DNA of 64,000 nucleotides from Anaerolineae bacterium. GTDB lineage: Bacteria > Chloroflexota > Anaerolineae > UBA4142 > SHND01. The translations under genes and the position numbers were made by a program. The stretch spans positions 62,001 to 126,000 of the forward strand of contig JAJTXZ010000001.1 in assembly GCA_021463195.1 (NCBI GenBank). The letters are read 5' to 3'. This document shows, in pieces, positions 1-64,000 of the stretch. A model generated the notes under the pieces. That model ran no database searches. It saw only the letters and a list, made by a program, of their open reading frames with translations, and was not told where the DNA came from. Numbering within the stretch: the stretch's first letter is position 1; the number at the start of each line of letters is the position of its first letter.

Positions 1-1440
1 TTGCGCTTGCGCCAACGCGCCGCGATTCGCTTCCCAACTCGCGCGGAGATCGTTCATTTTCACAATTCCAAAAATAAACGCCGCGCTTGCCAAAATCGTC
101 GCGATGGCGATCGCGATTCGATTCATGCGGCGCGCCGCCAATGCCGCGCGCGCGTCCAGCGGCTTGAAAGGCGCGAGCGCCGCGATGGTCAAACCAAATG
201 GCACAAACATTAACGGAAGCACGCGGCTAAAGTACAATGGCACATCCACGAGACCATGCAAAAGCGTCATCGTCACCGCCGCCAAGCCCGCTAGCGCCAT
301 CCAATTCATCCGTTTGCGACGCTGCAAAATCCAAAGGTAATAGGCGACCAATAGCCACACAAACGCGCCGAGCGCGAAAATTCCCTGCTCGAACCAAATC
401 TGAAGAAATAAATTATGCGTGTGCGCCAAAAAAGGAACGTCAATCAAAAGCAAATAAGTCGAGAAAGTGGGCGAAAAAGTTTCCAGCCCCGCGCCGGTCC
501 AAAAATAATCTTGAATCAACTGATAAACTTGCGTATACAAAGTGAGCCGCGGCACGCTTGACACCGCGCCGAAAGCGCTATTCAACAAAGCGCTCAACCA
601 TTCGCCGCCGAACGCGCCGAGCGCCAATAGCGCCAACAGCGCCGCATTCAACAACACCGCGATGCCGACATTCGCGGAATAACCAAAATGACGCGCCAAG
701 CGCATCGCGCCGTACACCGCCGCGCTCAAAAACGCAAATAGCAGCGCCGCGAGCCACGCGCCGCGCGAAGTCGTCATGCCCAACGCGAACGCGATGCACG
801 CTGTCACAAGCAATGATGGGATGAAACCCCACCATTCCTTGCGTCGCGCCGTGTTATAACATTCGCCGATGGCAAAGGGCAGCCCCAGCAGCAATATGCC
901 CGCAATCAAATTCGCATGCGGCGTATGCCAGCCAAATTGCGGCGCCAATGCGTGCACGCGCGCGCCTAGCTCATTTACTAGCGCAAACTTGCCAGGCGCG
1001 GCGGAAAAATCGGTCTGCGTCACAAAATACAAACCCGCGCCCGCGCAAATCAAAAGCAGCCCCCAAATGACGATTCGTATTGCGAACGTCGTTTGGAGCG
1101 TCGCCAGCGCAAAATAGAGCGCGATGCCCGAGACAATCAACAAAAATTTTTGCTGCGCCGCCAATGGGTCGAACGCGATGTTTGTGCTCACCGCGGCCGT
1201 CAACAAAAATGCCAGCCAGGGCAGCGCAAGCGGAATGGCTAGCAAGCGGCTGCGATATTGCGCTACACGCAAACTCAAGCCCGCGACGATGAGCGCTAAC
1301 GCCAACGGCGCCACCGCAAGCCGCGCGGCTAACATTGCGCCTGCCGCCGCGACGAGTCCAACGCCCGCGAGGTCCAGCGCAAGCGCAGAGAACGAAATGC
1401 GCCGCACGCGCGCGGACGCGGCGTATTCGGCGCGACTCAT
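1..1440 (-). CDS. O-antigen ligase-like (Wzy/WaaL superfamily) membrane protein, C-terminus outside window
   Basis: Polytopic membrane protein that would polymerise lipid-linked glycan or transfer it to an acceptor on the outer face of the membrane. The frame starts at ATG 1440, which overlaps the stop of the upstream glycosyltransferase gene (ATGA), and is still open at base 1, so at least 480 residues are encoded. The translation is strongly hydrophobic. Around residues 335-350 it carries HTHNLFLQIWFEQG, the typical Wzy_C-like signature with a conserved His and a Glu-Gln-Gly. It is translationally coupled to a polyprenyl-phosphate-type GT2, which supports a glycan assembly role. Ligase versus polymerase cannot be decided from sequence. 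Confidence 0.8.
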   Translation of the reverse strand, partial: MSRAEYAASARVRRISFSALALDLAGVGLVAAAGAMLAARLAVAPLALALIVAGLSLRVAQYRSRLLAIPLALPWLAFLLTAAVSTNIAFDPLAAQQKFLLIVSGIALYFALATLQTTFAIRIVIWGLLLICAGAGLYFVTQTDFSAAPGKFALVNELGARVHALAPQFGWHTPHANLIAGILLLGLPFAIGECYNTARRKEWWGFIPSLLVTACIAFALGMTTSRGAWLAALLFAFLSAAVYGAMRLARHFGYSANVGIAVLLNAALLALLALGAFGGEWLSALLNSAFGAVSSVPRLTLYTQVYQLIQDYFWTGAGLETFSPTFSTYLLLIDVPFLAHTHNLFLQIWFEQGIFALGAFVWLLVAYYLWILQRRKRMNWMALAGLAAVTMTLLHGLVDVPLYFSRVLPLMFVPFGLTIAALAPFKPLDARAALAARRMNRIAIAIATILASAAFIFGIVKMNDLRASWEANRGALAQAQ

Positions 1441-2681
1441 TGCGAATTCACCTGCGCGCCGACCGGGCTCAAGATAATTTCCGATTCCGAATCTACGAGG
1501 TCGCGCTGCGTTGAAGCATGACGGCGCGTCAATTCATCCAAAACGCGAATGACCACGTACGATATGCCGAGTTGAACGCCCACCATGAGCAGCAGCGCGC
1601 CGAGCAAAAACCACAACCATAATTGTTCAAACTTGGCGCCGGATAACGACATCCCAAATGCGGCAATGCTGACCACAACGCCCGCGCCCGCGGTCAATAT
1701 GCCGAGCCAACCGAATGAGTAATCCAACGGCGGATCAAAAATTACGCGTCCGAACATGCCGCGCCGCACCGGCTTGTCAGTAAAAATCGCGATCAGATAA
1801 CTAAACATCACGCCCAGCGAAAAAACGCTTGCTCCCAACACGCCCAACGCGAGCATGCCGAACGCGGCAATCGGAGCATAGCCGCGCAAAATTTGATTGC
1901 CCGCAATCCAATCGAGCGCCAAAAAAATCGCCAGCGCCGTCGCGCCCGCGCCCATCGCTAAACCAAGTCCGCCCCATACACGCGCCGGATTGTAGGTCAT
2001 GGTGGTCCAAACAATCGTATTCGTAAAACGCATTCCATCGCGCACGACCGAAAGTTTGGAGCGTCCAATGCGCTCGGAATACGCAATCGGCGTTTCGATA
2101 ATTTTCAAATCTTCATGCAGCGCGCGCGTCGTCATTGCCGGCGTCAAATCCAAGCCGTCGGGCAGCGGATAAATGCGCGGCAAAATTTCGCGCCGAAAGA
2201 CGCGCATTCCGCTCGCGCTGTCGCGCACGCGCACGCCGCTCAACACACTCAACATGCCTGCAAACACCAGATTGCCGACGCGGCGCATAAATGGCATTTG
2301 ACTTGACGCGCCGCTCATGCGCGAACCGACCACAATGTCTGCGTGTGCGGCTTCCAGCGCGCGGCACAATTCAGGAAACGCTTCCGGCGGATAGGTCCCG
2401 TCGGCGTCGAGGAAACCAATGTACTCGCCTTGCGCGTGACGAAAGCCGGTCTTGAGCGCCGCGCCATAGCCGCGATTGACGAGATGACGAATGACGCGTG
2501 TATCGGCGCATTGCGCTGCCAGCGTTCCCGTTTGATCGCGCGAACCATCGTCCACCACGATCAATTCCAACGCGATCTTTTGCGCGCGCAGCGTCGGCGC
2601 GACCGCGCGCACACGCGCGACGATTTGCGCGATGCCGTCCTGTTCGTTAAAAGCGGGAATGACAACCGAAAGAGTTTTCAT
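1437..2681 (-). CDS. Family 2 glycosyltransferase, dolichol/undecaprenyl-phosphate hexose transferase type, with membrane tail
   Basis: Likely transfers a sugar from a nucleotide donor to a polyprenyl phosphate carrier at the cytoplasmic membrane. The 414-residue protein has an N-terminal GT-A domain (residues 1 to about 210) with the opening VVIPAFNEQ, the nucleotide-binding VVDDGS (about 42-47) and the DAD metal-binding motif in FLDADGTYPPE (about 90). Several hydrophobic segments follow. ATG 2681 (MKTLSVV) was chosen because the upstream 25 codons of the open frame do not resemble the family. It overlaps the ligase gene downstream by 4 bp (ATGA), so the two form one operon, probably driven by the promoter at 2876-2903. 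Confidence 0.9.
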   Translation of the reverse strand: MKTLSVVIPAFNEQDGIAQIVARVRAVAPTLRAQKIALELIVVDDGSRDQTGTLAAQCADTRVIRHLVNRGYGAALKTGFRHAQGEYIGFLDADGTYPPEAFPELCRALEAAHADIVVGSRMSGASSQMPFMRRVGNLVFAGMLSVLSGVRVRDSASGMRVFRREILPRIYPLPDGLDLTPAMTTRALHEDLKIIETPIAYSERIGRSKLSVVRDGMRFTNTIVWTTMTYNPARVWGGLGLAMGAGATALAIFLALDWIAGNQILRGYAPIAAFGMLALGVLGASVFSLGVMFSYLIAIFTDKPVRRGMFGRVIFDPPLDYSFGWLGILTAGAGVVVSIAAFGMSLSGAKFEQLWLWFLLGALLLMVGVQLGISYVVIRVLDELTRRHASTQRDLVDSESEIILSPVGAQVNSQ

Positions 2682-2785
2682 TAGCGCGCGCGAGAAATCA
2701 ATTTTGGGCAAGCTCCGCCGACCCGACAGCTCGCAGAACTGCGGTTCGACAAACAAGTCGCGTTATTTTTACAAGCGGCGTACAA

Positions 2786-2836
2786 AAATATTTTCGCCTG
2801 CTTGTCAAAGCGCTGACCGGGGCGGCGAAAATATTT
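2786..2836. repeat. 13-bp perfect inverted repeat in the long leader of the GT2 operon
   Basis: AAATATTTTCGCC at 2786-2798 is exactly mirrored by GGCGAAAATATTT at 2824-2836, with a 25-base loop. It lies between the minus-strand promoter near 2876 and the GT2 start, so it would form a strong stem-loop in the about 190-nt leader. It could equally be a remnant of a small mobile repeat. The rest of 2682-3048 holds the two divergent promoters and no gene. Confidence 0.7.
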
Positions 2837-2875
2837 GCTTTGTGACTTTTGAACTGGCTTGCTCCAACGCGTAAA

Positions 2876-2903
2876 AGTATATCGAAATCAATCATGTTGT
2901 CAA
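2876..2903 (-). promoter_or_regulatory. Sigma70-like promoter for the GT2/O-antigen ligase operon
   Basis: On the minus strand TTGACA (2903-2898) is followed after 16 bp by TATACT (2881-2876). Transcription would start near 2869 and give a leader of about 190 nt containing the 13-bp inverted repeat. Confidence 0.6.
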
Positions 2904-2954
2904 AAGAAATTTTGACGAGGGTAAAAATTATTTTTTTAATGGCGCGCGGACGTA

Positions 2955-2963
2955 TGGTATAAT
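2955..2963 (+). promoter_or_regulatory. Extended -10 promoter for the secreted QDN-repeat protein
   Basis: TGGTATAAT at 2955-2963 is an exact extended -10 element (TGn plus TATAAT). No convincing -35 lies 16-18 bp upstream. It is about 85 bp before the ATG at 3049. Confidence 0.55.
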
Positions 2964-3048
2964 TTTCAAAATTTTATGTTATTGCTTGGCTGTCCCCGCC
3001 ATAGCCCTTTTGCGGTGTGACGGAAAAGTTTGCTTACAAGGAGGCAGG

Positions 3049-3897
3049 ATGCAAATCCAAAATCGCCGGAACGGCGCGGCGCTTGTTTTATTCGTGATTG
3101 GCTTGACGCTCTTGGCGGCGCTCGCGTTGGCGAGTACGACATGGGCGGCGCCGCACGCGCAAGGCACGGTGCCGACTCCGCCCAAACCGACTATGCAACC
3201 GACATCCACAGGTGGTGGTGGCAATGGCGGCGGTCAAGATAACGGCGGCGGTCAGGATAATGGTGGCAGTCAGGATAACGGCAGCGGTCAAGATAACGGC
3301 GGCGGCGACAGTGTTCCCGCGCCAACGCCCACTGAACTTGCGCCCGGCAGCGGCTCGGTCTGCGCGATTGACAAAGATGGCGCGCAGTGTTCGGTTGAGA
3401 ATTTGATCATTATGGTCAGCGCGGATGCCGTGCCTGCCGGTTCGGCTCTGACGATTGAAGGTTCGTTCGCGCAACCGCCTTGTCCCGCTTCGCCCGAAAA
3501 CAATATCTTTTTGAATCGCTGCTATCGTTACGGTTGGGTTGGCACGAATACCGAACTTTTGACCGCGATTAACGCGCCGGTGCAATATTGTTTTAGTTTT
3601 GGGGCGGAGCAAATCGTCGCGGCGGAGAATAAACCTGAAAATCTATTGATCGGTTTTGCCAAAGCGGATGGACAATGGACGGTCGTGAAACCTGTAGTGG
3701 ATTTGGCGGGCAGTCGCGTGTGCGCCACGACGAATCAGCAAATTGTTTGGAGCGCGCTCTTTGCGCCCAAGCCCGCGTCAACTTTGCTGCCGACTGTTGG
3801 CGGCGCGGGCGCGGCGTGGTGGACGCTTCCGCTCGCGGCGTTTGGAATTCTCTTGATGCTCGGCGCAATCCGTCTGGCGCGTCAAGGCGCGCGCTAA
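3049..3897 (+). CDS. Secreted or surface-anchored protein with Gly-Gln-Asp-Asn repeats and C-terminal membrane anchor
   Basis: Function unknown. The 282-residue protein begins at ATG 3049 behind a good ribosome site (AAGGAGG); the open frame reaches farther upstream but lacks such a site. An N-terminal signal segment (about 9-30, ending WAAPHA) is followed by a low-complexity Pro/Thr stretch, four tandem GGGQDN-type hexapeptides (residues 60-83), a Cys-containing middle domain and a C-terminal hydrophobic helix closed by basic residues (ARQGAR). This is the layout of a protein held at the outer face by its C-terminal anchor. The helix is preceded by LLPTVGGAG, loosely like a sortase signal, but no clear LPxTG is present. 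Confidence 0.75.
   Translation: MQIQNRRNGAALVLFVIGLTLLAALALASTTWAAPHAQGTVPTPPKPTMQPTSTGGGGNGGGQDNGGGQDNGGSQDNGSGQDNGGGDSVPAPTPTELAPGSGSVCAIDKDGAQCSVENLIIMVSADAVPAGSALTIEGSFAQPPCPASPENNIFLNRCYRYGWVGTNTELLTAINAPVQYCFSFGAEQIVAAENKPENLLIGFAKADGQWTVVKPVVDLAGSRVCATTNQQIVWSALFAPKPASTLLPTVGGAGAAWWTLPLAAFGILLMLGAIRLARQGAR
3226..3297 (+). repeat. In-frame 18-bp tandem repeat, four copies
   Basis: Four consecutive 18-bp units of the type GGCGGCGGTCARGATAAY encode GGGQDN, GGGQDN, GGSQDN and GSGQDN, followed by a partial fifth unit (GGGD). The period is a multiple of three, so copy-number change would keep the frame. Confidence 0.9.
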
Positions 3898-4000
3898 CGT
3901 GGCGGATGTTTTGCGCGCGCGGCGCACCGAGCCGAGCATAGGCGAAATAGAAATTCATTTTCGAATAAATTGCGCCGACGCGAAATTTTGAAAATCAAAA

Positions 4001-4034
4001 ACGCGATGCGTGTTTAATACGCATCGCGTTTTTC
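4001..4034 (+). terminator. Rho-independent terminator after the QDN-repeat gene
   Basis: ACGCGATGCGT (4001-4011), 7-base loop, ACGCATCGCGT (4019-4029), then TTTTTC. The 11-bp stem is perfect, and A-rich sequence before it allows weak use in the other direction. Confidence 0.8.
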
Positions 4035-4047
4035 TTGTGTGAGGTCT

Positions 4048-4075
4048 TTGACATCTCTGTCACTCGCGGTACAAT
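4048..4075 (+). promoter_or_regulatory. Consensus-like promoter directly abutting the lipoprotein start
   Basis: TTGACA (4048-4053), 16-bp spacer, TACAAT (4070-4075). Only 8 bp separate the -10 box from the ATG at 4084, so the transcript would begin within about 2 nt of the start codon. Confidence 0.75.
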
Positions 4076-4083
4076 TCCAAATC

Positions 4084-4590
4084 ATGCCCGCAACGATTTT
4101 TGGCTGGCGCAGCGGCGTTGTTATTTTTGTGTTTAGCGCCGCGCTAATGTTCAGCGCGTGTTCCGTTCCGGGAGGCGGGCGTGTCATTGGCGGACAGCTC
4201 GTTCAAATCAGCGAACTGCCGATATATCCCGGCGCGACTTTGGTGGATCCGGACGCGAGTCAAATTATCGGGCCCTTGTTTAATGACGCGCAGCGTCAAG
4301 CGCCGCCGTTCATTGGCTTGGGGATTGAGGTTGATAAAGCGTATCATATTTTCCAAGTTCCCCAAGCGACAACATTCGCGGCGATCAAGGTGTTCTACGC
4401 CGACAAATTACAATCCGCCGGTTGGCGCGAAGATGGCGGAATGAAGGTTTTGCTCACGCAGTTGAACGCGACCAATCCAAATTTGCAAGGCGGCATCTGG
4501 GTACGCGTAGACCAATCGCTGCTGTTGGCGCTCGCCACGGACCCGCGGACAGGCAATCAAGAATTGATGTTGTCATTGGCGACGCATTGA
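4084..4590 (+). CDS. Small putative lipoprotein, function unknown
   Basis: A 168-residue protein with a hydrophobic signal segment (about 9-22) ending in FSAC, an acceptable lipobox, so it is probably lipid-anchored through Cys near residue 27. The mature part contains ISELPIYPGA and FAAIKVFYADKLQSAGW, a pattern seen in small secreted proteins that pair a 'pressure point' peptide with a short alpha/beta domain; no named family is claimed. ATG 4084 was chosen because the promoter at 4048-4075 lies inside the longer open frame. There is no Shine-Dalgarno sequence. It converges on the minus-strand gene ending at 4591 or 4659. Confidence 0.75.
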   Translation: MPATIFGWRSGVVIFVFSAALMFSACSVPGGGRVIGGQLVQISELPIYPGATLVDPDASQIIGPLFNDAQRQAPPFIGLGIEVDKAYHIFQVPQATTFAAIKVFYADKLQSAGWREDGGMKVLLTQLNATNPNLQGGIWVRVDQSLLLALATDPRTGNQELMLSLATH

Positions 4591-5312
4591 TTATTTGGGG
4601 TTGGAGGCGGGCTTGGCTGCCGCGGCGGTTTGCCGCGCGCTGGTTTTCGCCGGCGGCTTTACATTTGCAGAATCTCTTGACCAAGTTGATGTAAGATTGT
4701 AAATAGACGCTGTGGCGAAACTTGTTCGAGTTTTGGCAGCAGATAATGCACTTCGAGATTTGGCGCGGAGCGATGCGCCATTAAGCGAAGCAGCGTCATG
4801 CCTTCGAGGGTGGTTTGCACAATCAGGCGATTGACCGCATACGGTGAAATATTGCCGCGAATGTCCGCGTGCATCGCATTCGCCAAACCGCCTTGCACTG
4901 CGCTCCATTGACCCATGCCATGTCGTTTCAACTGTTCATCCGCGCGCACGCGTGGACTGTGCGAAACCAAATCAAAGTCTGGCGCAGCGCGCAGCTGCGC
5001 GCGCACAATCAGCAGGTCGTGCGTCGGCGCGCGCGGTTGCCACAGCCACCACAAGGGTATTTCGCGCGGCTGAAGCTGAATCAAAATATCGGCGGAACGA
5101 AAAGGGTCTTTGGCTTTGGCAATATGAATTTGCGCTTGAGAGGCGCCCGACCAATTCAACGCGGCTTGTTCGCCAATCACTGGCAACCCTTGTTCCAACC
5201 ATTTCAACGCGCGCCGCGCGCGTCGAATGTTGTACTGCATGCCGACCAGATACCAGCACAGCAACAGGAGCAGCGCAATGAGCGTGACAGTGAGCAGCGG
5301 AGAATCGAACAT
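4591..5312 (-). CDS. Membrane-anchored protein of unknown function, probable frameshift near the C-terminus
   Basis: Unrecognised protein. It begins at ATG 5312 with one transmembrane helix (about residues 8-25, rich in Leu) followed by a soluble domain of about 190 residues. The intact frame ends with ILQM and TAA at 4659-4661. One base of offset at the A-run (TTT at 4674-4676 on the plus strand) restores a reading frame that continues to TAA at 4591-4593 and adds a Lys/Pro/Ala-rich tail (VKPPAKTSARQTAAAAKP). That tail looks like a natural flexible C-terminus and ends exactly where the convergent lipoprotein gene stops. Either a 1-nt deletion or an assembly error is likely. Conservative coordinates are 4659-5312. 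Confidence 0.6.
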
Positions 5313-5394
5313 GACAGCGAAAAATTATAGCGCCGATTGCGCGTATTTTCGCAACCGCGCTAACGCGGCGCGCGCTGAATAGATTTATCGCGGC

Positions 5395-5504
5395 GCATCC
5401 CCAACGAGGATGCATAATGATCCTTTGTTTAGCATGAATAAATAAAACCCAGCGAGCGTCGCGTCCCATGCGCGCTCGCTGAATCATCGAACGCCTTGGG
5501 CGTT
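5395..5504 (+). promoter_or_regulatory. Three stem-loops in the leader of citrate synthase
   Basis: Upstream of gltA lie GCATCC/GGATGC (5395-5400 and 5408-5413), CAGCGAGCG/CGCTCGCTG (5450-5458 and 5473-5481) and AACGCC/GGCGTT (5490-5495 and 5499-5504). The last ends just before the AAGGAG ribosome site at 5513-5518. No T-run follows any stem, so they look like leader structures rather than terminators. No clear promoter was found. Confidence 0.4.
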
Positions 5505-5523
5505 TCGCAATCAAGGAGCAAGT

Positions 5524-6867
5524 ATGTCACCGCAACCGACCACCGCGCCGACCGCCAAAGAGCAGGGCGCGCGCGAATCTCTGACCATCACCGATAATCG
5601 CACTGGCAAGACATACGAGGTGCCGATTAGCGCGGGCGCGATCCGCGCGATGGATTTGCGTCAAATCAAAACCGACGCCGACGATTTTGGTTTAATGACT
5701 TATGACCCGGCTTTTATGAACACCGCTTCGACGCGCAGCAGTATCACGTACATTGACGGCGATAAAGGCATTCTGCGCTATCGCGGTTATCCCATCGAGC
5801 AACTCGCGGAAGAAAGCACGTATCTCGAGACCGCGTATTTGATTCTCAATGGCGAATTGCCGACCGCCGCGCAATATCAAGATTGGGAATACAAAATTTT
5901 GCATCGCACTTTTTTGCACGAGAATATAAAAACGCACATGGAAGCGTTTCGCTATGACGCGCATCCGATGGGCATGTTTATCAGCAGCGTCGCCGCGCTT
6001 TCGACTTATTATCCCGACAGCGCGCAAATTAGCGATCCCGAAAGTCGGCTCATCCAAATTATTCGGCTCATCGCCAAAGTGCCGACGCTGGCCGCGTTTT
6101 CATATCGGCATCATCGCGGCTTGCCGTATGTGTATCCCGATAATGATTTGTCGTATACCGGAAACTTTTTACGCATGTTGGATATGATGACCCAAGTCAA
6201 GTACGAACCTGATCCGGTCAAGGCGCGCGCGCTCGATGTGCTTTTTATCCTTCACGCCGACCACGAACAAAATTGCGGCACCAACGCGATGCGCGCCATC
6301 GGTTCGTCGCATGTGGACCCCTATTCGGCGATGGCGGGCGCGGCGGCGGCATTGTACGGTCCGCTGCACGGCGGCGCCAATGAAGAAGTTTTGAAAATGT
6401 TGACGCAAATCGGCAACATCAAAAATGTTCCGGCGTTTATTGATAAAGTGAAAAAGGGCGAAGGGCGTTTGATGGGCTTTGGGCATCGCGTGTACAAAAA
6501 TTACGACCCGCGCGCCAAAATTATAAAGCGCACCGCCGACCAAGTATTTCGGACGACGGGCGTGAATCCGCTGCTCGAAATCGCGCTCGAATTGGAACGC
6601 ATCGCGCTGCAAGACGAATACTTTGTGTCGCGCAAATTGTATCCGAACGTGGATTTTTATTCGGGCTTGATTTATCAGGCGATGGGTTTTCCGGTGGCGT
6701 TCTTTCCGGTTTTGTTCGCCATTCCGCGCACGGTGGGTTGGCTCGCGCAGTGGGTGGAAATGTTGCAGGACCCAGACCAAAAAATCGCGCGTCCGCGCCA
6801 ACTCTATACGGGGTATGACGCTAGACCCTATGTGCCGCTGTACGCGCGCGGCAACGGACACGCGTAA
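5524..6867 (+). CDS. gltA: Citrate synthase
   Basis: Condenses acetyl-CoA and oxaloacetate to citrate at the entry of the TCA cycle. The 447-residue protein shows the full catalytic set: His282 in GPLHGG, His321 in GFGHRVYK and Asp377 in LYPNVDFYSG, plus the HADHEQN stretch around 244-250. Length and order fit bacterial citrate synthases. ATG 5524 follows AAGGAG by 5 bases. It is a single-gene unit with structured leader and its own terminator at 6917. The enzyme supplies the cycle that here sits beside lactate oxidation (lutABC) and PEP carboxykinase. Confidence 0.97.
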   Translation: MSPQPTTAPTAKEQGARESLTITDNRTGKTYEVPISAGAIRAMDLRQIKTDADDFGLMTYDPAFMNTASTRSSITYIDGDKGILRYRGYPIEQLAEESTYLETAYLILNGELPTAAQYQDWEYKILHRTFLHENIKTHMEAFRYDAHPMGMFISSVAALSTYYPDSAQISDPESRLIQIIRLIAKVPTLAAFSYRHHRGLPYVYPDNDLSYTGNFLRMLDMMTQVKYEPDPVKARALDVLFILHADHEQNCGTNAMRAIGSSHVDPYSAMAGAAAALYGPLHGGANEEVLKMLTQIGNIKNVPAFIDKVKKGEGRLMGFGHRVYKNYDPRAKIIKRTADQVFRTTGVNPLLEIALELERIALQDEYFVSRKLYPNVDFYSGLIYQAMGFPVAFFPVLFAIPRTVGWLAQWVEMLQDPDQKIARPRQLYTGYDARPYVPLYARGNGHA

Positions 6868-6916
6868 TGCCGCGCGCCGCTAGGCGCGCTTGCAAATCCA
6901 AGGTTTGAAAAATGAG

Positions 6917-6953
6917 TGCGCCGCGCGAAAAAAAATTCGCGCGGCGCATTTTA
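6917..6953 (+). terminator. Rho-independent terminator after gltA
   Basis: TGCGCCGCGCGAA (6917-6929), loop of six A, TTCGCGCGGCGCA (6936-6948), then TTTTA. The 13-bp stem is perfect. It lies between convergent gltA and the M24 peptidase gene. Confidence 0.85.
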
Positions 6954-7006
6954 TGGATGGCGCGATTTTCACGCGCGCGTTATCAACGCGACATCCAACG
7001 CTTGGC

Positions 7007-8140
7007 TCAAGGCAGCGCCTTGTCGTGATGCGTCAAAATTTCCGCGCCGTCGCGCGTAATCAGAGCCGCGTCTTCTAAACGCCCGCTCGTTTCACCTGAA
7101 AAATAAATGCCGGGTTCGAGCATAATGACCATGTTTTCTTGCAGCGTCATAGTATTGTATGGCACGAGACGCGGGTCTTCGTGGCCCGTGACGCCAAGCG
7201 AATGTCCGGTGTGATGCGGATAGACCGCGTATCCGGCGCGGCGCATAAACTCGCGCATTTGCGCGTCAATCTCACGCGCTACCGCGCCGGGCTTGAGCAG
7301 GTCAAGTCCAAACGCGAGCGCGCGTTCGAGGGTCGCGTGCAGCGCGCGTTGTTTCGCCGATGGTTCGCCCGCGTAATAAGTGGCGCACGAGTCGCTCCAA
7401 TAACCGTGCGCGAGCGTAGAGAGGTCAACGATGACCGAATCGCCCGCGCGGATTTCATAATCGAGCGGCGCGCCGCCAATATTGTTCTGACGATAGCCGA
7501 CGACGCAATCGTTGCCCATCGGGACGCTTTGTCTGGCGGCTTGTTCAATCGCCGCGCGCGCGGCGTTCCACACTTGAATTTCGCGCGCGCCGGGTTTTAC
7601 TGCCGCGCGCGCGGCGGCGTGTCCGATGTCGGTGAGCCGAAAATTGTCGCGCATTTTTCGCAATTCTTCCGGCGTCTTGATGCGGCGCAAGGGCGCGAGC
7701 CAATCATCTACCGCAACCAGTTCGACGCGCGCGCTTTCGTCTAACGCTAGTGCTATATCCGCCGGCGCGTCGCGCAATTCAATTCCGATTTTGCCATTGG
7801 TTGATTCGCCTATCACGCGCCGCAGCGTTTGACGCAGCTGCGCGGCTCCGCGCAGCGGATGGTCAATCGCATATCCTTCATACGCGACGATTTGACAGTT
7901 CGGCGCGGCGTCAAAATCTCCCGCATTTGAAATCTGTCCATCGAAAAGGACAAGATTCCACGCGCCGTTTTCGTACCACACCAGCGGCGGACCGCCAAGA
8001 AAAATATTCGGTCCGGTTTGAAGCGGTGGATTGAATCCGGTCAACCATTTCACGCTTGCCGCGTTGGCGAAGAGCGCGCGCGCGAGTCCGCGTTTTCGCA
8101 GCAGGTCATGCGTCTGGGCGCGTTGAGTCTCGTGTGGCAT
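7007..8140 (-). CDS. M24-family metallopeptidase, Xaa-Pro aminopeptidase/dipeptidase type
   Basis: Cytoplasmic dinuclear-metal peptidase that would cleave Xaa-Pro bonds in peptides. With the ATG at 8140 (377 residues), an N-terminal creatinase-like domain (about 1-155) precedes the pita-bread catalytic domain. The five metal ligands are all present: Asp239 (VIVDLS), Asp250 (WSDS), His313 (HHTGHS), Glu342 (MLEPGIY) and Glu356 (GRLEDAA). A TTG 12 bases upstream is an alternative start. It lies 17 bp after the MalG-type permease gene, so it may be the last gene of the transporter operon, suggesting that peptides or aminosugar-peptides are among the imported material. Confidence 0.9.
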   Translation of the reverse strand: MPHETQRAQTHDLLRKRGLARALFANAASVKWLTGFNPPLQTGPNIFLGGPPLVWYENGAWNLVLFDGQISNAGDFDAAPNCQIVAYEGYAIDHPLRGAAQLRQTLRRVIGESTNGKIGIELRDAPADIALALDESARVELVAVDDWLAPLRRIKTPEELRKMRDNFRLTDIGHAAARAAVKPGAREIQVWNAARAAIEQAARQSVPMGNDCVVGYRQNNIGGAPLDYEIRAGDSVIVDLSTLAHGYWSDSCATYYAGEPSAKQRALHATLERALAFGLDLLKPGAVAREIDAQMREFMRRAGYAVYPHHTGHSLGVTGHEDPRLVPYNTMTLQENMVIMLEPGIYFSGETSGRLEDAALITRDGAEILTHHDKALP

Positions 8141-8156
8141 GCGTTTTTTCAAGCGC

Positions 8157-9056
8157 TCAACCTTTGAGCGAACCCGCCATCAAGCCGCGAATAAAATACC
8201 GACCTAGAAAAATATACAAGAGCAGCGGCGGCAGCGCGGTCAGAAGCGCGGCAGCCATCTGCACATTGTACGGCACGTGAAAACTGCCCGCGATGTTATT
8301 CAACGAAACGGTGATGGGATAAACTTTGGGCGTATTCGCTAGCGTAACGCCAAACAAAAAGTCATTCCAAATCGAAGTGAATTGCCAGATGACCACGACG
8401 ACGAACGCGGGCTGCGACAATGGCAGCAGGATGCGCCGATAGACGCTAAAAAAGTTCGCGCCGTCAATGCGCGCCGCTTCAATCATTTCGGTCGGCAGCT
8501 GCGCGTAATAATTGCGAAAAATCAAAGTGCAAATTGGAATGCCGTAAATGACATGCGCGACCACTAACCCGGGAATGGTCGAGAACAACTGAATGCCGGT
8601 GAACTTGGCAAAGTTTTGGTATGTCATGACGAGCGGAATAAGGATGCTCTGATACGGCAAGAACATGCCAAAGAGCATGAGCGTAAAAATCAAATCCGCG
8701 CCGCGGAATTTCCATTTGGCAAGCACATAGCCGTTGATGGAACCGATAAAAGTAGAGATGAGGGTGGCGGGAATGACCAACATGACGCTATTCCAAAAAC
8801 CCTGTTCCAAACCGAGCGTCGCCGGCGGTTCCGTCGAACCGAACCACGCAATCTGAAAACTCTTGAAACCGAGAATGTGCGGCGGCAGCCACATGTTTTG
8901 CATTTGCATCGCTTCGGCTTGACTTTTGAAACTTGCCATCAAAATGATATAGACCGGCGTCAAATACCAAATGGCAAAGAGGAGCAAAAAGGCGTAAAGC
9001 AAAAGACGCGTCCAGCGCCAACGCGGCGCGGCGGATGATTTGAATGGCGCAGCCAT
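8157..9056 (-). CDS. Sugar ABC transporter permease, MalG type
   Basis: One of two inner-membrane permeases of a carbohydrate importer. The 299-residue protein has six predicted membrane helices and the cytoplasmic EAA loop that docks the ATPase (EMIEAARIDGANFFSVYRRI). ATG 9056 was chosen because its TAATG overlaps the stop of the MalF-type gene and an AGGAGG site precedes it; a longer open frame starts at 9083. Together with the binding protein and MalF-type permease it forms a CUT1-style system. No ATPase gene is nearby, so a shared MsmX/UgpC-type subunit encoded elsewhere is inferred. Confidence 0.93.
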   Translation of the reverse strand: MAAPFKSSAAPRWRWTRLLLYAFLLLFAIWYLTPVYIILMASFKSQAEAMQMQNMWLPPHILGFKSFQIAWFGSTEPPATLGLEQGFWNSVMLVIPATLISTFIGSINGYVLAKWKFRGADLIFTLMLFGMFLPYQSILIPLVMTYQNFAKFTGIQLFSTIPGLVVAHVIYGIPICTLIFRNYYAQLPTEMIEAARIDGANFFSVYRRILLPLSQPAFVVVVIWQFTSIWNDFLFGVTLANTPKVYPITVSLNNIAGSFHVPYNVQMAAALLTALPPLLLYIFLGRYFIRGLMAGSLKG

Positions 9057-10123
9057 TATTGCGCCTCCTGTCGAGTTTGCCATACGAGGTATGGCACGAT
9101 TAATACGCCGACCATCAAGAGCAAAATAATAGCAATGCTCGCGCCTTGCGCGAACTGCGTTCCATCAAAAGTCGTTTTCCACATATTGAGCGCCGGCACA
9201 TCGGTGGCAAAGCCCGCGCTCACGCCGCCGGTCATTGAATATACGAGGTCAAAAATTTTGAGCGCGATGTGCGCGAGAATGACGACAACCGTGAGCGTGA
9301 CCGGACGGAGCAGCGGAATGATGATATAGCGGTAAACACCCCATTCGCTTGCGCCGTCAATGCGCGCGGCTTCGCGCAGTTCATCGGGGATGCTGCGAAT
9401 ACCGGCGAGATATAACGCCATCGTATAACCGGACATTTGCCAGCCCGCCGCGATGACGATTGAAGTCATCGCGACCGCATAGCCAAAGTCGGGCGCGGCG
9501 AGCGCGCCCAAACCAATGCTGCCGAGAAATTGCCCGAGCGGCGTCGTCGGTTGAATATATAAAACCGTCGGATCGGTGAACCATGCCGAACGTAAATGGT
9601 CCAGCCCCAAATTCGTCAAAAGCAAATTGATGCCAACCCAGCCGGTTTCTTGCGTGCCGGGCGTAAGAATCCAACGCCACGCGACGCCGGTGACGATAAA
9701 CGAGATTGCCATCGGAAACAAAAAGATGCTGCGAAAAATGGATTCGCCGCGAATCTTGCGGTCCAGCAGGGTCGCCAACAAAAAGCCGATGATGATGCAC
9801 CCGCCGACGAACAAAATTAAAAAGCCCACTTCATTGCGAATATCATAGTGAAAGCGAATCATGTCGGTGCTGCCGCCTACGAACAGGCGCGCGTAATTCT
9901 TTAAACCGACAAAGGTAAAGTCTGGCACGGAACTATTCCATGCCGTCAACGAGATGAACCCCGTCCATCCGATAAAGGCATAGATAAAAATGGCGAGGGC
10001 GATAATGGAAGGCATCAGAATAAGAATCGAAACGATACGCTCCCAGTTTTGGCGGCGCCACCAGCGCTTTTTGGGCATATTGACGACCGCAACGCCGGCG
10101 GCTGATTCAAAGGTTGACGACAT
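9056..10123 (-). CDS. Sugar ABC transporter permease, MalF type
   Basis: Partner permease of the MalG-type gene. The 355-residue protein has a short cytoplasmic N-terminus (KKRWWRRQNWERI), six or more membrane helices and the EAA-loop motif ELREAARIDGASEWGVYRYI. ATG 10123 (MSSTFES) follows TGAGGAAA at a normal distance. The longer open frame to 10237 would run back through the perfect hairpin at 10153-10182 and is unlikely to be translated. The stop overlaps the next start (TAATG), giving tight coupling of the two permeases. Confidence 0.93.
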   Translation of the reverse strand: MSSTFESAAGVAVVNMPKKRWWRRQNWERIVSILILMPSIIALAIFIYAFIGWTGFISLTAWNSSVPDFTFVGLKNYARLFVGGSTDMIRFHYDIRNEVGFLILFVGGCIIIGFLLATLLDRKIRGESIFRSIFLFPMAISFIVTGVAWRWILTPGTQETGWVGINLLLTNLGLDHLRSAWFTDPTVLYIQPTTPLGQFLGSIGLGALAAPDFGYAVAMTSIVIAAGWQMSGYTMALYLAGIRSIPDELREAARIDGASEWGVYRYIIIPLLRPVTLTVVVILAHIALKIFDLVYSMTGGVSAGFATDVPALNMWKTTFDGTQFAQGASIAIILLLMVGVLIVPYLVWQTRQEAQ

Positions 10124-10152
10124 GCGCGATTTCCTCAACGGATTGAAAATGG

Positions 10153-10182
10153 CTACCTGTGACAGTGGGCTGTCACAGGTAG
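10153..10182. promoter_or_regulatory. Perfect 13-bp stem-loop between binding-protein and permease genes
   Basis: CTACCTGTGACAG (10153-10165), loop TGGG, CTGTCACAGGTAG (10170-10182). It lies in the 125-bp gap between the binding protein stop and the permease start, with no T-run. Such intercistronic stems commonly stabilise the abundant binding-protein message relative to the permeases; a DNA operator is the alternative. Confidence 0.7.
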
Positions 10183-10248
10183 AATTAGGTTCGAGGCAAG
10201 ACGAGATGGACAAGCGTTTGCCCACCTCGCGTTTCACAAACGCTTAAC

Positions 10249-11796
10249 TTATTGTGGATAGCCCGCATCCGCGGCGGCTTGCGCCAAAGCGGCTTGCGTG
10301 GCGGCGACATCGCCGCTTGTGCCAAAGAGGGTGATCGCGTCGGTGTATGCTTTTGCCCATGATGGTTTGGCGGCTGCGCCGTGCGTCACGCTCGGCACAA
10401 TCGAATCCACTTGCCAATCTTTGGCAGCGGATTGAAGATACGCGTTGTAGGTCGAGTAATCGCAATCCGTGCGCGCGCAGATGGAACCCTTGAGTTTGTT
10501 GAATGCTTCTTGCGCGGGACGACTGCCGGCGAGGTCGAGCCACAGATTCGCGTTGTCCGGATTCGGCGCTTTGGCGGGCAGCGCGAATGAATCCGAGAGC
10601 GCGACGTACGTGCCTTTGCTGCCGGGCACCGGTTCCCAACCGTAATTGGTGAAATTCGCCGCGACGAATTGACCATTTGCCCAATCGCCCATGATATTCA
10701 TCGCGGCTTTGCCGTCAATGAGCAACTGCGTCGCCGCTGCCCAGGTCAACGCGTCGTGGTCCGCGTTCGCGTAGGTCAGATATTTTTTGAACGTTTCGAG
10801 CGCTTGCGCCACTTTGGGACTCTTCCACGAAGTCGCGCCGGTCCAGAGACCCGCGTATTCGTCTGCCGTCATCGAACCGGCAAGAATGCCTTCAAAAGTG
10901 TGCTGGAGTTCAAAACCATCTTTGCCGCCCAACGCGACCGGTTGAATGCCTGCGGCTTTGAGTTTGTCCGCCGCGGCAAAGAATTCGTCCCACGTCGCAG
11001 GCGCCGCCGTAATGCCCGCTTTTTCAAAGAGCGCCTTGTTGTACCACAAGACATTGGAGCGATGAATATTCACCGGCACGCCCCAATAATGGTCTTTGAA
11101 TTTCAGCATTTTCAAAAGCGTCGGTGGAAAGACCGCTTCGAGATTGTTGCGCTTGTACACGTCGTCAACATTCACGATAAGCGTGCCGGGATCATACGTA
11201 TCGGCTTCCCAACCGGCGTGCAATTGGAAGGTGTCGGGCGCGACGCCGCCGAGCAGCTGCGAGAGCAACTGTCCTTTGAAATTCGTGCCCGCGCCGCCGG
11301 CAATCGCGGCATTGACGATTTCGACATCGGGATTCTGCTGTTTGAACATTTTGAACATTTCATTCAAACCGGCGAATTCGCCGCCGTTCGTCCACCACGA
11401 CGCGACAATCAGTTGCCCTTTTGCGCCTTTGCCGAATAGCATCGAAACGCCCGCGGGCGTGTTGGGCCCGGGGAATTGAGCGAGGAACGCTTTGGCGTCA
11501 TCCGCGCTCGGAATGCACAATTTCCAACCGACTTCGATGGAATCCGGATTTTCGACGCGCGCGAACGAAGCATCTTCTTTGTTCATCAAGTTGGTGCCAG
11601 CCATGATGGGCCAGTACGCTTTGATGTCGCCGTATTCTTTATCCGAAATAGCGGAGAGAGTATCGCCGGCGGAGACGGTGTAGGTTTTCGCGCAGGCGAG
11701 CGCGTTCGTCGGCGCGGCGTTTACCGAACCAATCGGCAAGAGCGCCAGCAGCATCGCGAGGGCGACGAACGCGTAAATCCATTTGAACTTTGCCAT
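10249..11796 (-). CDS. Extracellular solute-binding protein (family 1) with an N-terminal LysM domain
   Basis: Secreted substrate-capture subunit of the neighbouring sugar importer. The 515-residue protein has a signal peptide (about 5-27, cut after VNA), then a LysM domain (about 38-95: TYTVSAGDTLSAISDKEYGD ... IEVGWKLCIP) bracketed by Cys35 and Cys94, which could form a disulfide, and then a periplasmic-binding fold (about 115-515; YNKALFEKAGI, PATWDEFFAAADKLKAAGI, MNIMGDW). ATG 11796 follows GGAGGT by 8 bases. LysM normally binds GlcNAc-containing glycans, so the fusion suggests anchoring to peptidoglycan or capture of amino sugars. Fusion of the two domains is uncommon outside such organisms. 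Confidence 0.92.
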   Translation of the reverse strand: MAKFKWIYAFVALAMLLALLPIGSVNAAPTNALACAKTYTVSAGDTLSAISDKEYGDIKAYWPIMAGTNLMNKEDASFARVENPDSIEVGWKLCIPSADDAKAFLAQFPGPNTPAGVSMLFGKGAKGQLIVASWWTNGGEFAGLNEMFKMFKQQNPDVEIVNAAIAGGAGTNFKGQLLSQLLGGVAPDTFQLHAGWEADTYDPGTLIVNVDDVYKRNNLEAVFPPTLLKMLKFKDHYWGVPVNIHRSNVLWYNKALFEKAGITAAPATWDEFFAAADKLKAAGIQPVALGGKDGFELQHTFEGILAGSMTADEYAGLWTGATSWKSPKVAQALETFKKYLTYANADHDALTWAAATQLLIDGKAAMNIMGDWANGQFVAANFTNYGWEPVPGSKGTYVALSDSFALPAKAPNPDNANLWLDLAGSRPAQEAFNKLKGSICARTDCDYSTYNAYLQSAAKDWQVDSIVPSVTHGAAAKPSWAKAYTDAITLFGTSGDVAATQAALAQAAADAGYPQ

Positions 11797-12005
11797 TCTG
11801 TATAACCTCCATTGGTTAAGCGCAAAGAACTCGGTAAAGTTGTTATACTTTTTCAGCGCGGTCTTTGCGCGATATCGTGTCATTGCATTGGTTGCTAAAT
11901 AAAACTGTCTCGGTTTGGGTTAAACCCCCTTTCCACCGCGTAACGCGCGCTGCCTTTACGAATTGCGTCCGGATTGGTAAAGGGGCGCGATTTGGCAAGA
12001 CGCTT

Positions 12006-12953
12006 TTATTTGGCGCATCGAAAACCTACATCGTCATTCGCGGCAGTCGCAACATTGGAATCGCGAAAATAAGTGGTGAGACGCTCTTGCGTCGCGAACC
12101 AACCGCCGCCGCGTTGAATCAATAGCGTAGCGCCATACAATTTTGAATTGGCGGAATTGCCGGGATAGTGTTCGGGCGCGCTGGCAGTCCATTCTTGAAC
12201 ATTGCCCGATAGGTCCTGAATGCCAAAGGGACTCGCGCCACCGGGAAAAGAGCCGACCGCAGCGGTGCCGCGCAAACCAGTCTCTTTTCCATTTACATTT
12301 TTGACGTTGAACTCGTTGCCCCATGGGAACGCGCGCCCGTCTGTGCCGCGCGCGGCAAATTCCCATTCCGCTTCAGTGGGCAGACGTTTGTCCGCCCATT
12401 CGCAAAACGCTTTGGCATCGTTCCACGACACTTTGACGACGGGATGATTGTCTTTGCCTTGAGCATACGTGAGCCAAGTATCGCTCTCGTTGCTTTTCTC
12501 CGCATCCGTTTTGTAATTCTGCGCATCCGCAAAAAGTCTGAAATCCGCGTTTGTCACTTCGAATTGGTCGAGCATAAAAGTTTTCACCGTGACCTCGTGC
12601 GGCGGTTTAGCATCGGCGTTGCCCGCGTCGCTGCCCATCCTAAACGTCGCACCCGCGATTTCAATCATTGGCGAATTTAACGTTGGCGCCGTCGCGACGG
12701 TGGGCGCAGCGGTTGCGCCGGCTTGCGTCGGTTCAGGCGATTTCGTTGGTTCATCCGTCGGCTTGGGGCGCGGCGTTGGCGTGGGCGGCGGCGGAACAGG
12801 CGTATTTGTAGCTTGCAGCGCTACAGGCGTAAATGGAATGGTCGGTTTAGGCACAGCCGTCGGCGTAATGTCGGTGATACCTTCCACGCCGCAGCCCATC
12901 AACAAAATCATTGCGAGAGTGATTCCAATTCCCAGAGACAACAAACGAAACAT
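12006..12953 (-). CDS. SUMF1/FGE-fold lipoprotein, catalytic cysteine motif not evident
   Basis: A 315-residue protein with a lipoprotein signal (LLMG before Cys21), a Pro/Thr-rich linker (about 30-90) and a formylglycine-generating-enzyme fold (about 95-315: FRMGSDAGNADAKPPHEVTV, FEVTNADFRLFA, RLPTEAEWEFAARG, DLSGNVQEWTAS, GFRC). In true formylglycine generators the segment after RGGSW carries catalytic cysteines; here it reads RGGGWFATQERLTTYFRD, without them. A structural or ligand-binding role at the cell surface is more likely than sulfatase maturation. ATG 12953 follows AAGGAG. It lies upstream of the binding-protein gene on the same strand, 209 bp away, so co-transcription is possible. 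Confidence 0.85.
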   Translation of the reverse strand: MFRLLSLGIGITLAMILLMGCGVEGITDITPTAVPKPTIPFTPVALQATNTPVPPPPTPTPRPKPTDEPTKSPEPTQAGATAAPTVATAPTLNSPMIEIAGATFRMGSDAGNADAKPPHEVTVKTFMLDQFEVTNADFRLFADAQNYKTDAEKSNESDTWLTYAQGKDNHPVVKVSWNDAKAFCEWADKRLPTEAEWEFAARGTDGRAFPWGNEFNVKNVNGKETGLRGTAAVGSFPGGASPFGIQDLSGNVQEWTASAPEHYPGNSANSKLYGATLLIQRGGGWFATQERLTTYFRDSNVATAANDDVGFRCAK

Positions 12954-13140
12954 GCGCGCTCCTTGCAAGTAGATGGATTTATTTTTTACGGACACAGCCA
13001 AGCGGCGCGCGTGAAAACTTTTGCGCCGCCGACATTCTGCGCCAAGACATTGCGCGGTCAGCTGGCAATATCATAGCGCCAAGATTCTCTTCATGCAATG
13101 CCCCGCGCGCTCAGCGGGCGTAGTTCACATTGGGGGTGAG

Positions 13141-13255
13141 TTTTCGGGCGAATCGAATTCGCGGCAACGAGAAAGTCTGCCGCCGCAGACTAGATTTTCA
13201 ATCTGCGAAGGCAGGTTCCGCGTTTTTATTGCGCGCGAATTCGATTCGCCCAAAA
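13141..13255. repeat. MITE-like element with 18-bp perfect terminal inverted repeats
   Basis: GGGCGAATCGAATTCGCG (13146-13163) is mirrored by CGCGAATTCGATTCGCCC (13234-13251), with TTTT and AAAAA continuing the symmetry outside. Inside is a second hairpin, AGTCTGC-CGCC-GCAGACT (about 13174-13191). The core recurs at 38191 and 51976. The 13002-13380 gap between the divergent SUMF1 lipoprotein and lutA holds this element, the lut promoter region and no gene. Confidence 0.75.
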
Positions 13256-13286
13256 ATGCGACGCGCACCTTATTGAATCGCGCGGC

Positions 13287-13315
13287 TTGAAAAAATTTAT
13301 CATTTGTTACACAAT
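13287..13315 (+). promoter_or_regulatory. Candidate lut promoter with overlapping GntR/LldR-like operator
   Basis: TTGAAA (13287-13292), 17-bp spacer, CACAAT (13310-13315). TTGTTACACAA at 13304-13314 overlaps the -10 box and fits TNGTNNNACNA, the pattern known for the lactate-responsive GntR-family repressor LldR of corynebacteria. A second -10-like TATACT lies at 13351. The regulator gene is not in the window; regulation is inferred. Confidence 0.4.
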
Positions 13316-13380
13316 AGCATGTGTATCCGCCGCGCGAAAACAATTTATTTTATACTCGGACCGAACTGGAGAGGAACGCG

Positions 13381-14133
13381 ATGAATGAAAATGCGCCGCG
13401 CCGCGCGCAACTTTTTGTGACATGTTTGATTGAAACGTTTCGACCCGAAGCGGGGATGGCCGTCGTGCAGACGTTGGAATCATTGGGCGTCGCCGTCGAA
13501 TTTCCCATCGGGCAAACCTGCTGTGGCCAACCCGCGTTCAACGCGGGCGCGTGGGATGATGCGCGCGCAATGGGGCGTTACACGCTCGGCGTCCTGGCGC
13601 AATCGGACGCGCCGATTGTCGTGCCGTCCGGTTCATGCGGCGATATGCTGCTGCATCATTATCCTGAACTGTTTGCGAATGACCCGCGATTTGGACCACT
13701 CGCCGAGCAGATTGCCGCGCGCGTTTTTGAATTTTCGCAATTCCTTGTTGACGTGCTGGGCGTCGCGGATGTGCGCGCGCGGTTTCCCGAACGCGTCGCG
13801 TATCATCCTTCGTGCCATTTGTCGCGCGGCATGGAGGTTACGCAGCCGCCGCGCGCCTTGTTGCAAAATGCGCGCGACGCGCAGTTGGTCGAGTTGAACG
13901 ACGCTGACGCTTGCTGCGGTTTTGGCGGTCTATTCGCGCTCAATATGAGCGAGATCTCGAGCGCGATGCTGGAGCGCAAACTCGACGCGCTTGACGCGGC
14001 GCAACCGCAAACGGTGGTGAGTTGCGATATGGGATGTTTGCTCCACATCGGCGGCGGTTTGCATCGTCGCGGTTCATCGATACAAATTAGACATCTGGCG
14101 GAAATTTTGGCGAACGCTGACGCGCTTGAATAA
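13381..14133 (+). CDS. lutA: L-lactate oxidation Fe-S subunit LutA (CCG-domain protein)
   Basis: Subunit of the three-part LutABC iron-sulfur complex that oxidises L-lactate to pyruvate. The 250-residue protein has the two cysteine-rich CCG modules typical of the family, around QTCCGQPAF (about 45-53) and DACCGFGG (about 177-184), each with a further upstream or downstream cysteine (SGSCGD, YHPSCH, SCDMGCL). Length matches LutA/YvfV-type proteins. ATG 13381 follows GGAGAGG. It is the first of three tightly packed genes: the gap to lutB is 8 bp, and lutB overlaps lutC. Confidence 0.93.
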   Translation: MNENAPRRAQLFVTCLIETFRPEAGMAVVQTLESLGVAVEFPIGQTCCGQPAFNAGAWDDARAMGRYTLGVLAQSDAPIVVPSGSCGDMLLHHYPELFANDPRFGPLAEQIAARVFEFSQFLVDVLGVADVRARFPERVAYHPSCHLSRGMEVTQPPRALLQNARDAQLVELNDADACCGFGGLFALNMSEISSAMLERKLDALDAAQPQTVVSCDMGCLLHIGGGLHRRGSSIQIRHLAEILANADALE

Positions 14134-14141
14134 TCAACCTG

Positions 14142-15581
14142 ATGAATAATCCCAATAGCGCCTTTCACGACCGCGCAGCTGTCGCGCTGCGCGACAGAAC
14201 TTTACGCACGGCGCTTGACCGCGCGACGCTGCGCTTTCAAGAATTGCGCGCGTCCGCGTTTGCCGATTTCGCGGACGCGGATGCCGCGCGCGATCGCGCG
14301 CGTTTGATTCGCGCGCATACGTTAAGTCGGCTCGATACGTATCTCGAACAATTCGCGACAAATGTCGAACGCGCGGGCGGGCGGATTCATTTTGCTTCTG
14401 ACGCGGCGGCGCTAAATCGCATTGTCATTGCCATCGCGCGAGCGCATCAGGCGCAATCCGTCGTCAAAGGCAAGTCTATGCTTTCGGAAGAAGTCGAATT
14501 GAATCACGCGCTTGAAGCGCAGGGCATTCGCGTGCTGGAAACCGATTTGGGCGAATACATCGCGCAGCTGGCGGATGAACGCCCCTCGCACATCGTCGCG
14601 CCGATTTTTCACAAGACCCGCGAGCAAGTCGCCGCGCTCTTGCATGAAAAAATCGGCATGCCTTTGACTGATGATGTTGCTGAAATGACCGCCGCCGCGC
14701 GGCGGGTTTTGCGCTCCGAGTTTCTCAACGCGGACTTGGGTATTAGCGGCGTGAATTTCGGCGTGGCGGCGACAGGCAGCATCTGTTTGGTCGAGAATGA
14801 AGGCAACGGTCGTTTGACGACGACCGCGCCGCGCGTGCATATCGCGTTGATGGGCATCGAGCGGTTGGTGCCGACGCTCGACGATTTGGCGGCGATGCTC
14901 CAAGTGTTGGCGCGCTCGGCGACGGGCCAAAAACTCGCCGTCTATACCAATATCATTACGGGCCCGCGTCAAACTTTCGAAGCCGACGGCCCCGACGAGC
15001 TGCATGTGATTTTATTGGACAATGGGCGCAGCAAGACGCTGGGCAGCGCGGTCGCCGAAATTTTGTATTGCATTCGCTGCGGCGCGTGTCTGAACGCGTG
15101 TCCGGTGTATCGTGAAATTGGCGGACACGCATACGGCAGCGTATATTCCGGTCCCGTTGGCGCGGTGTTGACGCCCGCGTTGAATGGCATCGCGGCGTGG
15201 AGCGAATTGCCGCAAGCGAGCACTTTGTGCGGCGCCTGTCGCCAAGTCTGCCCGGTGCGAATTGATATTCCGCGTCTACTGGTGATGGAACGCGACGCAG
15301 CGGCGCGCGCGGGTGAAATGTCGCGGGGTTGGCGTTGGGGTTTGCGCGGTTATGCGTTTATGGCGACAAGACCCGCGTTATTTAGATTGGCGGTATGGAG
15401 CGCGCGACTTGGCTCGCGCTGGCTCAGCCGGTTCAATCACGGCTGGATAAAAAAGGCGCCGCCGCCATTGAACGCGTGGACCGCGACGCGCGATTTGCCC
15501 GCATTTGCGTCGCAATCATTTCGCGCGCAATGGCGCGCGCATCAAGCGCGGAGTGGCGCAACAAGCGAGGCGCGCAAATGA
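14142..15581 (+). CDS. lutB: L-lactate oxidation Fe-S subunit LutB
   Basis: Iron-sulfur electron-transfer subunit of LutABC. The 479-residue protein has an N-terminal LUD domain (about 60-290, VVKGKSMLSEEVELNHAL and the glycine-rich FGVAATGSICLVENEGN) followed by two [4Fe-4S] motifs, CIRCGACLNACPVY (about 310-323) and CGACRQVCPV (about 367-376). The C-terminal 110 residues contain a DUF3390-type basic region. Two clusters and length agree with LutB/YkgF. The stop overlaps lutC (ATGA at 15578-15581). Confidence 0.95.
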   Translation: MNNPNSAFHDRAAVALRDRTLRTALDRATLRFQELRASAFADFADADAARDRARLIRAHTLSRLDTYLEQFATNVERAGGRIHFASDAAALNRIVIAIARAHQAQSVVKGKSMLSEEVELNHALEAQGIRVLETDLGEYIAQLADERPSHIVAPIFHKTREQVAALLHEKIGMPLTDDVAEMTAAARRVLRSEFLNADLGISGVNFGVAATGSICLVENEGNGRLTTTAPRVHIALMGIERLVPTLDDLAAMLQVLARSATGQKLAVYTNIITGPRQTFEADGPDELHVILLDNGRSKTLGSAVAEILYCIRCGACLNACPVYREIGGHAYGSVYSGPVGAVLTPALNGIAAWSELPQASTLCGACRQVCPVRIDIPRLLVMERDAAARAGEMSRGWRWGLRGYAFMATRPALFRLAVWSARLGSRWLSRFNHGWIKKAPPPLNAWTATRDLPAFASQSFRAQWRAHQARSGATSEARK

Positions 15582-16264
15582 ATGATGAACGTGAGCGGAT
15601 GATGCGACAAATTCGCGCCGCGTTGCCCGACGCGCATTTACCTGCCGCGCGCGCGACGATTCCCGCGCGCGAAATCGCGAGGCAGGGCGACCGCGCGACA
15701 ATGATTTCAAGTTTTCAGCGCGAGGTGGACGCGCTCGGCGGCAACTGCGCGGTGGCAACGAACGAGGCAGATGCGATTGCGCTACTGCTGCAATCGCTGC
15801 GCGATGCCAACGCCAATCAAGTCCTGACATGGGATGATGCCGACTTGCCGTTGCGTAGAGTAGGGCAGACTCTGCAAGAAAATGGTTACACAAGGATATT
15901 CGCGCGTGTGTCGCGCGACGCGACAAAGCGCAAAACAGAATTGGCGGCATTGGAACGCGCGGACGCAGGCATTACCGGCGCGCTGGCGGGCTTGGCGGAT
16001 AGCGGCGCGTTGGCATTGGTGACGCAGCCAACGCAAGCGCGTCTCGTTTCGCTGCTGCCCCCGATGCACATTGCGCTCTTGGCGGCGTCGCGCTTGTATC
16101 CAACGATGGCGGCGTTTTTCGCGTCGCATCCTGACGTGACGCGACGCGGCAGCAATCTCGTTTTTATCGCGGGCCCAAGTCGTACTGCCGATATTGAAAT
16201 GACCCTCACACGCGGCGTGCATGGGCCAAAATTTTTATGCGTGATAATTTTGGAATGGTTATAG
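15578..16264 (+). CDS. lutC: L-lactate oxidation subunit LutC (LUD domain)
   Basis: Third LutABC subunit. The 228-residue LUD-domain protein begins with MNDERERMMRQIRAAL and contains the family hallmarks ITGALAGLADSGALAL, and near the end GPSRTADIE followed by GVHGP. The open frame extends 61 codons upstream but lies within lutB in another frame, so ATG 15578 with its ATGA overlap is the start. The last residues (FLCVIILEWL) differ a little from the usual LutC end. A strong hairpin follows at 16268. Confidence 0.93.
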   Translation: MNDERERMMRQIRAALPDAHLPAARATIPAREIARQGDRATMISSFQREVDALGGNCAVATNEADAIALLLQSLRDANANQVLTWDDADLPLRRVGQTLQENGYTRIFARVSRDATKRKTELAALERADAGITGALAGLADSGALALVTQPTQARLVSLLPPMHIALLAASRLYPTMAAFFASHPDVTRRGSNLVFIAGPSRTADIEMTLTRGVHGPKFLCVIILEWL

Positions 16265-16267
16265 CGC

Positions 16268-16303
16268 AATGCGCGGCAGGCGCACGCGCCGCCGCGCATT
16301 TTA
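16268..16303. terminator. Hairpin terminator between lutC and the convergent CYTH gene
   Basis: AATGCGCGGC (16268-16277) pairs with GCCGCGCATT (16291-16300), and GGCG/CGCC continues the stem inwards; TTTATG follows. The CYTH gene stops at 16301, so the hairpin can serve both directions. Confidence 0.65.
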
Positions 16304-16930
16304 TGTTGCTTGATAGAACGTCAGCGCGCGCTCGAATTTGCCGGCGCGTTGCGGTTCAAGATGAATTTGTTTTTGCAGCGTCGCGATAAATTCCGCCAAT
16401 TCCTGTTCGGTCCCCGTTTTTTTCAATTCAACTTCCAATTCATAAAACGCGTGACGGCGCGCGCCCGCGCGAAATTCCACGCGGTCAACGCTCCATTCGC
16501 CGATAATTCGGCGTCCGTTTTTTAAAACGCGGACATGCCGCGTTTGCGAAATCGAAAATAATGGGCGCAAAGGCGCGTCGTTTATTTTTTGCGCGATGAG
16601 TTTGTAAATGCGCGCGGGCAAATTGGCGCGCGTCAAAATTTTAGGCACGCGTGTCAGAACGACAGGGACCTCGATTTCAGGGCGGCGATGCAGCGCGCCA
16701 TTTTTTTGGGTCGGCGCTTTGAGCGTGATAAAAGTTTTGCCATCGCTGCGAAACCGCACGCGTAATACATGACGCGTCGCGCGCAAGCCGCGCGCGGCTG
16801 AATCGAAAAATGTATCGCGCACTTGCAGCGCCTGTGGCGCCGTCAATGTAAAGGCGTCGCAGCGCGTCAACGAACGCAACCGCCGCGCGACGTTTGCGTC
16901 GGGAATGGTGAACTTGGCTTCAATTTCCAT
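16301..16930 (-). CDS. CYTH-domain protein (triphosphate tunnel metalloenzyme family)
   Basis: A 209-residue CYTH protein, a family of tunnel-fold enzymes acting on triphosphates (thiamine triphosphatase, adenylate cyclase class 2, tripolyphosphatase). The start MEIEAKF gives the defining ExExK motif at residues 2-6. Downstream are Arg/Lys/Glu-rich strands (VLRVRFRSDGKTFITLKAP, YELEVELKKTG). ATG 16930 was preferred over the frame start at 16963 because the family normally begins with ExExK at the very N-terminus. Substrate cannot be told from sequence. It lies 75 bp after the MoxR gene and may belong to its operon. Confidence 0.85.
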   Translation of the reverse strand: MEIEAKFTIPDANVARRLRSLTRCDAFTLTAPQALQVRDTFFDSAARGLRATRHVLRVRFRSDGKTFITLKAPTQKNGALHRRPEIEVPVVLTRVPKILTRANLPARIYKLIAQKINDAPLRPLFSISQTRHVRVLKNGRRIIGEWSVDRVEFRAGARRHAFYELEVELKKTGTEQELAEFIATLQKQIHLEPQRAGKFERALTFYQAT

Positions 16931-16969
16931 TTTACTTGCTGCGCTCAAAAGCGCGCGAGGCATTGGAAA

Positions 16970-17011
16970 GCATAAATCAAAAAGCGCAAATCAAAAAGCA
17001 TAAATTCAACG
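16970..17011. repeat. Three 14-bp A/T-rich tandem repeats
   Basis: GCATAAATCAAAAA (16970-16983), GCGCAAATCAAAAA (16984-16997) and a diverged third unit GCATAAATTCAACG (16998-17011) fill the gap between the CYTH and MoxR genes. Confidence 0.6.
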
Positions 17012-17953
17012 CGGCACATCCACTGACGCGAGCAGACGTTGAATAATCCCGTCCGGATTGAGACCTTCGATTTCGGCTTCGGGTTTGAGTAAAATGCGAT
17101 GGCGCAGCACGGGCAGCGCGATGCCTTTAACATCGTCGGGGACGATATAATTGCGCCCTTGCAGCGCCGCGTATGTTTTTGCCGCGAGCAGCATGGCGAT
17201 CGAAGCGCGCGGACTGGCGCCCAAGGCGAGGTCGGTCGCTTGGCGCGTCGCGTCGGACAATTTGGTGATGTATTGCAAGATGCCGTCTTCGACAGTCACG
17301 GCGCCGATTTCTTGACGCAGCTCGACCAGCGCGGCGGGCGTCAAAAGCGGCGTCATTCCGACTTCGGACAATTTGTGCGCGTCAAAGCCGCGATGATAGC
17401 GTCGCAAAATATCCGTCTCGGCGTCAGCAGACGGATAGCGCACAAGCGTCTTGAACAAAAAACGGTCGAGTTGGGCTTCTGGCAGCGGATACGTGCCTTC
17501 GTACTCTACCGGATTTTGCGTCGCCATCACTATAAAGGGTTCGGGCAAAATGGCGCTTTCGCCTTCGATTGTGACATGCCGCTCTTCCATCGCCTCGAGC
17601 AGCGCGGCTTGAGTTTTCGCGGGCGCGCGATTGATTTCGTCGGCGAGCAAAACATTCGTAAACACAGGTCCATGTTTCAAAAAGAATTTGCTCGAATTTA
17701 CGTCAAACACTTGCGTGCCAACGATATCGGACGGCATCAGGTCGGGCGTGAATTGCACGCGTTTGAAATCGGCGTTTACTAGATGCGCGAGCGTTTTGGC
17801 GGCGAGCGTTTTGGCCGTGCCGGGAACGCCTTCCAAAAGGATATGACCGCGCACGAACAGCGCGATCACCATTTGCAAGAAAATTTCATCTTGCCCAACG
17901 AGCGCTTTTTTCGATTCAGCCGCGAGGGCGTGGTAGGTTTGTTGAACATTCAT
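17006..17953 (-). CDS. MoxR-family AAA ATPase
   Basis: Cytoplasmic AAA+ chaperone-like ATPase of the MoxR group, which usually works with VWA or membrane partner proteins. The 315-residue protein shows Walker A GVPGTAKT (42-49), Walker B LLADEIN (102-108), sensor 1 [19 protein letters not shown] and an arginine-rich C-terminal lid ([12 protein letters not shown]). ATG 17953 is the family start ([22 protein letters not shown]). The neighbours upstream are a DUF4350, a DUF4129 and a GPDPase-like membrane protein, a common grouping. The usual DUF58 gene is missing. Confidence 0.95.
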
Positions 17954-18037
17954 GGTGATTGAAGATTAAATCGCGTTTTTTTGAACGGCATCATTTACGG
18001 CAAGACGGCGCGCTTGCGCGCCAAAAAATTCCGCCAA

Positions 18038-19204
18038 TTATTTTTTTTCGCGCGCGCCGAACGTCACCGCATGCTCGACGGTTTTGACCAAATCGGCTTC
18101 GGTAGTATCGGCGCGTCGTAAACGGTTGAGAATACGCGCGAGTTCCGCATGGTCAAGCTCGGGGCGCATCCGCGTGATGAGTTCGAGATAATGTTCATCC
18201 GACATATCAGGATTGAGGTGAAATGGCCGACCGAGTCGTCGCTTGAGCGCGTAGCGATAATGTTGCAACACCATGCCGCGTTTGTTCGCGCGTCGGAATA
18301 GATTCGCCATCGAAACGACATATTCGCTCGGCGTGCGGCGCGCCAATGTGCGCTGCACTGGCACGGTGCGCCCCAATCGCTGTCCGTTCAAAATCAGATA
18401 GCCGAATAGAACCAAGGCGGCAAACAGCAACCCCCAGCCCCACGGCGTATTGTAAAGCAGCGGCAGCGCCGAGTTCGCGTCATTGGATTGAAAACCGAGA
18501 TGATATTCGTCAAACGCAATCACGCCGCCGGGCGGCGCGTTCGCCAATAACGCGCGCGCGAATTTCGCGTTGTTTTCGTCGGCGAGATGGGCATTATCCA
18601 AAAGCGCCGGTTCGGACAAAATCCATATCGCGCCTTGGCCGCGCGCGAGCCGCAATAATATCGGTTGGGCGGCAGTCATATAAGGCGCAATGTCATTGCG
18701 GCGCGTTTCTAAACCGCTTGACGCGCTGCCGTCCAGCGCGCCAAGCGCCGCATCGGCGAGCGGCTGACCGAGCGTCAAGGTGGCGCCGTTATGATCTAAC
18801 GACGCGGTTTGAATTTCGAGCGCGCGCAGCAATCCATTATTTACGAGGCCGCCGCGGTCGGCGATGACGAGAACGTTGCCGCGTTCAACCCAGCGCAATA
18901 TATAACGCGTTTCGTCTTGATTGATTATTTCGCGTGGCGAAAATAAAAACAACAAGCGCGTGTCGTCACTGACGCGGAACGTGGTATTTTCAATGCGCTG
19001 CGCGCGATAACCCAACGCATTTGCCCATTCGTGCAGCGCGAGCGCGCCATTCGCCCGCGCCGAGTGCGATGAATAAGGCGTATATACTTGGTCCGCCTGT
19101 TCGAGCTGCGCCTGACGCAAGGCGATGAACGCGGCAAAGCTCGCGACCAACAGCAAAAATAGCGCCAGAACGAACGCCTCGCGCGACGGTCGCAAGCGTT
19201 TCAT
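18038..19204 (-). CDS. DUF4350-domain membrane protein
   Basis: Function unknown; DUF4350 proteins travel with MoxR and DUF4129 genes. The 388-residue protein has an N-terminal membrane helix (about 10-30), an extracytoplasmic domain with the DUF4350 hallmark of pseudo-glutaminase-like sheets (YSSHSARANGALALHEWA, NVLVIADRGGLVNNGLL, FDEYHLGF), a second helix (about 255-275) and a cytoplasmic tail of about 110 residues. The start overlaps the preceding DUF4129 gene by ATGA (19201-19204). A membrane complex with the MoxR ATPase is inferred from context only. Confidence 0.85.
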   Translation of the reverse strand: MKRLRPSREAFVLALFLLLVASFAAFIALRQAQLEQADQVYTPYSSHSARANGALALHEWANALGYRAQRIENTTFRVSDDTRLLFLFSPREIINQDETRYILRWVERGNVLVIADRGGLVNNGLLRALEIQTASLDHNGATLTLGQPLADAALGALDGSASSGLETRRNDIAPYMTAAQPILLRLARGQGAIWILSEPALLDNAHLADENNAKFARALLANAPPGGVIAFDEYHLGFQSNDANSALPLLYNTPWGWGLLFAALVLFGYLILNGQRLGRTVPVQRTLARRTPSEYVVSMANLFRRANKRGMVLQHYRYALKRRLGRPFHLNPDMSDEHYLELITRMRPELDHAELARILNRLRRADTTEADLVKTVEHAVTFGAREKK

Positions 19205-20136
19205 AACTCTTTGACCTGTTCCACGCGCGCGCGGTACGCGTCAAATTCTGTTGGCGTGACCGGTTCAAAGCCGTACCATGCGCGATCAAATATTTCCACA
19301 ATCGGCGCGAGCGCGGCAGTGACGCGCGCGTCATTGGACGCTTGCGCCAAGTATTCGCGATTGGTGAGCGTGGGATCATACTTGATTTTGCCGCGTTGGT
19401 CGAGGAGCAGCAGCGTCGCCAAATACAGTTGTCGCACCGCGCTGCGATAATCGCCTTGATTCACAAATTGCTGCGCGCTGTGAAACGCTTCGTTTGGCGT
19501 GCGCGTCGCGCGTGCTTTGGAGAATATTGCCAGCGCCTCTTCTTGGACCAGGTTGCGCCGCAAGCCGCGAATGAAATACCACACTACGCCGATGACTAGC
19601 ACAACGCCAAACAAAATAATCACATCTCGCACGTCAAAGACGCCGCGCGTCAAGTTATCCACGCCCCGGTCAAAAACGCGCGCGATGCGCTGGAGAATTT
19701 CTTGCAACCACGTAGGCAGCGCGCTCGGCTCGGACGCGAATGGCGGATGCTGGAGAATATTTTGCAGCGCGGCGAGGTCGTTCGCCGCAATCGGCGCGAG
19801 CGGCTGCGTTAACGCATCGCGCAGCGCGACGAGACGCGTTTGCGCGACGGACGTTTTGTCGGGATCGCGTATCAGCGCGACGAGTTCGGTATTGTCAATC
19901 GCGGCTTGCGCGCCCGAAGGCAGCGTGACGGCGTGAATCGGTTCGAGCGCGGCGGCGGCTTGATTCAATAATGGCGCGCGCGCGTTGACAGCTTGCGCGC
20001 GCGCTTGGGTCACGTGGTCAAGCGCTTGCGCGACTGCGGCGCGATACGCGTCAAACGAAATCGGATTGTCCGCCGATACCGTTGGCGCCAAGCCGCTTGC
20101 CAAAACCAAAACGAAAAACGCGACGAGATATTTCAT
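19201..20136 (-). CDS. DUF4129-domain membrane protein
   Basis: Function unknown. The 311-residue protein has a signal peptide or first helix (about 3-22), an extracytoplasmic alpha-helical region, a second helix (about 172-192, VIILFGVVLVIGVVWYFI) and a cytoplasmic C-terminal DUF4129 region (FVNQGDYRSAVRQLYLATLL and ILDQRGKIKYDPTLTNREYL-like residues). It overlaps genes on both sides by 4 bp, so GPDPase-like, DUF4129 and DUF4350 proteins are translated as a coupled set. Confidence 0.85.
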   Translation of the reverse strand: MKYLVAFFVLVLASGLAPTVSADNPISFDAYRAAVAQALDHVTQARAQAVNARAPLLNQAAAALEPIHAVTLPSGAQAAIDNTELVALIRDPDKTSVAQTRLVALRDALTQPLAPIAANDLAALQNILQHPPFASEPSALPTWLQEILQRIARVFDRGVDNLTRGVFDVRDVIILFGVVLVIGVVWYFIRGLRRNLVQEEALAIFSKARATRTPNEAFHSAQQFVNQGDYRSAVRQLYLATLLLLDQRGKIKYDPTLTNREYLAQASNDARVTAALAPIVEIFDRAWYGFEPVTPTEFDAYRARVEQVKEL

Positions 20137-21200
20137 TTTGGCGAATAATCATCGCGCGAATACAACGGCGGCAAATCGAGCGCCGACGCGTCGGAGCTTG
20201 GAGGCGGCGCCGTTGGCGTTTCAGGCGCTGCGGTAGAGATGGGCGCAAACGGCGCGTCGGGCAGGCGCTGCATTTGCATTTGCAAATCAAAACCTTCCTT
20301 GCGAACGCGCAGATCATAGTACAAAATCGTGAGGACGCTGAATTGCAGCGGAGTTACAAGAATGTTGACAAGTTGCAACGAAACGCTAACGAATGCGGCA
20401 ATCAAAATGGGCGATTGGAGCGCCATCGCTAGCGTAAGCGCGAGCAAATAAAATCCCAAATTCAAGCCGAGGACCAGCAGCGTCAGCGCCGCCAACACAA
20501 ATAGAATGCGCCAAAACGAACCTTTGCCCAGTTTCCAACTGCGACCCAAACCGCCCGTGCTATTATAGTTTTCCAATACGATGGCTTGAACAAAAAAAGC
20601 CCAGCGTACGCTAAAAAAAACGCCGACACTCAACATCGGCAAGAGCAAACAACAGAACATGAGCGAAAACAGTCCAAATGCGGCGGAAGACTCGCTGTCC
20701 AGCGTCGAACCCAATGCGCCGATGCCAAGAAACGGGACGACCCACAAGCTGCACAAGGCGCCAAACAGAGCTACAAAAACAAGAGTTAACAATACGGTCG
20801 CGATGAGCAGCGCAAGCCAATGTTGGACCGCGCGCCCATACGCTTGTCGCACAGTGATGGCGCGTCCCAGAAATTTTTCCGAGACGAATGCCGTTAGCGC
20901 GCCGCTTTGAAATATTGCCGCAAACACATAGAGCAACATGAACAAAAAACCAACTAATTGTCCCGCCAGCGCCAAACTCGTATTCAATTCGCTGGGCGAA
21001 ATAGGCGACGCGTTCCGCGCAAAACCAAGCAAAAAGGGATTGGTCAATAGCGTGAGGACGAATTGAATCGCCGTATAAGGCAAACTAATGATTGCGACGA
21101 TGAGGACGAGCGGCGCAAAATTACGGCGATAGATGCGAATCGCGTGGTCGAGAATATCGCCTACGCTCAGTGGGCGCAAAAGGGGTGTGTCAGCAGACAT
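20133..21200 (-). CDS. Polytopic membrane protein similar to glycerophosphodiester phosphodiesterase membrane domains
   Basis: A 355-residue membrane protein with about six hydrophobic segments. It opens with LRPLSVGDILDHAIRIYRRN, the characteristic start of the GPDPase membrane-domain-like family of Chloroflexota and Actinobacteria, and ends in a Pro-rich cytoplasmic tail. No phosphodiesterase catalytic domain is attached, so no enzymatic role is claimed. First gene of the coupled trio leading to MoxR. Confidence 0.75.
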   Translation of the reverse strand: MSADTPLLRPLSVGDILDHAIRIYRRNFAPLVLIVAIISLPYTAIQFVLTLLTNPFLLGFARNASPISPSELNTSLALAGQLVGFLFMLLYVFAAIFQSGALTAFVSEKFLGRAITVRQAYGRAVQHWLALLIATVLLTLVFVALFGALCSLWVVPFLGIGALGSTLDSESSAAFGLFSLMFCCLLLPMLSVGVFFSVRWAFFVQAIVLENYNSTGGLGRSWKLGKGSFWRILFVLAALTLLVLGLNLGFYLLALTLAMALQSPILIAAFVSVSLQLVNILVTPLQFSVLTILYYDLRVRKEGFDLQMQMQRLPDAPFAPISTAAPETPTAPPPSSDASALDLPPLYSRDDYSPK

Positions 21201-21204
21201 GGAT

Positions 21205-21828
21205 TTAATTCCTGAACCATATACGGCGCGGCTTGGCGCGCAATTTTTCCGCGCGAATAATCGCTACAATATCGTCCACCGTTTCATCCAGCTGATTTTC
21301 CGAATTGTTCAGGCAATAATCAAAAAACGCGCGCGCCTGTATTTCACGCGCGGCGGTGCCTAGACGACGCTGCAGCGCCTCTTCGGTTTCGGTTCCACGC
21401 GCGCGCAAACGCGCTTCCAATTCAGATAGCGAAGCGGTCAAGAAAATAAAAATGGCGTTTTCCACGCGCGCGTGCAGCGTCGTCGCGCCCTGCACATCAA
21501 TTCGCATAAGCACGTCTTGACCTTGCGCGAGCGCGTGTTCAATATCGCTGCGCGCGTTGCCGTACCAGTTTCCATATACGTTCGCGTGTTCCAAAAAGTC
21601 GCCGCGCGTGAGCCGCGCCTGAAATTCGTCCGGCGTGACAAAATAATAATCCACGCCCTCCACTTCGGTCGGGCGACGCGGGCGCGTGGTGGTGGTGACC
21701 AGAAAATGAAACGGCGCGCCGCGCGCTTGCATTCGTTTTAGCGTCGCGTCCTTGCCCACGCCGCTGGGGCCCGAAATAATTACGAGCAACGGCGAGGGCG
21801 TCGCGGCTGCGTCGGCGCAATCATTCAC
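21205..21828 (-). CDS. gmk: Guanylate kinase
   Basis: Phosphorylates GMP to GDP with ATP. The P-loop GPSGVGKD is at residues 20-27 and the GMP-binding core follows (TTTTRPRRPTEVEGVDYYF, FLEHANVYGNWYG). No suitable ATG exists: the frame begins with GTG at 21828, overlapping the stop of the sugar dehydrogenase gene (GTGA), which gives 207 residues, the normal length. A longer open frame to 21930 lies within the dehydrogenase gene and is not credible. The residue after the P-loop Lys is Asp rather than the common Ser/Thr, a minor variation. Confidence 0.93.
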   Translation of the reverse strand: MNDCADAAATPSPLLVIISGPSGVGKDATLKRMQARGAPFHFLVTTTTRPRRPTEVEGVDYYFVTPDEFQARLTRGDFLEHANVYGNWYGNARSDIEHALAQGQDVLMRIDVQGATTLHARVENAIFIFLTASLSELEARLRARGTETEEALQRRLGTAAREIQARAFFDYCLNNSENQLDETVDDIVAIIRAEKLRAKPRRIWFRN

Positions 21829-23210
21829 GCGGCATTCGCTCCTGTCGCGTTCGGCGCGGGCGCGCCGAGGCGATATACGCGCGCGCTGCCCGCCAGCGCG
21901 CGCGTGACATTGGTCGTATCCACTATGCATTTGGCATTTGCCAGCGCCAGCGCGTAATCAATCTGGCGATGTCCCGTGATAATGACGCATACATCCGCCG
22001 CGCGCACATTCGCCGGCGTGAACGCGACATTTTGCAGCGTCGCGTGCGGACGATAAAAAACGCTGTCGCCGATATGAAATTCCGGCACATAGGGGTCGTG
22101 ATAGGAAACGCGCGCGCCGCGTTCGATGAGCAATTCAATTACGCGTTCGGCGGGCGAATTGCGCGCGTCGTCAATGTCGCGCTTGAACGCGACGCCCAAA
22201 ATAAAAACATTCGCGCCGGTCAGCGCTTTGCCGCTGTGATTCACCGCGTCGGCGATGAGGTTGACCACATGGAACGGCATGGATTGATTCACTTCGGCGG
22301 CGAGTTCAATGAACTTTGTATAAAAATCAAATTCACGCGCTTTCCACGAAAGATAATACGGGTCCACCGGAATGCAGTGTCCGCCGACGCCCGCGCCGGG
22401 ATAAAATGGCATAAAACCGAACGGTTTGGTTTTTGCCGCGTCAATCACTTCCCAAATATCAATATCCATCCGTTCGCACAACAGCGCGAGTTCGTTGACC
22501 AGCGCAATGTTGACGCTGCGAAAAATATTTTCGAGCAGTTTTGTCATTTCCGCCGCGCGCGGCGACGAGACCAAATGCACATTGTTGGTGAGCGCGGACA
22601 GCAGCGCGCGCGCCAGTTCGGTGGATTCGGGCGTCAGACCGCCCAACACTTTGGGCATGTTGCGCGCGGACCATTCTTTATTGCCGGGGTCAATGCGTTC
22701 GGGCGAAAAGGCGAGATAAAAATCCACGCCCGCTTTTAAACCGCCCGTTTCCAAAATCGGCAAAACAAATTCTTCGGTCGTGCCGGGGTACGTGGTGCTT
22801 TGCAAAATCACCATTTGCCCGCGCCGCAAATGCCGCGCGATCGTTTGACTCGCGTTTTTCACCGGACCCAAATCGGGCGCCTTCATGCGGTCGAACGGCG
22901 TCGGCACGCAAATAAAAATCACGTCCGCATCGTCCAAGACCGCTTCGTCGGTGGACGCGCGCAGACGCCCGTCTGCGATCAACACGCGCGTCAATTCCGA
23001 TGCGACATCGGGAATATACGAAACGCCGCGATTGAGCGTCTCGACTTTGCGCGCGTCAAGGTCATAGCCGATAGTTTGAAAACCGGTTTCGGCGAACGCG
23101 ACGGCGAGGGGCAATCCGACATAGCCGATGCCAATCACCGTAATTTTGGCGCGTCGCGTATGAACTTTTTCGGCGAGGACAGCGCCTAGCGATTCAAGCA
23201 AAGAGGGCAT
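21825..23210 (-). CDS. Nucleotide sugar dehydrogenase, probably UDP-GlcNAc (WbpA-like) or UDP-glucose 6-dehydrogenase
   Basis: NAD-dependent four-electron oxidation of a UDP-sugar to the uronic acid for surface polysaccharide. The 461-residue protein has a Rossmann motif VIGIGYVGLPLA near the N-terminus, the FSPERIDPG motif and catalytic Cys279 in GGHCIPVDPYYL. GHCIPVDPYYL is more typical of the UDP-N-acetylhexosamine (WbpA/WecC) branch, and a WbpD-like acetyltransferase lies in the same operon, so UDP-GlcNAc is the favoured substrate. ATG 23210 (MPSLLESLG) was chosen over the frame start at 23264. gmk overlaps its end. Confidence 0.9.
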   Translation of the reverse strand: MPSLLESLGAVLAEKVHTRRAKITVIGIGYVGLPLAVAFAETGFQTIGYDLDARKVETLNRGVSYIPDVASELTRVLIADGRLRASTDEAVLDDADVIFICVPTPFDRMKAPDLGPVKNASQTIARHLRRGQMVILQSTTYPGTTEEFVLPILETGGLKAGVDFYLAFSPERIDPGNKEWSARNMPKVLGGLTPESTELARALLSALTNNVHLVSSPRAAEMTKLLENIFRSVNIALVNELALLCERMDIDIWEVIDAAKTKPFGFMPFYPGAGVGGHCIPVDPYYLSWKAREFDFYTKFIELAAEVNQSMPFHVVNLIADAVNHSGKALTGANVFILGVAFKRDIDDARNSPAERVIELLIERGARVSYHDPYVPEFHIGDSVFYRPHATLQNVAFTPANVRAADVCVIITGHRQIDYALALANAKCIVDTTNVTRALAGSARVYRLGAPAPNATGANAA

Positions 23211-23269
23211 AAAGATTGGCGTTGCGCTATTCACTAAAAACAAAAATTGACGCTGACCGCGCAATATTT

Positions 23270-24268
23270 TTAATGAACGCGCTGACGTTCAAAATACAAG
23301 ATGATGAATGCGCCCGCGATGAACGTAACGGCAAAGAGCGCGTAAGCGGCGGACGGCGATAAGAATTGAATTGTAAAACCGAGCGCGCCGACGATGCCGC
23401 ACAACACATAAATCGTTAGCACCGCGCGCCGCTGCGTCATGCCCAAGCGGACGAGGCGATGCGAAAGATGGTCTTGGCCCGCGGTCGTCCACGGATTCAC
23501 GCGCCGCCGCAAACGCGATACCGTCACCAGCGTTATATCCAACACGGGAACGCCGAGCGTCAGGATTGGAATCATCCATGTCACCGCGTCGGGTTGACCG
23601 GGGAAACGCAATTTGACGCCGACGGCGGCGAGCATCAAGCCCAAAAATAGACTGCCCGCGTCGCCCATGAAAATTCGGGCGGGATTGAAATTATACACCA
23701 AGAAACCAAGCGACGCGCCCATTAACGCCGCCGCAAAGGGCGCGACCAGATATTGACCGTTCTGCAAACTGAGAATTAAAAACCATGCCGACGCAATCGC
23801 CGCGACGCCGCTTGACAAGCCGTCCATATTGTCCAAAAAATTTACGGCGTTGGTGATGCCCAAGACCCACGCGACGGTAATAAAAATATTCAAACTTGGC
23901 TCGCGTAAAAATTCGACTTGTACGCCAGTCAGCAACAGGATCGCCACCGCAAAAAGTTGACCGCCGAGCTTGACTATCGGTCGCAGCGCGTGCCAGTCAT
24001 CCCAAATGCCGAGCAGCGCCATCCAGGTCGCGCTCAATAAAATCCCAATGACTTGGGTCACATAAAATGGATTGCTAAAAAAGATTAGCGCGCTAACGAA
24101 TGCGACATAAATAGCAACGCCGCCGAGCAGCGGCACCGGCGACGTATGCGCTTTGCGCGACGCGGGCTGGTCAAAAAAGCCGAATGCAATCGCGACGCGT
24201 CGCGCCAACGGCGTCACGCCGAGCGCGAGGGCTAGCGCGGCGAAAAATATAAATGCGGCAGTTGACAC
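23270..24268 (-). CDS. wecA: Undecaprenyl-phosphate N-acetylhexosamine-1-phosphate transferase (WecA/TagO type)
   Basis: Starts lipid-linked glycan synthesis by moving a sugar-1-phosphate onto undecaprenyl phosphate. The 332-residue polytopic protein has the MraY/WecA motifs: PASRKAHTSPVPLLGG, GIWDDW, NFLDNMDGLSSG, IFMGDAGSLFLG and the basic RLRRRVNPWTTAGQDHLSHRL loop split here around residue 270. The start is GTG 24268 preceded by GAGG; the ligase gene stops 2 bp before it. It is the initiating enzyme of the long glycan operon. Confidence 0.92.
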   Translation of the reverse strand: MSTAAFIFFAALALALGVTPLARRVAIAFGFFDQPASRKAHTSPVPLLGGVAIYVAFVSALIFFSNPFYVTQVIGILLSATWMALLGIWDDWHALRPIVKLGGQLFAVAILLLTGVQVEFLREPSLNIFITVAWVLGITNAVNFLDNMDGLSSGVAAIASAWFLILSLQNGQYLVAPFAAALMGASLGFLVYNFNPARIFMGDAGSLFLGLMLAAVGVKLRFPGQPDAVTWMIPILTLGVPVLDITLVTVSRLRRRVNPWTTAGQDHLSHRLVRLGMTQRRAVLTIYVLCGIVGALGFTIQFLSPSAAYALFAVTFIAGAFIILYFERQRVH

Positions 24269-24270
24269 CT

Positions 24271-27200
24271 TTAGCTTGCCTCTTGCAATTTGGCGCTCAA
24301 GGCGCGCAGCGCGCTAACTAACGCGAAATCTTGCTTGTCGGCGGTTCGCGCGAGTTCCTCGACCAAACCGATTGCGGTCTCGGTATCATGCTTTTGCAAC
24401 GCCAGCAGCGCCGCGCTCAATTTTTGCCACAGCGCGCGGTCCGCTTCAGGCGCAATCGGCGCGAGAGTTTGCGCGGCTTGGAGCGCTGGCGTGAATTCAT
24501 TCGTCGCGATTAAAATCAGCGCAAGGTTGCGCCGCGCGGAATAATCGTCCGGACGCAGCGCCACCACGCGTTCAAACGCGCGCCGCGCGAAATCCAACTG
24601 ACCGCGCGCCAGCCATTGCGCGGCGACGGCGCGCTGCGCTTCGGGGTCATTGGGCGCGGCTTGCGCGGCGTCCAACGCGTTCTGTAATTGTACGAGCGTG
24701 AAACGAAAATCTTGATAGCGTTTGCGCGTCGCTTCGTCGCGGTCGGTCATGTTGGCGAGCGCGCCGTCAACCGCGCCAATCGCTTCGGGAATGCGTCCGG
24801 CTTTGGAATAAAAATTCGCGAGCGTGGTATAAACTTCGAGCGAAGGCGTCGTTTTTACCGCGTCATTCAACAGACGTTCAAATGCGGCGCCGTCATTCGC
24901 TTGGACCGCTTCATCGCCCGCGCGCGCCAAAGCGGTCACCGCAATGCTTAAACCCTCGCCAATGAAAACATCGCCGCAGGCGGGCGCGCGTCGCACCGCC
25001 TCTAATGCGTCCTGCGCGCGCGCGCGCCAATCATTTTGCGCTTGCGCGCGCACCGCGTACGTGAGACAAAATGTCGGGTCAATTTGTTCAGCGTGATTCA
25101 GCTGCGTCAACGCTTGCGCGCGCGCCTGTTCCGCCTCTGCCGCGTCGCCGTGCTCTTGCAGCAGCGCTTGCTCTTCGAGGAGCGCTTGCGCGTATTGGTC
25201 GAACAGATGCGCGGTATTGGGACTGAGACGCGTCGCGTGCGTAAAGTATTCAGCCGCTTGCAGATACGCCGCGCGCTGCGCTTCAAAATCGGGCGCGAGC
25301 ATTCCGCGCGCTTGCGCCAAGCGCGCGAGATTGGCGGAATGGTCGGTGTTGAATGGATTGAGCGCGCGCGCGGCGAGCAAAGCGTTTTCGGCTTTATCCA
25401 AAAATTGCGCGCGCGCGTGCGCGTCGGTTTCATTTTTTGCCGCGTCAAGATAGGCGCGTCCGAGAAAGAGCAGATAAAAATCTTGCTGCGGTTGGAGCGC
25501 GAGCGCGCGTTGGAAAAGCGGGATGGCGGTGGCAGTGTCTTGGCTCAAGAGCGCGGCGGCTTGCTTGTACAGCATGTCCGCGCGCACGGGGTCAAGGTTG
25601 GTCGCTGAAATCAAAACTCCCGCAATCAAGATGAGTATCGGCAGCACAACCCAGTTGGTCGCGTGGCGCACCCAAACTTGCGGCAGCGGTTCGTCAAACA
25701 ACATGCTCAGCGCGCTCACCACCGCGATTAGCAGCATGAAAACGGTGAACAACATGACGGACACCATTAACGCTTCTAAAACTCCGCCGCCCGTCGTCGC
25801 AATCAACATAACGTGATAAAAAGCCAAACCCGAAAAAATCGCGAACGCCAAAACGATAAAGAGGAGCGCGGCGATGAGCCAATCGCGCGCGCCAAGCTGA
25901 AAGGAATGGCCCCATTCGCCGAGGCCGACAACCAAGCCGACGCCCAGCGTAGTGATAAAAAGCCACAGCAGCGCCAACGATAACATGGCGCCGGCGGTGG
26001 TCGCTTTGAGCGTCAACGCGCTCGATACAATCGCCAAGCCGCTCACCGCTTGCGAACCCAGCGCGGCGACATTGTTGGTATTGATATAGTCAAAACCCAT
26101 CACCGCTAAAACAAAGCCGGTCAAAAACGCAAAGGTGATTAACGGCGCAGAGGAAACGCGTCGCGCGGCGTTGGGCGCGCCGCGCGGATTTTTGTTGCGC
26201 GTGCCAGCGGGAGCGGTTTTGGCGGCGACAGGGTCTGGAGTGAGTGAGCGCGCGCGCGCGCCGATTGCCACTAACATGGCGGCGAAAAACCAAAAATATA
26301 CGCGTGTGGAAACAATCGCAATGCCAAAATGAACTTCGATAAAATGCGCGACAAATAGCGCGGTTAAAGCGATTAGCCACAATGAACGCGAGGGGTCCGC
26401 GTGAACTTGGAGCGAATGGCCGCGCAGCGCGAACGCGACGAGATACGCGAATAGACCGAGAATCATGCCGCCGGGCAGCGCGACGCCGATAAATTCCCAG
26501 CCGAGCGCCGCGCCGAAACCGAGCGCGCCCAACGCGCCGCCGCCGAACCACAGCGCGATAAAGAGCTTGCGCGCGCGGCGCGATGGAATCAACCCCAACC
26601 ATTTCAACGCGAGATAAAAGATGACAAGAAACAAAATATTTTCGGCGATGAATCCGAACAAACCCGTTGTGACGAGCGCGTCAAAGGTCTCGTTGTGCGA
26701 ACGGTCGGGCGTCGCGTTGCGCGATTCCAGTGTGCCGAGTTCGGGCGGATAAAATTTATTGTATGCCACGTACATGGCTTCTGGCCCGTAACCGATGAGC
26801 GGGCGAATCAAATTGAACGCATCATCGCCAGTCGTCGGCGACCATAACGGTTCGTGCGGCAAGACCAGTTTCAAGGCGCCCTGCCAAATCAATAGACGCA
26901 CGCGTCCGGTGCCGCCCTCCAATTCAAACACGCGTCCCAATCGTCCAATGTAAGGTAATTCGCGCAAGCTCTCAAGTGGTGAATTGGGTATATTCAAGAG
27001 CGCGAGAAACACCATGCCGCACAATGCCAAACTCATTGCGCCGAGCGCCAATTTGCGCGCGCCGCGCGCGAGCGCGTACAAGAGCAAAAAGGTAAATAAT
27101 CCGCCCAACATGCCGAGCAGCGGTCCACGACTTTGGGAAAAGAATAATGCGACCAGTTGAATCGCAAGCAGAGCGGCGTATAACGCCAACAGTAAAAAAT

Positions 27201-28122
27201 TCGCGGCGCGCTGTTTTAATATGAACGCCGCGCCCCACCACAACGCGATGACGAGCAGCGAGACGCCGAGCGCTAACGCGAACGCGCCCAAAGTCGCGGT
27301 CAACTGTATGGGGGTTAGCGTGCCGCTGTAATTGGCTTCGATAAAACTTTTGACGCCGATATCGAAACTCAAACCCCACGCCGCCGCGAAAACGAACAGC
27401 GTCGCCAGCGTCGCCGCGTAAATGCCCAGCGGCGCGCGGGCGGGCAGCGCGCCGCGCACGCGGTCGGCGGTTTGAATCAGCCGCGCGAGCGCCAGCGGAA
27501 TTACGAGAATCAAAAACGCGCCAATGAAAATCGAATTACCGAGCGTCGAAGCGACGCGCGTCGTCACATCGCCAACCCATGGCAGCGGGTCGAGGAAATA
27601 ATGTTGAATGATGCCATACAGCGCGACGGGGAAACTCGCGACGAGCGCGATACTGATGGCGCGCTCAATATCGAGACGCGTTTGCAGCAAACTTGCCGCG
27701 AGGAAAAAAATAACCAGGTAGGATGAAAAGGTGTACAGCCCTTGCAAACGCTGATACGAACCGAAAAACGAAACGGTGGGTGAAAGCGATAGCAGAGAGC
27801 CAAGCAGGTACGCCAAAAAAAGAAATAACGCGGGCAGCGCGAGCGGATTTGCTTGCGCCGTTTCGCGGAACCAGGCGCGGAGCCGCGCGCCAACGCGCGC
27901 GGTGGACGCGCCCAAGTTTTTGTCGCGCCGCCGTTCCGCGCGCAGCACGAGCCACGCCGCGCCCATGGCGAGCGCTAACGTGCGAATCAGCGAAATTTTA
28001 TCTGGCTCAAAGACGCGACTCGAGTAAATATTGAAATACAGCGGCGCAACGATGAGAGCAAGCAGCCAACCGGCTTGGATAAATTTTTCGGCGAATACGG
28101 CGAGTTTTGAATTTTGAGGCAT
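24271..28122 (-). CDS. Very large O-antigen ligase-domain protein with C-terminal TPR repeats
   Basis: A 1283-residue membrane protein. The first about 880 residues contain many hydrophobic helices with a Wzy_C/O-antigen ligase core (SQSRGPLLGMLGG near 335, RPLIGYGPEAMYVAYNKFYP near 450 and SHNETFDALVTTGLFG near 490). Residues about 895-1283 form TPR-like helical repeats (ATAIPLFQRALALQPQQDFY, LARGQLDFARRAFERVVALR). It is probably a surface-glycan ligase or polymerase whose TPR tail binds a partner. It has its own promoter at 28146-28174 within the operon. Length is about three times a standard ligase. Confidence 0.85.
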   Translation of the reverse strand: MPQNSKLAVFAEKFIQAGWLLALIVAPLYFNIYSSRVFEPDKISLIRTLALAMGAAWLVLRAERRRDKNLGASTARVGARLRAWFRETAQANPLALPALFLFLAYLLGSLLSLSPTVSFFGSYQRLQGLYTFSSYLVIFFLAASLLQTRLDIERAISIALVASFPVALYGIIQHYFLDPLPWVGDVTTRVASTLGNSIFIGAFLILVIPLALARLIQTADRVRGALPARAPLGIYAATLATLFVFAAAWGLSFDIGVKSFIEANYSGTLTPIQLTATLGAFALALGVSLLVIALWWGAAFILKQRAANFLLLALYAALLAIQLVALFFSQSRGPLLGMLGGLFTFLLLYALARGARKLALGAMSLALCGMVFLALLNIPNSPLESLRELPYIGRLGRVFELEGGTGRVRLLIWQGALKLVLPHEPLWSPTTGDDAFNLIRPLIGYGPEAMYVAYNKFYPPELGTLESRNATPDRSHNETFDALVTTGLFGFIAENILFLVIFYLALKWLGLIPSRRARKLFIALWFGGGALGALGFGAALGWEFIGVALPGGMILGLFAYLVAFALRGHSLQVHADPSRSLWLIALTALFVAHFIEVHFGIAIVSTRVYFWFFAAMLVAIGARARSLTPDPVAAKTAPAGTRNKNPRGAPNAARRVSSAPLITFAFLTGFVLAVMGFDYINTNNVAALGSQAVSGLAIVSSALTLKATTAGAMLSLALLWLFITTLGVGLVVGLGEWGHSFQLGARDWLIAALLFIVLAFAIFSGLAFYHVMLIATTGGGVLEALMVSVMLFTVFMLLIAVVSALSMLFDEPLPQVWVRHATNWVVLPILILIAGVLISATNLDPVRADMLYKQAAALLSQDTATAIPLFQRALALQPQQDFYLLFLGRAYLDAAKNETDAHARAQFLDKAENALLAARALNPFNTDHSANLARLAQARGMLAPDFEAQRAAYLQAAEYFTHATRLSPNTAHLFDQYAQALLEEQALLQEHGDAAEAEQARAQALTQLNHAEQIDPTFCLTYAVRAQAQNDWRARAQDALEAVRRAPACGDVFIGEGLSIAVTALARAGDEAVQANDGAAFERLLNDAVKTTPSLEVYTTLANFYSKAGRIPEAIGAVDGALANMTDRDEATRKRYQDFRFTLVQLQNALDAAQAAPNDPEAQRAVAAQWLARGQLDFARRAFERVVALRPDDYSARRNLALILIATNEFTPALQAAQTLAPIAPEADRALWQKLSAALLALQKHDTETAIGLVEELARTADKQDFALVSALRALSAKLQEAS

Positions 28123-28145
28123 AAAGAGTTCGCGTTCAGGGCGAA

Positions 28146-28174
28146 ATTTTACAAGCGGTTCGCGAAAATCTCAA
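28146..28174 (-). promoter_or_regulatory. Internal promoter upstream of the ligase/TPR gene
   Basis: On the minus strand TTGAGA (28174-28169), 17-bp spacer, TAAAAT (28151-28146), in the 82-bp gap between the GT4 stop and the ATG at 28122. Confidence 0.5.
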
Positions 28175-28204
28175 ATTAGTCTAGTTTCGAGGAGCGCCCT
28201 TTTA

Positions 28205-29296
28205 TCACGTCAACGCGTTTTCATAAACGCGCGCCACGCGCTCGACCATCACATCGAGCGTAAATTCGCGTGTAAAGCGCGCGCGTCCCGCCGCGCCCAT
28301 GCGCGCGCGCAGCGCGGCGTCGTCCATTAAACGTCGCAGCGCTTGCGCGAGCGCATCCGGATTTTTAGGCGGCGTCACCAAACCCGTCGTCTCGTTTTGA
28401 TTGACCCACGCCACGCCTGTATGCACGTCGCAAGACACAATCGGTTTGCCCGCCGCCATCGCTTCCAATTGCACCGCGCCAAACGCTTCGCTGCGCTCGG
28501 AACATGGCAAAACAAAAATATCGCAGTTGGCATATTGCGCGCGCAGCGTCTCGTCCGCGATTTCGCCCAACCACTGTACGCGCGCCGCGACGCCGAGCGT
28601 TTGCGCCAACGCTTTCCATTCGCGTTCCATCGGCCCTGTGCCAACAATCGTGAGCTGCGCATCCGGAATTTGCGGCAAAGCAGCCAATAAATCATTGACG
28701 CCTTTGTAATAGCGTAATTTGCCGACAAACAAAAGTTGTTTTCCGTTTGTCGAACGCGGAGAATTTAGGACAAGTGGCGCGGACGGAATAGGGATGCCGA
28801 GCGGGACCATCGCGCATTTATTGCGCCAACGCGTCAACACGCGCGACGTTTCAATATAATTTGGACTCGTCGCGATAATCGCGCGCGCGCGCGCGAGGAC
28901 GCGATGCAGCAGCGGCGTATATAACGCGCCCATGATTTTTTGACGCACAATATCGCTGTGATACGTCAACACCGTCGCGCGCGCGTGACCCCAAAAATAA
29001 TCCGCCATTTCGCCGACCGGATACGGCGAATGCAGATGCGTAATCTCGGCGCGCAGTTCGCGCGCGCGTTGAAACAATTCAACGCTCAAAGGCGCGGACG
29101 AAAGATTCAGCCAGCGCGACACAAAAATCACGCGCACGCCATTTATAGATTCAACGCGAGAGTGACGATTCAGCGAAGTGACGAGGACTGTGACAGTGTG
29201 ACTTTGCGCCGCTTGCGCTTCCGCCAAAAGGCGCACATGATTTTCGATGCCGCCGACGACGGGAAAATAATCTTTATAAATGTGAAGAATCCGCAT
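28205..29296 (-). CDS. GT4 glycosyltransferase
   Basis: Cytoplasmic GT-B retaining glycosyltransferase of the glycan operon. The 363-residue protein has the N-terminal acceptor domain start YFPVVGGIENHV and the donor-domain motifs LLFVGKLRYYKGVNDL and SEAFGAVQLEAMAAGKP, which contains the E-x7-E signature. The ATG at 29296 directly follows the TAA of the previous gene (no gap). Sugar and linkage cannot be inferred. Confidence 0.92.
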   Translation of the reverse strand: MRILHIYKDYFPVVGGIENHVRLLAEAQAAQSHTVTVLVTSLNRHSRVESINGVRVIFVSRWLNLSSAPLSVELFQRARELRAEITHLHSPYPVGEMADYFWGHARATVLTYHSDIVRQKIMGALYTPLLHRVLARARAIIATSPNYIETSRVLTRWRNKCAMVPLGIPIPSAPLVLNSPRSTNGKQLLFVGKLRYYKGVNDLLAALPQIPDAQLTIVGTGPMEREWKALAQTLGVAARVQWLGEIADETLRAQYANCDIFVLPCSERSEAFGAVQLEAMAAGKPIVSCDVHTGVAWVNQNETTGLVTPPKNPDALAQALRRLMDDAALRARMGAAGRARFTREFTLDVMVERVARVYENALT

Positions 29297-30421
29297 TTAT
29301 GTTTTCGCGCGCGCGTGTTGATAAACTCGCATCGTTTCACGCGCGACGCGTTCCCACGAAAATTGAGCCGCGCGCGCCAACCCGCGCGCGCGGAATGTGT
29401 CGCGCGCGGCGGCGTCATTCAACGCGTCGGATAGCGTCTGCGCGATATTTTGCGTATCGGCTGCGTCGAAAAAAAACGCCGCGTCGCCAACGACCTCTGG
29501 CAAACTCGAAACGCGCGCGCACGCGACCGGCGCGCCGCATGCCAACGCTTCCAACGGCGGCAGTCCAAATCCTTCATGCGCCGATGGAAAGATAAAGAGC
29601 TGCGCGCCGCCGATGAGCGCGGGCAGCGCGCGCTCTGCGAGATTGTGACGAAATAAAACGCGGTCATTCAAATTCAAGCGCGCGACTAGCTCGCGCACTT
29701 GAGGATAGCGCGCGTCCCACACCCCCGCAATCACCAATACCGTGTCGCTTTCGACTTGGCTCCACGCCTCAACCAAACGCGGCAAATTTTTATGCGGTTT
29801 GTTGCTGCCCACATACAGCGCATATTTTTCGGGAAGCGTTAGCGCGTCATGCGCGCGCTGAATTTCGGCGCAAGTTGGCGGCGTAAAATTTTCATCCGCC
29901 GCGAGCGGCACGATCGAAATTTTCGCGCGCGGAATCTTTAGGATACGTTCCAACTCGGCGCGCGATGCGTCCGAAAAGGTAATAATCATTTGCGCGCGCC
30001 GCGCCGCGAGTTGATTCAGCGCGCGATACGCGACGCGTTTGAACGCGTTGGGCATCTCCGCGCGCCAGACGAGCGGCGTCACATCGGCGAGCGTCACGAT
30101 TTTAGGAACGGACAGCGCGTAGGGCAGCGCATAATACGGCGAATGAAACGCGTTTGCGCGCGCGGTAACGCGCGCATCGAACGCGAGCCGCTGTTCGCGC
30201 CATGAAAAAAAATTGGCGCGCGCGTCCACGCGCTCCACATTGGGACGCGCCCACAACGCTTCCAAATCAAAACGCGAGTTTCGGGCGCGCGAGTCGGACA
30301 GCACGCGCAAGGTATATTCGGGAAAAAAATCCGCGAGCGCCAATGCTAGCCGATACGCATAACGTCCGATGCCGGGAAAATGGTCGCGGATGGAACGCGC
30401 GTCAAGAACAAACGTCGTCAT
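29297..30421 (-). CDS. GT4 glycosyltransferase, mannosyltransferase-like (tandem paralog 3)
   Basis: A 374-residue GT-B enzyme with DHFPGIGRYAYRLALAL near the N-terminus and the donor-site block [34 protein letters not shown]. It is closely similar in layout to the two next genes upstream, pointing to local duplication. ATG 30421 ([13 protein letters not shown]) overlaps the previous stop (ATGA at 30418); the open frame to 30478 lies within that gene. Confidence 0.92.
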   Translation of the reverse strand: MTTFVLDARSIRDHFPGIGRYAYRLALALADFFPEYTLRVLSDSRARNSRFDLEALWARPNVERVDARANFFSWREQRLAFDARVTARANAFHSPYYALPYALSVPKIVTLADVTPLVWRAEMPNAFKRVAYRALNQLAARRAQMIITFSDASRAELERILKIPRAKISIVPLAADENFTPPTCAEIQRAHDALTLPEKYALYVGSNKPHKNLPRLVEAWSQVESDTVLVIAGVWDARYPQVRELVARLNLNDRVLFRHNLAERALPALIGGAQLFIFPSAHEGFGLPPLEALACGAPVACARVSSLPEVVGDAAFFFDAADTQNIAQTLSDALNDAAARDTFRARGLARAAQFSWERVARETMRVYQHARAKT

Positions 30422-31554
30422 ATATTTTCCAGCGCAGTTTGATACACTTGGAGCGTCGCGCGCGCCGCGCGCTCCCACGTAAAGCGCGCGGCTTGCTTTA
30501 ATCCGCTAGCGCGCAATTCTTGACGCAGCGCGTCATCGGACAGGACGCGCGCCAGCGCGCGTGTCAACGCGGCAGTGTCGCGTGGTTCAAACAAAATGCC
30601 CGCATCGCCGACCACTTCGGGCAGCGACGCCGCGTTGGAAGAAATCACGGGGACGCCGCACGCCAGCGCTTCGAGCGGCGGCAAACCGAACCCTTCATAG
30701 AGCGATGGATACACAAATACGTCCGCCAAATTCAAGAGCGCCGGCACATCGTCGTGCGCAATCCAATCGGTCAAGCGCACGCGTTCTGCCAAGCCAAGCG
30801 TTTGAATATGTCGCAGCGTATCTTGATATAACCATCCTTTGCGTCCCGCGACGACCAACGGCGGCGTCTCGGCATGTTGCCGCAGCAGCGCCGCGTACGC
30901 GTCGAGCAGCGTCGTCAAATTTTTGCGCGGTTCCAATGTGCTGAAAAATAAAATAAAACGCGCGGGCAGTTGATATTGCGCGCGTACGCGTTCCAAAAGT
31001 TCGCGCGCCGCGAGCGGACGAAATGAGGGATGCACGCCTTCGTATATCACGTGAATTTTTTCGGCGGGGATGCCCATGAGGCGCGTGACATCGCGGCGCG
31101 TGTTTTCCGAGACCGCGATGATGGCATCCGCGCGGCGCATAAAGCGCGGCAGCATCAAGCCGAGATACCAACGATTGAGCGGTAAATGATATTCGGGAAA
31201 AAAACGAAAAATCAAATCGTGAATCGTAAAGACGCCGCGCGCGTTTTTGAGCGGCGGCAGCAAATGGTCGGTCGCGTGAAAAATATCGCACGCGGGCAGC
31301 CAACGGTCAAAATTGACGCGCGCCGCATACGCCAGCAAGACGCTCAGGCGCCACGGTTTTGCGTCGAGCGCCACGCGCGTCAACGGCAGATTTAGCGCGG
31401 TGGTTGGCGCGGGCAACGCGCGCGCGGAATAATACAAACCGAGATATTCGTTCGCGGGCGCGCACTGCGCGAGCGCGGCGGACAATTCGCCCGCATAACG
31501 CCCCAAGCCCGCGTGATGATGCACAAACGGCGAAAGGTCTAGCGTGACGCGCAT
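30418..31554 (-). CDS. GT4 glycosyltransferase, mannosyltransferase-like (tandem paralog 2)
   Basis: A 378-residue GT-B enzyme. Motifs are [13 protein letters not shown] at the N-terminus, [20 protein letters not shown] in the linker/donor region and [20 protein letters not shown] with [13 protein letters not shown] at the donor site. ATG 31554 overlaps the TAA of the preceding gene (TAATG). It is a member of the three-gene paralog array. Confidence 0.93.
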
Positions 31555-32636
31555 TATGGTTTCAACCTGCGTAGATGCGTAGCTTGATAAATTCGCATTA
31601 ATGCTTGCGCGGCGGCGTCCCATGAAAATAAGCGCGCGCGCGCCAAACCCAATGCGCGCAAGCGCATTTTTTCGGCGGGGCTGGTCGCGAGCGCCAACAT
31701 CGCTTGCGCGAAACTGCGCGTGTCATTGGGCGCAAGCAAAATTCCCGCGTCGCCGACGACTTCGGGCAAACTCGATGCATTGGAACAAATCACCGGCGCG
31801 CCGCACGCCAACGCTTCCAACGCGGTCAGCCCGAAACCTTCATAGCGCGATGGAAACACAAATGCGGTGGCGAGAAAATACAACGCGGGCAAATCCGCGT
31901 CCGTGACATAATCGGCGAAATGCACGCGCGCGCTCAAACCCAAACGACGAACCTGCGCGAACAGCGATTGATAATACCAGCCGCGTTTGCCCACAATCAC
32001 CAAGTGTTCGGGGATTTGATGCGCTGTCAACGCAAACGCGGCGAGCAGCGTATCAATCCCTTTGCGCGGTTCGAGCGTGCTGACAAATAAAAAGTATTTT
32101 TCCGGCAAACGTAACCGCGCGCGCGTCTCTGCGGCGACACGTTCGTCCGGCAAGGTTTGAAAGCGCGCGTCGAGGCCCGGCGGCACAACGCTAATGCGCT
32201 GCGGTGGAATACGCGTCAAGCGCGCAATATCGCGTTTGGTGTGATGCGACAAAGTGACGATGTGACTCGCCGCGCGCAGCGTGTAGGGCAGATAGCGACT
32301 CCAATAAAAACGCGACGCGAACGGAAAATTTTTCGCGAACAAAACGCCAATTAAATCCATCACTGTCAGCACGATCGGCACGCGCGAACGCAGCGGCGCG
32401 GCAAAGCCGGTGAGATGAAGCGCATCCGCTTGCGCTGCCGCGGCGAGATTGGGCAGAGTGAATTGTTCGCGCAGAATGCGTTGGTCGGTGCGTTGGTCTA
32501 CGCCTGCGCCGTCATCGAGCAAAACAATTTCCGGCGGCGACGCGGCGGCGCGCAGCGCGTTTATCACCGCGTTGGTGTATACGCCGATGCCGGTCTTGCG
32601 CCCGCGTGTGGCGCTCAGGTCAAACGCGATTCGCAT
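31554..32636 (-). CDS. GT4 glycosyltransferase, mannosyltransferase-like (tandem paralog 1)
   Basis: A 360-residue GT-B enzyme with RGRKTGIGVYTNAVINAL at the start, FLFVSTLEPRKGIDTLLAAF, then SRYEGFGLTALEALACGAPV and [17 protein letters not shown] 32636 lies 17 bp inside the upstream GT4 gene. It would add one sugar to the lipid-linked repeat unit; identity unknown. Confidence 0.93.
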   Translation of the reverse strand: MRIAFDLSATRGRKTGIGVYTNAVINALRAAASPPEIVLLDDGAGVDQRTDQRILREQFTLPNLAAAAQADALHLTGFAAPLRSRVPIVLTVMDLIGVLFAKNFPFASRFYWSRYLPYTLRAASHIVTLSHHTKRDIARLTRIPPQRISVVPPGLDARFQTLPDERVAAETRARLRLPEKYFLFVSTLEPRKGIDTLLAAFALTAHQIPEHLVIVGKRGWYYQSLFAQVRRLGLSARVHFADYVTDADLPALYFLATAFVFPSRYEGFGLTALEALACGAPVICSNASSLPEVVGDAGILLAPNDTRSFAQAMLALATSPAEKMRLRALGLARARLFSWDAAAQALMRIYQATHLRRLKP

Positions 32637-33747
32637 CGCGCCTCACACAGTGCATCATGACAAGCGTTTCGCCGCGCGCCACATTTTGCCGCGCGTCATA
32701 ATGCGCGCAGGCATACGCGCGCGCGCGGGCGCCCAGCGCGCGCGCGCGTGTCGGATTGCTCAAGACAAACAGCAGCGCGTCCGCCAATGCCGCCGCGTCT
32801 TGCTCCGCGACCAAGATGCCCGCGACGCCGTCGGGGATGAATTCGGGAATCGAACCGCTGCGCGTAGAGACAATCGGCACGCTGCACGCCATCGCTTGCA
32901 GCGCAGAGACGCCGACCTGTTCCGCCCATTTGCGCGTGGCGAGGGAGGGCGCGCACAAAACATCCGCGCGTTGAAAAATTCGCGCCATATCGCGGTTCTT
33001 GATTGCGCCGAGCATTTCTACGTTGGCGGATAAATTTTGCGCGCGAATTTGTTCAGCGACCTGCGCGCGCGCGGGCCCAGCGCCTGCCAACACGAGGCGC
33101 GCGTCCGAGATTTTTCGCAGCACGAGCTTGAACGCGTCCAATAAAATAAAAATTCCTTTTTCGGGATGCAGACGGCCCGCGAATAAAATCGTCGGCGGCG
33201 CGTCCGCGTCGCGTGCGGCGCGCGGCGTAAACTCTTGCATGTCCGCGCCCCACACGCCCCACAACGCGGGTTGGACGCGCGTCGCTTCCGCGCCGCACGC
33301 CAATACGTTTTCACGCGCGCCTTGATTGAGTGTCAAAATCAAACACGCGCGTTGAAAAAAGACGCGCAATAATTTTCGCAAGGCCCAGGCGCGCGCGCGT
33401 CCGAATTTTATCGCCAATGGACGATTTTCGAGCGTGACCGCGAGCAGCGCCGCGTTCGTTTTGCGCGCGGCAAAGTAACATGCCCACACATACGGTTGGG
33501 TATAAAACGAAAACGGTTCGACGCTCTGAATCACAGCGGGCTGCGCGGATACAAGTTGCCGATATAAATCGCGCGGCGAGGCGTACGCGCGCAACGTGGC
33601 ATCCCAATCCGCGTCGGTCAAATCGTCATATTCGTTGGCGCGATAAAAGTGGCGCAATTCAAATTTTTCGAGATGCCGCAGTGGCGCTAGTAAATCGCGG
33701 CGAATGCCGATGCTGACCATCGCGAGACGCGGCAGTGGTTCATTCAT
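32620..33747 (-). CDS. GT4 glycosyltransferase
   Basis: A 375-residue GT-B enzyme, more distant from the three downstream paralogs. It shows TILFAGRLHPEKGIFILLDA, VLAGAGPARAQV and a donor-site segment with EQVGVSALQAMACSVPI in place of the usual E-x7-E, so Glu and Gln occupy the pair; this is seen in some GT4 members. The start overlaps the GT2 stop (ATGA 33744-33747). Confidence 0.88.
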   Translation of the reverse strand: MNEPLPRLAMVSIGIRRDLLAPLRHLEKFELRHFYRANEYDDLTDADWDATLRAYASPRDLYRQLVSAQPAVIQSVEPFSFYTQPYVWACYFAARKTNAALLAVTLENRPLAIKFGRARAWALRKLLRVFFQRACLILTLNQGARENVLACGAEATRVQPALWGVWGADMQEFTPRAARDADAPPTILFAGRLHPEKGIFILLDAFKLVLRKISDARLVLAGAGPARAQVAEQIRAQNLSANVEMLGAIKNRDMARIFQRADVLCAPSLATRKWAEQVGVSALQAMACSVPIVSTRSGSIPEFIPDGVAGILVAEQDAAALADALLFVLSNPTRARALGARARAYACAHYDARQNVARGETLVMMHCVRRDANRV

Positions 33748-34718
33748 GCGCGCGCCGTTCCGCGCCGTCGCGCGACGAGTTTATCAACCAACGCGACGCC
33801 CCAACGCGTTTTGCTAAAGTACAGGTCAAACAAGGTAACGCCTGTTACGCGCAGCGTCGCCGCGCATGGATTGCCGTGCGCGCGAATCGCGCGCGCAAGA
33901 TACGGCAACGCTTGACGCGCTTGCCCGATGGCGAGTAAGCGAATGCCGGCATCCATATAAACATTGCGTCGCGCTAACGTTTTGACCGCTGCCGCGTCAG
34001 CCGGCGCATTTGGCTGCGCGTAATAATTTTCAATCAGACGAATGCGCTCCAACACTATCTGCCGATATTTTTCCGAACGCGCGCCCGTTAGACTGGTCGG
34101 ATGCATGCGATAGCGCGCGAGAATCTCATCATGGAAAATAAAGCGTGAAAATTCGGCGATGCGAATCCACAACGCCCAGTCTTCATTCGCGAGCATGGTT
34201 TCATCAAAACCGCCGGCGCGTTCCAATGTCGCGCGCCGAATCACGCACGCAATGCCGCACACACAATCCCCGTACAGCAAACTCGCCAGCGGGCGGTCCG
34301 CGAACTTGGGCGACGCGCCGAGAATTTGCGGCAAAGGATTACCTTGCGCATCCATCGCTTGCGCGCGTGCGTACGCAAATCCGCTTGTGGTGTCGCGTTC
34401 GAGCAGCGGCAGCAGCGTTTCAATTTGTTTGGGCAAAAATACGTCGTCCGAGCCGAGCATCGCGACAAATTCGCCGCGCGCCGCGCGCCATGCTGTATTC
34501 AATGCCGCGCTCACGCCGCGATTGTTTTGATAAATGTATCGCACGCGCGTATCGGCGACGGCGCGTACAACCTGCGCGGTCGCGTCTGTCGAGCCGTCGT
34601 CTACGACAATGATTTCAAGTTCGGAGTACGTTTGCGCCAACGCGCTTGCGAGCGTTTCGGGCAAATAATTGGCGCGATTGTACGCGGGAATAAGAACGCT
34701 TACGCGCGGAGTAGCCAT
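33744..34718 (-). CDS. Family 2 glycosyltransferase
   Basis: A 324-residue GT-A inverting enzyme with VSVLIPAYNRANYLPETL, VVDDGSTDAT, the acceptor-side EFVAMLGSDDVFLP (DxD-like SDD) and LANEDWALWIRI. ATG 34718 (MATPRVSV) is six codons inside the open frame. It probably adds a branch or backbone sugar in the cytoplasm. Confidence 0.92.
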   Translation of the reverse strand: MATPRVSVLIPAYNRANYLPETLASALAQTYSELEIIVVDDGSTDATAQVVRAVADTRVRYIYQNNRGVSAALNTAWRAARGEFVAMLGSDDVFLPKQIETLLPLLERDTTSGFAYARAQAMDAQGNPLPQILGASPKFADRPLASLLYGDCVCGIACVIRRATLERAGGFDETMLANEDWALWIRIAEFSRFIFHDEILARYRMHPTSLTGARSEKYRQIVLERIRLIENYYAQPNAPADAAAVKTLARRNVYMDAGIRLLAIGQARQALPYLARAIRAHGNPCAATLRVTGVTLFDLYFSKTRWGVALVDKLVARRRGTARA

Positions 34719-34752
34719 TTCTAGATTGTGACACATTCACGCGCGGCGAAAA

Positions 34753-35364
34753 TTACGCATTTGATATTCGCAAATCGCCTTGACTGTTCATGCGATAGCG
34801 TGAACCGTCGCGCGCGCACAGCCAGATGCGTTCGCCATTTGCGCCGTGCGCTTGCAATCGTTCGCCGCATTTACAAACATAACCGACGACGCGCGCGGGC
34901 GTTCCCAGCGCCAACGCGTGCGCTGGCACATTACGCGTCACCACCGAACCCGCCGCGATTAGCGCCCACGCGCCGATTTCAAGATCGGTCAACACAACGG
35001 AACCTGCGCCGACGGACGCGCCGCATCGGATAAAAATTTTTCCCGCATGCCAATCGGCCGCGCCTTTGAGCGTGCCGTCGGGATTCACCGCGCGGGGCGT
35101 TTTGTCATTTGTCAAGATGACACCCGGACCGATGAATACGCCATCTTCCAAAATGGCGTGATGATACAACAGCGCGTTATTTTGCACTTTGCAGTTGTCG
35201 CCGAGCGTTACGCCATTTTCGATATAGACGTTGCGCCCGATGATGCAGTTGCGTCCAATGCGCGTATCTTCGCGGATTTGGGCGCTCATCCAAATTTTTG
35301 TGCCGTCGCCGATTATGGCGTGTTCGGAAACGACGGCGGTGGGATGAATATAAATTTCACTCAT
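34753..35364 (-). CDS. Left-handed beta-helix N-acetyltransferase, WbpD/WlbB-like
   Basis: Hexapeptide-repeat acetyltransferase, 203 residues, likely acetylating an amino group of a nucleotide sugar such as UDP-2-acetamido-3-amino uronate. It opens with YIHPTAVVSEHAIIGDGTKIW, has many [LIV]-G-x4 turns, the active-site loop NALLYHHAILEDGVFIGPGV and NDKTPRAVNPDG, and ends with an unusual CKCGERL metal-like pair. Its ATG overlaps the stop of a truncated oxidoreductase fragment (ATGA). In WbpA-B-E-D pathways this enzyme follows the dehydrogenase and aminotransferase. Confidence 0.88.
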   Translation of the reverse strand: MSEIYIHPTAVVSEHAIIGDGTKIWMSAQIREDTRIGRNCIIGRNVYIENGVTLGDNCKVQNNALLYHHAILEDGVFIGPGVILTNDKTPRAVNPDGTLKGAADWHAGKIFIRCGASVGAGSVVLTDLEIGAWALIAAGSVVTRNVPAHALALGTPARVVGYVCKCGERLQAHGANGERIWLCARDGSRYRMNSQGDLRISNA

Positions 35365-35505
35365 GCGATATGCTCCAAAATCATTGCGGCGACCGCGCCC
35401 AAGCGCGCTTCCGCCAATTCTGAATAGACGCGCGCGTGGTTCAAACCCATATTGCCCACGCCAATCACGCCAACGCGCAATGGTTGAATTGAAATAATCC
35501 TTTCA
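35361..35505 (-). pseudogene. Remnant of a Gfo/Idh/MocA oxidoreductase (WbpB-like), internally deleted
   Basis: About 45 codons keep the Rossmann N-terminus LRVGVIGVGNMGLNHARVYS and then jump to AAMILEHIA and a stop that overlaps the acetyltransferase start. Full-length family members have 310-350 residues, so roughly 85 percent is missing without a frameshift. The location directly before a WbpD-like gene is where WbpB normally sits. The open frame extends upstream into the flippase gene (to 35546), but a real start is unclear. Confidence 0.7.
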
Positions 35506-35508
35506 TGT

Positions 35509-37068
35509 TTAGGTTGCCGAACGATGGCGCAATAAATTCCACACATACGCGGCGCGCTCGCGCGTCGCGCGCGGACGCGCCGCGTACACCAGCGTCAGAT
35601 ACAAAAGAATGACGCCGCCGCTTTCCAATGCGAGGGTAATGAATAAGGGCAAAGCCCGCGCGCGCAGCCACGGCGCCGCGAGCCAAGCCGCTGCTAGGGT
35701 AATGATTGCCGCGATGCCGGGCAAAAGAAACGCTTCGCGCAAATCCAAATCCGGCAGGGTGCGCCGAACGAAATAATATGTGACGATGAGGCCGACGACA
35801 AATGTAATGCCGACGCCGATGGCAGCGCCGATGGCGTTCCAGCGCAGCGTCAAGGGCGTCGCTGTCAGGACAATTACGATGGCTTGCGCGATGGTTACGA
35901 GCATTGTGCGACGCGGATGTCCGACGGCAATGAAAAGCGAATTGGCGTCGTCGAGCAAGGGGCGCAGAACCGAATAGATAACGAGAAAGCGCAAATAGGT
36001 CGCCGTTGGCAGCCATTTTGCGCCAAATAAAAACAGGACCAATTCATCTGCGCTAATAAAAATCGCGAGCGCGAGCGGCGCCGCGAACATGGTCACAATC
36101 CACAGCGACATGCGCGCGGTTTTGGTCAGGCGCGCCAAATCATTTTGCAGACGACTGTACGCGTAGAACGCAGTGCGCGTTAGCACGCTGCCAATCAGAA
36201 TCGAAGACCATTGCGCGATGCGATACGCTCGGTCATAGTAGCCCAACGTGTCTATGCCGACAAATGTGCCGACGAGAAAATTATCGAATTGATATACGAG
36301 GGTGGCAAAAATGGTGGCAATGCCAACGAAAGCGCCAAAGCGCAAAAATTGGCGCGCCAAAGTTCGAGAAAAGGTCCAGCGCGCGCGCCAGATTTCCGGC
36401 AGCGCGCGGCGCGCGGTCAGCCACAAGCCGCCGAGCAGCAGCAGCGCGTATACCGCGTTCTGCGCCAACAATGCCCAATAGCCGCCGCCGTTGAACGCGA
36501 GATAAAAAGCGGGTAGATAAGAGAGCGGAAAAGCGATGGCGGTGATAATGTTGACGCGCGTAAAGAGCAGCGCTTTGTCTAATTGCACCCACGCGATACC
36601 CATGATGGAATCGCTGATGCCGACCGCTGACAAGACTAATAATGCAATGATGATTGGCGTCTCGTAATGGAGCAGCGTCAAGATGGGCGCCGCCGCCAGC
36701 GTGATCAAAAACGAAGCGATGCCCGCGCTGAGATTGAGCAGCGCAAAAGAGCCGCTCGCGCGCGCGTCGCTCTGTGGATGCTGCGCGAACGCTTGGTCAA
36801 GGCCGAGCTTGGGGCGCAGATTGATAAGCGCAAAGAAAAAAGTCGCCAGCGCGAAAATGCCAAAATCGGCGGGCGTCAAAACGCGCGTCAAAATTAGGTT
36901 GGCTAGAAAGCCAAAGCCAAATAAAAAATATGAGGTGAGCGCGACCGTTGTGCCGCCGCGCACGATGCGGACGGCGAGCGGCGCGTCGTTGGCAGAGTCG
37001 GATTGTGCCGTCGCCGCGTCGGAAGGAGGGAGCGATGCGGTGGGTGGCGCCAAAGGGTTATTCTTCAC
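35509..37068 (-). CDS. Flippase/oligosaccharide exporter (Wzx, MOP superfamily)
   Basis: Moves lipid-linked oligosaccharide across the membrane. The translation has 12-14 hydrophobic helices and family features such as ILTRVLTPADFGIFALATFF, PILTLLHYETPIIIALLVLS and GYYDRAYRIAQW. The open frame reaches 37152, but that region lies within the preceding gene; the GTG at 37068 (VKNNPLAPP), overlapping that gene's stop by 11 bp, gives 519 residues and is favoured. The N-terminal 45 residues are hydrophilic and low in conservation, so a start farther downstream is possible. Confidence 0.88.
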   Translation of the reverse strand: MKNNPLAPPTASLPPSDAATAQSDSANDAPLAVRIVRGGTTVALTSYFLFGFGFLANLILTRVLTPADFGIFALATFFFALINLRPKLGLDQAFAQHPQSDARASGSFALLNLSAGIASFLITLAAAPILTLLHYETPIIIALLVLSAVGISDSIMGIAWVQLDKALLFTRVNIITAIAFPLSYLPAFYLAFNGGGYWALLAQNAVYALLLLGGLWLTARRALPEIWRARWTFSRTLARQFLRFGAFVGIATIFATLVYQFDNFLVGTFVGIDTLGYYDRAYRIAQWSSILIGSVLTRTAFYAYSRLQNDLARLTKTARMSLWIVTMFAAPLALAIFISADELVLFLFGAKWLPTATYLRFLVIYSVLRPLLDDANSLFIAVGHPRRTMLVTIAQAIVIVLTATPLTLRWNAIGAAIGVGITFVVGLIVTYYFVRRTLPDLDLREAFLLPGIAAIITLAAAWLAAPWLRARALPLFITLALESGGVILLYLTLVYAARPRATRERAAYVWNLLRHRSAT

Positions 37069-37519
37069 CCTGAATTTCAAAGAGCGGAGAAGGGATATAG
37101 GGTGTATCCAGCGCGTACGCGCGGATGGCGCTTGCGAATTCCGCCAAATCATCCAAGCGCCGTTTGAGAACGCTATAGACCATCATGTGGTCCAACACAT
37201 CGTATTCATAAACCAGCAAATTGCGCAATTCCACCATCATGGTCATTGAGTGAACCAATGGCAGCGTCAAGATGTTGTGTTCGCCGAGCGCGATAAAAAC
37301 ATCGTGATAATTTTCGGGCGCGCGTAAATTTTCGGCGGTCAATACGTCAATGCCGATGCGCAGACACGCGTCAATCGTCATGTGCAGCATGCGCTCGCTG
37401 TAACGGCGCAGCATCTTGTCGCGTTCATAGGCGTCGAAATTCGACGGCTGCAATTCACGCAATTCCGTCAGATACAGTTCCAATGTGTCGAGTTTGGCAT
37501 CGAGCGCCGGATGAATCAT
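37058..37519 (-). CDS. HepT-like (DUF86) protein with altered RNase motif
   Basis: A 153-residue alpha-helical protein of the HepT/DUF86 family, normally the RNase toxin of HepT-MntA modules. The family motif R-x4-6-H-x-Y lies at residues 99-106, but here it reads RNLLVYEY: His is replaced by Tyr104 (TAT instead of CAT). No MntA nucleotidyltransferase gene is adjacent. The gene is embedded between uridine kinase and the flippase (4-bp and 11-bp overlaps), so it is co-expressed with housekeeping genes. Loss of toxicity and a new role, or decay, is inferred. Confidence 0.85.
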   Translation of the reverse strand: MIHPALDAKLDTLELYLTELRELQPSNFDAYERDKMLRRYSERMLHMTIDACLRIGIDVLTAENLRAPENYHDVFIALGEHNILTLPLVHSMTMMVELRNLLVYEYDVLDHMMVYSVLKRRLDDLAEFASAIRAYALDTPYIPSPLFEIQGEE

Positions 37520-38139
37520 TGATGCAACTCCAGCATTGCGCGCAGTCGCGCGACCAGCACGTCAATCGCGACGGGATTGAAACCGCCTTCGGGCAAGATT
37601 ATATCGGCGTACTGTTTGGTCGGTTCGACAAATTCCAGATGCATTGGACGCACTGTTTCCAAATATTGGCGGATGATACTTTCGGGCGCGCGTTTGCGTT
37701 CGGTCAAGTCGCGCTGCAAACGGCGAATGAAACGCAAATCCGCCGGCGCATCCACATAGATTTTGATGTCGAATAATTCTCGCAGCGCGGGGTCCACAAA
37801 AATTAAAATGCCTTCGACCAACACAATCGGGCGTGGCGCAATCTGCGTTGTTTGCGGCGCGCGTGTGAATTGGGCAAAATCATAGACGGGCAACTCGATG
37901 GCTTGGCCGGCGCGCAGCGCGCGCAAATGTTGAACGAGCAGCTCTGTTTCCAGCGCCGCGGGATGGTCGTAATTGACGCGCAGCCGCTGCTCAAAAGGAA
38001 TGTCGCGCTGGTCGCGATAATACGCGTCGTGCTGCGCGAACGCGATGCGGTCGCCGCCGACGCGTTCGATGAGCGTATGCGCGATGGTGGTCTTGCCCGA
38101 ACCCGAGCCGCCGGCGATGCCCAAAATCAATGGCTGCAT
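37516..38139 (-). CDS. udk: Uridine kinase
   Basis: Phosphorylates uridine/cytidine for UMP salvage. The 207-residue P-loop kinase has GIAGGSGSGKTT (about 7-18), the substrate-binding DAYYRDQ, YDHPAALETELL, PVYDFAQFTR and the lid RLQRDLTERKR. ATG 38139 lies only 8 bp after a TATAAT box (38153-38148), with no ribosome site. The stop overlaps the HepT-like gene (ATGA). It heads the glycan operon, where UTP-derived sugar donors are consumed. Confidence 0.95.
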   Translation of the reverse strand: MQPLILGIAGGSGSGKTTIAHTLIERVGGDRIAFAQHDAYYRDQRDIPFEQRLRVNYDHPAALETELLVQHLRALRAGQAIELPVYDFAQFTRAPQTTQIAPRPIVLVEGILIFVDPALRELFDIKIYVDAPADLRFIRRLQRDLTERKRAPESIIRQYLETVRPMHLEFVEPTKQYADIILPEGGFNPVAIDVLVARLRAMLELHQ

Positions 38140-38147
38140 TGCGCGCC

Positions 38148-38153
38148 ATTATA
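38148..38153 (-). promoter_or_regulatory. -10 box of the udk/glycan operon
   Basis: Minus-strand TATAAT at 38153-38148, 8 bp before the ATG. No convincing -35. The message would start about 2 nt before the start codon. Confidence 0.5.
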
Positions 38154-38190
38154 CAGCTGTTGCCGTATTTCAAATTAGAGTCCGTTTTTC

Positions 38191-38283
38191 GGCGAATCGA
38201 ATTCGCGCGCACAAATACACGAAACGTCCCTGCGGACGTTCGCGCAGACTAGTTTGCGATTGCGAATGTTCTTGATTCGCCGC
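38191..38283. repeat. Second copy of the GAATCGAATTCGC element, degraded
   Basis: GGCGAATCGAATTCGCG at 38191-38207 matches the terminal repeat of the 13146 element. Inside are ACGTCC/GGACGT (about 38224-38239) and GCAGACTAG, the latter shared with the 13141 copy. The right terminus is reduced to GATTCGCCGC (near 38274). The 38140-38574 gap contains this copy, the 52-bp palindrome and the fadD promoter, and no gene. Confidence 0.6.
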
Positions 38284-38365
38284 AGACTTGTGTTCTGGTT
38301 GCCGCGCTTTCCAAGCGCTTGAGATGATTTCCAAAATTTGGACGCACGCTTGCTTTAAATTTGAC

Positions 38366-38456
38366 TGGTGATTGCCCGGATTTCCAGACCCTAAGGGTTT
38401 TCGAAAACCCTTAGGGTCTGGAAATCCGCTGCGTTTTCGAGATGTGGATAATCGCC
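38366..38456. repeat. Palindromic element, copy 1 (52-bp perfect palindrome at 38377-38428)
   Basis: The left arm CGGATTTCCAGACCCTAAGG continues GTTTTC, and the right arm 38403-38428 is its exact reverse complement, with no unpaired loop. Outer arms GGTGATT (38367-38373) and AATCGCC (38450-38456) also pair, across an internal loop containing GCGTTTTCGAGA. A second copy is at 52011-52102. Confidence 0.9.
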
Positions 38457-38469
38457 AGAAATTTGACGG

Positions 38470-38499
38470 TTGACAGTCATAGAACCGTTACGGTAAAAT
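38470..38499 (+). promoter_or_regulatory. Sigma70-like promoter of the acyl-CoA synthetase gene
   Basis: TTGACA (38470-38475), 18-bp spacer, TAAAAT (38494-38499). The leader is about 70 nt, with AAGGAG before ATG 38575. Confidence 0.7.
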
Positions 38500-38574
38500 G
38501 CACCAAACCTTGACCTGAATCCGTTACATCTATTACAAGGACGTAAGAGCCAAGACGGCGAAAGGAGATACATC

Positions 38575-40293
38575 ATGGAGCGAGTGTGGTACAAGAATTA
38601 TGAAAAGGGAGTTCCGACGACGTTGGATTATCCGAAAACTCCTTTGTTTGGTTTATTGGATAATGCGGCGGCGGAATATCCTGACCGCGCGGCGATTATT
38701 TTTGGCGCAGTGGCGCACAAATTGCCCGGGCAACCGCTGCTGGATGCGACTCTATCGTATCGCGCTTTGCGCGACGCGGTCAATCATTTCGCGAATGCGT
38801 TGGCGCAAATGGGCGTCAAAAAGGGCGACCGCGTCGCGATTTATCTGCCCAACTCGCCGCAGTTTGCGATTGCCTATTATGGCGCGTTAAAGGCGGGCGC
38901 GGTGATTGCGCCGGTGAATCCGATTTACACGCCGCGCGAGTTGGAATTTATTTTGCAGGATTCGGGCGCGGAAACGATTGTGGCGCTGTCGCAATTTTAT
39001 CCGAAACTGCAAGAGGTGCGCGCCAAAACAAAACTCAAGCGCGTCATTGTCGCCAACATCAAAGAATATTTTCCGCCATTTTTGAAAATGCTGTTTACGT
39101 TGGCGATGGAAAAAAAGGAAGGGCATCGCGTAGACCTCGTGGCGGGCGATGTCTGGTTCCAGGACGTTTTGAAAAACGCCGGCGCCGTGCCGCCCAAAGT
39201 GGATGTTCAGAGCAATGATGACGCAGTGCTGCTTTACACCGGCGGCACCACCGGTTTGCCCAAGGCGGCGCAGCTCACGCACAGCAATTTGCTCGCCAAC
39301 GCGGTGCAGCTGCGCGCGTGGATTCCTTGGGCAAAAGAGGGCAACGAAGGTTTTCTCACCGCGCTGCCGTTATTCCATTCCTACGCCATGACGACGTGTT
39401 TGAATGAAGCGATGCTCTTGGCTGGCACATTGATTTTGATTCCGAATCCGCGCGATCTAGTGCATGTGTTAAAAGCGATTGACCGCCACAAGCCGTCATT
39501 CTTTCCCGGCGTGCCGACCCTCTATACCGCCGTCAATAACAATCCTGAGGTCGTCAAATACAATTTGCGTTCGATCAAAGCATGTGTCAGCGGCGCGGCA
39601 GGTCTGCCGGTCGAGGTCGCCAAAAAATTTGGCGAAATCACCGGCGGGCGTTTGGTGGAAGGATATGGTTTGAGCGAAGCGTCGCCGGTTGTCACGGCGA
39701 ATCCGATTTATGGCGAGAACCGTATTGGGACGATTGGCTTGCCGATGCCCGACACGGATGTGAAATTGATGGACATTGAAGGCGGGACCAAAGAAGTGCC
39801 GATTGGCGAGCCGGGCGAATTGTGCGTGCAGGGGCCGCAAGTGATGAAGGGATATTGGAATAAACCGGAAGAGACGGCGAAAACGATTCGCGATGGATGG
39901 CTGCATACGGGCGATGTCGCGGTAATGGACGCGGATGGCTATTTTCGCATCGTGGACCGTTTAAAGGAAATGATTATTTCAGGCGGTTACAATATCTATC
40001 CGCGCGAAATTGAAGAAGTGTTGTATCAACATCCGGCTGTGTTGGAAGCCGCCGCGATTGGCGTGGCGGACTCGTATCGCGGTGAATCCGCCAAAGCTTT
40101 TGTCGTATTGAAAACGGGGCAAAAGGCGACAGCGGACGAGTTAATCGCGTTCTGTAAACAAAATCTCGCGCCGTACAAAGTGCCGCGCGCGATTGAATTT
40201 CGCGAAGCGTTGCCCAAGACAATGATTGGCAAGATTCTACGGCGCGAATTGGCGGCGGAAGAAAAAGCCAAAGCGGCGCAAACCAAACAATAA
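38575..40293 (+). CDS. fadD: Long-chain fatty acid-CoA ligase
   Basis: Activates fatty acids to acyl-CoA through an acyl-AMP intermediate. The 572-residue ANL-superfamily enzyme has the AMP-binding loop LLYTGGTTGLPKAA (about 218-231), VEGYGLSEASPVV, the hinge GYFRIVDRLKEMIISGGYNI and the C-terminal catalytic Lys in KTMIGKILRREL. ATG 38575 follows GAAAGGAG. It is a single-gene unit between a strong promoter, placed next to the palindromic element, and a clear terminator. Confidence 0.95.
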   Translation: MERVWYKNYEKGVPTTLDYPKTPLFGLLDNAAAEYPDRAAIIFGAVAHKLPGQPLLDATLSYRALRDAVNHFANALAQMGVKKGDRVAIYLPNSPQFAIAYYGALKAGAVIAPVNPIYTPRELEFILQDSGAETIVALSQFYPKLQEVRAKTKLKRVIVANIKEYFPPFLKMLFTLAMEKKEGHRVDLVAGDVWFQDVLKNAGAVPPKVDVQSNDDAVLLYTGGTTGLPKAAQLTHSNLLANAVQLRAWIPWAKEGNEGFLTALPLFHSYAMTTCLNEAMLLAGTLILIPNPRDLVHVLKAIDRHKPSFFPGVPTLYTAVNNNPEVVKYNLRSIKACVSGAAGLPVEVAKKFGEITGGRLVEGYGLSEASPVVTANPIYGENRIGTIGLPMPDTDVKLMDIEGGTKEVPIGEPGELCVQGPQVMKGYWNKPEETAKTIRDGWLHTGDVAVMDADGYFRIVDRLKEMIISGGYNIYPREIEEVLYQHPAVLEAAAIGVADSYRGESAKAFVVLKTGQKATADELIAFCKQNLAPYKVPRAIEFREALPKTMIGKILRRELAAEEKAKAAQTKQ

Positions 40294-40327
40294 ACGAAAC
40301 CGCGCGTGAGCGCATCGGAGACAAAAA

Positions 40328-40364
40328 AACTGCGGCGAGAATTTTTCTCGTCGCAGTTTTTATT
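40328..40364 (+). terminator. Rho-independent terminator between fadD and pckG
   Basis: AACTGCGGCGAGAA (40328-40341), loop TTT, TTCTCGTCGCAGTT (40345-40358; one G-T pair), then TTTATTT. The A-run on the left lets it act for the convergent pckG too. Confidence 0.85.
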
Positions 40365-40376
40365 TGCGTCGCGCTG

Positions 40377-42233
40377 TCACGCGTCTTTGCTTTTTTCTTG
40401 TTCAAGGTCCCAATGTTCGGGGGAACGCCATAGACTGGAAAGCGTCAACTCGCGGATGAACAAGAGCTCTTTCGGGAGGCGGTCGTACAATTTCATAAAG
40501 AGCTCTTCGTGCAAGAGTAATTCGCGCTCCCACACCGCGCGGTCCACCGACATGAGTTCTTTGAATTGTTCGCGCGAAAAATTTTGCATCCCGCGCCAGT
40601 CAAGGTCGTCATAGCGCGGCATCCAGCCAACCGGACTTTCGATGCTGACCGCGCTGCCGCGCGCGCGTTCCACAATCCATTTCAAGATGCGCATGTTCTC
40701 GCCGAAACCGGGCCACAAGAAATTGCCGTTAGCGTCGCGCCGAAACCAATTCACGTTAAAGATGCGCGGCGGATTGGGAATCTGGCGTCCGAAATTTAGC
40801 CAATGCGAAAAATAATCCGCCATGTGATAACCCGCGAATGGCAGCATCGCAAAGGGGTCGCGCCGCACTTCGCCGAGCGTGCCTGCCGCCGCGGCGGTCA
40901 TTTCCGAGCCCATCGTCGCGGCGGCGTATACGCCGTACGTCCAGTTGAACGCTTGATATACCAGCGGCACTGCCGTCGAGCGCCGTCCGCCAAAGATGAA
41001 CGCTTTGATTGGCACGCCGCTCGGATTATTGTATTCGCTGTCCACAGAGGGGCATTGGCTGAGCGGCGCGGTGAAACGCGCGTTGGGATGCGCGGCTTTG
41101 CGTCCCGCATCGGGCGTCCAATCTTGGCCCGTCCAATCAATCAAATGCGCGGGCGGCGCGCTGGTCATGCCTTCCCACCATACATCGCCGTCATCGGTCA
41201 ACGCGACATTGGTAAAGATGGTGTTGGCGCGAATGGATTCCATCGCGTTGGGATTGGATTTGTACGAAGTGCCGGGCGCGACGCCAAAGAAACCCGCTTC
41301 AGGATTGATGGCGTAAAGTTTGCCGTCGGGCCCCGGTTTAATCCACGCAATATCGTCGCCAACGGTCGTGACGCGCCAACCTTCGTCCGCGAACACTGGG
41401 GGCGGAATGAGCATGGCGAAATTAGTTTTGCCGCACGCGCTGGGAAAAGCGGCGGCGACGTATGTTTTAACGCCCTTGGGGTCTTGAACGCCGAGAATCA
41501 ACATGTGTTCGGCCAGCCAACCCTCGTCGCGCGCCAACACCGAGGCGATGCGGAGCGCAAAACATTTTTTGCCCAATAGCGCGTTGCCGCCATAGCCGCT
41601 GCCGTACGACCAAATGGAACGTTCTTCGGGAAAATGCACAATATATTTGGTCTCTTTATTGCAGGGCCACGGCACATCCGCTTCACCATCCTGAAGCGGC
41701 ATTCCGACCGAGTGCATACATGGAATGAACGCGTCGTCTTTGCCGAGATATTGATATACCTCGCGCCCCATCCGCGTCATAATCCGCATATTCGTGGCGA
41801 CGTACGGAGAATCGGATAACTCGACGCCGATGTGGGCGATCGGCGAGCCGAGCGGTCCCATGCTAAAAGGAATCACGTACATTGTGCGTCCGCGCATACA
41901 ACCGTCAAAGAGACGGAGCAGGATCTCTTTCATCTCGCGCGGATTCATCCAATTATTGGTTGGCCCCGCGTCGCTTTTGGAGCGGCTGCAAATAAAGGTG
42001 CGGTCTTCGACGCGCGCGACATCGCTGGGATCGGAACGGGCGAGAAAACTATTGGGGCGTTTCTCTGCATTCAGGCGAATGAATGTGCCGCTCGTTACCA
42101 TTTCGGCGCACAGTTGGTCATATTCAGGCTGCGAACCGTCGCACCAATGCACTTGGTCCGGCTTGCACAGATTGACCATCTCGCTAACCCACTCGCGCAA
42201 TTTTTTGTTTGTTACGTAATCAGGAATATTCAC
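40377..42233 (-). CDS. pckG: Phosphoenolpyruvate carboxykinase (GTP)
   Basis: Converts oxaloacetate and GTP to PEP, CO2 and GDP, the entry to gluconeogenesis. The 618-residue protein has the GTP-class signature [10 protein letters not shown] (263-272), the oxaloacetate site [18 protein letters not shown] and a long C-terminal mobile region ([20 protein letters not shown]). The start is GTG 42233, preceded by GGAGGAC at 42237-42243; the open frame runs to 42317 without a ribosome site. The length is normal for the GTP enzyme. Its promoter is at 42289-42317. Role fits with the lactate oxidation genes at 13381. Confidence 0.96.
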
Positions 42234-42288
42234 AACGTCCTCCGACGCGCTGAAATATGAACCAAGATTGTTCGCGTCCTCAAAAATT

Positions 42289-42317
42289 ATTATCGCATCG
42301 AATCGTACCCCATCCAA
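42289..42317 (-). promoter_or_regulatory. Promoter of pckG
   Basis: Minus strand: TTGGAT (42317-42312), 17-bp spacer, GATAAT (42294-42289). The leader would be about 50 nt and includes the ribosome site. Confidence 0.5.
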
Positions 42318-42484
42318 TGCGCGTGACGATTTGCTTTTGATTTATGTCGAAATTTGGCGCTATTCCATCGCGCGCCTGCTTGGATTATGAATCAGGTTGG
42401 ATTTATTTTCAAGCTTGCGCGCGACAGAGGTATAGCGCGTTTTGAGAATTGCATAGCGCGCATTCTCTAATACGGCGAAAGCAT

Positions 42485-42490
42485 TATAAT
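42485..42490 (+). promoter_or_regulatory. -10 box of hemW
   Basis: TATAAT at 42485-42490, 11 bp before ATG 42502, with no ribosome site. A hairpin GAGAAT/ATTCTC (42444-42467) lies where the -35 region would be. Confidence 0.5.
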
Positions 42491-42501
42491 GGAAACGCAA
42501 A

Positions 42502-43677
42502 ATGGATACCTCCTCACGCGCCGCCTCAAGCGTTCCGGCGCTATTTGTGTATATTCCGTATTGCGCTTCGATTTGCGCGTATTGCGATTTTAACGTGTAC
42601 GCGCGACGCGACGCGGAATTCGACGCGTATACGCGCGCGGTGACGCGCGAAATTGAAATGGTCGCGCAAACGCTGCCCGCGCGGCCGCGCGCCAAGACGC
42701 TTTCACTGGGCGGCGGCACGCCCTCGATTTTGTCCGCCGCGCAAATCGAATCCATCGCGCGGACGGTCGCCGCGCATTTTGAATTTGACGCGGGCGCCGA
42801 GTGGATGCTCGAAGTCAATCCCGGCACGGTGGACTTTGAGAAATTGCGCGCGCTGCGCGCGCTGGGCTTTAATCGTTTATCGCTCGGCGTCCAAACTTTT
42901 GACGATGCGCGGCTGCGCCAATTCAATCGCGCGCACACTGTCGCGGACGCGTACGCCGCGTTCGCGTGGGCGCGGCGCGCGGGCTTTGAAAATATCAATC
43001 TCGATTTGATTTATGGCTTGCCGGAACAAACGCTGGACGAATGGCGCGCGACCTTGAAACGCGCGTTGGCGTTTCAAGCGGAACATTTGGCGTTGTACGG
43101 TTTGCAAATCGAAGAGCGCACCGTTTTGAAAAAGCGCATAGACGCGGGACGCGTGCCGCTGCCGGATGTTGACCTCGCCGCGCAAATGTACGAAGAAGCG
43201 GTCGCGCTTGCGCATGCGGCGGGATATGAACATTATGAAATTTCAAATTGGGCAAAACCGGGTTTTGCCTCGCAGCACAACAAAACGTATTGGCTGAACG
43301 AACCTTATCTCGGCTTTGGCGCGGGCGCGCATTCGTCATGGCAGGGCGAACGTTACGAGAATATTAGGTCGCCGCGCGAATATATCAAGCGAATGGAAAC
43401 GGGGGCTGCCGTCATTAGCGCGCGCGAACCAATCACGCGCGCGGCGGAGATTTCCGAAACAATGTTTTTGGGTTTGCGTCTGGGCGAGGGCATCGCGTGG
43501 GCGCGCTTTCAAGAACGTTTTGGCGAGGACGCGCGCGTCTTGTTTCGCGAACCGATTGCGCGGCTGACGGATTGGCAAATGCTCCAAGTGGATGACACGC
43601 GAATGCGTTTGACCGAACAGGGGATGCTGATTTCAAATCAACTGTTGTGGCGTTTTTTGTTGGATGAGTCGAAATAA
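42502..43677 (+). CDS. hemW: Radical SAM protein HemW (coproporphyrinogen III oxidase-like)
   Basis: Heme chaperone of the HemN-like radical SAM family. The 391-residue protein has the cluster motif C-x3-C-x2-C in YCASICAYCDF (about 19-29), SLGGGTPS, LEVNPGT, LGVQTFDDARL and the HemW-typical HNKTYWLNEPYLGFGAGAHSS. Length and the absence of the HemN-specific N-terminal extension favour HemW over a true coproporphyrinogen oxidase. The start lies 11 bp from a TATAAT box, so the message is probably leaderless or nearly so. Confidence 0.92.
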   Translation: MDTSSRAASSVPALFVYIPYCASICAYCDFNVYARRDAEFDAYTRAVTREIEMVAQTLPARPRAKTLSLGGGTPSILSAAQIESIARTVAAHFEFDAGAEWMLEVNPGTVDFEKLRALRALGFNRLSLGVQTFDDARLRQFNRAHTVADAYAAFAWARRAGFENINLDLIYGLPEQTLDEWRATLKRALAFQAEHLALYGLQIEERTVLKKRIDAGRVPLPDVDLAAQMYEEAVALAHAAGYEHYEISNWAKPGFASQHNKTYWLNEPYLGFGAGAHSSWQGERYENIRSPREYIKRMETGAAVISAREPITRAAEISETMFLGLRLGEGIAWARFQERFGEDARVLFREPIARLTDWQMLQVDDTRMRLTEQGMLISNQLLWRFLLDESK

Positions 43678-43713
43678 AAATTCCGCAAGCGCCAAGCTGG
43701 CGGAATTTTTTAT
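43677..43713. terminator. Bidirectional terminator between hemW and the prenyl synthase gene
   Basis: AAAATTCCGC (to 43686) pairs with GCGGAATTTT (from 43700), with an inner AGC/GCT helix, then TTTATTTTTC. Both convergent genes end beside it. Confidence 0.75.
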
Positions 43714-44720
43714 TTTTCACGATAAACCAGTTGCGCAACCAGCGCGCGTAAACGCGCGCTGGCGTCATTTTCCAGCCGCGTCGCGGCGAGCGCGGCGCGC
43801 GCGCGTTCGGCGTATATTTCAGCTTGCCGCGCGGCGTCCGCGCGCGCGCCGCTTGCGTTCAAAATTTGTTCGACGCGCGCGAGGTCCGATTCTTGCCAAA
43901 TGGCTTGCGCGTACAAGGCGCGCAATTCCGCGCCCGCGGCGCTTTGCATCGCCGCCAACACGGGATACGATTTTTTGCGGCTCAATAAATCGGTGCGCGT
44001 CGGTTTGCCGGTGCGCGCGGGGTCGCCCCACAAGCCCAATACATCGTCCGCAATCTGAAACGCGATGCCCAAATTTTCGCCATAGGCGGCGAACGCGTGG
44101 ATTATTTCAAGTTCGGTGGACGCGACGCGCGCGCCCATTTCACATGCGGCGGCGAGCAGCGCAGCGGTTTTGCCGCGCGCCATATTCAGATAATGTTCCA
44201 CCGTCACGCTCTCGACGCGTTCAAATCCAATATCGAGATATTGACCCTGCGTCAGCTTGAGCGTCGCCGCGTTAAAGACGGCGAGGATTTCGATAAAACG
44301 CGCGGCGTCAATCTGTTGCGCCAAGCGTCCCAGCGCTAGATGCGCCAAGCCAAACATGGCGTCGCCCGCGTTAATGCCTTGCGCCAAACCCCAAATTTTC
44401 CAAACGGTCGCGCGGCCGCGCCGTTCGGCGCTATTGTCTTGAATGTCGTCGTGAATGAGCGAAAAATTGTGTATCAATTCAATCGCCGCGGCGGCGGGCA
44501 GCGCGGCGCGCCAATCCCCCCCCCCTGCCTCGCAGGTCCACAAACAGAGCAGCGGTCGAATGCGTTTGCCCGTGTCGGCGCGCGCGCGTTTGCCTTGCGC
44601 GTCAGTCCAACCGAGATGATAACGGAACATGTTAAAAAATTCCGCATAAGGCGCTTGCGCGGGTTGCAACGTCGCGTGTAATTCTTGTTCGAGCGCGTTG
44701 AGATAAACTTTGTTAGCCAT
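43710..44720 (-). CDS. Polyprenyl diphosphate synthase (short/medium chain)
   Basis: Head-to-tail condensation of isopentenyl diphosphate with allylic diphosphates. The 336-residue protein has the first aspartate-rich motif IHDDIQD (Asp91, Asp92, Asp95) and the second as FQIADDVLGLWGD, which is looser than the usual DDxxD. KRIRPLL and the GKT/KP segments bind the diphosphates. Residues before the first motif (F and S near 86-87) do not let me choose between farnesyl and geranylgeranyl products. It is followed at 44777 by IPP isomerase on the same strand, upstream in transcription, an isoprenoid pair. Confidence 0.92.
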   Translation of the reverse strand: MANKVYLNALEQELHATLQPAQAPYAEFFNMFRYHLGWTDAQGKRARADTGKRIRPLLCLWTCEAGGGDWRAALPAAAAIELIHNFSLIHDDIQDNSAERRGRATVWKIWGLAQGINAGDAMFGLAHLALGRLAQQIDAARFIEILAVFNAATLKLTQGQYLDIGFERVESVTVEHYLNMARGKTAALLAAACEMGARVASTELEIIHAFAAYGENLGIAFQIADDVLGLWGDPARTGKPTRTDLLSRKKSYPVLAAMQSAAGAELRALYAQAIWQESDLARVEQILNASGARADAARQAEIYAERARAALAATRLENDASARLRALVAQLVYREK

Positions 44721-44776
44721 AAGCGGACGCGTCTATGACGCGCAAAAAAAGTCACGCGGCGCGGCGTTGCGCGCGG

Positions 44777-45811
44777 TTAGATTTTGACGAGCTGTGGTGT
44801 GTCGCGCAGCGTATCAAGATTCGGCGCGCCGACGCCGAACATTGCCACGCGCAGTTGCGCGTGCAGCGCGTGAATGCCTTCGGTCGTGGCTTGGGCGGAA
44901 AGATTGGCGAGCCGCAAAAATGGCGATGCGAGCCCGACGAGGGTCGCGCCGAGCGCGATACATTTGGCGACCTCGATGCCGTTGCGAATGCCGCCGCTGG
45001 CAAAGATGGGCAGGTTAGGCGCGGCTTGATGCGTTTCAAGTAGACTGGTCGCGGTCGGAATGCCCCAATCCCAAAATGTTTCCGCAAGGTTTTGCGATTC
45101 CGCATTGGGCGCGCGCCGCGCCTCAACGGCTGCCCACGAGGTCCCGCCCGCGCCCGCGACATCAATCGCGCTGACGCCCGCGTCGCGCAATCGGCGCGCG
45201 GTATTGGCGGAAATGCCAAAGCCCACTTCTTTGACGATGACCGGTTTTTCCAATACGCGACAGACGTTTTCGATTTTTTGCAGCAAGCCGCGCCAATCGG
45301 TATTGCCGTGCGCCTGAACCGCTTCCTGAATCGGATTGAGATGCAAAATCAACGCGTCGGCATCCACCATCTCGACGGCGCGACGACATTCATCAACCCC
45401 ATAACCATAGTTCAACTGAATCGCGCCGAGATTGGCAAAGAGTAAAATATCGGGCGCGACCGCGCGCACCTGATAAGTGCGCGCGAGCGTCGGGTCGGCG
45501 ATGGCGGCGCGTTGCGAACCCAAGCCCATGGCGATACCGCATGTCTGCGCGGCGGCAGCGAGATTGCGATTGATGCGTTCCGCTTCCGCCGCGCCGCCGG
45601 TCATGGACGAGACCAATAACGGCGCGCGTAACGTTTTGCCAAAACAGGTCACGGCGGTGTCCACCGCGGCGAGATCGAGTTCGGGCAATGCCTGATGCGT
45701 AAAGCGAAATGCTTCCAAGCCGGAACGGACCGTCAAAAATTGCACATCTTCTTGAATGTTAATGCGGAGATGTTCCAGTTTGCGATTGCTAACAATAGTT
45801 TCGTCGGACAT
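44777..45811 (-). CDS. fni: Isopentenyl-diphosphate delta-isomerase, type 2 (FMN-dependent)
   Basis: Interconverts IPP and DMAPP using reduced FMN. The 344-residue protein has RKLEHLRI at the start, the FMN-binding [16 protein letters not shown] and MGLGSQR, the catalytic region [10 protein letters not shown] with GNTDWRG, and [25 protein letters not shown] for FMN phosphate. ATG 45811 follows a TATAAT box at 45833-45828. It supplies DMAPP to the polyprenyl synthase gene that follows 56 bp later. Confidence 0.95.
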
Positions 45812-45827
45812 GGCTGATTTGCAATGG

Positions 45828-45833
45828 ATTATA
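45828..45833 (-). promoter_or_regulatory. -10 box of fni
   Basis: Minus-strand TATAAT at 45833-45828, preceded by GC. It is 16 bp before the ATG; no clear -35 and no ribosome site. Confidence 0.45.
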
Positions 45834-45930
45834 GCATAATGGCTTGCGCGGCTTGAATGGGTGCGCGATTTTGCGCGCGCAACTTGCGCGGGCGCGCGGT
45901 GTTTTTGTTAAAAGCGCAGGCGGATGACTT

Positions 45931-45959
45931 TTGACGCTCGCGGGCATCCTGCATATACT
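45931..45959 (+). promoter_or_regulatory. Promoter of the acyl carrier protein gene
   Basis: TTGACG (45931-45936), 17-bp spacer, TATACT (45954-45959). CGGAGGAAAT precedes ATG 46002. Confidence 0.7.
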
Positions 45960-46001
45960 TGCGTGACATTGAAATCCATTTCATTCTAGGCGGAGGAAAT
46001 T

Positions 46002-46277
46002 ATGGCAAGCGATACGAGTGCGATGACGGACGCCGAAATTCAGGCGCAAGTCGTTTCAATTGTGGCGGACAAGTTGGGTGTGGACGAAGCGAAAGTGGTG
46101 CCGGAAGCGCGTTTTCGTGAAGACTTGGAAGCCGATTCGCTCGATTTGGTCGAGTTGATTATGGAGTTTGAAGAAAAATTCGGCGGCAATATTTCGGACG
46201 AAGAGGCGCAAAAAATCACGACGGTGGGCGAAGCGATCGCCTTTTTGGAAGCGCAGCATAAAGCCAAACAGGGTTGA
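46002..46277 (+). CDS. acpP: Acyl carrier protein
   Basis: Carries growing acyl chains on a 4'-phosphopantetheine arm. The 91-residue acidic protein has the attachment site DSLDLVE with Ser46 and the helix II/III residues of type II ACPs (LIMEFEEKFGGNISDEEAQK). The N-terminal extension (MASDTSAMTD) is slightly longer than usual. It is a single gene with promoter, strong ribosome site and terminator-like hairpin; no fab genes are adjacent. Confidence 0.95.
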   Translation: MASDTSAMTDAEIQAQVVSIVADKLGVDEAKVVPEARFREDLEADSLDLVELIMEFEEKFGGNISDEEAQKITTVGEAIAFLEAQHKAKQG

Positions 46278-46323
46278 TTGGTTGGCTCCCGTTTTGGGAA
46301 CGCGACTCGAAATATATTTTTCG

Positions 46324-46358
46324 ACATTAGCCCCGCGCGCAGCGGGGCTAATGTTGTT
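46324..46358 (+). terminator. Hairpin after acpP
   Basis: ACATTAGCCCCGC (46324-46336), 5-base loop, GCGGGGCTAATGT (46342-46354), then TGTTTG. The stem is perfect, but the T-run is weak. Confidence 0.6.
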
Positions 46359-46493
46359 TGTGGGCGCACGCAACGCAAAACGCGCGCGGCGGAAAGGGAC
46401 TGGAAATGGATGCGCGTGGGTTAGACCGCTTGGCGAGAAAAATATTTGGACCGATTGGCGCGCGCGCGACGCGGCGCGCGCGGGGGCGCCGCC

Positions 46494-46985
46494 ATGATTC
46501 CGCAACATGTATTTGACGCGTGGCGCGCGGACTTGGACGCGCGCGAACCGCGCGCGCTGGAATTGGCGTATGCGTTAGAGTTGACGCTGCCGCGCGAGAA
46601 CGAGGCAAACGCGCGTTGGGGCGAGCTGGCGCAGGCGGAAAACGCCGCGGCGCTCGTTTCGGAGGATGCGCGCGCTTTGATGCAATTTGCGTACGAACGC
46701 TATGACGCATTCCGCGTGGGAAATTTTACGCCGGTGGAATTGGGCAATCCGAATATTTTCGCGTTCGAGCGCGCGTGCGCGGGCGAGCGGCTGTTGGTGG
46801 TGAATAATTTGGCGCGTGTGTTGCAGCCCGCCAAACTGACCGTGTATGCGGATCGCGCGGGCTGGGATATTTTGAATCGCGTTGAATTTGTTTTTCCGCC
46901 GCGCGCGCAGTTGGACGCGTATGAATTTTTGTGGCTGTTGTTGACGGACGAGGACGAGACGCAAGCCGCGACGCGGCTGCCGTGA
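46494..46985 (+). CDS. Small protein resembling the C-terminal beta-domain of alpha-amylase family enzymes
   Basis: A 163-residue protein from ATG 46494. Residues about 70-160 (AYERYDAFRVGNFTPVEL, IFAFERACAGERLLVVNNLA, YEFLWLLL) resemble the C-terminal beta-sandwich of glycoside hydrolase family 13 enzymes such as trehalose synthase or amylase, in which NPNIFAFER-like strands and a final aromatic-Leu-Trp strand are typical. There is no catalytic barrel in the window. The N-terminal 65 residues are Ala/Glu-rich and match nothing I recognise. It may be a stand-alone module or a relic. It converges on the LCP gene, with 7 bp between stops. Confidence 0.6.
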   Translation: MIPQHVFDAWRADLDAREPRALELAYALELTLPRENEANARWGELAQAENAAALVSEDARALMQFAYERYDAFRVGNFTPVELGNPNIFAFERACAGERLLVVNNLARVLQPAKLTVYADRAGWDILNRVEFVFPPRAQLDAYEFLWLLLTDEDETQAATRLP

Positions 46986-46992
46986 CCGAGTT

Positions 46993-48342
46993 TTATTCGA
47001 GCGGCGGCGTCCAATCGCTGCCGAGGATGATACGAATATCCGAGTCAGATTGCGCGGTGGGATTTTGGCGAATGTTAGACGGGTCAATGTTGAAACGCTG
47101 TTGAATCCATTCGGCGGTGGCGGGTTTGTCGGCGAGATTCACCAAAATCGTTTTGGCGTAATCGCGGCGTTCGGTGTTGCCGATTTGAATAACGTTCAAG
47201 CCGTGACTTTTGAGATAACGCGATGCCATTGCCGCTAAACCGTCTTTGGCGGTGCCGTTCAAGATGACGATGCGCGCGGCTTCGGCTTTGAGCGGATTAA
47301 TGGTCGCGCCACTGCCGCCATTTTGCGGCGGCGCGAATAATTCCGCGATGAGCGCGCCGATTTTTTCGCGGTCGGGCCACAAAACATCTGCGCCGGTGTT
47401 TAATTTGATTTCGTAGGCGAGATTTAAATCAATCGAGCGCGTTTTGATATTGTCGGGACGCACTTGCGCGGCGATGGGCGCGAGCGCGAGTATTTGATCG
47501 GGCGTCATGTCGGTTTCAATTGTATCGCGCAGCTGCTGCAATAATTGCGGCGCTTGGGCGAGCGCGTTAATCTTGAGCGCTTTGTCGCGCGCCGCCATGA
47601 TGACTTGCATTTGGCGTTGGGAGCGACCGAAATCGCTGTCGGTGTGGCGCGTGCGCGCGTATTTCAACGCGAGGTCGCCGTCCATGTGCTGCATGCCCGC
47701 GGGAATTTGCAGGCGCATTACGCCATAATCTTCGGTGGGATATTCGGGGTCGTCAATCGCTTGCGGCACGTTGATGTCAATGCCGCCGAGCGCGTCAATA
47801 ATTTTGCGAAAGCCGTCAAAGTCAATGAGGACGTAATAATGAATCGGAATCGCGAAATTGTATTCGATGGTTTTTTTGGCGAGCGCGGGCCCTCCGCCCG
47901 GATAATTGGTTTGGTCGCCATAAAAGTTGGCGGTGTTGATGCGATTTTCGCCCGCGCCGGGCGCGGGAATCGGCACATATAAATCGCGCGGAATGGTCAG
48001 CATCGCAGCGCTTTTGGTTTTGGGGTCGAGCGTCGCCACAATCATGGTGTCGGTGCGCCATGGCCCATGTTCGCCTTCGCGGCGGTCAATGCCCAACAAG
48101 AGAACGTTGACGCGTTCACCTTCCGCGACTTTGGGGGCAGGCGCCAGCGTTGGCACGGCGGCTTGCGGCTGCGTCGAAAAATCGGCGACGATATTGCTGA
48201 TGTTGGGGAGCGCGGCGGAAGCGGTGTATGAGCGCACGGTATCAAAGAAATAGTATCCCGCGCCAATGCCGCCGCAGACGAGCATGGTAAATAACATGCC
48301 GCCCAAAAGCCATACGAAAAATTGAGTGGTCTTGCGTTGCAT
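46993..48342 (-). CDS. LytR-CpsA-Psr (LCP) family glycan ligase with LytR_C domain
   Basis: Attaches undecaprenyl-linked glycans to peptidoglycan or another surface acceptor. The 449-residue protein has one N-terminal helix (about 8-30), an LCP catalytic domain (about 75-270: LLLGIDRREG, RTDTMIVATLDPKTKSAAML, IPRDLYVPIP, YARTRHTDSDFGRSQRQ, with the conserved arginines and aspartates that bind the polyprenyl diphosphate) and a LytR_C domain (about 350-440: ARIVILNGTAKDGLAAMASRYL). ATG 48342 (MQRKTTQFF) was chosen over the frame start at 48459. It fits the glycan operons in the window. Confidence 0.93.
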   Translation of the reverse strand: MQRKTTQFFVWLLGGMLFTMLVCGGIGAGYYFFDTVRSYTASAALPNISNIVADFSTQPQAAVPTLAPAPKVAEGERVNVLLLGIDRREGEHGPWRTDTMIVATLDPKTKSAAMLTIPRDLYVPIPAPGAGENRINTANFYGDQTNYPGGGPALAKKTIEYNFAIPIHYYVLIDFDGFRKIIDALGGIDINVPQAIDDPEYPTEDYGVMRLQIPAGMQHMDGDLALKYARTRHTDSDFGRSQRQMQVIMAARDKALKINALAQAPQLLQQLRDTIETDMTPDQILALAPIAAQVRPDNIKTRSIDLNLAYEIKLNTGADVLWPDREKIGALIAELFAPPQNGGSGATINPLKAEAARIVILNGTAKDGLAAMASRYLKSHGLNVIQIGNTERRDYAKTILVNLADKPATAEWIQQRFNIDPSNIRQNPTAQSDSDIRIILGSDWTPPLE

Positions 48343-48414
48343 AAGTAAAACGGAATGAATCGGAAAGCGCTTGGCGCATGACCACGCTAGATGGGATGCG
48401 GCAACCGATTTGTT

Positions 48415-48420
48415 ATTATA
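48415..48420 (-). promoter_or_regulatory. -10 box upstream of the LCP gene
   Basis: Minus-strand TATAAT at 48420-48415. The -35 is weak. The leader would be about 65 nt without a clear ribosome site. Confidence 0.35.
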
Positions 48421-48511
48421 GCGCCGCTTGACGGCAGACAACGAATAGACGTTTGTCAATGTAAAATTGTTTCAAGCCACGCGGCGGAATTTACGTTGCG
48501 TTTTGAATGTG

Positions 48512-48520
48512 TGCTAGAAT
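48512..48520 (+). promoter_or_regulatory. Extended -10 promoter of the antiporter-like gene
   Basis: TGCTAGAAT at 48512-48520 (TGn plus TAGAAT), 9 bp before ATG 48530, no ribosome site. Confidence 0.5.
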
Positions 48521-48529
48521 CTTGCTTCC

Positions 48530-50155
48530 ATGAGCGTTCTGCTTGCGCTGCTTCCAGTTTTGTGTTTGTTCGGCGGGGCGTTGTTGTATCTCTTGCCGCT
48601 GCCGCTTATTTCCCGTTACCGCAATGGCATTCCGCTGCTGGCGCTCGGATTGAGCGCGGTAGCATTGACGTTTTTGGCGCGCGCGTCCACTGCGCCGATT
48701 GATTTGTTTGAATCGAGCGCGATGCTGCCAGAGCTAACGCTGACGCTGCAATGGAATGGCGCGGCGCTGCCGTTTGGCTTGTGTTTATTGGCAATGATGG
48801 CCGCGCGCGTTTTGATGGCGCACGCTCAAGATACGCGCGCGTTCCTGATTGGTTTGTTGACAGTCAGCGGCGGCGCGTTGTTATTTTTGGCGGCGGATAA
48901 TTTTACGTCGGTGGCGGCGGCTTGGCTCATTGTCGAGTTCGGTTTGCTGATAGCGCCGGACCCGGACGCGGATTCGCGCGCGCGTGTGACGACGGCGTTT
49001 GCGTGGAATCTGGCAGCCATTGCGCTGTGGTTGAGCGCGGGGATGATTTTGGCGAATCGAAACATTTCGCTGCGCCTGACGGAAATGGAGTTGCAAGGGG
49101 CGGCGGTGCTTTTGGTTTTACTGTCATTGTGGATTCGGAGCGGTTTGTATCCGGCGCACGCGGCGGCGCCGAGCGATGTATCGGGCGCGTCGGTGCGAAT
49201 AGGCATTCCGCTTTTGTTGGGCGGTTACTTGATGACGCGTTTGTTGGTGGCGATGCAAGCCAGCATGGCATTCGCGAACGAATTCATGATTTTGGCGGCG
49301 TTGGCAATCGGCGCGAGCGCGTTGGTGACGGCGGGACAATGGCATAGCGGAAACGCGTTTATTTGGATGCTGCGCGCGTTTGGCGCGAGCTTGTTGTTAG
49401 CGCCCTTTATTGGCAGGACGCCGGAACTTGTGTCGGCGAGTGTATGGCTCACGCTCGCCGCGTTCATGTTGGCAGTGTGGACGAGTATTGCGTGGTTATG
49501 GCGTGGCGAATTGGCGCGCTTGCGTTTGACGATGTTGGTGTGGCTTGTGCCGCTATTTGTGGCGGCGGCGCTGCCGCTGTCGCCCGCGTTCTTGGGGCGC
49601 GTGGTTCTATTGAATGGCGCGCACACGATGGGCGTGGCGTGGTGGCTGCTGTTGGTCGTCTGCGCGGCGTTGTATTTGATTCCGATTTGGCGCGAAATTT
49701 TGGCGAGCCGCGATATTGCGCCCAAACCGCCGACGCGGTTCGAATACGCGGCGTTAGGCATGGCGTTGCTACCCGCGTTGTTAATCTTGGTCGCGCCGAA
49801 TTTTTTCATGGCGCCGTTTGGCGCGGCGGCGCAAACCGGCGCGAGCGTGCCAGTCAACTTGTTATTGAAACCGGTCGGCGTAACGGGATTGGCGTTTATT
49901 GTCGCGGGTTTGATTGTGCCGCTGTTGACTTGGTTTGAATTAGCGCGCCAGCGCGCGCTGCGCGCCGCGATTTTGCCGCAAGCGCTGACCGAATTTTTAG
50001 ATTTGAGCGTTGTCGGCAAGGGCTTGGTTCGGATATATCATTTTTTGCGCGCGCTTGTGCTGTCGAGTTTGGCGCTACTGGAACAGCCGCCGATTGCATG
50101 GCTTTTCTTTTTGGCGATTTGGGCGGCGGTGTGGATTGGCGGGCTAGCGCGCTAG
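48530..50155 (+). CDS. Divergent proton-antiporter-like membrane protein (NuoL/M/N or MrpA/D superfamily)
   Basis: A 541-residue protein with about 14 hydrophobic helices. Two stretches recall the antiporter-type subunits of complex I and Mrp: LLFLAADNFTSVAAAWLIVE, with a membrane Glu near residue 137, and SLWIRSGLYPAHAAAPSDVSG followed by LLLGGYLMTRL, equivalent to the PFHxWLPDAHxxAPxxVS/KxGxYLLxR block. The Lys usual in that block is Arg here. It stands alone, with no other complex I or Mrp genes nearby. Ion translocation is therefore possible but unproven. It is preceded by an extended -10 box 9 bp from the ATG. Confidence 0.65.
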   Translation: MSVLLALLPVLCLFGGALLYLLPLPLISRYRNGIPLLALGLSAVALTFLARASTAPIDLFESSAMLPELTLTLQWNGAALPFGLCLLAMMAARVLMAHAQDTRAFLIGLLTVSGGALLFLAADNFTSVAAAWLIVEFGLLIAPDPDADSRARVTTAFAWNLAAIALWLSAGMILANRNISLRLTEMELQGAAVLLVLLSLWIRSGLYPAHAAAPSDVSGASVRIGIPLLLGGYLMTRLLVAMQASMAFANEFMILAALAIGASALVTAGQWHSGNAFIWMLRAFGASLLLAPFIGRTPELVSASVWLTLAAFMLAVWTSIAWLWRGELARLRLTMLVWLVPLFVAAALPLSPAFLGRVVLLNGAHTMGVAWWLLLVVCAALYLIPIWREILASRDIAPKPPTRFEYAALGMALLPALLILVAPNFFMAPFGAAAQTGASVPVNLLLKPVGVTGLAFIVAGLIVPLLTWFELARQRALRAAILPQALTEFLDLSVVGKGLVRIYHFLRALVLSSLALLEQPPIAWLFFLAIWAAVWIGGLAR

Positions 50156-50171
50156 TCGCTTTATACATCCC

Positions 50172-50211
50172 AAAGCGCAAAGGGTTTACGTCCTTTGCGC
50201 TTTTTCTTTTT
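50172..50211 (+). terminator. Rho-independent terminator after the antiporter-like gene
   Basis: AAAGCGCAAAGG (50172-50183), 8-base loop, CCTTTGCGCTTT (50192-50203), then TTCTTTTT. Confidence 0.85.
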
Positions 50212-50277
50212 CGGACGCGGAACAAAATAAAAATATTCTGCGTCCATTATTCAAATCTCATTAGAGGAGAAAAGAGA

Positions 50278-51030
50278 ATGAACCGATTTTTTCAAGTTGT
50301 CGGCGTTACGGCGCTCGGCGCGGCAGCATTGCTTGGGATGATAGTATGGTCGGCAAAAACCCCGAGCGTCCAAGCCGCGCCCGCGCAAGCCGATGCCGCG
50401 CCAACACGCGTGATTGTGGTGTCGGGCGCAGGACGCGTGAGCAGCGCGCCGGATCAGGCAAGCATTTCGATTGGCGTTCAAATTACCGCGCCGACTTTGG
50501 CGGAAGCCACGCAGCAAGCGGCGGCGAACATGACCAAATTGCTGGACGCTATCAAGGCGCAGGGCGTTGACCCCAAAGATATCCAAACCAGCATTTACAA
50601 TGTCAATCCTATCACGAACTATAAAGAAGGACAGCCGCCGCAAATTACCGGTTATCAAGTGATGAATGTGGTTAATGTCATGGTCAAAAATTTGGACAAA
50701 GTGGGCAGCGTGCTGGACGCGGGCATGGGCGCGGGCGCGAATTATTTGGGCGGCATTTCATTCAGCATTGCCGACACCAAGACATTAGAGACCAATGCGC
50801 GCGTGTTGGCGGTTCAGGATGCGCAGCAAAAGGCGCAGACGCTCGCGCAAGCGGCAGGCGTTAAATTGGGTCGCGTGCTGTTGATTACTGAAGGCGTGAG
50901 CGTTAGCGCGCCGTCGCCGCTGCCATATGGGCGCGCGATGGCAGCCGATGCCGTTGCGCCCGGTCCGACACAAGCGGGTTCGCTGGAAATTTCCACGAAT
51001 GTTGAAATGCGATTTGAAATCGCGGAATAA
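50278..51030 (+). CDS. SIMPL-domain (DUF541) secreted protein, first of a tandem pair
   Basis: Exported protein of the SIMPL/DUF541 family, whose biochemical role is not settled; some members limit oxidative stress. The 250-residue protein has a signal peptide (about 8-33, ending SVQA) and the DUF541 pattern VSGAGRVSSAPDQASISIGV, LAEATQQAAANMTKLLDAIK, VDPKDIQTSIYNVNPI and a C-terminal VEMRFEIAE. ATG 50278 follows GAGGAG; the open frame upstream overlaps the previous gene and terminator. A paralog follows after 12 bp. Confidence 0.9.
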   Translation: MNRFFQVVGVTALGAAALLGMIVWSAKTPSVQAAPAQADAAPTRVIVVSGAGRVSSAPDQASISIGVQITAPTLAEATQQAAANMTKLLDAIKAQGVDPKDIQTSIYNVNPITNYKEGQPPQITGYQVMNVVNVMVKNLDKVGSVLDAGMGAGANYLGGISFSIADTKTLETNARVLAVQDAQQKAQTLAQAAGVKLGRVLLITEGVSVSAPSPLPYGRAMAADAVAPGPTQAGSLEISTNVEMRFEIAE

Positions 51031-51042
51031 GGAATCGAAACG

Positions 51043-51807
51043 ATGAATGCGCTAAAAAAAATCGCGCTGCCATGGATATTGGCTGGCGGCGCGCTCGCGG
51101 GCATTATGGTTTTAACGCTGTGGACGCAGACTGGCGTCAAGACGGCGCGCGCGCAGAGTCCGACGCCGAACGCGCCGCGCGCGGAAATTGGCGTGTCGGG
51201 AATGGGGCGCGTGTTTGTGACTCCCGATATCGCGCTTGCGTCCATTGGCGTTGATATTACCGCGCCGACGCTTGCCGAAGCGACGAAACAGGCGTCCGAA
51301 CAGATGACGGCGGTACTCGATGCGCTTCGGGCGCAAGGCGTAGCGGCGCAAGATATTCAAACCAGCAGTTACAATGTATATCCGATTACGAATCAACCGA
51401 AAGAAAATGAGACGCCGAAAATCACCGGCTATCATGTGACCAACATTGTCACGATCAAGATTCGCAAGATCGCGAATGTGGCCCAAGTATTGGACGCGGC
51501 GATTGCGGCAGGCGCGAATTCGGTCAACAATGTCATGTTTACGGTGGACAATCCCGCCAAAGCGCAAGACGAAGCGCGTGCGCTAGCGGTGCATGACGCA
51601 ATGGCAAAAGCGCAAACGCTGGCGACAGCTGCCAGAGTCAAAGTTGGCAACGTTACGGTCATTAGCGAATTGTCGGGCAATGTTCAACCGATTTTCAAGA
51701 TGAGGGATTCTTTCGGCGCCGAAGCCGCAGGCGGCGCGGGGCCGGTGGAAGCGGGGCAGAATGAAATTACGGTAACGGTTGAAATGCGTTTTGAAATTAC
51801 GCAATAG
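51043..51807 (+). CDS. SIMPL-domain (DUF541) secreted protein, second of a tandem pair
   Basis: A 254-residue paralog of the preceding gene with the same order of motifs: signal peptide (about 8-35), ISGMGR-type strand (GVSGMGRVFVTPDIALASIG), TKQASEQMTAVLDALRAQGV, QDIQTSSYNVYPI, and a C-terminal VEMRFEITQ. The two differ in the middle and in the variable loop near residue 215, so the duplication is not recent. Co-transcribed; a terminator follows at 51907. Confidence 0.9.
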   Translation: MNALKKIALPWILAGGALAGIMVLTLWTQTGVKTARAQSPTPNAPRAEIGVSGMGRVFVTPDIALASIGVDITAPTLAEATKQASEQMTAVLDALRAQGVAAQDIQTSSYNVYPITNQPKENETPKITGYHVTNIVTIKIRKIANVAQVLDAAIAAGANSVNNVMFTVDNPAKAQDEARALAVHDAMAKAQTLATAARVKVGNVTVISELSGNVQPIFKMRDSFGAEAAGGAGPVEAGQNEITVTVEMRFEITQ

Positions 51808-51838
51808 ATCTCTTGCAAAAGTCCTTTGCCATCGCGTT

Positions 51839-51862
51839 TCCGAAAACCCGAAAGGTCTTGCC
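51839..51862. repeat. Fragment related to the palindromic element
   Basis: TCCGAAAACCCGAAAGGTCT (51839 onwards) resembles the right arm of the 52-bp palindrome (GAAAACCCTTTGGGTCT). It lacks the left arm and is probably a decayed copy. Confidence 0.35.
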
Positions 51863-51906
51863 CCACAAACGAATTAGGAATTTGCTCTAATAACGATTCG
51901 GTTGTC

Positions 51907-51945
51907 AAAAAAAAAAAAAGACGCGCGCAAGCGCGTCTTTTTTTT
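51907..51945. terminator. Strong bidirectional terminator after the SIMPL pair
   Basis: A run of 13 A precedes GACGCGC (to 51926), loop GCAA, then GCGCGTC (51931-51937) and a run of eight T. Confidence 0.9.
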
Positions 51946-51975
51946 GGCGATTAACTACAACTGGGGCCAGTTTGC

Positions 51976-51994
51976 GGATGAATCGAATTCGCTC
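51976..51994. repeat. Third copy of the GAATCGAATTCGC core
   Basis: GGATGAATCGAATTCGCTC matches the terminal repeat of the 13146 and 38191 elements. It is followed by ACAACTAGATTTTT, which shares ACTAGATTTT with the 13141 copy. It lies 17 bp before the second palindromic element. Confidence 0.6.
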
Positions 51995-52010
51995 ACAACT
52001 AGATTTTTTT

Positions 52011-52102
52011 GATGATTACTCGGATTTTCAGACCCAAAGGGTTTTCGAAAACCCTTTGGGTCTGAAAATCCGCCGCGTTTTCGAGAGGTGGGTAATCGCC
52101 AG
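52011..52102. repeat. Palindromic element, copy 2 (52-bp perfect palindrome at 52021-52072)
   Basis: CGGATTTTCAGACCCAAAGG plus GTTTTC (52021-52046) and its exact reverse complement (52047-52072). Compared with copy 1 it differs at arm positions 8 and 16, each compensated in the other arm. Outer TGATTAC and GTAATCG (52013-52019 and 52092-52098) pair. The internal segment GCGTTTTCGAGA is the same. The 51808-52205 gap holds the terminator, these repeats and the nurA promoter. Confidence 0.9.
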
Positions 52103-52117
52103 ATTAGATTTTTTTGA

Positions 52118-52146
52118 TTGACACACATCCTGTCCGCGCATACAAT
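52118..52146 (+). promoter_or_regulatory. Sigma70-like promoter of nurA
   Basis: TTGACA (52118-52123), 17-bp spacer, TACAAT (52141-52146), about 60 bp before ATG 52206. Confidence 0.75.
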
Positions 52147-52205
52147 TAGCACAAAAGTTCTTGCGACGCATGTACAAAGGACGGTAGGGGGGCGAGGAGA
52201 CGGAC

Positions 52206-53300
52206 ATGCCGGAAACCTTTATCGGGCAGTTGAATGAACGCTTGACGAAAAAACGCGACGAATTGAAAAATAATTTGCATCAGAGCGGCAAACAGATTGA
52301 TGCGGAATTGAGCGCGCGGACGTTGGAACATTGGCATTCGCCGCTGCCGACGGCGCGCGCTTTGCCAAAACGTCCCGCGTACGCGATTGATGGTTCGCGC
52401 CGCCGCGCCAATCTGGTGAACGGCTCGACCGTTTTTGTGGCGCAGGCGTTGGTGATGGGCGAAAGCGTCAATGAACCGCTGACCGATATTGAAATTCTGC
52501 CCGGCATAGTGCGCGCGGAAACGATGGACCGTTTTGCGGATTTGATGCTGCGGCGTTTGGAAATTAATCTCGCGAGCGAATACGCGGCGAAAATTCCGCA
52601 AGGCAGTATTTTGTATCTCGACGGCGCGATTTATGGCATGTTGCCGCAGCTATATCCGCTGCGCGGCGAAGGCATTCCTAGCGACCGCGATTACGGCACG
52701 CTGCTTTTGGAAGATTATCGCAATTTGTTCGCGCGCTGCGCGGCGCGCGATATTTTATTGTTGTCCGTCGCCAAAACGAATCGGCAGGCGCTGCTTTCGA
52801 AAATCATTCAACGCGATTTGGGCCGCAGTGAAATTATCGAAATCACCGACAGCGCGCTGTTGGATGCTTTGACTGAACGCAAACCGGGATATTCGACGCC
52901 GCTGCTGTTGGGACGCCACAGTTTCGAGCAAGGCAAATCCAATGTGGTGTTGGAGGACGCGCGCGTCCGCGACGAGCCCGCCATTATTTCGTTTTTCGTG
53001 CGGCTCGCCGAAATGGATGATTTGCTGCGCGTGGATGTGCCGGCGAATTGCGTCGGGCGCGGCGAGCGCATCGGCGATGTGGACGCGGAATTTTTGGACG
53101 CGCCGAGCGCGCGGCCATTGGTGGAATTATTGCAAGCCGATTATGGCGGCATTCAAGTTTATAACGCGCTGTTGTATGTGACCGATCTTGAAGTGCGGCT
53201 CTCGAAAGACAAGATGTATAATATCTATCTGCCAATGGTCGCCGAAGTGTTGGGCGAGGAATTGCGTATTGATCGCAGCGAACGACGCTTTGTGGATTGA
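52206..53300 (+). CDS. nurA: NurA-domain nuclease
   Basis: NurA family 5'-3' nuclease; archaeal members process DNA ends with the HerA ATPase, and bacterial ones are less studied. The 364-residue protein has the two metal-binding segments of the family, AIDGSRR with Asp62 and LYLDGAIYG with Asp139, and downstream conserved ELLQADYGGIQVYNALLY and MVAEVLGEELRID. A HerA/FtsK-type ATPase is not in the window. ATG 52206 follows GGCGAGGAG. It is co-oriented with the RlmI-type methyltransferase after a hairpin. Confidence 0.88.
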   Translation: MPETFIGQLNERLTKKRDELKNNLHQSGKQIDAELSARTLEHWHSPLPTARALPKRPAYAIDGSRRRANLVNGSTVFVAQALVMGESVNEPLTDIEILPGIVRAETMDRFADLMLRRLEINLASEYAAKIPQGSILYLDGAIYGMLPQLYPLRGEGIPSDRDYGTLLLEDYRNLFARCAARDILLLSVAKTNRQALLSKIIQRDLGRSEIIEITDSALLDALTERKPGYSTPLLLGRHSFEQGKSNVVLEDARVRDEPAIISFFVRLAEMDDLLRVDVPANCVGRGERIGDVDAEFLDAPSARPLVELLQADYGGIQVYNALLYVTDLEVRLSKDKMYNIYLPMVAEVLGEELRIDRSERRFVD

Positions 53301-53340
53301 CGCGCGCGGCGCGACGGGGCGCGTGTCAGCTTGGAGTTCG

Positions 53341-53370
53341 ACGCCGACGAATTGTGTCGTCGGCGTTTCT
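53341..53370 (+). terminator. Hairpin between nurA and the methyltransferase gene
   Basis: ACGCCGACGA (53341-53350), loop ATTGTG, TCGTCGGCGT (53357-53366), then TTCT. The T-run is short, so it may attenuate rather than stop transcription. Confidence 0.5.
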
Positions 53371-53402
53371 ATTGGCGCGAGGTTCAAGCGGATAAACGAA
53401 TC

Positions 53403-54578
53403 ATGTCAACTGTGATAGTCAAAGCCGAAGCGGTCAAGAAACTGCGAAATCAATATCCGTGGCTGTACGCGGACGAAATCGCGGAATTGCGCGGCGCGCC
53501 GGACGCAGGCGCGCTCGTCGCTTTGCATGATCCGCGCGGCGATTTTATCGCGCGCGCGTTTTTTAATCCCGTGTCGCATATTCGCGCGCGGGTGTTGACG
53601 CAGGACCCGACGGAAAAAATTGACCGCGCGTTTTTTGAAACGCGGCTCGCGCGCGCGGCGGCGCAGCGCGCGCATGTCATCGGCGCAACGAATGCGGTCC
53701 GTCTTGTCCACGCCGAAGCCGACCGTTTACCCGGACTGATCGTGGACCAATTCGCCGAAACGCTCGTCGTCCAATTTCGCAACGCGGGCGTCGAACAATT
53801 TCGCAAAGAAATTATTCAGGCGCTCAAGAAAACGACGGGGGCGCGCGGCGCGTACGAGCGCAGCGACACGCAAGCGCGCGCGGAAGAGGGTTTGCGCGAA
53901 CAGGTTGGCGAATTGTTTGGCGAAACGCCGGAGGAAATTGAAATTTTCGAGGATGATGTGACGTACGCGGTGAATCCGCGCGCGGGTCAAAAGACGGGCT
54001 TTTATCTCGACCAACGCGATAACCGCCGTTTGTGGCGCGGTTTGATGAAACCCGACAGCCGCGCGCTCGATGTGTTCAGTTATACCGGCGGTTTCGCGCT
54101 GCACGCGGCAAAAGCGGGCGCCGCCGCGTTGGCGGTGGACAAGGATTCGCTGGCGCTGCGCCAGTTGGAAAAAAACGCCGCGCGCAACGGCGTGAGCGCG
54201 CGCGTCGGCGCGCGGTGGGGCGACGCGGAAAAAATTTTGGCGCAGTTGGTCGCCGAGGGGCGCGCTTTTTCGCACATTGCGCTTGATCCGCCGACGTTGG
54301 CGAAACATAAAAATGATGTGCCGCCCGCGAAACAATTATTTACGCGCTTGTGCCGCGATGCGTTCCGCCTGTTGGACCCCGCCGGCGTTTTGTTGGTTTC
54401 GACGTGCGCCTATCATATCGGCGTCAATGATCTGATTGAAGTGTCGCGCATCGCGGCAAATGAAGTTGGACGCCGCGCGCGCGTATTGACGGTGACGTAT
54501 CAACCCGCCGATCATCCATGGATTTTGCAGATCCCCGAAACGCTGTATCTTAAAACATTGGCGCTGCGCGCGGATTGA
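53403..54578 (+). CDS. PUA-domain class I SAM methyltransferase, RlmI/RlmL-C type (23S rRNA m5C)
   Basis: Likely methylates a cytosine in rRNA. The 391-residue protein has an N-terminal PUA-like domain (about 1-75, KAEAVKKLRNQYPWLYADEI), a linker EEHPHYN-like region (ENGVTYAVNPRAGQKTGFYLDQR equivalent at about 200-222) and a Rossmann domain with DVFSYTGGFALHAAKAGAAA, ALDPPTLAK and a final STCAYHIG carrying the catalytic cysteine. ATG 53403 was chosen because the upstream codons encode the hairpin at 53341. Confidence 0.88.
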   Translation: MSTVIVKAEAVKKLRNQYPWLYADEIAELRGAPDAGALVALHDPRGDFIARAFFNPVSHIRARVLTQDPTEKIDRAFFETRLARAAAQRAHVIGATNAVRLVHAEADRLPGLIVDQFAETLVVQFRNAGVEQFRKEIIQALKKTTGARGAYERSDTQARAEEGLREQVGELFGETPEEIEIFEDDVTYAVNPRAGQKTGFYLDQRDNRRLWRGLMKPDSRALDVFSYTGGFALHAAKAGAAALAVDKDSLALRQLEKNAARNGVSARVGARWGDAEKILAQLVAEGRAFSHIALDPPTLAKHKNDVPPAKQLFTRLCRDAFRLLDPAGVLLVSTCAYHIGVNDLIEVSRIAANEVGRRARVLTVTYQPADHPWILQIPETLYLKTLALRAD

Positions 54579-54622
54579 ACAAAAGTTTTGGCCGGCGCGC
54601 TGTCGGCGTGGCGCAATATTGT

Positions 54623-54652
54623 TTGCGCGTTGTTTGACAAGCGATGTATAAT
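54623..54652 (+). promoter_or_regulatory. Promoter of the LON-domain/tatA/moeA genes
   Basis: TTGCGC (54623-54628), 18-bp spacer, TATAAT (54647-54652), 16 bp before ATG 54669. A TTGACA at 54634-54639 is too close to be its -35. Confidence 0.55.
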
Positions 54653-54668
54653 CCTTTACCGATAGCGC

Positions 54669-55346
54669 ATGAATATTCCCGAACGCGATTTGCCATTGTT
54701 CCCGCTCAATACGGTCCTCTTTCCCCGAATGCCTCTGCCGCTGCGTATTTTTGAACCGCGTTATCAAGAAATGATGACGCGCTGTTTGCGTGAGCGCATT
54801 GGCTTTGGCGTATTGTTAATTCGGGAAGGCAATGAAGTTGGCGGACCCGCCGAGACGTTTACGGTTGGCACTGTGGCGCGCATTGTCCATGTCGAGGACA
54901 CGGCGGACGGGCGCATGAATATGCTGACGATGGGAATGGCGCGCTTTCGTCTGCTCAAGACGCATGATGCGTATCCGTATCCGAGCGGCGATATTGAAAT
55001 ATGGCAGGACGAAATGGGCGATACGCGGCGCTTGCCGCGTTTGGGTCAGATGGCGCAGCACGCGTATATCAACTATATCGCGCAGTTGGCGGAATTGGCG
55101 GAAGGGGACGATTTGCCCGGTCAAATTGTCGCGCCGCAAGACCCGCAAGTTTTATCGTATACTATCGCCGCAAACTTGCAGCTTCCGAATACGGTCAAAC
55201 AGGAATTGTTGGCGCTTGAAACGGTGCAGGAACGGTTGGAGCGCGAGTTGGAAATCTTGGACGCCGAACAGATTTTTTTGCAGCGCGTCAAGTTGATGCG
55301 CGAAGCGTTCACGCAAAACGACATTGATACGTTTAGCATGAATTGA
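54669..55346 (+). CDS. LON substrate-binding-domain protein
   Basis: A 225-residue protein made only of the N-terminal LON domain (LPLFPLNTVLFPRMPLPLRI, MTRCLRERIGFGVLLI, GTVARIVHVEDTADGRMNML) followed by a helical tail. It has neither the ATPase nor the protease of Lon, as in the stand-alone LonN-like family. Role unknown, possibly peptide binding. It is the first of three genes (28 bp to tatA, then moeA). Confidence 0.9.
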   Translation: MNIPERDLPLFPLNTVLFPRMPLPLRIFEPRYQEMMTRCLRERIGFGVLLIREGNEVGGPAETFTVGTVARIVHVEDTADGRMNMLTMGMARFRLLKTHDAYPYPSGDIEIWQDEMGDTRRLPRLGQMAQHAYINYIAQLAELAEGDDLPGQIVAPQDPQVLSYTIAANLQLPNTVKQELLALETVQERLERELEILDAEQIFLQRVKLMREAFTQNDIDTFSMN

Positions 55347-55374
55347 CGCGCATTACGAAACAAGGAGCGAACAA

Positions 55375-55566
55375 ATGCCAAGTGTTGGGATTCCCGAATT
55401 GTTGATTGTGTTGGTGATTGTGTTGGTCATTTTTGGCGCGAGTCGGCTCACCGACATTATGGGCGCGTTGGGCAAAGGCGTCGCCGAATTTCGCAAGGGC
55501 AGCGCGCTGGGACAGGCAGAGACCAAAGCGGACGAAAATAAAACCGAGACGCCCAAGAACGTCTGA
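55375..55566 (+). CDS. tatA: Sec-independent (twin-arginine) translocase subunit TatA/E
   Basis: Pore-forming subunit of the Tat exporter of folded proteins. The 63-residue protein has an N-terminal helix (GIPELLIVLVIVLVIFGASR), the hinge Gly after it and an amphipathic helix (MGALGKGVAEFRKG) followed by an acidic tail, the standard TatA layout. ATG 55375 follows AAGGAG. No tatC in the window. It precedes moeA, which suits export of molybdoenzymes. Confidence 0.95.
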   Translation: MPSVGIPELLIVLVIVLVIFGASRLTDIMGALGKGVAEFRKGSALGQAETKADENKTETPKNV

Positions 55567-55581
55567 GGAATGGATCGCGAT

Positions 55582-56835
55582 ATGATTTCGGTAGAAGAAG
55601 CGCGCGCGTATATTTTGCGGTATTTCAAACCCTTGGAGACTGAATACGTTTCGCCGGACGAGGCATTGGACCGAATTTTGTCGGAAGATATTGTGGCGCC
55701 GCTTGCGGTGCCGCCGCACGATAATTCGGCGATGGATGGTTATGCGGTGCGCGCGCAAGATATCGCGGGCGCGTCCGCGCAAAATCCAATTCGCTTGAAT
55801 GTCGTCGCGGATTTGGCGGCGGGTTATATGTCGGACGTGGCGGTTACGACGGGCGCGGCGATTCGGATTATGACCGGCGCGCCGCTGCCGCCGGGCGCGG
55901 ATACGGTGGTGCGTTTCGAGGAAACGTCTGAAGCGGTCTCGCAAAAAGCGACAGGCAAGGGTAATCCGTTCGTCGAAATTTTAAGCGCGCCCAAACGCGG
56001 CGACAATGTGCGTCGCGCGGGCGAGGATGTGCGCGCAGGCGAAATTATTTTGCCGAAAGGTTCAAAACTGCGTCCGCCGGAAATCGGTCTGCTCGCGTCT
56101 GTCGGCTGCGCGCGGGTGCCGGTGCATCGCCAGCCGCGCGTGGCGATCTTGGCGACGGGCGACGAATTGGCGGAGGTGGATGAACCGCTCGCGCCCGGCA
56201 AAATTCGCAGTTCGAACGAATACGCGAACGCGGCGGCGGTTATCAAGGCGGGGGGCATTCCGATTCGACTCGGGATCGCGCGCGATAATCTGGAAGATTT
56301 GACGCGCAAAATTCGCGCGGGCATTGACGCGGGCGCGGATTTATTTATCACCTCGGCGGGGGTTTCGGTGGGCGATTACGATATTGTCAAAGATGTGTTG
56401 AACCGCGAAGGCGCGATGCACTTTTGGCAGGTGAATATGAAGCCGGGCAAACCGCTTGCGTTCGGTTTGATTGGCGCGATGCCGCTGCTCGGGCTGCCGG
56501 GCAATCCGGTGAGCGCGATTATTTCGTTTGAAACATTCGCGCGACCCGCGATTTTGACAATGCTCGGACGGACCAAATTCGCGCGTCCGTATGTGACGGC
56601 GATGTTGCAAGATCGCGCGGAAAATAACGCGGGGCGCCGCAACTATATTCGCGTGCATGTCGCGCGGAACGACGCGGGCGAATATATTGCGACGACGACG
56701 GGCGAACAGGGCTCGGGCATCCTCACTTCGCTCTCGCGCGCGAATGGTCTGCTCGAAATGCCGCCGGATGTGTTGGCATATAAACCGGGCGAGCGCGTAA
56801 AAATTACGATGCTGGATTATCCGGAAGAGAATTAA
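55582..56835 (+). CDS. moeA: Molybdopterin molybdotransferase
   Basis: Inserts molybdate into adenylylated molybdopterin to give molybdenum cofactor. The 417-residue protein has MoeA signatures: VPPHDNSAMDGYAVRA, GAAIRIMTGAPLPPGAD, GDELAEVDEPL, SAGVSVGDYDIVKDVL and GLPGNPVSAI. Two ATGs compete: 55570 lies immediately after GAGGA, too close, while ATG 55582 has a 13-base spacing and fits the family start MISVEEA. A strong terminator follows. Other Moco genes are not in the window. Confidence 0.95.
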   Translation: MISVEEARAYILRYFKPLETEYVSPDEALDRILSEDIVAPLAVPPHDNSAMDGYAVRAQDIAGASAQNPIRLNVVADLAAGYMSDVAVTTGAAIRIMTGAPLPPGADTVVRFEETSEAVSQKATGKGNPFVEILSAPKRGDNVRRAGEDVRAGEIILPKGSKLRPPEIGLLASVGCARVPVHRQPRVAILATGDELAEVDEPLAPGKIRSSNEYANAAAVIKAGGIPIRLGIARDNLEDLTRKIRAGIDAGADLFITSAGVSVGDYDIVKDVLNREGAMHFWQVNMKPGKPLAFGLIGAMPLLGLPGNPVSAIISFETFARPAILTMLGRTKFARPYVTAMLQDRAENNAGRRNYIRVHVARNDAGEYIATTTGEQGSGILTSLSRANGLLEMPPDVLAYKPGERVKITMLDYPEEN

Positions 56836-56872
56836 AAAAATCGAGACGCCATTGAGCGTCTCGATTTTTTTT
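56836..56872. terminator. Rho-independent terminator after moeA
   Basis: AAAAATCGAGACGC (56836-56849), loop CATTGA, GCGTCTCGATTTTT (56856-56869), then further T. It is symmetrical enough to work in both directions. Confidence 0.9.
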
Positions 56873-56955
56873 CATTGTGAGGCGCCGCTTTTGCGCGCGC
56901 GTTTATTTCGCATAGCGAAAGACTATCGCGTTGAAAATTTAATCACGCTGAAAAT

Positions 56956-57870
56956 TTATTCGCGCGGAGCGGGAAAAATGCGCGCGCGGAATACGATGAA
57001 ATAAAACGCGGTGACAATGCAGAGCAACGCTATCAAACCGAATGTCGCATCCAACGTGGGATTGGTGAAAAGGGCGGGGGTGGTCAGCGGCGAATCGGTA
57101 TAGTTGACGAACAAGGCGCTGAATAAATTATTCGCCCAATGCGCGCCGAGCGCGAGTTCGAGCCGATTATCGCGCAAGGTAAAGAACGCGAGCGCCGCGC
57201 CGACAAGAAAATAATTTAGAAACAAGAGCGCCGCGCTGTCCGGATGTTTGAGGACTTCGGGATTGAACATGTGCGGCAAACCAAAGAGAATGCCGTTAAT
57301 GAGACACAGCACGATAAAATTTTTCGTGAGGCGGCCTATGCCTTGCAACCAGTAGCCGCGAAATAATAGTTCTTCGGCGCTTGTTTGGAGCGGCGTGAGA
57401 ATAAGAATGAACGGCAAAAAGAGAAACCAACGCGCCGCGTCAAATGTCCACACCGCGCGCGCGGGATAGATGATAAATTCGACCAGCTGCGCGAGCGCGA
57501 CTAGTCCAAGCCACACGCCAAAGCCGACCCAGAGCCGCATCCAATTTATTTTGGGCGCGGGTGTGACGAGCGTCCGCATGCCGCGTTGATGCAAAAAGCG
57601 TATGACAAGCCAGAGACCGAGCCACAAACCGAAAAAGGTGACGTTCAAGCCGATATAATTCCAGAACGCGTCGCCGCGCGCAAAATCGGTCATCGCGACC
57701 AAGGCATCCATTGGATCGTTCGTGGTTACATAACCCGCCCAGAATAAAAAGGGCAGCCCTAAAAAACTGCCCAAGATTTGCCAGCAAAAGAGAATGAGCG
57801 CCGAGCCGAGAATCCAGCGCAGCGCGCCATTTTTTCCTTGCGCGGAGAGATTGAGAAATAGTTGTCCCAT
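56956..57870 (-). CDS. CPBP-family intramembrane metalloprotease (CAAX protease-like)
   Basis: Polytopic membrane protease of the CPBP/Abi family. The 304-residue protein has the paired-glutamate motif SAEELLFRGYWLQG (EExxxR) and the two later histidine motifs FGLPHMFNP and GAHWANNLF. ATG 57870 (MGQLFLNLS) was chosen. The open frame extends to 57966, but those 32 codons are made of an inverted-repeat element (57877-57948) and overlap the stop of the methyltransferase gene by a few bases. Substrate unknown; family members often act in bacteriocin tolerance or lipid-protein processing. Confidence 0.88.
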   Translation of the reverse strand: MGQLFLNLSAQGKNGALRWILGSALILFCWQILGSFLGLPFLFWAGYVTTNDPMDALVAMTDFARGDAFWNYIGLNVTFFGLWLGLWLVIRFLHQRGMRTLVTPAPKINWMRLWVGFGVWLGLVALAQLVEFIIYPARAVWTFDAARWFLFLPFILILTPLQTSAEELLFRGYWLQGIGRLTKNFIVLCLINGILFGLPHMFNPEVLKHPDSAALLFLNYFLVGAALAFFTLRDNRLELALGAHWANNLFSALFVNYTDSPLTTPALFTNPTLDATFGLIALLCIVTAFYFIVFRARIFPAPRE

Positions 57871-57876
57871 TTGGGA

Positions 57877-57948
57877 TGTAGGGACAAAGCATTGACTTGC
57901 GCTCGCGGCTCGATGCGCGGACGCGTCTGTCAATGCTTTGCCCTTACG
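57877..57948. repeat. Small inverted-repeat element between the CPBP and methyltransferase genes
   Basis: TGTAGGGACAAAGCATTGAC (57877-57896) faces GTCAATGCTTTGCCCTTACG (57929-57948): 12 perfect bases plus GGG/CCC beyond one unpaired base, separated by 32 bp. It looks like a miniature insertion element inserted at the gene boundary. Confidence 0.6.
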
Positions 57949-57952
57949 CGTG

Positions 57953-59620
57953 TCATTCGTCATCAAAGAGCGCGCGTTGCGCGCCCGCGTCGCGTTTGAC
58001 GCGTTCGGCTTGTTTAAAGGTCATTGCGGTGGCGGGCATGCTGACGCTCGCGCCGTTCAATAAATCCGTAATCGCGAGAATTTGTAATTTGGGATAATCG
58101 CGATTCCAGCCCATCGAATGATAGATGCCCGCGGCGGCGGCTTCGGTTTGCATCTCGCGCGTCGCGTTTTCGAGCGTGATGAAAATTCCGAGCGCGGCAT
58201 TTTCGCGTTCGATGACGCCGCGCAAATCGCGCACATCGCCGCTTTTCACTTTGCCGCTTTTTACCTGGACGAGGGCGCGTTTTGCTTTGCCGCTGTTGTC
58301 GTCAATGAATGTGATCACGCCGTCAATGCCGCGGTCGCTGCCTTTTTTGCCTTCTTTGCGTCCGCCTTCGCCAAGCGGACGCGCTTGAATGAGCGACAAT
58401 GCCCACCATTGGAATTGATAGCGGTCATCGTGCGCGAGTTGTTTCGCGGAGGGCAAATCTTCGGGTTCGCCGCGCACGTCGTAATCGCGTTTTTCGGCGA
58501 GATCGAACATGTCTTTCAAGCGATATTTCATCAGCGCGATGGAAAGATGGGTGATGTCAATGCCAATCCAGCGCCGATTTAATTTTTGCGCGGCGGCAAT
58601 CGTCGTGCCGCAGCCGCAGAACGGATCGAGAACAATGTCGCCTTCGTTGCTCGATGCGTTGATGACGCGTTCGAGAAGCGCGAGTGGCTTTTGTGTGGGA
58701 TAGCCGAGACGTTCGGCGGCTTGGGAATTTAATTCTGGAATATCAGTCCAGAGATTTTGAATCGGCATTCCCCTCAATTCATCAGCAAAACTCTTTCTTC
58801 TTAGCCTACCGCCCTTTTCTTTCGGAAAATATATTCTTCCTTCTTTATCCCACTGTTCCATCTTTTCTTTTGTAATCATCCAACCGTTTTCTGGTGGCTT
58901 GTAACCTTTGTATTCATATATCAAATTCGGGCGATACGCGGGATTGACCAGACTTGTCGGTTGAAATCGCCTACCATTCTCATCAATCATCGTAAAGCGT
59001 TCTTCTATATATTTCTGGTACTCGGGGTCGTCAATGTTGTACTGGGGATGAAAAGGTGCTTCTGCGGATTTGGCATAGAACAACAAAATATCGGTAATGA
59101 TTCCAAAACGGTTTGACTCGTGAACTGCGCTGCTCATCCCAACACGACGCTTCCAGGTTATTTCGTTTCGGAAATTCTCTGCATCAAAAATCGAATCCAG
59201 AATAATTTTCAAATAATGACTCGCGCTGGGGTCGCAATGCAAATAGAGCGAACCCGTCGGTTTCAACACGCGATGCAATTCCACGAGTCGCGCCGCCATC
59301 ATCGTCAGATACGCCATCATTTGATTCGTGCCGATGGATTGGCGCAGCGCGTTCACCAGCGCCGAAACGCGCGCGTCGCCTTGCGTGACGAGTTCGTTGT
59401 ACGTCGCTTCGGTTTTGTGATTCCAATGCCACGTATCTTCGAACGCGGTGATTTGCGCGTCGGCTTCGTGTCCGCTTTCGTCTTTGAACAAAACATTGTA
59501 ATTGCGATTGCTGTTGAATGGCGGGTCGAGATAAATCAAGTCCACCGAGTCCGCGTCAATGTATTCGCGCAGAATGTCGAGGTTGTCGCCGTAGAAAAGA
59601 GTGTTGCGATTGAAAGGCAT
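57953..59620 (-). CDS. Beta-class DNA methyltransferase fused to an Mrr-like PD-(D/E)xK nuclease domain
   Basis: Site-specific amino-methyltransferase, 555 residues from ATG 59620. Motif order is IV (YLDPPFNSN, residues 30-38), target-recognition region (about 135-300), then motif I (LDPFCGCGTT, 331-340), the beta-class arrangement. Residues about 405-510 resemble the Mrr restriction fold: GSDRGIDGVITF with Asp433, then ALVQVKSGKVK (Q-x-K at 452-454), and GIFITLENATREM. A one-protein restriction-modification or modification-dependent nuclease is possible. The recognition segment has lower GC content than the rest (see findings). TTGCGA-N17-TACAAT lies directly upstream of the ATG. Confidence 0.88.
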   Translation of the reverse strand: MPFNRNTLFYGDNLDILREYIDADSVDLIYLDPPFNSNRNYNVLFKDESGHEADAQITAFEDTWHWNHKTEATYNELVTQGDARVSALVNALRQSIGTNQMMAYLTMMAARLVELHRVLKPTGSLYLHCDPSASHYLKIILDSIFDAENFRNEITWKRRVGMSSAVHESNRFGIITDILLFYAKSAEAPFHPQYNIDDPEYQKYIEERFTMIDENGRRFQPTSLVNPAYRPNLIYEYKGYKPPENGWMITKEKMEQWDKEGRIYFPKEKGGRLRRKSFADELRGMPIQNLWTDIPELNSQAAERLGYPTQKPLALLERVINASSNEGDIVLDPFCGCGTTIAAAQKLNRRWIGIDITHLSIALMKYRLKDMFDLAEKRDYDVRGEPEDLPSAKQLAHDDRYQFQWWALSLIQARPLGEGGRKEGKKGSDRGIDGVITFIDDNSGKAKRALVQVKSGKVKSGDVRDLRGVIERENAALGIFITLENATREMQTEAAAAGIYHSMGWNRDYPKLQILAITDLLNGASVSMPATAMTFKQAERVKRDAGAQRALFDDE

Positions 59621-59626
59621 GGTCGA

Positions 59627-59655
59627 ATTGTATGCAGGCGAACAGTACATCGCAA
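59627..59655 (-). promoter_or_regulatory. Promoter abutting the methyltransferase start
   Basis: Minus strand: TTGCGA (59655-59650), 17-bp spacer, TACAAT (59632-59627). Six bases then separate it from ATG 59620, so transcription would begin at the start codon itself. Confidence 0.6.
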
Positions 59656-59746
59656 ATCGTTGAATCGGACGCGGATTCTTAACCTTGCGCTTTTTCCGCG
59701 TCTATCCGCGTTCGTCCGCGTCCAAAACCTATCACGTTTTCAAAAA

Positions 59747-59778
59747 GAAAAATCGGACTAGCGCCTGTCCGATTTTTC
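59747..59778. terminator. Bidirectional terminator between the methyltransferase promoter and tyrS
   Basis: GAAAAATCGGAC (59747-59758), 8-base loop, GTCCGATTTTTC (59767-59778). It ends at the tyrS stop (59777) and terminates tyrS transcription on the minus strand. Confidence 0.8.
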
Positions 59779-60976
59779 ATGAACCATTCGTCAACTTTAT
59801 AAACTTGCGTCGTCCCACGCTCAAAATTTCTTCCGTTCCGCTTGCGGGCGCGCGAATCACCGCGTCGAGTTCGGAAATTTTATCGTCGTTCAATTTCACG
59901 CCGCCTTGCCGAATCAATTCGCGCGCTTGGCTTTTGCTCGGCGCGAATTTCGCGGCGACCAATAGATCAACAATCGGCATCGGCGCGTTCATTGCGAACG
60001 TTTCCATTTCGCTCGGCAGTTCGCGTTTGGAAAAGACGCGGATGAATTCTTGTTCCGCGTCGCGCGCCGCGGCCGCGTTGTGAAATTGGCGCACAATGTC
60101 GGACGCGAGTTTCATTTTTATGTCGCGCGGATTCACCTTGCCTTGCGCGAGTTCGCGTTTGAATTCTTCCACCTCCGCCGTCGGCAAGTCGGACGCGACG
60201 GTGAGATAAATCGGCAGCGCGCTATCGGCGAGCGACATGACTTTGCCGTAAATGTCATTCGGCGTGTCATACACATCAACCGTGTTGCCGAGCGACTTGC
60301 CCATTTTCGCGTTGCCGTCGGTGCCGGGCAAAAGCGGCACGAGAAAAACTTGCTGCGGACGTTTGCCGCGTCGTTCTTGCAACTGGCGTCCCGCGAGAAT
60401 GTTGAACTTTTGGTCCATCCCGCCAAATTCGACATCGGCGTCAATCGCAATCGAATCATACGCTTGCAGCGCGGGATACATCAATTCAATCAGCGTCAAC
60501 GGCTGTCTCGCTTCATGGCGCTTGCGAAACGTTTCGTGTTCAAGCATGTCCGCGAGGGTGAATGTTTTGGCGAGATGAAAAACATCGTCAAGTTTGAATT
60601 TGCCGAACCATTCGCTCTGCCAACGCACCTCCGTTTTTTCCTTGTCCACCACCTTGAAAAATTGATCCATAAAGGTGCGCGCGTTCTCTTGCGTTTGCTC
60701 GTACGATAACATTTTGCGCGTTTCATCTTTGCCCGAAGGGTCGCCAATTTGCGCGGTCCAATCGCCGACGATCAAAACAATTTGATGCCCGAGTTCTTGA
60801 AATTGGCGCAGCTTGCGAATGCCGACCATGTTGCCAATCGTGAGCAGCGGGCGCGAGGGATCAATGCCCATTTTCAAACGCAGCGGTTTGCCTTCGGCAA
60901 TGCGCGCGCGCAATTCCGCTTCGGTAATAATTTCCGCGACGCCACGCGAGAGAATTTCGTCGAGAGAAAAAGACAT
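59777..60976 (-). CDS. tyrS: Tyrosyl-tRNA synthetase with non-canonical HIGH motif
   Basis: Charges tRNA-Tyr. The 399-residue protein follows the TyrRS layout: Rossmann domain (KMGIDPSRPLLTIGNM, RQFQELGHQIVLIVGDWTAQ, IGDPSGKDETRK), the tyrosine-pocket segment GGMDQKFNILAGRQLQ, KMGKSLGN (about 226-233) and a C-terminal S4 domain (SQARELIRQGGVKLNDDK). The HIGH motif is TIGN (Thr46 to Asn49), so both histidines are replaced, and KMSKS is KMGKS. ATG 60976 (MSFSLDEIL) was preferred to the frame start at 61006. Identity as tyrosine enzyme is secure; whether it is the only one in the genome cannot be seen. Confidence 0.92.
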   Translation of the reverse strand: MSFSLDEILSRGVAEIITEAELRARIAEGKPLRLKMGIDPSRPLLTIGNMVGIRKLRQFQELGHQIVLIVGDWTAQIGDPSGKDETRKMLSYEQTQENARTFMDQFFKVVDKEKTEVRWQSEWFGKFKLDDVFHLAKTFTLADMLEHETFRKRHEARQPLTLIELMYPALQAYDSIAIDADVEFGGMDQKFNILAGRQLQERRGKRPQQVFLVPLLPGTDGNAKMGKSLGNTVDVYDTPNDIYGKVMSLADSALPIYLTVASDLPTAEVEEFKRELAQGKVNPRDIKMKLASDIVRQFHNAAAARDAEQEFIRVFSKRELPSEMETFAMNAPMPIVDLLVAAKFAPSKSQARELIRQGGVKLNDDKISELDAVIRAPASGTEEILSVGRRKFIKLTNGS

Positions 60977-60984
60977 AACAAGCG

Positions 60985-61070
60985 CAAAGTTAAAAGTTAA
61001 AAGCAAGTTCGGAACGATTCTTTTCGCTTTTAGCTTTTAACTTTTCATTTTTAGCTTTTCACTTAATTCA
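60985..61070. repeat. Heptad A/T repeats forming a 13-bp inverted repeat
   Basis: AAAGTTAAAAGTTAAAAGC (60986-61004) contains AAAAGTTAAAAGC (60992-61004), which is the exact reverse complement of GCTTTTAACTTTT (61033-61045). TTTTAGCTTTT units continue to about 61060. It fills the gap between the sortase stop and tyrS. Confidence 0.65.
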
Positions 61071-62073
61071 CGTTCACCAGTTCTGCATGAATCACCCAGC
61101 GATAAGTGTTGCCCGAAAGCGGATTTTGTTGTCCGTTCCAACAGGTGAGCAGCGTCAACCGCGGCGTGATAGTGTCGCTCATGATTTCTTGGGCGTGTTG
61201 AAGTCGCACCGCCAAAGGTTCGCCGCCCTCTTTAATTGGAAACGAATCGGTCACGCGCCACAGCTGCGTTTTGCCTGCTTGAGTGGTCACGATGATTTCA
61301 TCGCCCGCTGTCAAATTCCACAAGCCCGCAAAAAGGCCCAAGCCGAATGTATTGGGCGCGGTCAAATTGTGATGGCCCGAAAGCACCGCGTTGCCGATTT
61401 CCCCCGGCTGCGCGGTTGAAATCAAATGACCCGCGGCGTCATACGGAATCGCCCAATCGCTCACCACATGGTCGTTGGCTTGATAAGTGAAAAAGGGCGC
61501 GGGCTTGATGCTCACGTCCATTTGCAATTTTGGAATCTGCAAACGCGTCGCCGGTGAACCGGTGCCGCGCGTCACGCCTTGCAGCGGCGATGCCGCCGCG
61601 GTCAAAGTGGGCGCGCCCGCGACCGGAGTCGGCACCGCAACGCCCGATAGAATTTTAGTGGGAATGGGCGTCAAGGTTGCGCGGGCTAAAATGTTGGACG
61701 AGTCAGAGGCATCGGTGGGCGTTTTTGTGGGCAGCGTAAGCAAAATGGCGGTGGGCGTGCGCGCGAGCTGTGCCGCGATAGTCGCGTCCGGTTGCGCGGG
61801 CGTCTCGTGCGGCGGCAAAGGCGTTATGCTCGGTGAAAGGCGCGTCGCATTGGGCGAAGGAATTGCGGCTGTCGCGGTAAAGGTGGCGGTGTAGGGCAGC
61901 AGCACAATCGGCGTGGCGCTCACGGCTAGACTGACATTTTGGCCCGGAATCTGCGCCTCAAGCGCGGATTCAAATTGTCGCTGCGCGCCGTACGAATACG
62001 CGGCATAGGCGATGAGCAGACTGCCGAACAGCGCCATCAAAGCGCCCGCCAAGCGCAAAAATTGTTTTGACAT
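61063..62073 (-). CDS. Sortase (class D/E-like transpeptidase) with long Pro/Thr stalk
   Basis: Membrane-anchored cysteine transpeptidase for surface proteins. The 336-residue protein has an N-terminal membrane helix (about 8-27), a Pro/Thr/Ala-rich stalk (about 50-170) and the sortase domain with catalytic His in LSGHHN (234-235), Cys311 in LLTCW and Arg325 in YRWVI. The stalk is unusually long. ATG 62073 lies 8 bp from a TATAAT box with no ribosome site. Possible substrates carrying a C-terminal signal include the protein at 3049, but the match is weak. Confidence 0.92.
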   Translation of the reverse strand: MSKQFLRLAGALMALFGSLLIAYAAYSYGAQRQFESALEAQIPGQNVSLAVSATPIVLLPYTATFTATAAIPSPNATRLSPSITPLPPHETPAQPDATIAAQLARTPTAILLTLPTKTPTDASDSSNILARATLTPIPTKILSGVAVPTPVAGAPTLTAAASPLQGVTRGTGSPATRLQIPKLQMDVSIKPAPFFTYQANDHVVSDWAIPYDAAGHLISTAQPGEIGNAVLSGHHNLTAPNTFGLGLFAGLWNLTAGDEIIVTTQAGKTQLWRVTDSFPIKEGGEPLAVRLQHAQEIMSDTITPRLTLLTCWNGQQNPLSGNTYRWVIHAELVNVN

Positions 62074-62081
62074 TACACGCG

Positions 62082-62109
62082 ATTATATTCCAAGTTTGGG
62101 CGCGTCCAA
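62082..62109 (-). promoter_or_regulatory. Promoter abutting the sortase start
   Basis: Minus strand: TTGGAC (62109-62104), 16-bp spacer, TATAAT (62087-62082), then 8 bp to the ATG. Confidence 0.55.
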
Positions 62110-62147
62110 AATGCGCGTCGGCGATACAGTTCTCGCTCAAACAATTT

Positions 62148-62176
62148 TTGCGAATGCGTCGCAGTTCGGATAAAAT
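62148..62176 (+). promoter_or_regulatory. Candidate promoter of alaS
   Basis: TTGCGA (62148-62153), 17-bp spacer, TAAAAT (62171-62176). The leader would be about 95 nt. Confidence 0.4.
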
Positions 62177-62213
62177 CATCTTTTGCATATTGCCAAAAAA
62201 ATCGGTTACGGGA

Positions 62214-62256
62214 GTTTGGCGCGTGTTTTTGTCAGGGTCGAAAACGCGCGCCAAAC
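62214..62256 (+). promoter_or_regulatory. Long stem-loop in the alaS leader
   Basis: GTTTGGCGCG (62214-62223) pairs with CGCGCCAAAC (62247-62256), and GTTTT/AAAAC extends the stem. It is 21 bp before the start codon and has no T-run. No T-box core sequence is present. Confidence 0.45.
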
Positions 62257-62277
62257 GCGATGTCGTTTTCTCGAATC

Positions 62278-64000
62278 ATGTATAAAACATCTGACGAACT
62301 ACGTTCCAGTTTTCGAAAATTTTTTGTCGAGCGCAGCCATGCCCCCGTCGCGAGTTCATCGCTCATTCCGGCGGGCGACCGGACGTTAATGTTTGCCAAT
62401 TCCGGCATGGTGCAGTTCAAAGACCTGTTTCTAGGACTCGAAAAGCGTTCGTACACGCGCGCGACCACTGTGCAAAAATGTATGCGCGTTTCCGGCAAAC
62501 ACAATGATTTTGAAAATGTCGGACCGTCGCCGCGGCACCATACCTTTTTTGAAATGCTCGGCAATTTCTCGTTCGGCGATTATTTTAAAAAGGACGCGAT
62601 TCAATTCGCGTGGGATTTGCTGGTCAATACCTGGGGCCTCGAAGCGGAGCGCTTGTGGTTTACGGTGTTTCAAGGCGACGCTGAGGTGCCCGTGGATGCC
62701 GAGGCGATTGAGCTGTGGAAGCAGGTGGGCGCGAACCCGACGCATATTTTGCCTTTTGGACGCAAAGACAATTTTTGGGAAATGGGCGACATCGGTCCGT
62801 GCGGACCCTGTTCTGAAATTCATTATTATCGCGGCGAACATCCCCAAGATCCGCAATTCAATCGCGCGGAATATGTGAATGGCAGCGGCGGCGAGACGAT
62901 TGAAATTTGGAACTTGGTTTTTATGCAATTCAATCGCTATCTCGTCCAGGATAAACTCACGCTTGAACCGCTGCCGCGTCCTTCGGTGGACACGGGCGCA
63001 GGTTTGGAGCGTGTGGCGGCGATTATGCAGGGCAAGCTCTCGAATTACGAGACCGATTTATTCATGCCCATCATCGAGGCGACGCGCAAATTGTTGAACG
63101 CGCCCGAACGCGATTATTTTAATGTTGAAGCGCGCGGCGTCTCGTACCGCGTCATTGCCGACCACGCGCGCGCGGTGACCTTTCTGATCGCCGATGGCGT
63201 CAATCCGAGCAATGAGGGGCGCGGTTATGTGACGCGCTTGATTTTACGCCGCGCCGCGCGGCATGGACGACTCTTGGGGTTCACCGAACCCTTTCTCGAT
63301 CAAGTCATTCCGACGGTCATCCAAGAGATGGGCAAAGAGTATCCTGAAATTATTCAACAGCGCGAACGCATCTTGAAGGTGGCGCGCGAGGAAGAGGAAC
63401 GCTTTCTCGTCACCTTGCACAACGGCGAAAATATTCTCAAAGAAATTGTGGCGGACTTGAAAAGCAAGGGCGCGAATCAAATTTCCGGCGAATCCGCGTT
63501 TCGGCTCCATGACACTTTTGGTTATCCGATCGAACTGACGAGCGAATTCGCGCGTGAAAATGAAATGTTGGTGGACGAAGCAACGTTCCACCGCGCGATG
63601 GAACGCGCCAAAGCGACCTCGCGCAAATTTTCCGCGACGGGCAAAACTGACGCGGCGGCATTTCAAAACGCGCGCGAACTATTTGACGCGCTCAAAGAAA
63701 ATGGCGCGCTGCCCGCAACGGGCGTCAAATACGATCCCTATCGCGGAACAAATGCGGATACGCGCGTCGTCGGTATTGTGCGCGATGGCGAACTGGTGGA
63801 CGAACTCGCCACGGGCGAACAGGGGCAGCTCGTGCTTGCCGATACCTGTTTCTATGTCGAAAGCGGCGGACAAATTTCCGATACGGGCAATATTTTCCAT
63901 CTGCGCGATGCGTCCGTTTCCTCGCGCGATCCGATTGAATGGGATTTTCGTGTGGACGATACGCGCCAACCTGTCCCCGGTTTTATCGTTCATGTTGGCG
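62278..64000 (+). CDS. alaS: Alanyl-tRNA synthetase, C-terminus outside window
   Basis: Charges tRNA-Ala. The frame opens at ATG 62278 and is still open at 64000, so at least 574 of about 880 residues are present. The class II catalytic core is complete (SSSLIPAGDRTLMFANSGMV, HHTFFEMLGNFSFGDYFKK, WEMGDIGPCGPCSEIHY, EIWNLVFMQFNRY, VDTGAGLERVAA), followed by the tRNA-recognition region (YRVIADHARAVTFLIADG, RGYVTRLILRRAARHGRLLG) and the start of the editing-domain linker. There is no clear ribosome site. A long stem-loop precedes the start. Confidence 0.95.
   Translation, partial: MYKTSDELRSSFRKFFVERSHAPVASSSLIPAGDRTLMFANSGMVQFKDLFLGLEKRSYTRATTVQKCMRVSGKHNDFENVGPSPRHHTFFEMLGNFSFGDYFKKDAIQFAWDLLVNTWGLEAERLWFTVFQGDAEVPVDAEAIELWKQVGANPTHILPFGRKDNFWEMGDIGPCGPCSEIHYYRGEHPQDPQFNRAEYVNGSGGETIEIWNLVFMQFNRYLVQDKLTLEPLPRPSVDTGAGLERVAAIMQGKLSNYETDLFMPIIEATRKLLNAPERDYFNVEARGVSYRVIADHARAVTFLIADGVNPSNEGRGYVTRLILRRAARHGRLLGFTEPFLDQVIPTVIQEMGKEYPEIIQQRERILKVAREEEERFLVTLHNGENILKEIVADLKSKGANQISGESAFRLHDTFGYPIELTSEFARENEMLVDEATFHRAMERAKATSRKFSATGKTDAAAFQNARELFDALKENGALPATGVKYDPYRGTNADTRVVGIVRDGELVDELATGEQGQLVLADTCFYVESGGQISDTGNIFHLRDASVSSRDPIEWDFRVDDTRQPVPGFIVHVG

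Follow-up and report, generated by a model that had tools for sequence, protein, structure and literature searches.

Bacterial transposons are usually thought to choose loose DNA targets or, as in the case of Tn7 and the CRISPR-associated transposons, one guided site. The family of elements analysed here resembles several described systems in part. With prokaryotic MITEs, as presented in the available part of PMC10969869, it shares short length, lack of autonomy, terminal inverted repeats (TIRs), target duplications, intergenic position, hairpin formation and a parent IS that could be found; this part of the source assigns such elements to intergenic or AT-rich places, reports that some of them carry promoters and mentions no fixed offset to resident promoters. 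The Tn5/IS50 and IS10 groups of the IS4 family (PMC2266710) are alike in having a single-ORF DDE transposase in ~1.3-1.5 kb, CT- ends and duplications of 8-9 bp, and a promoter-linked target is not described in that paper, from which the word 'promoter' is absent. In a similar manner, Ty3 of yeast uses the transcription machinery to integrate within a narrow window immediately upstream of genes, a behaviour that has been presented as a paradigm of harmless integration (PMC8632968), but it is a retroelement of a eukaryote, is directed to Pol III genes and shows no homology to the present family. The PATEs of Haloquadratum are likewise transposase-free repeats with palindromes; unlike the elements described here they have neither TIRs nor target duplications, and their relatives are of the IS605 type (PMC3119063). 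In the literature accessible to us, whose coverage is incomplete and does not prove novelty, no description of promoter-targeting insertion sequences was found, and promoter targeting of nearly base-pair precision by an IS4-type MITE is apparently undescribed so far. Here, we analysed two palindromes in a 64-kb window (the whole stretch of DNA under study). Very probably, they are the interiors of IS4-type MITEs with CTGGTGATTRCCC ends, which are mobilised in trans and targeted by the transposase to positions upstream of promoters.

Two 94-bp elements and their family

An earlier note on this DNA had reported two loop-free perfect palindromes of 52 bp with two compensated differences, and both were confirmed at 38377-38428 (copy 1) and 52021-52072 (copy 2). 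They differ at arm positions 8 (C/T) and 16 (T/A), with the opposite arm matching each time. The window contains the core pattern twice, compared with 0/100 shuffles, and single-stranded DNA folding of both copies is far better than that of shuffled sequences (z -10.9 and -9.9). Each palindrome belongs to a unit with the layout CTGGTGATTRCCC - palindrome - CTGCGTTTTCGAGATGT - GGRTAATCRCCAG. The conserved flanks seen previously consist of a linker and terminal inverted repeats, and what had been taken for a second, outer pair of arms corresponds to the TIRs of 94-bp elements. The features of the two loci are as follows (all on the + strand):

38357..38364, +, left target-site duplication AAATTTGA of copy 1, direct repeat at 38459-38466
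38365..38458, +, MITE copy 1, 94 bp, TIRs CTGGTGATTGCCC / GGATAATCGCCAG
38377..38428, +, 52-bp perfect palindrome within copy 1
38459..38466, +, right target-site duplication AAATTTGA of copy 1
38470..38499, +, promoter TTGACA-18-TAAAAT, 11 bp past copy 1 and upstream of the gene at 38575, also in the relative G001 (L338)
38575..40293, +, 572-aa ORF downstream of copy 1, putatively named AMP-binding / acyl-CoA ligase-like from sequence features
51998..52008, +, left target duplication ACTAGATTTTT of copy 2, 1 mismatch versus 52103-52113
52009..52102, +, MITE copy 2, 94 bp, degraded left TIR TTGATGATTACTC
52021..52072, +, 52-bp perfect palindrome within copy 2
52103..52113, +, right target duplication ATTAGATTTTT of copy 2
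52118..52146, +, promoter TTGACA-17-TACAAT, 15 bp past copy 2, element-free in G001, G004 and G003
52206..53300, +, 364-aa ORF downstream of copy 2

The target duplication of copy 2 was probably lengthened in a T run. Orthologues of the acyl-CoA ligase-like ORF were present in 6/6 genomes of the genus, and those of the 364-aa ORF in 5/6. Just upstream of copy 2 (window 51900-51950) lies an intrinsic-terminator-like hairpin, GACGCGCGCAAGCGCGTC, with A and T runs at its sides, and two adjacent similar ORFs (window 50098-51030 and 51043-51807; 72% identity over 152 nt) are apparently a tandem duplication. A second short palindromic repeat, GGCGAATCGAATTCGC, is found at window positions 13147-13163, 13234-13250, 38191-38207 and 51977-51993 (three exact, one degraded), and sequences similar to it adjoin several MITE copies (L007, L026, L028).

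The Chloroflexi genome from which the window was taken is assembled in 143 contigs (4.72 Mb), several of which end within the repeat, so that all copy numbers are assembly-based. Genome-wide, the 18-bp core gave 96 matches with ≤2 mismatches (forward and reverse counts were equal, the core being palindromic), the right end 57 and the left end 71 matches with ≤3 mismatches, and 93 non-redundant matches were counted among the fetched loci of this genome. Each of the two palindromes forms the middle of one copy of a MITE family with ~90 members, in agreement with the earlier proposal of a repeat family that is mobile and present in many copies, which extends to relatives as well; a local duplication as the origin of the two copies is ruled out by this number. 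Two copies are identical to the consensus, suggesting fairly recent activity. Direct repeats of 7-9 bp flank 86/129 elements with both ends known (own and other genomes) compared to ~1 for shuffled flank pairs, and the duplicated targets are 69% AT. The copies are inserted DNA transposons bounded by terminal inverted repeats: they are short, carry no transposase gene, have duplications of uniform length, and their ends match those of a transposase-bearing element (L304) and of deletion derivatives in the genome G084.

The right-hand TIR in its ancestral form (CTGGTGATTACCCACATC) was detected with ≤1 mismatch in 42/298 genomes of the class, versus only one of them for the pattern read backward. 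When named genomes were searched for an exact 17-mer, many Chloroflexi gave matches, e.g. Thermoflexia G79, NC_groundwater_1871 and _1493, Anaerolineae CG2_30_57_67 and K_DeepCast. Single, apparently intragenic 17-mer matches in unrelated phyla are probably due to chance, and phage records gave no match.

A transposase linked to the element ends

In the window's own genome, no copy of an L304-type transposase or of an autonomous element was detected by our search, and the first candidate for the latter, L170, was discarded because its ORFs are unlike a transposase. G084 contains long and internally deleted versions of the element with transposase fragments between the ends, and a search with one of these fragments led to L304 in the genome G106. 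This 1453-bp element carries TIRs of the same end type as the MITEs (CTGGTGATTACCCATATC and CCGGTGATTACCCATAAGTC); its duplication is TTTACA(A/T)T (8 bp), and its only ORF has 439 aa and a TTG start. Outside of the element lies the promoter ATTGTAAACTG-TTGACT-17-TATAAT. The ORF had no match in Pfam, and by itself it matched the NCBIfam IS4 model NF033590 only weakly (4e-5, far under the NCBIfam IS4 cut-offs); a profile of the transposase family including a relative from Thermus plasmids matched the Tn5 transposase at 3e-8. Candidate catalytic residues (ALDP, DSGGDD and RIEHGY) align as well, and the direct repeats of 7-9 bp compare with the ~8-13 bp of the IS4 family. The IS4 motif Y(2)R(3)E(6)K (PMC2266710) is degenerate in L304 (W..R...E......D/Q) and present in the Thermus relative; since Y and K are replaced, we call the transposase IS4-related and do not file it as an IS4 member. 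The Thermus plasmid transposase (WP_008630830 / WP_008632315) resembles the L304 type with 26% identity over 386 aa and with ends that share TTACCCACATC, and differs from it by its intact YREK and by ends beginning with CAGG. When three sequences were used to predict the structure of the transposase, the pLDDT was 35, too low for use. As judged from its sequence, the L304 ORF encodes a putative, distant IS4/Tn5-like DDE transposase. An enzyme of this kind would mobilise the MITEs in trans, and its cut would be staggered by ~8 bp, giving rise to the duplications of 7-9 bp.

Position of the elements relative to promoters

Offsets were counted outward from the element ends (n=287). An exact TTGAC was present 10-12 bp outside 68/287 ends versus 1.7 expected (p 6e-86), and TATAAT with ≤1 mismatch 33-35 bp outside 59 ends versus 5 expected (p 4e-44); the reverse word GTCAA had no peak at the 10-12 offset. 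Promoters scoring ≥9/12 at this offset accompanied 34/84 elements of the own genome and 46/74 elements of other genomes, compared to 0-2 at shifted offsets, and the remaining elements (50/84 and 28/74, about half) had no recognisable promoter at the offset. For the strong promoters, the -35 hexamer was found at an offset of 10 (22 cases), 11 (32) or 12 (6), i.e. in 60/67. In the own genome the promoter was faced by the right end in 23 and by the left end in 11 cases, indicating that the orientation is not fixed. The offset was seen in at least 15 assemblies and also at transposase-linked ends (L302, L304, L305, L306, L308, L310, L311, L313, L315, L325 and L326). ORFs of ≥100 aa begin within ≤400 bp of 32/34 promoters, a figure which in a GC-rich genome was not counted as evidence. 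Regardless of their orientation, the elements sit ~11 bp in front of sigma70-type promoters, which remain intact. This promoter-proximal target is the most unusual property of the family and was absent from the earlier note. At L167, L202 and L240, both sides have promoter-like sites at this offset, which places the element between divergent promoters.

G001, G004 and G003 have kept the promoter of copy 2 (TTGACA-17-TACAATTAGCACAAAAGTTC) but lack the element there, and that of copy 1 is kept in G001 (TTGACAGTC...GTTACGGTAAAATG) without the MITE, the flanks of the relatives at both loci being too diverged for base-exact empty sites. These element-free promoters indicate that, at the two loci, the promoter was most likely there before the element arrived. 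In G001 (L338:1300-1420), a stand-alone AGACC hairpin (AGACCCCAAGGGTTTT...AAAACCCTTGGGGTCT) is situated 9 bp upstream of copy 1's promoter, and stand-alone AGACC palindromes may prefer the same kind of target.

If the -10 hexamer is taken to span -12 to -7, the duplicated 8 bp would be centred near -42, at the upstream edge of the -35 region contacted by sigma70. Our targeting analysis covers standing insertions, from which we infer that the fixed offset arises from target choice at integration; the simplest account would be that integration is targeted to promoters by the transposase or its binding partner. Insertion in either orientation would place one end ~11 bp upstream of the -35 hexamer and leave the core promoter intact, so that the host probably tolerates it. 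What is read could be the DNA of the -35 and -10 hexamers or an RNA polymerase bound to the promoter. Tentatively, we consider that a Chloroflexi/Thermus lineage of IS4/Tn5-like elements might recognise promoter-bound RNA polymerase or sigma factor and integrate at this upstream edge.

As a sub-question of this explanation, it is possible, though less likely than not, that what the transposase reads is a short DNA word, TTGA/TTGAC at +10 to +12, rather than the promoter; the association with promoters would then follow from TTGACA being the -35 hexamer and from the purging of genic insertions. The IS copies on Thermus plasmids, to which the promoter-offset rule apparently extends, carry TTGA 9-13 bp outside one end in 5/6 sites, and one of these copies (L334) is apparently intragenic, for which reason word reading is kept as a serious rival; some ends also have TTGAC without a -10. 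However, TTGAC at 9-13 bp was followed by a -10 in 41/72 cases versus 10/61 at other places in these flanks (p 2e-6) and 54/1050 in own-genome loci at large, and even ends without any -35 had -10s at 33-35 bp in 9 cases versus 2.6 expected (p 0.001). This excess of -10 hexamers speaks for a functional promoter rather than the word alone.

We regard it as unlikely that insertion was untargeted and that selection kept the copies just upstream of promoters, as harmless insertions, insulators or regulatory sites. The promoters left intact by the elements and the strong hairpins in many interiors (43/59 with z below -3 versus mononucleotide shuffles) would fit such selection, but the offset stays within about ±1 bp even though the interiors are unrelated, across many genomes, for either orientation and at transposase-bearing copies, for which selection after random insertion is not an easy account; regions between convergent 3' ends, for example, would be harmless too and should be no rarer. 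If targeting by the transposase is true, landing at a promoter distance of ±1 bp throughout the genome would constitute a general bacterial 'safe harbour' strategy and a bacterial counterpart of the safe-site targeting of Ty3; the elements would mark promoters in uncultured Chloroflexi and might provide a tool to place cargo beside promoters without gene breakage.

Palindrome arms and interior modules

Over the 83 alignable own-genome copies, 234 arm changes were one-sided and 96 symmetric, and 18 copies were perfect palindromes. General selection for arm pairing, which the earlier note had deduced from the covarying arms, is not supported: uncompensated arm changes, named there as evidence against the idea, were found, and the other such outcome, only two copies explained by local duplication, was not. 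More than half of the symmetric changes (55/96) fell on the two positions described there, 44 on position 16 and 11 on position 8. Position 16 is symmetric in 71/83 copies with C, T, A or G, which calls for arm homogenisation or palindrome exchange. Template switching within a palindrome at replication is an ordinary route to homogenisation, exchange with stand-alone palindromes being the alternative, and the arms would probably have been partly homogenised by one of these routes.

Elements bounded by paired TIRs measure 55-271 bp, and their interiors, mostly rich in hairpins, are wholly unlike between genomes; in G030, identical ends enclose the palindrome AGACCTCGCGGGTTTTGAAAACCCGCGAGGTCT. 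The AGACC...GGTCT palindrome also stands alone, without TIRs, in many relatives, which together with the other interiors in the family points to a module of another repeat type; within the MITEs it would be a separate, exchangeable module derived from a resident repeat. Y1 transposons have neither terminal inverted repeats nor target duplications. That the palindromes represent a structured RNA under selection or a REP/REPIN-like element copied through a hairpin by a Y1 (RAYT) transposase, as proposed earlier, is very improbable and largely refuted, since the perfect arms and the four-base symmetry of position 16 are outweighed by the predominance of one-arm changes, the lack of a matching Rfam family, the TIRs and 7-9 bp duplications, the unrelated interiors within identical TIRs elsewhere and ends that lead to an IS4-like DDE transposase.

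In the MITEs of G004 (L281, L296 and L298-L300), the interior carries the half-unit of the AGACC palindrome, but turned inside out (AAAACCTTCGAGGTCTCGGAGACCTCGAAGGTTTT). Those of Thermoflexia G79 (L147, L163, L174 and L207) have long hairpins of the CACAGAG type as interiors (CACCACAGAG...CTCTGTGGTG), which bear no relation to the AGACC palindrome.
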